The notes beneath the pieces are model-generated. The model had not been told where the DNA came from. It saw only the letters and a program-made list of their open reading frames with translations, and did no database searches. Below are positions 1 through 9,632 of a stretch of 9,632 nt of DNA, one piece after another; position 1 is the stretch's first letter; each line of letters begins with the position of its first letter. This DNA is from Thermoplasmatota archaeon (GTDB lineage: Archaea > Thermoplasmatota > Thermoplasmata > RBG-16-68-12 > JAJISG01). Position numbers and translations under genes: made by a program. Location: contig JAJISG010000258.1 of NCBI GenBank assembly GCA_022848835.1, forward strand, positions 1-9,632. The letters run 5' to 3'.

Positions 1-821
1 TGACGGATGTGGGCGATGAGAAGGCCAAGAGCATCCTCTCCGCCACCGCGGATCAGGAGTGGGAGAGTGTCTTCGGTGCCTCGTATGCGTCTCTCTACGC
101 CATGATAGCCCGCCGGCACATGCACGAGTTCGGGACCACGAGGGAGCAGATGGCCGCCGTGGCCGTGAAGAACCACCGCAATGGCGCGAAGAACCCCAAT
201 GCCCAATACCAGCGGGAACTGAGCATGAAAGCCGTCCTTGGAGCCCCCTGGGTGGCAGAGCCTCTCGGTATGCTGGATTGCGCCCCTCTGTCCGATGGCG
301 CGGCGGCAGTCATCCTCTGCCCCTCGGAGATGGCTCGGGAATTCACTGATACACCCATCCTGATTGCCGGCCTCGGGATAGCGAGTGATACAATAGCTCT
401 ACACGACAGGCGGAGCATCACCACCATGGACGCCTCAGTCATCGCTGGTAGGAGGGCCTACGACATGGCCAAGGTCTCTCCTGCGGAGGTCCAGGTGGCC
501 GAGGTTCACGACAACTACACGATCACGGAGATCGTGGCCATCGAGGACCTGGGTTTCGTGGAAAAGGGGAACGGTGGACCCGCTACGGAGGAAGGGGTGA
601 CGGAGCTCAACTCCAAAATCTCCGTGAACCCCTCGGGAGGTTTGAAGGCGAGGGGACAGCCTGTGGGGGCCACGGGGATAGCCCAGGCTGTGGAGGTGGT
701 GAGGCAGCTCAAGGGGGAGGTCGGGGAGAGGCAAGTGAGCGGTGCTGAGGTGGGTCTTACCCACGTCGTAGGTGGTACGGGAGCCACAGTAGTGGTGCAT
801 GTGCTGAGGAGGTCGAATTGA
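1..821 (+). CDS. Archaeal thiolase (acetyl-CoA C-acetyltransferase type), C-terminal part; 5' end outside window
   Basis: Open reading frame already running at the left edge (first full codon at 3, Thr-Asp-Val-Gly), so this is the C-terminal ~272 residues of a roughly 390-residue protein; GTG at 9 is internal. Seen: the thiolase motif AEVHDNYTITEIVAIEDLG, then NPSGGLKARGQPVGATG, and the terminal THVVGGTGATVVVHVL. These match SCP-x-like archaeal thiolases, which condense two acetyl-CoA to acetoacetyl-CoA and work in a complex with HMG-CoA synthase and a DUF35 protein for mevalonate and isoprenoid lipid synthesis. The DUF35 gene follows after 1 base, which supports that role. The nucleophilic Cys region lies outside the window. 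Odd: the residue usually His in the G-H-P motif is Gln here (CAG, 657-659). A related acyl-CoA thiolase with another substrate cannot be excluded. Confidence 0.9.
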   Translation, partial: TDVGDEKAKSILSATADQEWESVFGASYASLYAMIARRHMHEFGTTREQMAAVAVKNHRNGAKNPNAQYQRELSMKAVLGAPWVAEPLGMLDCAPLSDGAAAVILCPSEMAREFTDTPILIAGLGIASDTIALHDRRSITTMDASVIAGRRAYDMAKVSPAEVQVAEVHDNYTITEIVAIEDLGFVEKGNGGPATEEGVTELNSKISVNPSGGLKARGQPVGATGIAQAVEVVRQLKGEVGERQVSGAEVGLTHVVGGTGATVVVHVLRRSN

Positions 822-822
822 G

Positions 823-1251
823 ATGGCGATTCCGCGATTCTGGAGGGAGATCGATAGCCGTTACAACCTCGTGGGCACCAGATGTGGGAACTGCGGGGAT
901 ATAGACTTCCCCCCTCGGTCGGTATGCCCGAAGTGCGGAAGGAAGAGCCTTGGTAAGATGGAGCGTCTGCAGCTGAGTGGTCACGGCACAGTGGTGTCCT
1001 ACACGGTGGTGCACGACGCCCCCAGCGGTTTCGAGGCGATTAGACCCTACTCCCTGGCCATCATCGAGTTGGAGGAGGGAGCCCGTCTGACTTCACAAGT
1101 CATCGACTGCGATCCCGCTGAGATCGGGATCGGCATGCCTGTGGAGGCGGTCTTCAGAAAGCTCGGGGAGGAGGGAGAATCTGGAATCATCCACTACGGC
1201 TACAAGTTCAGGCCATCAGGTAAGGCTCCTCCCATGGAAGGTCAAGACTAG
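823..1251 (+). CDS. DUF35 Zn-ribbon/OB-fold protein, thiolase-HMG-CoA synthase scaffold
   Basis: A 142-residue protein starting at ATG 823, one base after the thiolase stop, with a strong Shine-Dalgarno GAGGAGGT (806-813) inside the end of the thiolase gene. An N-terminal amphipathic segment (FWREIDSRYNLVG) leads into a rubredoxin-like zinc ribbon with Cys21, Cys24, Cys35 and Cys38 (RCGNCG...VCPKCG). A beta-rich OB-fold follows (about 50-115; GHGTVVSYTVVHDAP, RPYSLAIIELEEGARLTSQV). This is the full architecture of the DUF35/OB_aCoA_assoc family. In archaea such proteins bridge thiolase and HMG-CoA synthase so that acetoacetyl-CoA is pulled forward by channelling. The translationally coupled thiolase gene supports that role. 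The HMG-CoA synthase gene, if present, would lie to the left of the window. Confidence 0.92.
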   Translation: MAIPRFWREIDSRYNLVGTRCGNCGDIDFPPRSVCPKCGRKSLGKMERLQLSGHGTVVSYTVVHDAPSGFEAIRPYSLAIIELEEGARLTSQVIDCDPAEIGIGMPVEAVFRKLGEEGESGIIHYGYKFRPSGKAPPMEGQD

Positions 1252-1408
1252 GGATGGACTCCTGGAGTTTGGGGGAACTTCAGCATCCTCGACCCATTCC
1301 GTACACATGGTCTCGGGCGTCAGCGGCCGTGAGCCCTACTGCCCCACCGGAAGCAATCACAAGGTGAAAAGTTCTAATACCCACCTGTTCTAGTGATTGA
1401 GGAGGTCA
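1252..1408 (+). promoter_or_regulatory. Intergenic region with rpoL promoter
   Basis: Non-coding gap. A BRE/TATA-like element, GAAAAG followed by TTCTAATAC (about 1366-1379), sits about 30 bases before the rpoL ATG, so the leader should be very short and contain the GGAGGT at 1401-1406. Earlier in the gap, GGGC (1315-1318) and TCA (1320-1322) can pair with TGA (1330-1332) and GCCC (1333-1336). This gives an imperfect hairpin with no T-run, a weak candidate for 3'-end structure of the preceding operon. Confidence 0.5.
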
Positions 1409-1705
1409 ATGGAACTCCACCTCTCAAAGAAGTCGAAGAAAACCCTCAAGTTGGAGGTAGTCAACCCGGACGAGACGGTATTATACCCATTAATCAGCAG
1501 GCTTCTCAAAGATAAGCGGGTTGTGGATGCTCGATATATCACGCGTCATCCCTCTGTGGACAAGCCCACAATTCTGGTGAAGGTTAAGAATGGAGAACCC
1601 CAGGATGTGATTAGGGAGGCAGCTCTGGACCTGGCGGACAGGTATGGCGAGCTGAGGAAACAGGTCCAAGAGAGTACTGAAGTGAAGAAAGCCGCGAAGA
1701 AGTAG
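1409..1705 (+). CDS. rpoL: DNA-directed RNA polymerase subunit L
   Basis: A 98-residue protein, the usual size for archaeal RpoL (the Rpb11/AC19 homologue). RpoL pairs with RpoD (Rpb3-like) to form the alpha-like platform on which RNA polymerase assembles. Seen: the opening MELHLSKKSKKTLKLEV, the dimerisation segment DETVLYPLISRLLKDKRVVDARYITRHPSVDKPTILVKV (equivalent to the family's TLLNLLREELL...A.Y...HP....P.L.V), then a C-terminal helix and a lysine-rich tail. A frame-extending TTG at 1397 exists, but the ATG at 1409 gives the family N-terminus and has GGAGGT just before it (1401-1406). It has its own promoter and is separated by 187 bases from truD. Confidence 0.88.
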   Translation: MELHLSKKSKKTLKLEVVNPDETVLYPLISRLLKDKRVVDARYITRHPSVDKPTILVKVKNGEPQDVIREAALDLADRYGELRKQVQESTEVKKAAKK

Positions 1706-1892
1706 GCGTGGGTTCGGGCCGGCGGGGCGATCGCGGTCTTACCTCTCTACCAACCAATCAGATCTGGTGGTCCCCATAATAGGACGCGTCTGTCGGGGTA
1801 GGGTCGCAGAGTGGGTACCAGCGTGATGGGTCTGCCCTCTATCTGATCGCAGAGGAAAATATAAGCCAGCGCTCAATTTGCCAGCTACGGCA
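1706..1892 (+). promoter_or_regulatory. rpoL-truD intergenic region with strong TATA promoter
   Basis: A non-coding gap of 187 bases. A near-ideal archaeal promoter, GAGGAAAATATAAG (1852-1865), puts the transcription start at about 1886-1890, only a few bases before the truD ATG at 1893. There is no ribosome-binding site, so truD is likely translated from a leaderless or near-leaderless mRNA. I see no tRNA, convincing box C/D RNA or T-rich terminator in the rest of the gap. Confidence 0.7.
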
Positions 1893-3170
1893 ATGGAGGA
1901 AGAGGTTGGAATCCAGGGCTACCTGACCAAGACCCCACCGGTCAGAGGACGCCTCAGGGTGACCCCCGAGGACTTTATCGTGGAGGAGGTGCCAAAGGAG
2001 CTGCCAATCTCGGACGATGGCCGATTCCTCTTGGTGAAGGTGACTGCTCGCAACTGGGAGACCAACAGACTGGTTAGGGAGCTCTCGAAGAGGCTCCGCA
2101 TCAGTCGGCGACGCATAAGCTTCAGCGGGACTAAGGACAAGAGGGCGGTCACGACACAGACGATGTCCTTCTGGGATGTCGAGGCTGAGGCAATTACGAG
2201 GGTTCGCCTCAAGGAGGTCAAACTGGAGTGTCAGCACAGGACGACGAGGGGCCTCAAGCTCGGTCATCTCCTGGGAAACAGATTCCGTATCCGTCTTAGG
2301 GACGTTCCACTTTCGAGGGAGGAAACGTCGACTAGAATGGGTAGCATTGCGCGGGAGTTTCGAATCGCGGGGGGTTTCCCAAACTTCTTCGGTCCTCAGA
2401 GATTCGGGGAGAGGAGACCCATCAGCCACCTGGTGGGTAGGGCCCTCGTTCGAGGCGATCTTCACGAGGCCGTGGAGACATATCTGGCCCATCCCCAGCC
2501 CGGTGAACCAGAGGATGCCTTTCATGCGAGAGAGGCCTACGGGGAGTCGGGGGACGTTGCCGCCGCGCTGAAGGATTATCCCGAAAGGCTCAGCTTTGAG
2601 AAGGCCATCCTTAACCAGCTTCGGAGGAGACCTCGGGATTACGCTGGAGCCCTGAAACAGCTGCCTCGCAATCTCCTCACGCTTTTCGTCTACGCCTACC
2701 AGGCTCTCCTCTTCAACAGGATCGTGAGTCTCAGACTCAAGATGGGCCTCAGTCTCGTGGAGCCGCTGGAAGGGGATCTGATTCTTCCAATGAACAGAAC
2801 TGGGATTCCCCGCCGAGATTCTTCGATTGTGGTGACAGATGCAAACAGGGAGAAGGTCGGAAAGCAGGTGAAGGCCGGTAAGGCTTGGATTAGTGGCCTG
2901 ATCCTAGGCTACGAGGTCCACTTCGCTCAGGGAGAGATGGGTCGGTTGGAGAGGGGCGTGGTGGAAGAAGAGGGGGTGAAGCCTGAGGACTTCGCAGTGA
3001 GAGCAATGCCACGACTGTCCTCCCGGGGCCTGAGGCGGGAGATTCTCGCTACCCTGAGGGACTTCTCGTATCGAGTGAATGGGGACCTTCTCCTCTCCTT
3101 CCAGCTCAATCCAGGCTGCTACGCCACAGCACTTCTCAGAGAGATCACAAAGGGCACGAGCCCTTATTAG
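1893..3170 (+). CDS. truD: tRNA pseudouridine(13) synthase TruD
   Basis: A 425-residue protein of the TruD family, which isomerises uridine to pseudouridine at tRNA position 13 (and other sites in archaea and eukaryotes, as in Pus7). Seen: the N-terminal RVTPEDFIVEEVP; the catalytic motif FSGTKDKRAVTTQ with Asp82 as the nucleophile; GNRFRIRLRD; the signature NFFGPQRFGERRPISHLVG (164-182); the TRUD insertion domain; and the C-terminal NPGCYATALLREITK. All core motifs are intact and the length is normal for the archaeal branch. The start at ATG 1893 was chosen over TTG 1878 because the TATA box predicts transcription beginning near 1888. The gene for a small zinc-binding protein follows after 22 bases and is probably cotranscribed. 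Confidence 0.95.
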   Translation: MEEEVGIQGYLTKTPPVRGRLRVTPEDFIVEEVPKELPISDDGRFLLVKVTARNWETNRLVRELSKRLRISRRRISFSGTKDKRAVTTQTMSFWDVEAEAITRVRLKEVKLECQHRTTRGLKLGHLLGNRFRIRLRDVPLSREETSTRMGSIAREFRIAGGFPNFFGPQRFGERRPISHLVGRALVRGDLHEAVETYLAHPQPGEPEDAFHAREAYGESGDVAAALKDYPERLSFEKAILNQLRRRPRDYAGALKQLPRNLLTLFVYAYQALLFNRIVSLRLKMGLSLVEPLEGDLILPMNRTGIPRRDSSIVVTDANREKVGKQVKAGKAWISGLILGYEVHFAQGEMGRLERGVVEEEGVKPEDFAVRAMPRLSSRGLRREILATLRDFSYRVNGDLLLSFQLNPGCYATALLREITKGTSPY

Positions 3171-3192
3171 GAGCTAGAGGGTTCTACCGTCA

Positions 3193-3408
3193 ATGGCCCG
3201 AAGACGCAAGAGTTCCCGAGGGGCATGTTCAGTCGTGGCCTGCGACACCGAGGCCGTCAGATCCCTCTCGCGACGTAGGGTGGCCACCGCTTTGACAGAC
3301 CTCGAGGTCGCGGAGGGAAGGCGGGCATATCTCTGCAAGGATCATTACAAGAAGTACAGGAAGGCTACGAAGGTAGATAGGACTATAGATAGGATCACCT
3401 GGCAGTGA
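3193..3408 (+). CDS. Small basic putative zinc-binding protein
   Basis: A 71-residue, strongly basic protein (MARRRKSSRG N-terminus) with a possible metal site made of Cys12 and Cys17 (ACSVVACDTEAVRSLSR) and Cys48-X2-His51 (YLCKDHYKKYRK), a spacing like a compact treble-clef or zinc-finger knuckle. It has no signal peptide or membrane segment. The high charge and the zinc-type site suggest nucleic-acid or ribosome binding, but I do not recognise a characterised family. It begins 22 bases after truD on the same strand, with a weak GAGG about 15 bases upstream of its ATG, so it is likely translated from the truD message. This position hints at a link to tRNA or translation, which is inference only. 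Confidence 0.75.
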   Translation: MARRRKSSRGACSVVACDTEAVRSLSRRRVATALTDLEVAEGRRAYLCKDHYKKYRKATKVDRTIDRITWQ

Positions 3409-3429
3409 TGTGCTCTCCGGCAGGCGGCA

Positions 3430-3861
3430 CTAACGTTTTCTGATCTTGAGCTCCTTCAGTCCGGTCTGTTGGTTTAGTTCTCTGGTGAGACGGATCTCCG
3501 AAAGAACCTGAACCGCAACCTCTGCCAGGACCGATACAGTGCCACCGAAGAGGTGTCCTCCCACCACCTTCTGCCGCACGTCGGCTAGTGAGCAGTGAAC
3601 GTGGAGTGGAGGATCCGATTCCAGCGTCACCGTACCCTGGAGGGAGAGACGTTCGGGGCTGGACTCGTAACGACTCCTCACGTATCTCCTTTCCTGGATG
3701 TCAAACCACCCGAGCTCGAAATCCTTGAGAGCTCCTATCCCGCTGAGGACCAGACCTGAGGCGAAACCCTCTTCCTCCAAGACCCGAACCAGGGAAGGGA
3801 GGAAATCCTCATCCCTTCTCATCTTCACGACAATCCGGCCCTGTTCTACTCCAGTTTCCAT
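3430..3861 (-). CDS. PPC (PCC/DUF296) domain protein
   Basis: A 143-residue protein consisting of a single PPC domain. Seen: RDEDFLPSLVRVLEEEG, then SGIGALKDFELGWFDIQERRY (40-60), SLQGTVTL, the histidine-rich HVHCSLAD (87-94) and the family-diagnostic GGHLFGGTVSVLAEV (101-115). Stand-alone archaeal and bacterial PPC proteins form trimers, and the conserved histidines (here 87, 89 and 103) are a plausible metal site. In plants the domain is found in AT-hook DNA-binding proteins. The biochemical role in archaea is not established. ATG 3861 was preferred over GTG 3870 because GAGGTGA (3873-3867) is properly spaced from it. It is the last gene of the minus-strand operon, 10 bases after the nuclease gene, and converges with the zinc-protein gene across a 21-base gap. 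Confidence 0.88.
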   Translation of the reverse strand: METGVEQGRIVVKMRRDEDFLPSLVRVLEEEGFASGLVLSGIGALKDFELGWFDIQERRYVRSRYESSPERLSLQGTVTLESDPPLHVHCSLADVRQKVVGGHLFGGTVSVLAEVAVQVLSEIRLTRELNQQTGLKELKIRKR

Positions 3862-3871
3862 GCCCGTCACC

Positions 3872-4834
3872 TCAGAACCAGCCCTTGGCCAAGGGCTCTG
3901 CCCTCTTCCTTAACCGGCTTGTAATCTTCCGTGCCAGCTCCTGGGCGTAGCCATGACAGGTATAGACGACCTTCGGATTGCATTCGTCCACAAACCACAG
4001 AAGATCCCAGAAGTCCGCGTGATCACTAAGGGGGAACTGAGCATCGAGTAGATGACTCTTGCTCAAGTCGTAGATAGAGCACCATCCGGAAGCGAAGGCG
4101 CTTTTCCCACCATTCTCCAGCGCCTCCCGTAACTCGGGGCTCCCAGGTCGCCGCAATTTTCTTGTCGGCAAGATCAGGACGTAAGGGCCCGATTTCTCCT
4201 CCAAGGCCTCTCGATATCGGCTGTACTTGAGATGATGACCGTGTCGGTTGTAGACATCGGCCAGGTCGGCGATACGATCATCCACCAGGACTGGGTAGTC
4301 CAGCTTGTTGGCAACCGCCATGAGCTCCTGAGCCTTGCCGAACTCATAGGCGCCCAGGACCACAGGTCCACTCTCTAGGGATACTTCAAGCCAGTTCAGT
4401 AGATCACTGAGGACATCCTCCTTTGGCGGAAACGAGAGAGACGGCTTGCCGTATGTCGATTCCAGGATCAGGTAGCGACAGTCACGCGGCTCACAGGTGC
4501 CACATGTAGGCCCGCCATGCGGGTTAAAGTCCCCGGTGTAGAGGACATCCTCTACACGGATCATCGCAGAGCCGAAGACATGACCAGCGTCGAAGAGGGA
4601 GACCGTCAGGCCGTTTACCTCGACCTCCTCCCCATATCTCACTCCGAGCCCCTCCTCCCTGCCAAGACGGACCCGCATGATGTCCATGGTCTCCACGGTC
4701 ATGAGAGCGCCTAGAGAGAGATGGTCTAGGTGTCCATGGCTAACCACGGAGTCCGGAAGACGCCTCGTCGGGTCGAGGACCACATCCTTCCCCCCGTCTT
4801 GGACCCTTACCCCCTTGTCATAGAAAATCCTCAT
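3872..4834 (-). CDS. Metallo-beta-lactamase/beta-CASP-like nuclease (SNM1 / ligase-associated exonuclease type)
   Basis: A 320-residue metallo-hydrolase. Metal-binding motifs are intact: SHGHLDHLS (His33, His35, Asp37, His38), DAGHVFGS (Asp82, His85), LYTGDFN (Asp102) and LILESTYG (Glu125 region). Late motifs LSDHADFWDLLWFV (269-282) and VVYTCHGYAQELA (290-302) resemble the beta-CASP part of the mRNA 3'-processing, SNM1 and ligase-associated DNA exonuclease group, with ASGWCSIY before them. Known members cleave DNA or RNA; which substrate this one uses cannot be told from sequence. An additional C-X2-C-X4-C cluster lies at Cys111, Cys114 and Cys119. The start at ATG 4834 forms an ATGA overlap with the upstream Zn-ribbon gene (stop 4833-4831), and the family N-terminus (MRIFYDKGVRV) begins there, so the longer in-frame extension to 4909 is rejected. 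Confidence 0.9.
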   Translation of the reverse strand: MRIFYDKGVRVQDGGKDVVLDPTRRLPDSVVSHGHLDHLSLGALMTVETMDIMRVRLGREEGLGVRYGEEVEVNGLTVSLFDAGHVFGSAMIRVEDVLYTGDFNPHGGPTCGTCEPRDCRYLILESTYGKPSLSFPPKEDVLSDLLNWLEVSLESGPVVLGAYEFGKAQELMAVANKLDYPVLVDDRIADLADVYNRHGHHLKYSRYREALEEKSGPYVLILPTRKLRRPGSPELREALENGGKSAFASGWCSIYDLSKSHLLDAQFPLSDHADFWDLLWFVDECNPKVVYTCHGYAQELARKITSRLRKRAEPLAKGWF

Positions 4835-5226
4835 CCGGATGCCCTCGTGAAGATGTAGCGCGCGGGAACCCTGCGTCTGATTCCTGTCCAGTAGGGACAG
4901 TGCTGACACTTATATCCGAGGGTTACCGTACCGCCAAAAACCGTCATGTTCTTGATGAGCTTCAACCGGTGTCCACACACTGGACATTTGAACAGACTCT
5001 TGAGCTCGTGGGTTTCCCGGAACTCGATCTCCATCTTCGCCAGCCCCGAGTCGTAGGCGATTCGACGGGCCCTTGGGCCGCTTACGCGAAACCCGCCATC
5101 CCTGGCCATAGTGCGATCTAGCAGTTCCTTGAGTTCTTTCTGAGAGGATACTGTCCTTCTCTTTCCGAGGACCTCCCTTAGGGCCTTCAGAACACGTTCA
5201 GTAGAGGGGATGCGGTACCCCGGCAT
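4831..5226 (-). CDS. Zn-ribbon protein of unknown function, operon leader
   Basis: A 131-residue two-part protein. Residues 1-75 are helical and winged-helix-like (STERVLKALREVLGKRRTV, SQKELKELLDRTMARDG, VSGPRARRIAYDSGLAKMEI), a pattern typical of a small DNA- or RNA-binding fold. Residues 78-115 are a zinc ribbon with Cys81, Cys84, Cys107 and Cys110 (FKCPVCGHRL...YKCQHCPYW). The C-terminal tail is basic. I do not recognise a named family member. It overlaps the downstream nuclease gene by ATGA, indicating translational coupling and suggesting the two act together on nucleic acid. The start at ATG 5226 fits a leaderless transcript: a TATA-like element lies about 30 bases upstream. Confidence 0.82.
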   Translation of the reverse strand: MPGYRIPSTERVLKALREVLGKRRTVSSQKELKELLDRTMARDGGFRVSGPRARRIAYDSGLAKMEIEFRETHELKSLFKCPVCGHRLKLIKNMTVFGGTVTLGYKCQHCPYWTGIRRRVPARYIFTRASG

Positions 5227-5248
5227 TGCTGTGGAAATGGCTGAAGTT

Positions 5249-5265
5249 GGTTAAAGATTTCGTAG
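5249..5265 (-). promoter_or_regulatory. TATA promoter of the Zn-ribbon/nuclease/PPC operon
   Basis: On the minus strand the sequence reads CGAAATCTTTAACC, a BRE/TATA-like element centred near 5255. The expected transcription start is about 25 bases on, near 5229, so the ATG at 5226 would be at or next to the 5' end of the mRNA. No Shine-Dalgarno is present, consistent with leaderless translation. Confidence 0.5.
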
Positions 5266-5298
5266 ACGAAACCGGGACTGCTGCCGCCAGGAGTCAGC

Positions 5299-5360
5299 CT
5301 TAACTACCTTCCACTATTACAGGTCGTCAAGGCCAATGGAATCACCGGAGGTGATGGCCT
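5299..5360 (+). promoter_or_regulatory. Promoter and structured leader of the COG2403 gene
   Basis: Weak TATA-like candidates are CTTAACTAC (5299-5307) and CTATTAC (5314-5320). The leader carries a Shine-Dalgarno matching nine bases of the 16S tail, GGAGGTGAT (5347-5355), followed by five bases and then codon 5361, which is ATA. The Shine-Dalgarno is part of a perfect inverted repeat, ATCACC-GGA-GGTGAT (5341-5355), that could hide it. ATG codons at 5336 and 5354 lie in a different frame from the protein. Confidence 0.5.
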
Positions 5361-6756
5361 ATAGCCAAGAGAAAGGTTATCATAATGGGTGCCGCCGGAC
5401 GGGACAGCACCGAAGGGCGTCCTTCGGAGCCCCGTTTTCCACAACTTCAACACCTGCTACAGGGATAGGGAGGAGTTCGAGGTCGTGGCCTTTACGGCCA
5501 CCCAGATCCCGAACATCGAAGGAAGGCGGTATCCAGCGAGCCTTGCCGGAAGGCTGTATCCGGACGGTATCCCCATTCACCCGGAGGAGGAACTTCCAGA
5601 GCTGGTTCGGGAGTTCGAGGTGAATGAGGTGGTGTTCTCCTACAGCGATGTCTCCTACGACCACGTCGGTAGCCGCTCCGCCATCGTCAATACCTGTGGT
5701 GCGGATTTCGTCCTCTTGGGACCCAAGAGGACCATGCTCAAGGCGCAGGTTCCCGTGATTGCCGTCTGCGCAGTCAGGACGGGATCGGGGAAGAGCCAGA
5801 CAACCAGGAGAGTGGTCTCCCTCCTCCAGATCTGGGGGCGGAAAGCCGTCGTAGTCAGACATCCTATGCCCTACGGCAACCTGGAGGAGCAGGCGATCCA
5901 GAGGTTTGCTTCTTTCGAGGACCTGGATAGATACAGTTGCACCATGGAGGAACGGGAGGAGTATGAGCCCCATATAGAGCGGGGAATTGTAGTCTATGGA
6001 GGCGTCGATTATGGCGCCATCCTCAAGAAAGCGGAGAAAGAGGCGGAAATCATCGTCTGGGACGGCGGGAACAATGACCTGCCATTTCTGAGACCAGACC
6101 TCCACATCGTCCTCGTGGACCCTCACAGACCTGGAGATGAGCTCGCTTACTACCCCGGAGAGGCCAACCTGAGGATGGCCGACGCAGTCATAATCAACAA
6201 GGTGAACACCGCCAGGCCGGAGGACCTCGAGGTGGTTCGCAGAAACGTGAAGATGGCCAACCCCGACGCCCCCATGATCGAGGCTGCCTCGCCCATATCG
6301 GTTGCTGACCCGGAGCTTATTCGCGGCAGACGGGTCTTGGTAGTGGAGGATGGTCCCTCCGTCACCCATGGAGATATGGAGTATGGGGCTGCCTGGCTCG
6401 CCGCTAAGAAGTTTGGGGCCTCCAAGATTGTGGACCCACGTCCCTTCGCCGTGGGGGGCATGAAGCAGACCTTCAAGCGATACTCACACCTGAAAGAGGT
6501 TCTGCCCGCCATGGGATATAGTGGAGATCAGATCAAGGAGCTTGAGGATACGATCAACGCAGCGGACTGCGATCTGGTTTTGAGCGGAACCCCCATCAAT
6601 CTCGAACGCCTTCTGGACGTGGAGAAGACTATAGTTAGGGTTCGATATGAGCTCCAGGAGATCGGTCGACCGAATTTGGAGGAGGTCCTGGGGGATTTCT
6701 TGGAGAAGATGGAGATCTCATCCGTCTCGGGGAGGGTGAATCCGACCTCAGGATAG
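5361..6756 (+). CDS. COG2403-type P-loop protein (predicted cyclic 2,3-diphosphoglycerate synthetase / GTPase), interrupted by a 31-nt intron
   Basis: Best model is join(5361..5405, 5437..6756), 454 residues. Exon 1 reads AKRKVIIMGAAGRD after the first codon. Exon 2 continues FHNFNTCYRDREEFEVVAFTATQIPNIEGR, reproducing the contiguous GAAGRDFHNFN start known in this archaeal/bacterial family. Downstream: SYSDVSYDHVGSR, the Walker A-like RTGSGKSQT (129-137), the diagnostic RHPMPYGN (156-163), WDGGNND (223-229), VLVDPHRPG, and NKVN (269-272) at a GTPase-like specificity position, where NKxD is canonical. The family is often annotated as cyclic 2,3-diphosphoglycerate synthetase, but a direct biochemical basis for these members is uncertain. 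The remainder is intact to TAG 6756, arguing against decay. The first codon is ATA, not ATG; the next in-frame ATG (5385) would delete the first beta strand. Unspliced, the exon 1 frame stops at TAG 5466-5468. A caller ignoring splicing would choose GTG 5389 and give a false N-terminus. Confidence 0.85.
5406..5436 (+). other. Predicted archaeal pre-mRNA intron with bulge-helix-bulge motif
   Basis: Seen in the sequence. Outer helix: GGA (5397-5399) pairs with TCC (5438-5440). Bulge TTT (5435-5437). Central helix: CGGG (5400-5403) pairs with CCCG (5431-5434). Opposite bulge ACA (5404-5406). Inner helix: GC (5407-5408) with GC (5429-5430), one A-A mismatch (5409/5428), then CCGAAGG (5410-5416) with CCTTCGG (5421-5427), closed by the loop GCGT (5417-5420). 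Known: the archaeal tRNA splicing endonuclease cuts BHB substrates between the second and third base of each 3-nt bulge. That predicts cuts at 5405/5406 and 5436/5437, exactly the ends of the extra sequence relative to the family. Ligation gives GGA CGG GAC TTC CAC AAC, in frame. The length of 31 is not a multiple of three, so removal is required. Confidence 0.87.
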
Positions 6757-6760
6757 GGAG

Positions 6761-6801
6761 CTAGATTTATTGGGGCGAGTACCCATCAGTATCTACGCAG
6801 C
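6761..6801 (+). promoter_or_regulatory. Promoter region of tRNA-Leu
   Basis: The 45-base gap after the COG2403 stop holds a TATA-like AGATTTATT (6763-6771), about 30-38 bases before the first base of the tRNA. This is the normal distance for an archaeal tRNA promoter with a short 5' leader removed by RNase P. Confidence 0.5.
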
Positions 6802-6886
6802 GCGAGGGTAGCCAAGCCAGGTCAAAGGCGGCAGATTCAAGATCTGTTCCCATAGGGGTTCCCAGGTTCGAATCCTGGCCCTCGCA
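6802..6886 (+). tRNA. tRNA-Leu (anticodon CAA)
   Basis: Class II tRNA. The acceptor stem GCGAGGG (6802-6808) pairs perfectly with CCCTCGC (6879-6885), and the discriminator is A6886. The D stem is GCC/GGC (6811-6813, 6827-6829). The anticodon stem is GCAGA (6831-6835) with TCTGT (6843-6847), and the loop TTCAAGA puts anticodon CAA at 6838-6840 (reads UUG). A long variable arm (CCCATAGGGG) follows. The T arm is CCAGG-TTCGAAT-CCTGG (6862-6878). The 3' CCA is not encoded (ATCCA follows), which is usual for many archaea. No intron is present in the anticodon loop. Confidence 0.97.
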
Positions 6887-7134
6887 TCCATACCGCCCGT
6901 GAATGGTAGCGGTGCGAGGGCGGCGACGGCTGGCTCGGTGGCCCTCCTGACCACTCGCCTGAAGGTGAGAATATCGGCAATGAAGGGTGTCCCCGCGGGA
7001 AGTGTCCTTTCTTCTGCGGAGGCCATCCTCTTGGTGCGCCTCTCGGTGATCTTCTCACGTCGGCCTTCTCTCAGATGGTCCTCGAGAGCCAAGAAAGGAA
7101 TATCTAGGGAGACACTCTTCCCTCCCGGGATTTC
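6887..7134 (+). promoter_or_regulatory. Intergenic region with promoter for the winged-helix operon
   Basis: About 250 bases between the tRNA and the winged-helix gene. Near its right end a TATA-like GGAATATCTAG (7098-7108) lies about 30 bases before ATG 7135, and no Shine-Dalgarno is present, suggesting a leaderless message. Open frames exist here on both strands, but the minus-strand one also runs antisense through the whole tRNA and neither resembles a known protein. I support no gene in this stretch. Confidence 0.45.
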
Positions 7135-7596
7135 ATGGCCTTCAAGATCAACGTGGTGAGCAACGTGCCTCTGACCCCTCTCAAGAACCACACCGAAGTC
7201 GCCCTCACATTCTTGCAGCAGGTCGGCTACCTATCCGGAGGATCCGAGGGTCCAGGTGCTGCAAGGCAGATGAGGGAGAGCGTCCCATACAGAATATTCA
7301 TTGCACTCATGAGGAACATGGAGCGAGGACGAACCGTGGAGCAGATGGCCTCACGGTTGAAGACGACGAAGGCCACAGTCTACAGGCATATAAACAAGCT
7401 CAAGTTATTGGACATACTGGAAGTGGTGGATGTGCAGATGCCCGAGGGTGTAAGAAGAGGCTACAGGATTCGATATGGAAACCTGGCAAAGGCCTGGAAC
7501 TTCGTGGAGGCCCATGTCCAGGTGGCCATGGAGCACTATAGAGAGACAGTCGACCATCTACAGAGCCTGATGGAAGGAGGGCCCCTCGATGCCTGA
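7135..7596 (+). CDS. Winged helix-turn-helix DNA-binding protein
   Basis: A 153-residue protein whose central part (about 50-118) is a winged helix: SVPYRIFIALMRNMERGRTVEQMASRLKTTKATVYRHINKLKLLDILEVVDV. The recognition helix is near 79-92 and a basic wing (EGVRRGYRIRYG) follows. The C-terminal helix (AWNFVEAHVQVAMEHYRETVDHLQSL) probably dimerises. It looks like an ArsR-like or DUF-type archaeal transcription regulator; no ligand pocket or metal ligands are evident. ATG 7135 is supported by the TATA-like element about 30 bases upstream; the internal ATG at 7270 would still keep the whole domain. The stop overlaps the next start by eight bases, so the two products are likely made together. Confidence 0.8.
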   Translation: MAFKINVVSNVPLTPLKNHTEVALTFLQQVGYLSGGSEGPGAARQMRESVPYRIFIALMRNMERGRTVEQMASRLKTTKATVYRHINKLKLLDILEVVDVQMPEGVRRGYRIRYGNLAKAWNFVEAHVQVAMEHYRETVDHLQSLMEGGPLDA

Positions 7597-7873
7597 AGAG
7601 GAGGACAAGGCCTTCGTCGTGACCAAGGGCTCCAAATACAGGCTGACCTCCGCCGAGTCCCGGGAGAAGCCTATGGAGACCATCGGTACCTTCAAGGGCT
7701 TCACAACCATCGGCACCGACGATGCCCTGGTCATGGAGTTGGATGAGAGTCATGGGGATCTCTCGGGGAAGATTCGCCTTATCCCCCTACACATGATCCT
7801 CTCCATCGACGTCATCGAGGCTGCTGATGAAGAGGAGGAGGATACAGGGGAGCCCGAGAAGATGTACGGCTGA
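7589..7873 (+). CDS. Conserved-looking small protein with acidic tail, coupled to the winged-helix gene
   Basis: A 94-residue protein of unrecognised family. The core is predicted to be mostly beta: FVVTKGSKYRLTS, then ETIGTFKGFTTIGTDDALVMELDE, and GKIRLIPLHMILSIDVIEA. This pattern resembles a small Sm-like or SH3-like barrel. The C-terminus is acidic (EAADEEEEDTGEPEK). AAGGAGG (7574-7580) sits eight bases before ATG 7589, inside the upstream gene, and the ATG overlaps its end by eight bases (7589-7596). The tight coupling implies a partner or cofactor of the winged-helix protein. That is inference, as is the barrel fold. It converges with the protease gene across only eight bases. Confidence 0.78.
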   Translation: MPEEEDKAFVVTKGSKYRLTSAESREKPMETIGTFKGFTTIGTDDALVMELDESHGDLSGKIRLIPLHMILSIDVIEAADEEEEDTGEPEKMYG

Positions 7874-7881
7874 GGTTCCCG

Positions 7882-9513
7882 CTACGGTATCAGCCCCGTC
7901 GCTATGGCAGTGAGTAGTGCGCCCACGGCTAGAACGAGGACGGACAGGGCGAACTTCAAGGGTGCCGTGTAGGTCTTTATCCTCTTGCCATCGTAACGCA
8001 TCCGATAGATCTCCATGTAAGGTATGACCCGCCTTCTGTACCAGCCCTCGACCTCCACCTCTTTGCCTATCCTCTCCCTGGTGGCGAAGATTCCTACCAG
8101 AAGATCAATGAAACGTGAAACCTGGTGATAATCCAACAGGAGGAGGCCCGTACCATCATCCAGCTTCAAGTCCTCAGAGAAGAAGAGGCCTGGTTGCCCC
8201 CTCCCGATAATCTTGCCCCGCAACTTCGCGCCTCGACCCTTGACAGGGCTCGCCTTTGGGTCCACCAGCAGGTTCTCCACTTTCTCCTCTCTGAACCTCT
8301 TGGGGTACCTGTAAAGGCGTAGGTAGAGGGCAAGAGTGAGACCCAGGGTTGAGAGGAAGAGGCCTGCTGCCAGAAAGATGTTGTTGAAGTAGTAGAAACC
8401 GAGAAGGCCGGAGGGGAAGGCCAGAAGCCAGGCGCTTCGGGCGGCAATATCCTTCAGGAAGTCGTCCCAGTAGCTTTCCGTCTTCTCGAGGTCAAAACTG
8501 ATGAAAGGAAACTGCCCTATCTCCTTCGCCTTTTCACCAAGGGCCACGACCCTCTTAGCTGTGAGGGGGTGGGTCATGCCAAGCTCCAGGAAGAAGGCCC
8601 AGGGGTTCCAGAGGTCCCAGGCCATCACCTTCTTGATCTTCTCCTTGTTTACCCGGCCCAACCTGTCCGCAGACATGGCCGCTAGAGCCCTGGCTGACTT
8701 GGAGTTGAATATCATGAGCGTGCTCTCATAGCGATAGTGCTTCTTCTCAGATTCCTCGCCCCTACCTTCCTTGGCCAACCCATAGGCTATCGTCAATAGG
8801 GCACTTGATAGGGCGTTAGGGTCCTTGCTGGCATCTGCGGAGAAGGCGTCTGCGTAGTACTCCCGATAGCGTCCCACCATCAGGGCGATTAGGTTGCTCA
8901 CTAGATATGCTACAAAGGAGACCGCCGCGACGGCAAGTATGGCCACGGCTGCGTTTCCCCTTCCCCTTCCACCCCTCGCAAACCGCAGGCTATAGAGGGA
9001 CCCTCTGAATATGACGAAGAGAAGGAGGGGGACGGCAGCGACGATAGTCATCACGACGAAATCGTTGTTGGAGATGTGGCCCAGCTCATGGGCCAGGACC
9101 GCGTCCCTTTCCGCGGGGCCACAGTACTTCATTATTCCTCGGGTGAGGACCACGTGAGCCCGTCGACGGGTCCAGCCGAAGGTGAAGGCGTTGGGGTTGT
9201 CGTCTTCAATAATGCCGAATTTCGGCACCGGGATGTTCCGCTCCTTGCATATCCTCTCCATGAACTCGGCCATGTCGGGGTCAACGTCTCTCGGATCGGT
9301 CCAGCGTATGTCGTAGATGAATCTTATGATGTAGGGGGCGATAGCCCACTGGAGGAGGACCACAAACAGGGCGATGGCCACCGGAATCAGGACGATTAGG
9401 ATGCCGCTGAGGTAGCCCTGGAGCATGAGCCAGTAGGCCAGCGCCATGAGAATGGCGAATAGGAGGGCGAAGAGGGAGAATATCGCCAGGGCCATGCGGG
9501 TCTTCAGCCCCAT
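7882..9513 (-). CDS. htpX: HtpX-like M48 membrane metalloprotease with C-terminal extension
   Basis: A 543-residue membrane protein. Two N-terminal hydrophobic segments (about 7-31 and 36-62) precede an M48 catalytic domain: NAFTFGW (108-114), zinc site HELGH (142-146) and a third ligand probably Glu218 in GRYREYYADAFSA. Further hydrophobic spans lie at about 151-170 and 187-212, and THPLTAKRV (314-322) closes the peptidase domain. HtpX-type enzymes degrade misfolded membrane proteins. Bacterial HtpX is near 290 residues; this one continues with two more membrane spans (about 360-400), a beta-rich domain (about 414-512; GAKLRGKIIGRG, GKEVEVEGWYRRR) resembling an OB or SH3-like fold, and a last C-terminal span (519-541). 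ATG 9513 follows a TATA-like element by about 28 bases, suggesting leaderless expression. Confidence 0.9.
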   Translation of the reverse strand: MGLKTRMALAIFSLFALLFAILMALAYWLMLQGYLSGILIVLIPVAIALFVVLLQWAIAPYIIRFIYDIRWTDPRDVDPDMAEFMERICKERNIPVPKFGIIEDDNPNAFTFGWTRRRAHVVLTRGIMKYCGPAERDAVLAHELGHISNNDFVVMTIVAAVPLLLFVIFRGSLYSLRFARGGRGRGNAAVAILAVAAVSFVAYLVSNLIALMVGRYREYYADAFSADASKDPNALSSALLTIAYGLAKEGRGEESEKKHYRYESTLMIFNSKSARALAAMSADRLGRVNKEKIKKVMAWDLWNPWAFFLELGMTHPLTAKRVVALGEKAKEIGQFPFISFDLEKTESYWDDFLKDIAARSAWLLAFPSGLLGFYYFNNIFLAAGLFLSTLGLTLALYLRLYRYPKRFREEKVENLLVDPKASPVKGRGAKLRGKIIGRGQPGLFFSEDLKLDDGTGLLLLDYHQVSRFIDLLVGIFATRERIGKEVEVEGWYRRRVIPYMEIYRMRYDGKRIKTYTAPLKFALSVLVLAVGALLTAIATGLIP

Positions 9514-9534
9514 GATCCATGCATCGCGAAAGGC

Positions 9535-9549
9535 CGTAAATACCTTTCC
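9535..9549 (-). promoter_or_regulatory. TATA promoter of the M48 protease gene
   Basis: The minus strand reads GGAAAGGTATTTACGG, a BRE/TATA-like element centred near 9541. The predicted transcription start near 9515 coincides with the ATG at 9513. It lies just after the stop codon of the gene entering from the right edge. Confidence 0.5.
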
Positions 9550-9553
9550 CGGC

Positions 9554-9632
9554 CTAGAAGCAGGGGTCGATGTTTAGCTTAGAGGACGGGAATATGTCCT
9601 CCGACTCCTCCTTGAAACGCTTGATTTCGTCT
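9554..9632 (-). CDS. C-terminal fragment of an unidentified protein, cut by the right edge
   Basis: An open frame enters from the right and ends at TAG (9556-9554). The 25 visible residues begin DEIKRFKEESEDIFPSSK and end LNIDPCF, with codon choice like the surrounding genes. The other frames are less protein-like. Too short to identify. The protease promoter begins within a few bases of its stop. Confidence 0.5.
   Translation of the reverse strand, partial: DEIKRFKEESEDIFPSSKLNIDPCF

Follow-up and report, generated by a model that had tools for sequence, protein, structure and literature searches.

We report that the gene for a predicted GTPase in a Thermoplasmatota archaeon is, with high probability, interrupted near its start by a 31-nt bulge-helix-bulge (BHB) intron at positions 5406-5436, which appears to have been gained once and kept, and is predicted to be removed by the splicing endonuclease EndA and the ligase RtcB. 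The positions are those of the window, by which is meant the whole 9,632-nt stretch of DNA that was analysed (contig JAJISG010000258.1). A BHB intron cut by the archaeal splicing endonuclease had been put forward earlier from the letters of this DNA to account for a broken reading frame. An intron removed by the tRNA-splicing machinery remains the best explanation and is now supported by a second genus with the same intron, by 26 protein clusters of one clade that lack a contiguous start, by 112 other distinct loci without the insert, and by the presence of EndA and RtcB genes in both genomes. BHB introns have been reported inside very few archaeal protein genes. If the assignment is true, this would be the second such coding gene and would lie in Thermoplasmata, introns in coding sequence would not be tied to the broad-specificity endonucleases of Crenarchaeota, and archaeal gene calls would be overlooking introns of this kind.

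Split reading frame and BHB geometry

Exon 1 (5361-5405, IAKRKVIIMGAAGRD) and exon 2, which opens with FHNFN at 5437, stand in different frames. The 31 bases between them (1 mod 3) separate GAAGRD from FHNFN and their removal gives a continuous GAAGRDFHNFN, so that the split proposed in the sequence-only reading was borne out to the base. The protein encoded in the window would by itself also permit a border at 5405-5435, since GAT TTC still reads D-F; this register was rejected, as it offers no BHB and would read E in L002, the corresponding locus of a second genome (G001). Exon 1 of the window has no ATG at the expected start and carries at 5361 an ATA, an uncommon start codon, which is either used as such or a local sequence variant. 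Five bases before this ATA stands a strong Shine-Dalgarno-like sequence, GGAGGTGAT, which we take to be complementary to the 3' end of archaeal 16S rRNA. The features are collected in Table 1.

Table 1. Features of the predicted intron and its surroundings in the window
Feature	Positions	Strand	Remarks
Shine-Dalgarno-like GGAGGTGAT	5347..5355	+	upstream of exon 1; read from sequence
Exon 1, I(ATA)AKRKVIIMGAAGRD	5361..5405	+	ATA where L002 has ATG
Read-through frame from GTG 5389 (MPPDGT...)	5389..5436	+	start type that gene callers pick over exon 1
BHB outer helix, 5' strand GGA	5397..5399	+	pairs with 5438-5440; absent from window MFE
BHB central 4-bp helix, 5' strand CGGG	5400..5403	+	pairs with 5431-5434
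5' bulge ACA	5404..5406	+	predicted cut 5405/5406
Intron (predicted), 31 nt, frame-breaking	5406..5436	+	
Intron hairpin	5407..5430	+	inner GC/GC pairs 5407-5408/5429-5430, then A-A mismatch 5409/5428
BHB central helix, 3' strand CCCG	5431..5434	+	identical in L002
3' bulge TTT (GGT in L002)	5435..5437	+	predicted cut 5436/5437
Exon 2, FHNFN... to stop of predicted GTPase	5437..6756	+	
BHB outer helix, 3' strand TCC	5438..5440	+	

A canonical BHB had been claimed to sit exactly on the borders of the insert, and it was recovered there base for base with Watson-Crick pairs only. Two 3-nt bulges and a 4-bp helix are found at both borders in the window as well as in L002, and the upper part of the intron hairpin in the window consists of a 7-bp stem (5410-5416/5421-5427) closed by the loop GCGT (5417-5420). 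The predicted cut sites follow from the established rule by which EndA cleaves within such bulges. When the exons were fixed and the 31 bases shuffled, 0.7% of the shuffles yielded the central and inner helices, and when a 61-nt stretch was shuffled all three helices arose in 0.02% (200,000 shuffles in each case, G-U allowed). A scan of the whole window for inserts of 18-60 nt, using Watson-Crick pairs only, returned three such BHBs on the + strand, including 5406-5436, and one on the - strand. With several BHBs in the window the geometry alone is not unique, and it is the coincidence with a border defined by homology that counts.

The minimum free energy (MFE) structure predicted for the window (-22.7) has the outer helix slid onto UUU and lacks the 3' bulge; the BHB fold (-22.1) lies 0.6 kcal/mol above it. 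In L002 the BHB is itself the MFE structure (-23.4). The segment 5361-5480 folded no better than its shuffled versions (z -0.79). No flanking direct repeats of at least 10 nt, a sign of a mobile insert, were reported within 5300-5560, at a setting that also missed the intron's own hairpin. Group I and group II introns were rejected as candidates because Rfam models recognised no ribozyme core, the tRNA at 6802-6886 being the only element in the window to reach the Rfam gathering score.

Homologues, the second genus and the insert-bearing clade

The gene encodes a predicted GTPase that is a distant relative of cyclic 2,3-diphosphoglycerate synthetase. Its closest solved relatives by sequence are the cyclic 2,3-diphosphoglycerate synthetases 9sxb, 8oru and 8ork, matched over about 110 residues, and by fold 8oru (16% identity). 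The label COG2403 was that of the sequence-only reading; the database names carried by relatives are 'predicted GTPase' and 'cyclic 2,3-diphosphoglycerate synthase'. Matches to the protein were found in 93 of 150 relatives, in 33 of the 37 genomes searched within the order and in 185 of the 400 searched within the class, and 65 loci came from scanning named genomes. The start region was examined for 115 distinct loci, a subset of all matches. The junction GRD|F was unbroken in 112 of these (111 with GAAGRD, one with GAGGRD), one (L046) was too short, and the two with a broken start were the window and L002. The alignment with homologues that had been proposed as a check thus places GRD and F side by side elsewhere, in these 112 loci and in 175 of the 201 proteins considered below, and in the homologues examined the insert is not coding sequence. 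The insert is absent from these homologues and its removal restores the product, as expected of an intron.

In an alignment of 39 insert-free proteins the residues G10-A-A-G-R-D-F16 are invariant. The predicted structure of one of the insert-free proteins (mean pLDDT 92) has strand 1 at residues 4-10 and helix 1 at residues 14-23, which would place the insert at the start of helix 1, directly after the glycine-rich loop; exon 1 contributes strand 1 and this invariant loop. The codon pair GGA CGG, which the BHB of the window uses, occurs in three of the 112 insert-free loci.

L002 lies on a 105-kb contig of G001, which belongs to another genus of the window's family, and its product is 72% identical to that of the window. 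G001 was the only other genome of this family compared, and the DNA of the insert was read in these two genomes. The L002 insert is again 31 nt long and stands at the same base position, with 9 of its 31 bases different from those of the window. The outer, central and inner helices and both bulges are kept; the 3' bulge TTT has become GGT, the A-A mismatch a T-A pair, and in the stem one pair has become G-U and one is lost (G-G). Exon 1 of L002 opens with ATG (MSRKRVIIMGAAGRD). Among the 15 codons of exon 1, eight are identical in the two genomes, two differ synonymously and five nonsynonymously (window/L002: I/M at the start codon, A/S, and three K-R exchanges), so that the changes in exon 1 ahead of the GTG are synonymous or mostly conservative.

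The read-through frame was searched against 5.8 billion proteins, and among the best 120 of 7999 scored matches the top 24 all lacked the normal start. A second protein search, again limited to the best 120, brought the number of proteins compared to 201. Among the matches listed, 175 have GRD|F and the other 26 all belong to one clade, whose members are 70-97% identical to the window's protein. None of the 26 clade clusters carries exon 1, which gene calls would thus be missing if the intron is real. In a quick tree (105 rows, SH-aLRT only, midpoint root) one branch with a support of 96 held 28 rows (P0001-P0024, P0026, P0027, L001 and L002), none with a contiguous start; within it are two subclades with support of 98 and 99. 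The distribution is most simply explained by one gain without loss, with the gain probably in the ancestor of the clade and the intron kept thereafter.

Beyond the window and L002, the properties of the insert were deduced from read-through proteins. Seven of the 26 clade proteins start downstream of the insert and are uninformative on it, and the other 19 extend at least to its 3' end. An MPPDGT-like frame allowed the insert to be measured in 14 of the 26, and its length was exactly 31 nt in every one of these (12 distinct strings). Since MPPDG is the other-frame reading of GAAGRD, these sequences should also have the exon codons GGA CGG if GAAGRD is kept. All 14 insert-spanning proteins have Ala (GCN) at codon 1 and Pro (CCN) at codon 9; at codon 8 they carry one of the four amino acids that an NGC codon can encode (Ser, Gly, Cys or Arg), at codon 10 Val, Gly, Ala or Asp (GNN), and the residues in the middle of the insert vary freely. 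Residues encoded by GCN, NGC, CCN and GNN imply that the inner GC/GC pair and the CCCG strand are kept. With all four NGC amino acids at codon 8 and GNN only at codon 10, the constraint read from these proteins is one on bases and not on residues.

It is on this evidence that the first alternative has to be weighed, namely that translation begins at the GTG at 5389 (MPPDGT plus 10 residues) and gives the protein a new N-terminus without splicing. The frame is open from the GTG in both genomes, and the 14 clade entries that run through the insert in this frame do so always with 10 residues. However, the codons before 5389 retain protein-level conservation in the other frame, codons 8 and 10 are constrained at the level of bases, seven of the 26 clusters begin downstream of the insert, and the product would have neither strand 1 nor the invariant GAAGRD loop. 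We therefore regard a new N-terminus as very improbable.

The pattern CCN GNN fits all 14 insert-spanning proteins and 15 of the 19 that reach the 3' end of the insert. Among the remaining four, P0017, P0018 and P0024 would fit only with a changed exon Arg codon, through which they could keep the central helix, and P0023 (SQ|FQNFN) does not fit. The inserts of P0018 and P0024 would also be 31 nt long if the start ATG spans the splice border. P0023, which belongs to the sister clade and has SQ in front of FQNFN, possibly has a changed intron or one in decay. For the DNA of the sister clade (P0017, P0018, P0023 and P0024), no close enough match was found in the order (37 genomes) or in the class (400 genomes drawn from a larger group). 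In seven proteins (P0006-P0010, P0026 and P0027) the annotated start is at (M)VAFTAT or similar, downstream of the insert; in that frame the inserts may have stops or offer no start codon, or the contigs may end there.

Seven lineages were selected among the 12 strings, and in each of them the most favourable synonymous version of the insert folds to a hairpin of 9-10 bp, values that are upper limits because the codons were inferred. In a half-swap control on these lineages, matched halves paired better than swapped ones, with rank 50 of 5040 when judged by energy and 120 of 5040 when judged by pair count (24 of 720 without P0005). The signal came mostly from P0003 and P0021, P0005 needed a shifted register, and many swapped pairs tied. 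An unconstrained back-translation test of the stem did not discriminate, permuted versions being as good in 3 to 55 of 60 cases, with P0005 and P0002 the worst. Three of the four sister-clade members showed a hairpin capacity only weakly better than that of permuted versions (as low in 4, 2 and 5 of 30).

Splicing machinery and alternatives to splicing

Both genomes (G000 and G001) encode a splicing endonuclease and a ligase, as a host of a BHB intron should, with one RtcB gene and one EndA gene in each. The EndA proteins are 351 and 354 aa long and have two PF01974 domains. In their C-terminal half, Tyr, His and Lys are aligned with the active site of the Archaeoglobus enzyme, where such residues have catalytic roles. 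EndA matches the solved homodimeric Archaeoglobus enzymes 1r0v and 2gjw; the top match among solved structures is Methanopyrus kandleri chain 5x89, an enzyme given as (alpha beta)2 in the review PMC6379350. That both PF01974 domains sit in a single gene speaks against two subunits. Judged by sequence, EndA is thus likely of the fused homodimeric (alpha'2) type, the M. kandleri match being a reason for caution. Endonucleases of the alpha'2 type are described as narrow in specificity (PMC6379350), and that of Archaeoglobus as needing a strict 3-nt bulge (PMC12397907). An alpha'2-type EndA is expected to accept the strict 3-4-3 BHB present in this intron. The homodimeric EndA of the euryarchaeon Ferroplasma is reported in PMC8707768 to cut BHB introns out of mRNA without a tRNA body, and to restore, in yeast, a lacZ frame broken by an engineered BHB intron.

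According to the proposed mechanism, the transcript would fold into the BHB at 5397-5440, EndA would cut within both bulges (5405/5406 and 5436/5437), and RtcB would ligate 5405 to 5437. The joined message would read ...GAAGRDFHNFN..., and it is from this spliced message that the protein would be translated. Unspliced message could yield a GTG-started protein without strand 1, which would probably be inactive.

A second alternative is that ribosomes undergo a programmed +1 frameshift at the conserved CCC CG before 5434-5437, leaving about ten extra residues in the protein. In its favour, CCCCG is common to both genomes, a hairpin lies upstream of it, and in both genomes the upstream frame stays open across the insert. 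It would nevertheless add residues between D15 and F16, where all 175 contiguous proteins have none, and would account neither for the unvarying length of 31 nt nor for the GC/GC pair, the 3-nt bulges and the outer helix, while CCCCG is already accounted for by its pairing to the CGGG of the exon. A frameshift is thus about as hard to credit as a new N-terminus. Known cases of ribosomal bypassing, such as phage T4 gene 60, require matching take-off and landing codons. Hopping of the ribosome over the hairpin on intact RNA, for which it can be said that the hairpin spans the gap, is barely credible since these codons mismatch here (GAC against GTT in the window and GGG in L002). An assembly error or a pseudogene, suggested by the many-contig genomes and by ATA in place of ATG at the start of exon 1, is no more believable, as the same insert stands on a 105-kb contig of another genus, a 31-nt insert is found in 14 database proteins (some from the same or nearly the same organisms as these two), and exon 2 forms a long open frame in either genome; the sequence-only reading had accepted absence of the 31 bases from the genome as grounds for giving it up, and they are present in two separate genomes.

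If the intron is removed by EndA and RtcB, it may further be asked whether splicing is a kept control point and not a tolerated relic, with coding introns in a strict BHB and a homodimeric EndA together forming an overlooked layer of expression in euryarchaea. This is suggested by the single gain, the constant 31 nt, the lack of any loss seen in the clade, and an unspliced product that would be N-truncated and without the glycine-rich loop: unspliced message would give a truncated enzyme, so that EndA activity would set the amount of working enzyme. We consider this extension doubtful. The clade supplies over a dozen natural variants with which the persistence of the intron and any role for it could be tested.

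Relation to known BHB introns and neighbouring genes

Introns in crenarchaeal cbf5 pre-mRNA are reportedly the subject of Watanabe 2002 and Yoshinari 2006, and the title of the latter is said to tie cbf5 splicing to a hetero-oligomeric endonuclease. The cbf5 introns cited in PMC2738675 (Yokobori 2009) are 33, 36 and 39 bp and archaeal tRNA introns 11-175 nt, against which a length of 31 nt is not exceptional, and the earlier description of the present intron as very short does not hold. The same source mentions putative introns in other protein-coding genes, predicted without confirmation, and cites Peng 2004 for putative 12-bp introns in a virus. As described there, the cbf5 introns of Crenarchaeota resemble the one in the window in being short, of the EndA type, placed in coding sequence and restricted to a lineage, in that their removal restores a conserved protein, and in having been missed by gene callers (PMC2738675). 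Unlike the cbf5 case, the present intron lies in another gene (the predicted GTPase) and another lineage, its BHB is strict, and the host has one EndA gene, of the fused type. It is the same kind of element as the cbf5 introns, and what is new is the gene, the lineage and the layout of the endonuclease. In both genomes cbf5 itself is one unbroken open frame.

The 5' UTR of Haloferax HVO_1309 contains a 46-nt BHB intron in mRNA that was cut by recombinant endonuclease (PMC7714728). The sequence-only reading had called protein-coding BHB introns rare, with cbf5 the classic case; as to coding sequence this stands, cbf5 being the known example, and HVO_1309 adds that a BHB in mRNA exists outside cbf5. 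According to that 2020 paper, no BHB intron had been reported in archaeal mRNA apart from that of cbf5 and the UTR intron it describes itself (PMC7714728). Both HVO_1309 and the window thus have a BHB intron in a euryarchaeal mRNA, but the former, as described, lies in a UTR with no reading frame dependent on it (PMC7714728). Archaeal tRNA introns with a canonical hBHBh' share the geometry and the enzyme with the present intron, whose host RNA is in contrast an mRNA without a tRNA body. The Ferroplasma EndA/lacZ system likewise combines a frame-breaking BHB intron in mRNA with a homodimeric EndA, but its substrate is an artificial one, placed in yeast, whose 5' bulge has 2 nt, whereas the intron of the window is natural and has 3-nt bulges (PMC8707768). 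Among the open-access titles and abstract openings listed, none names a BHB intron in this family of predicted GTPases.

A tRNA-Leu (CAA) gene lies directly downstream of the predicted-GTPase gene (window 6802-6886), and in G001 the gene is likewise followed at that place by a tRNA gene (C29:14738-14822). Eight tRNAs from the two genomes (L173, L175, L176, L178, L180, L181, L182 and L185) appear to be interrupted in the anticodon arm by introns of 20-31 nt that have BHB geometry, as seen in a lax scan of 15 tRNA loci that gives too many chance hits to be counted and is illustrative only. These intron-bearing tRNAs read as Glu, Gln and Met types, some of them being labelled otherwise by ARAGORN. 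On the - strand, the window also encodes an HtpX-like M48 protease of 543 aa (7882-9513), which has a long C-terminal part beyond the protease domain at residues 79-327.
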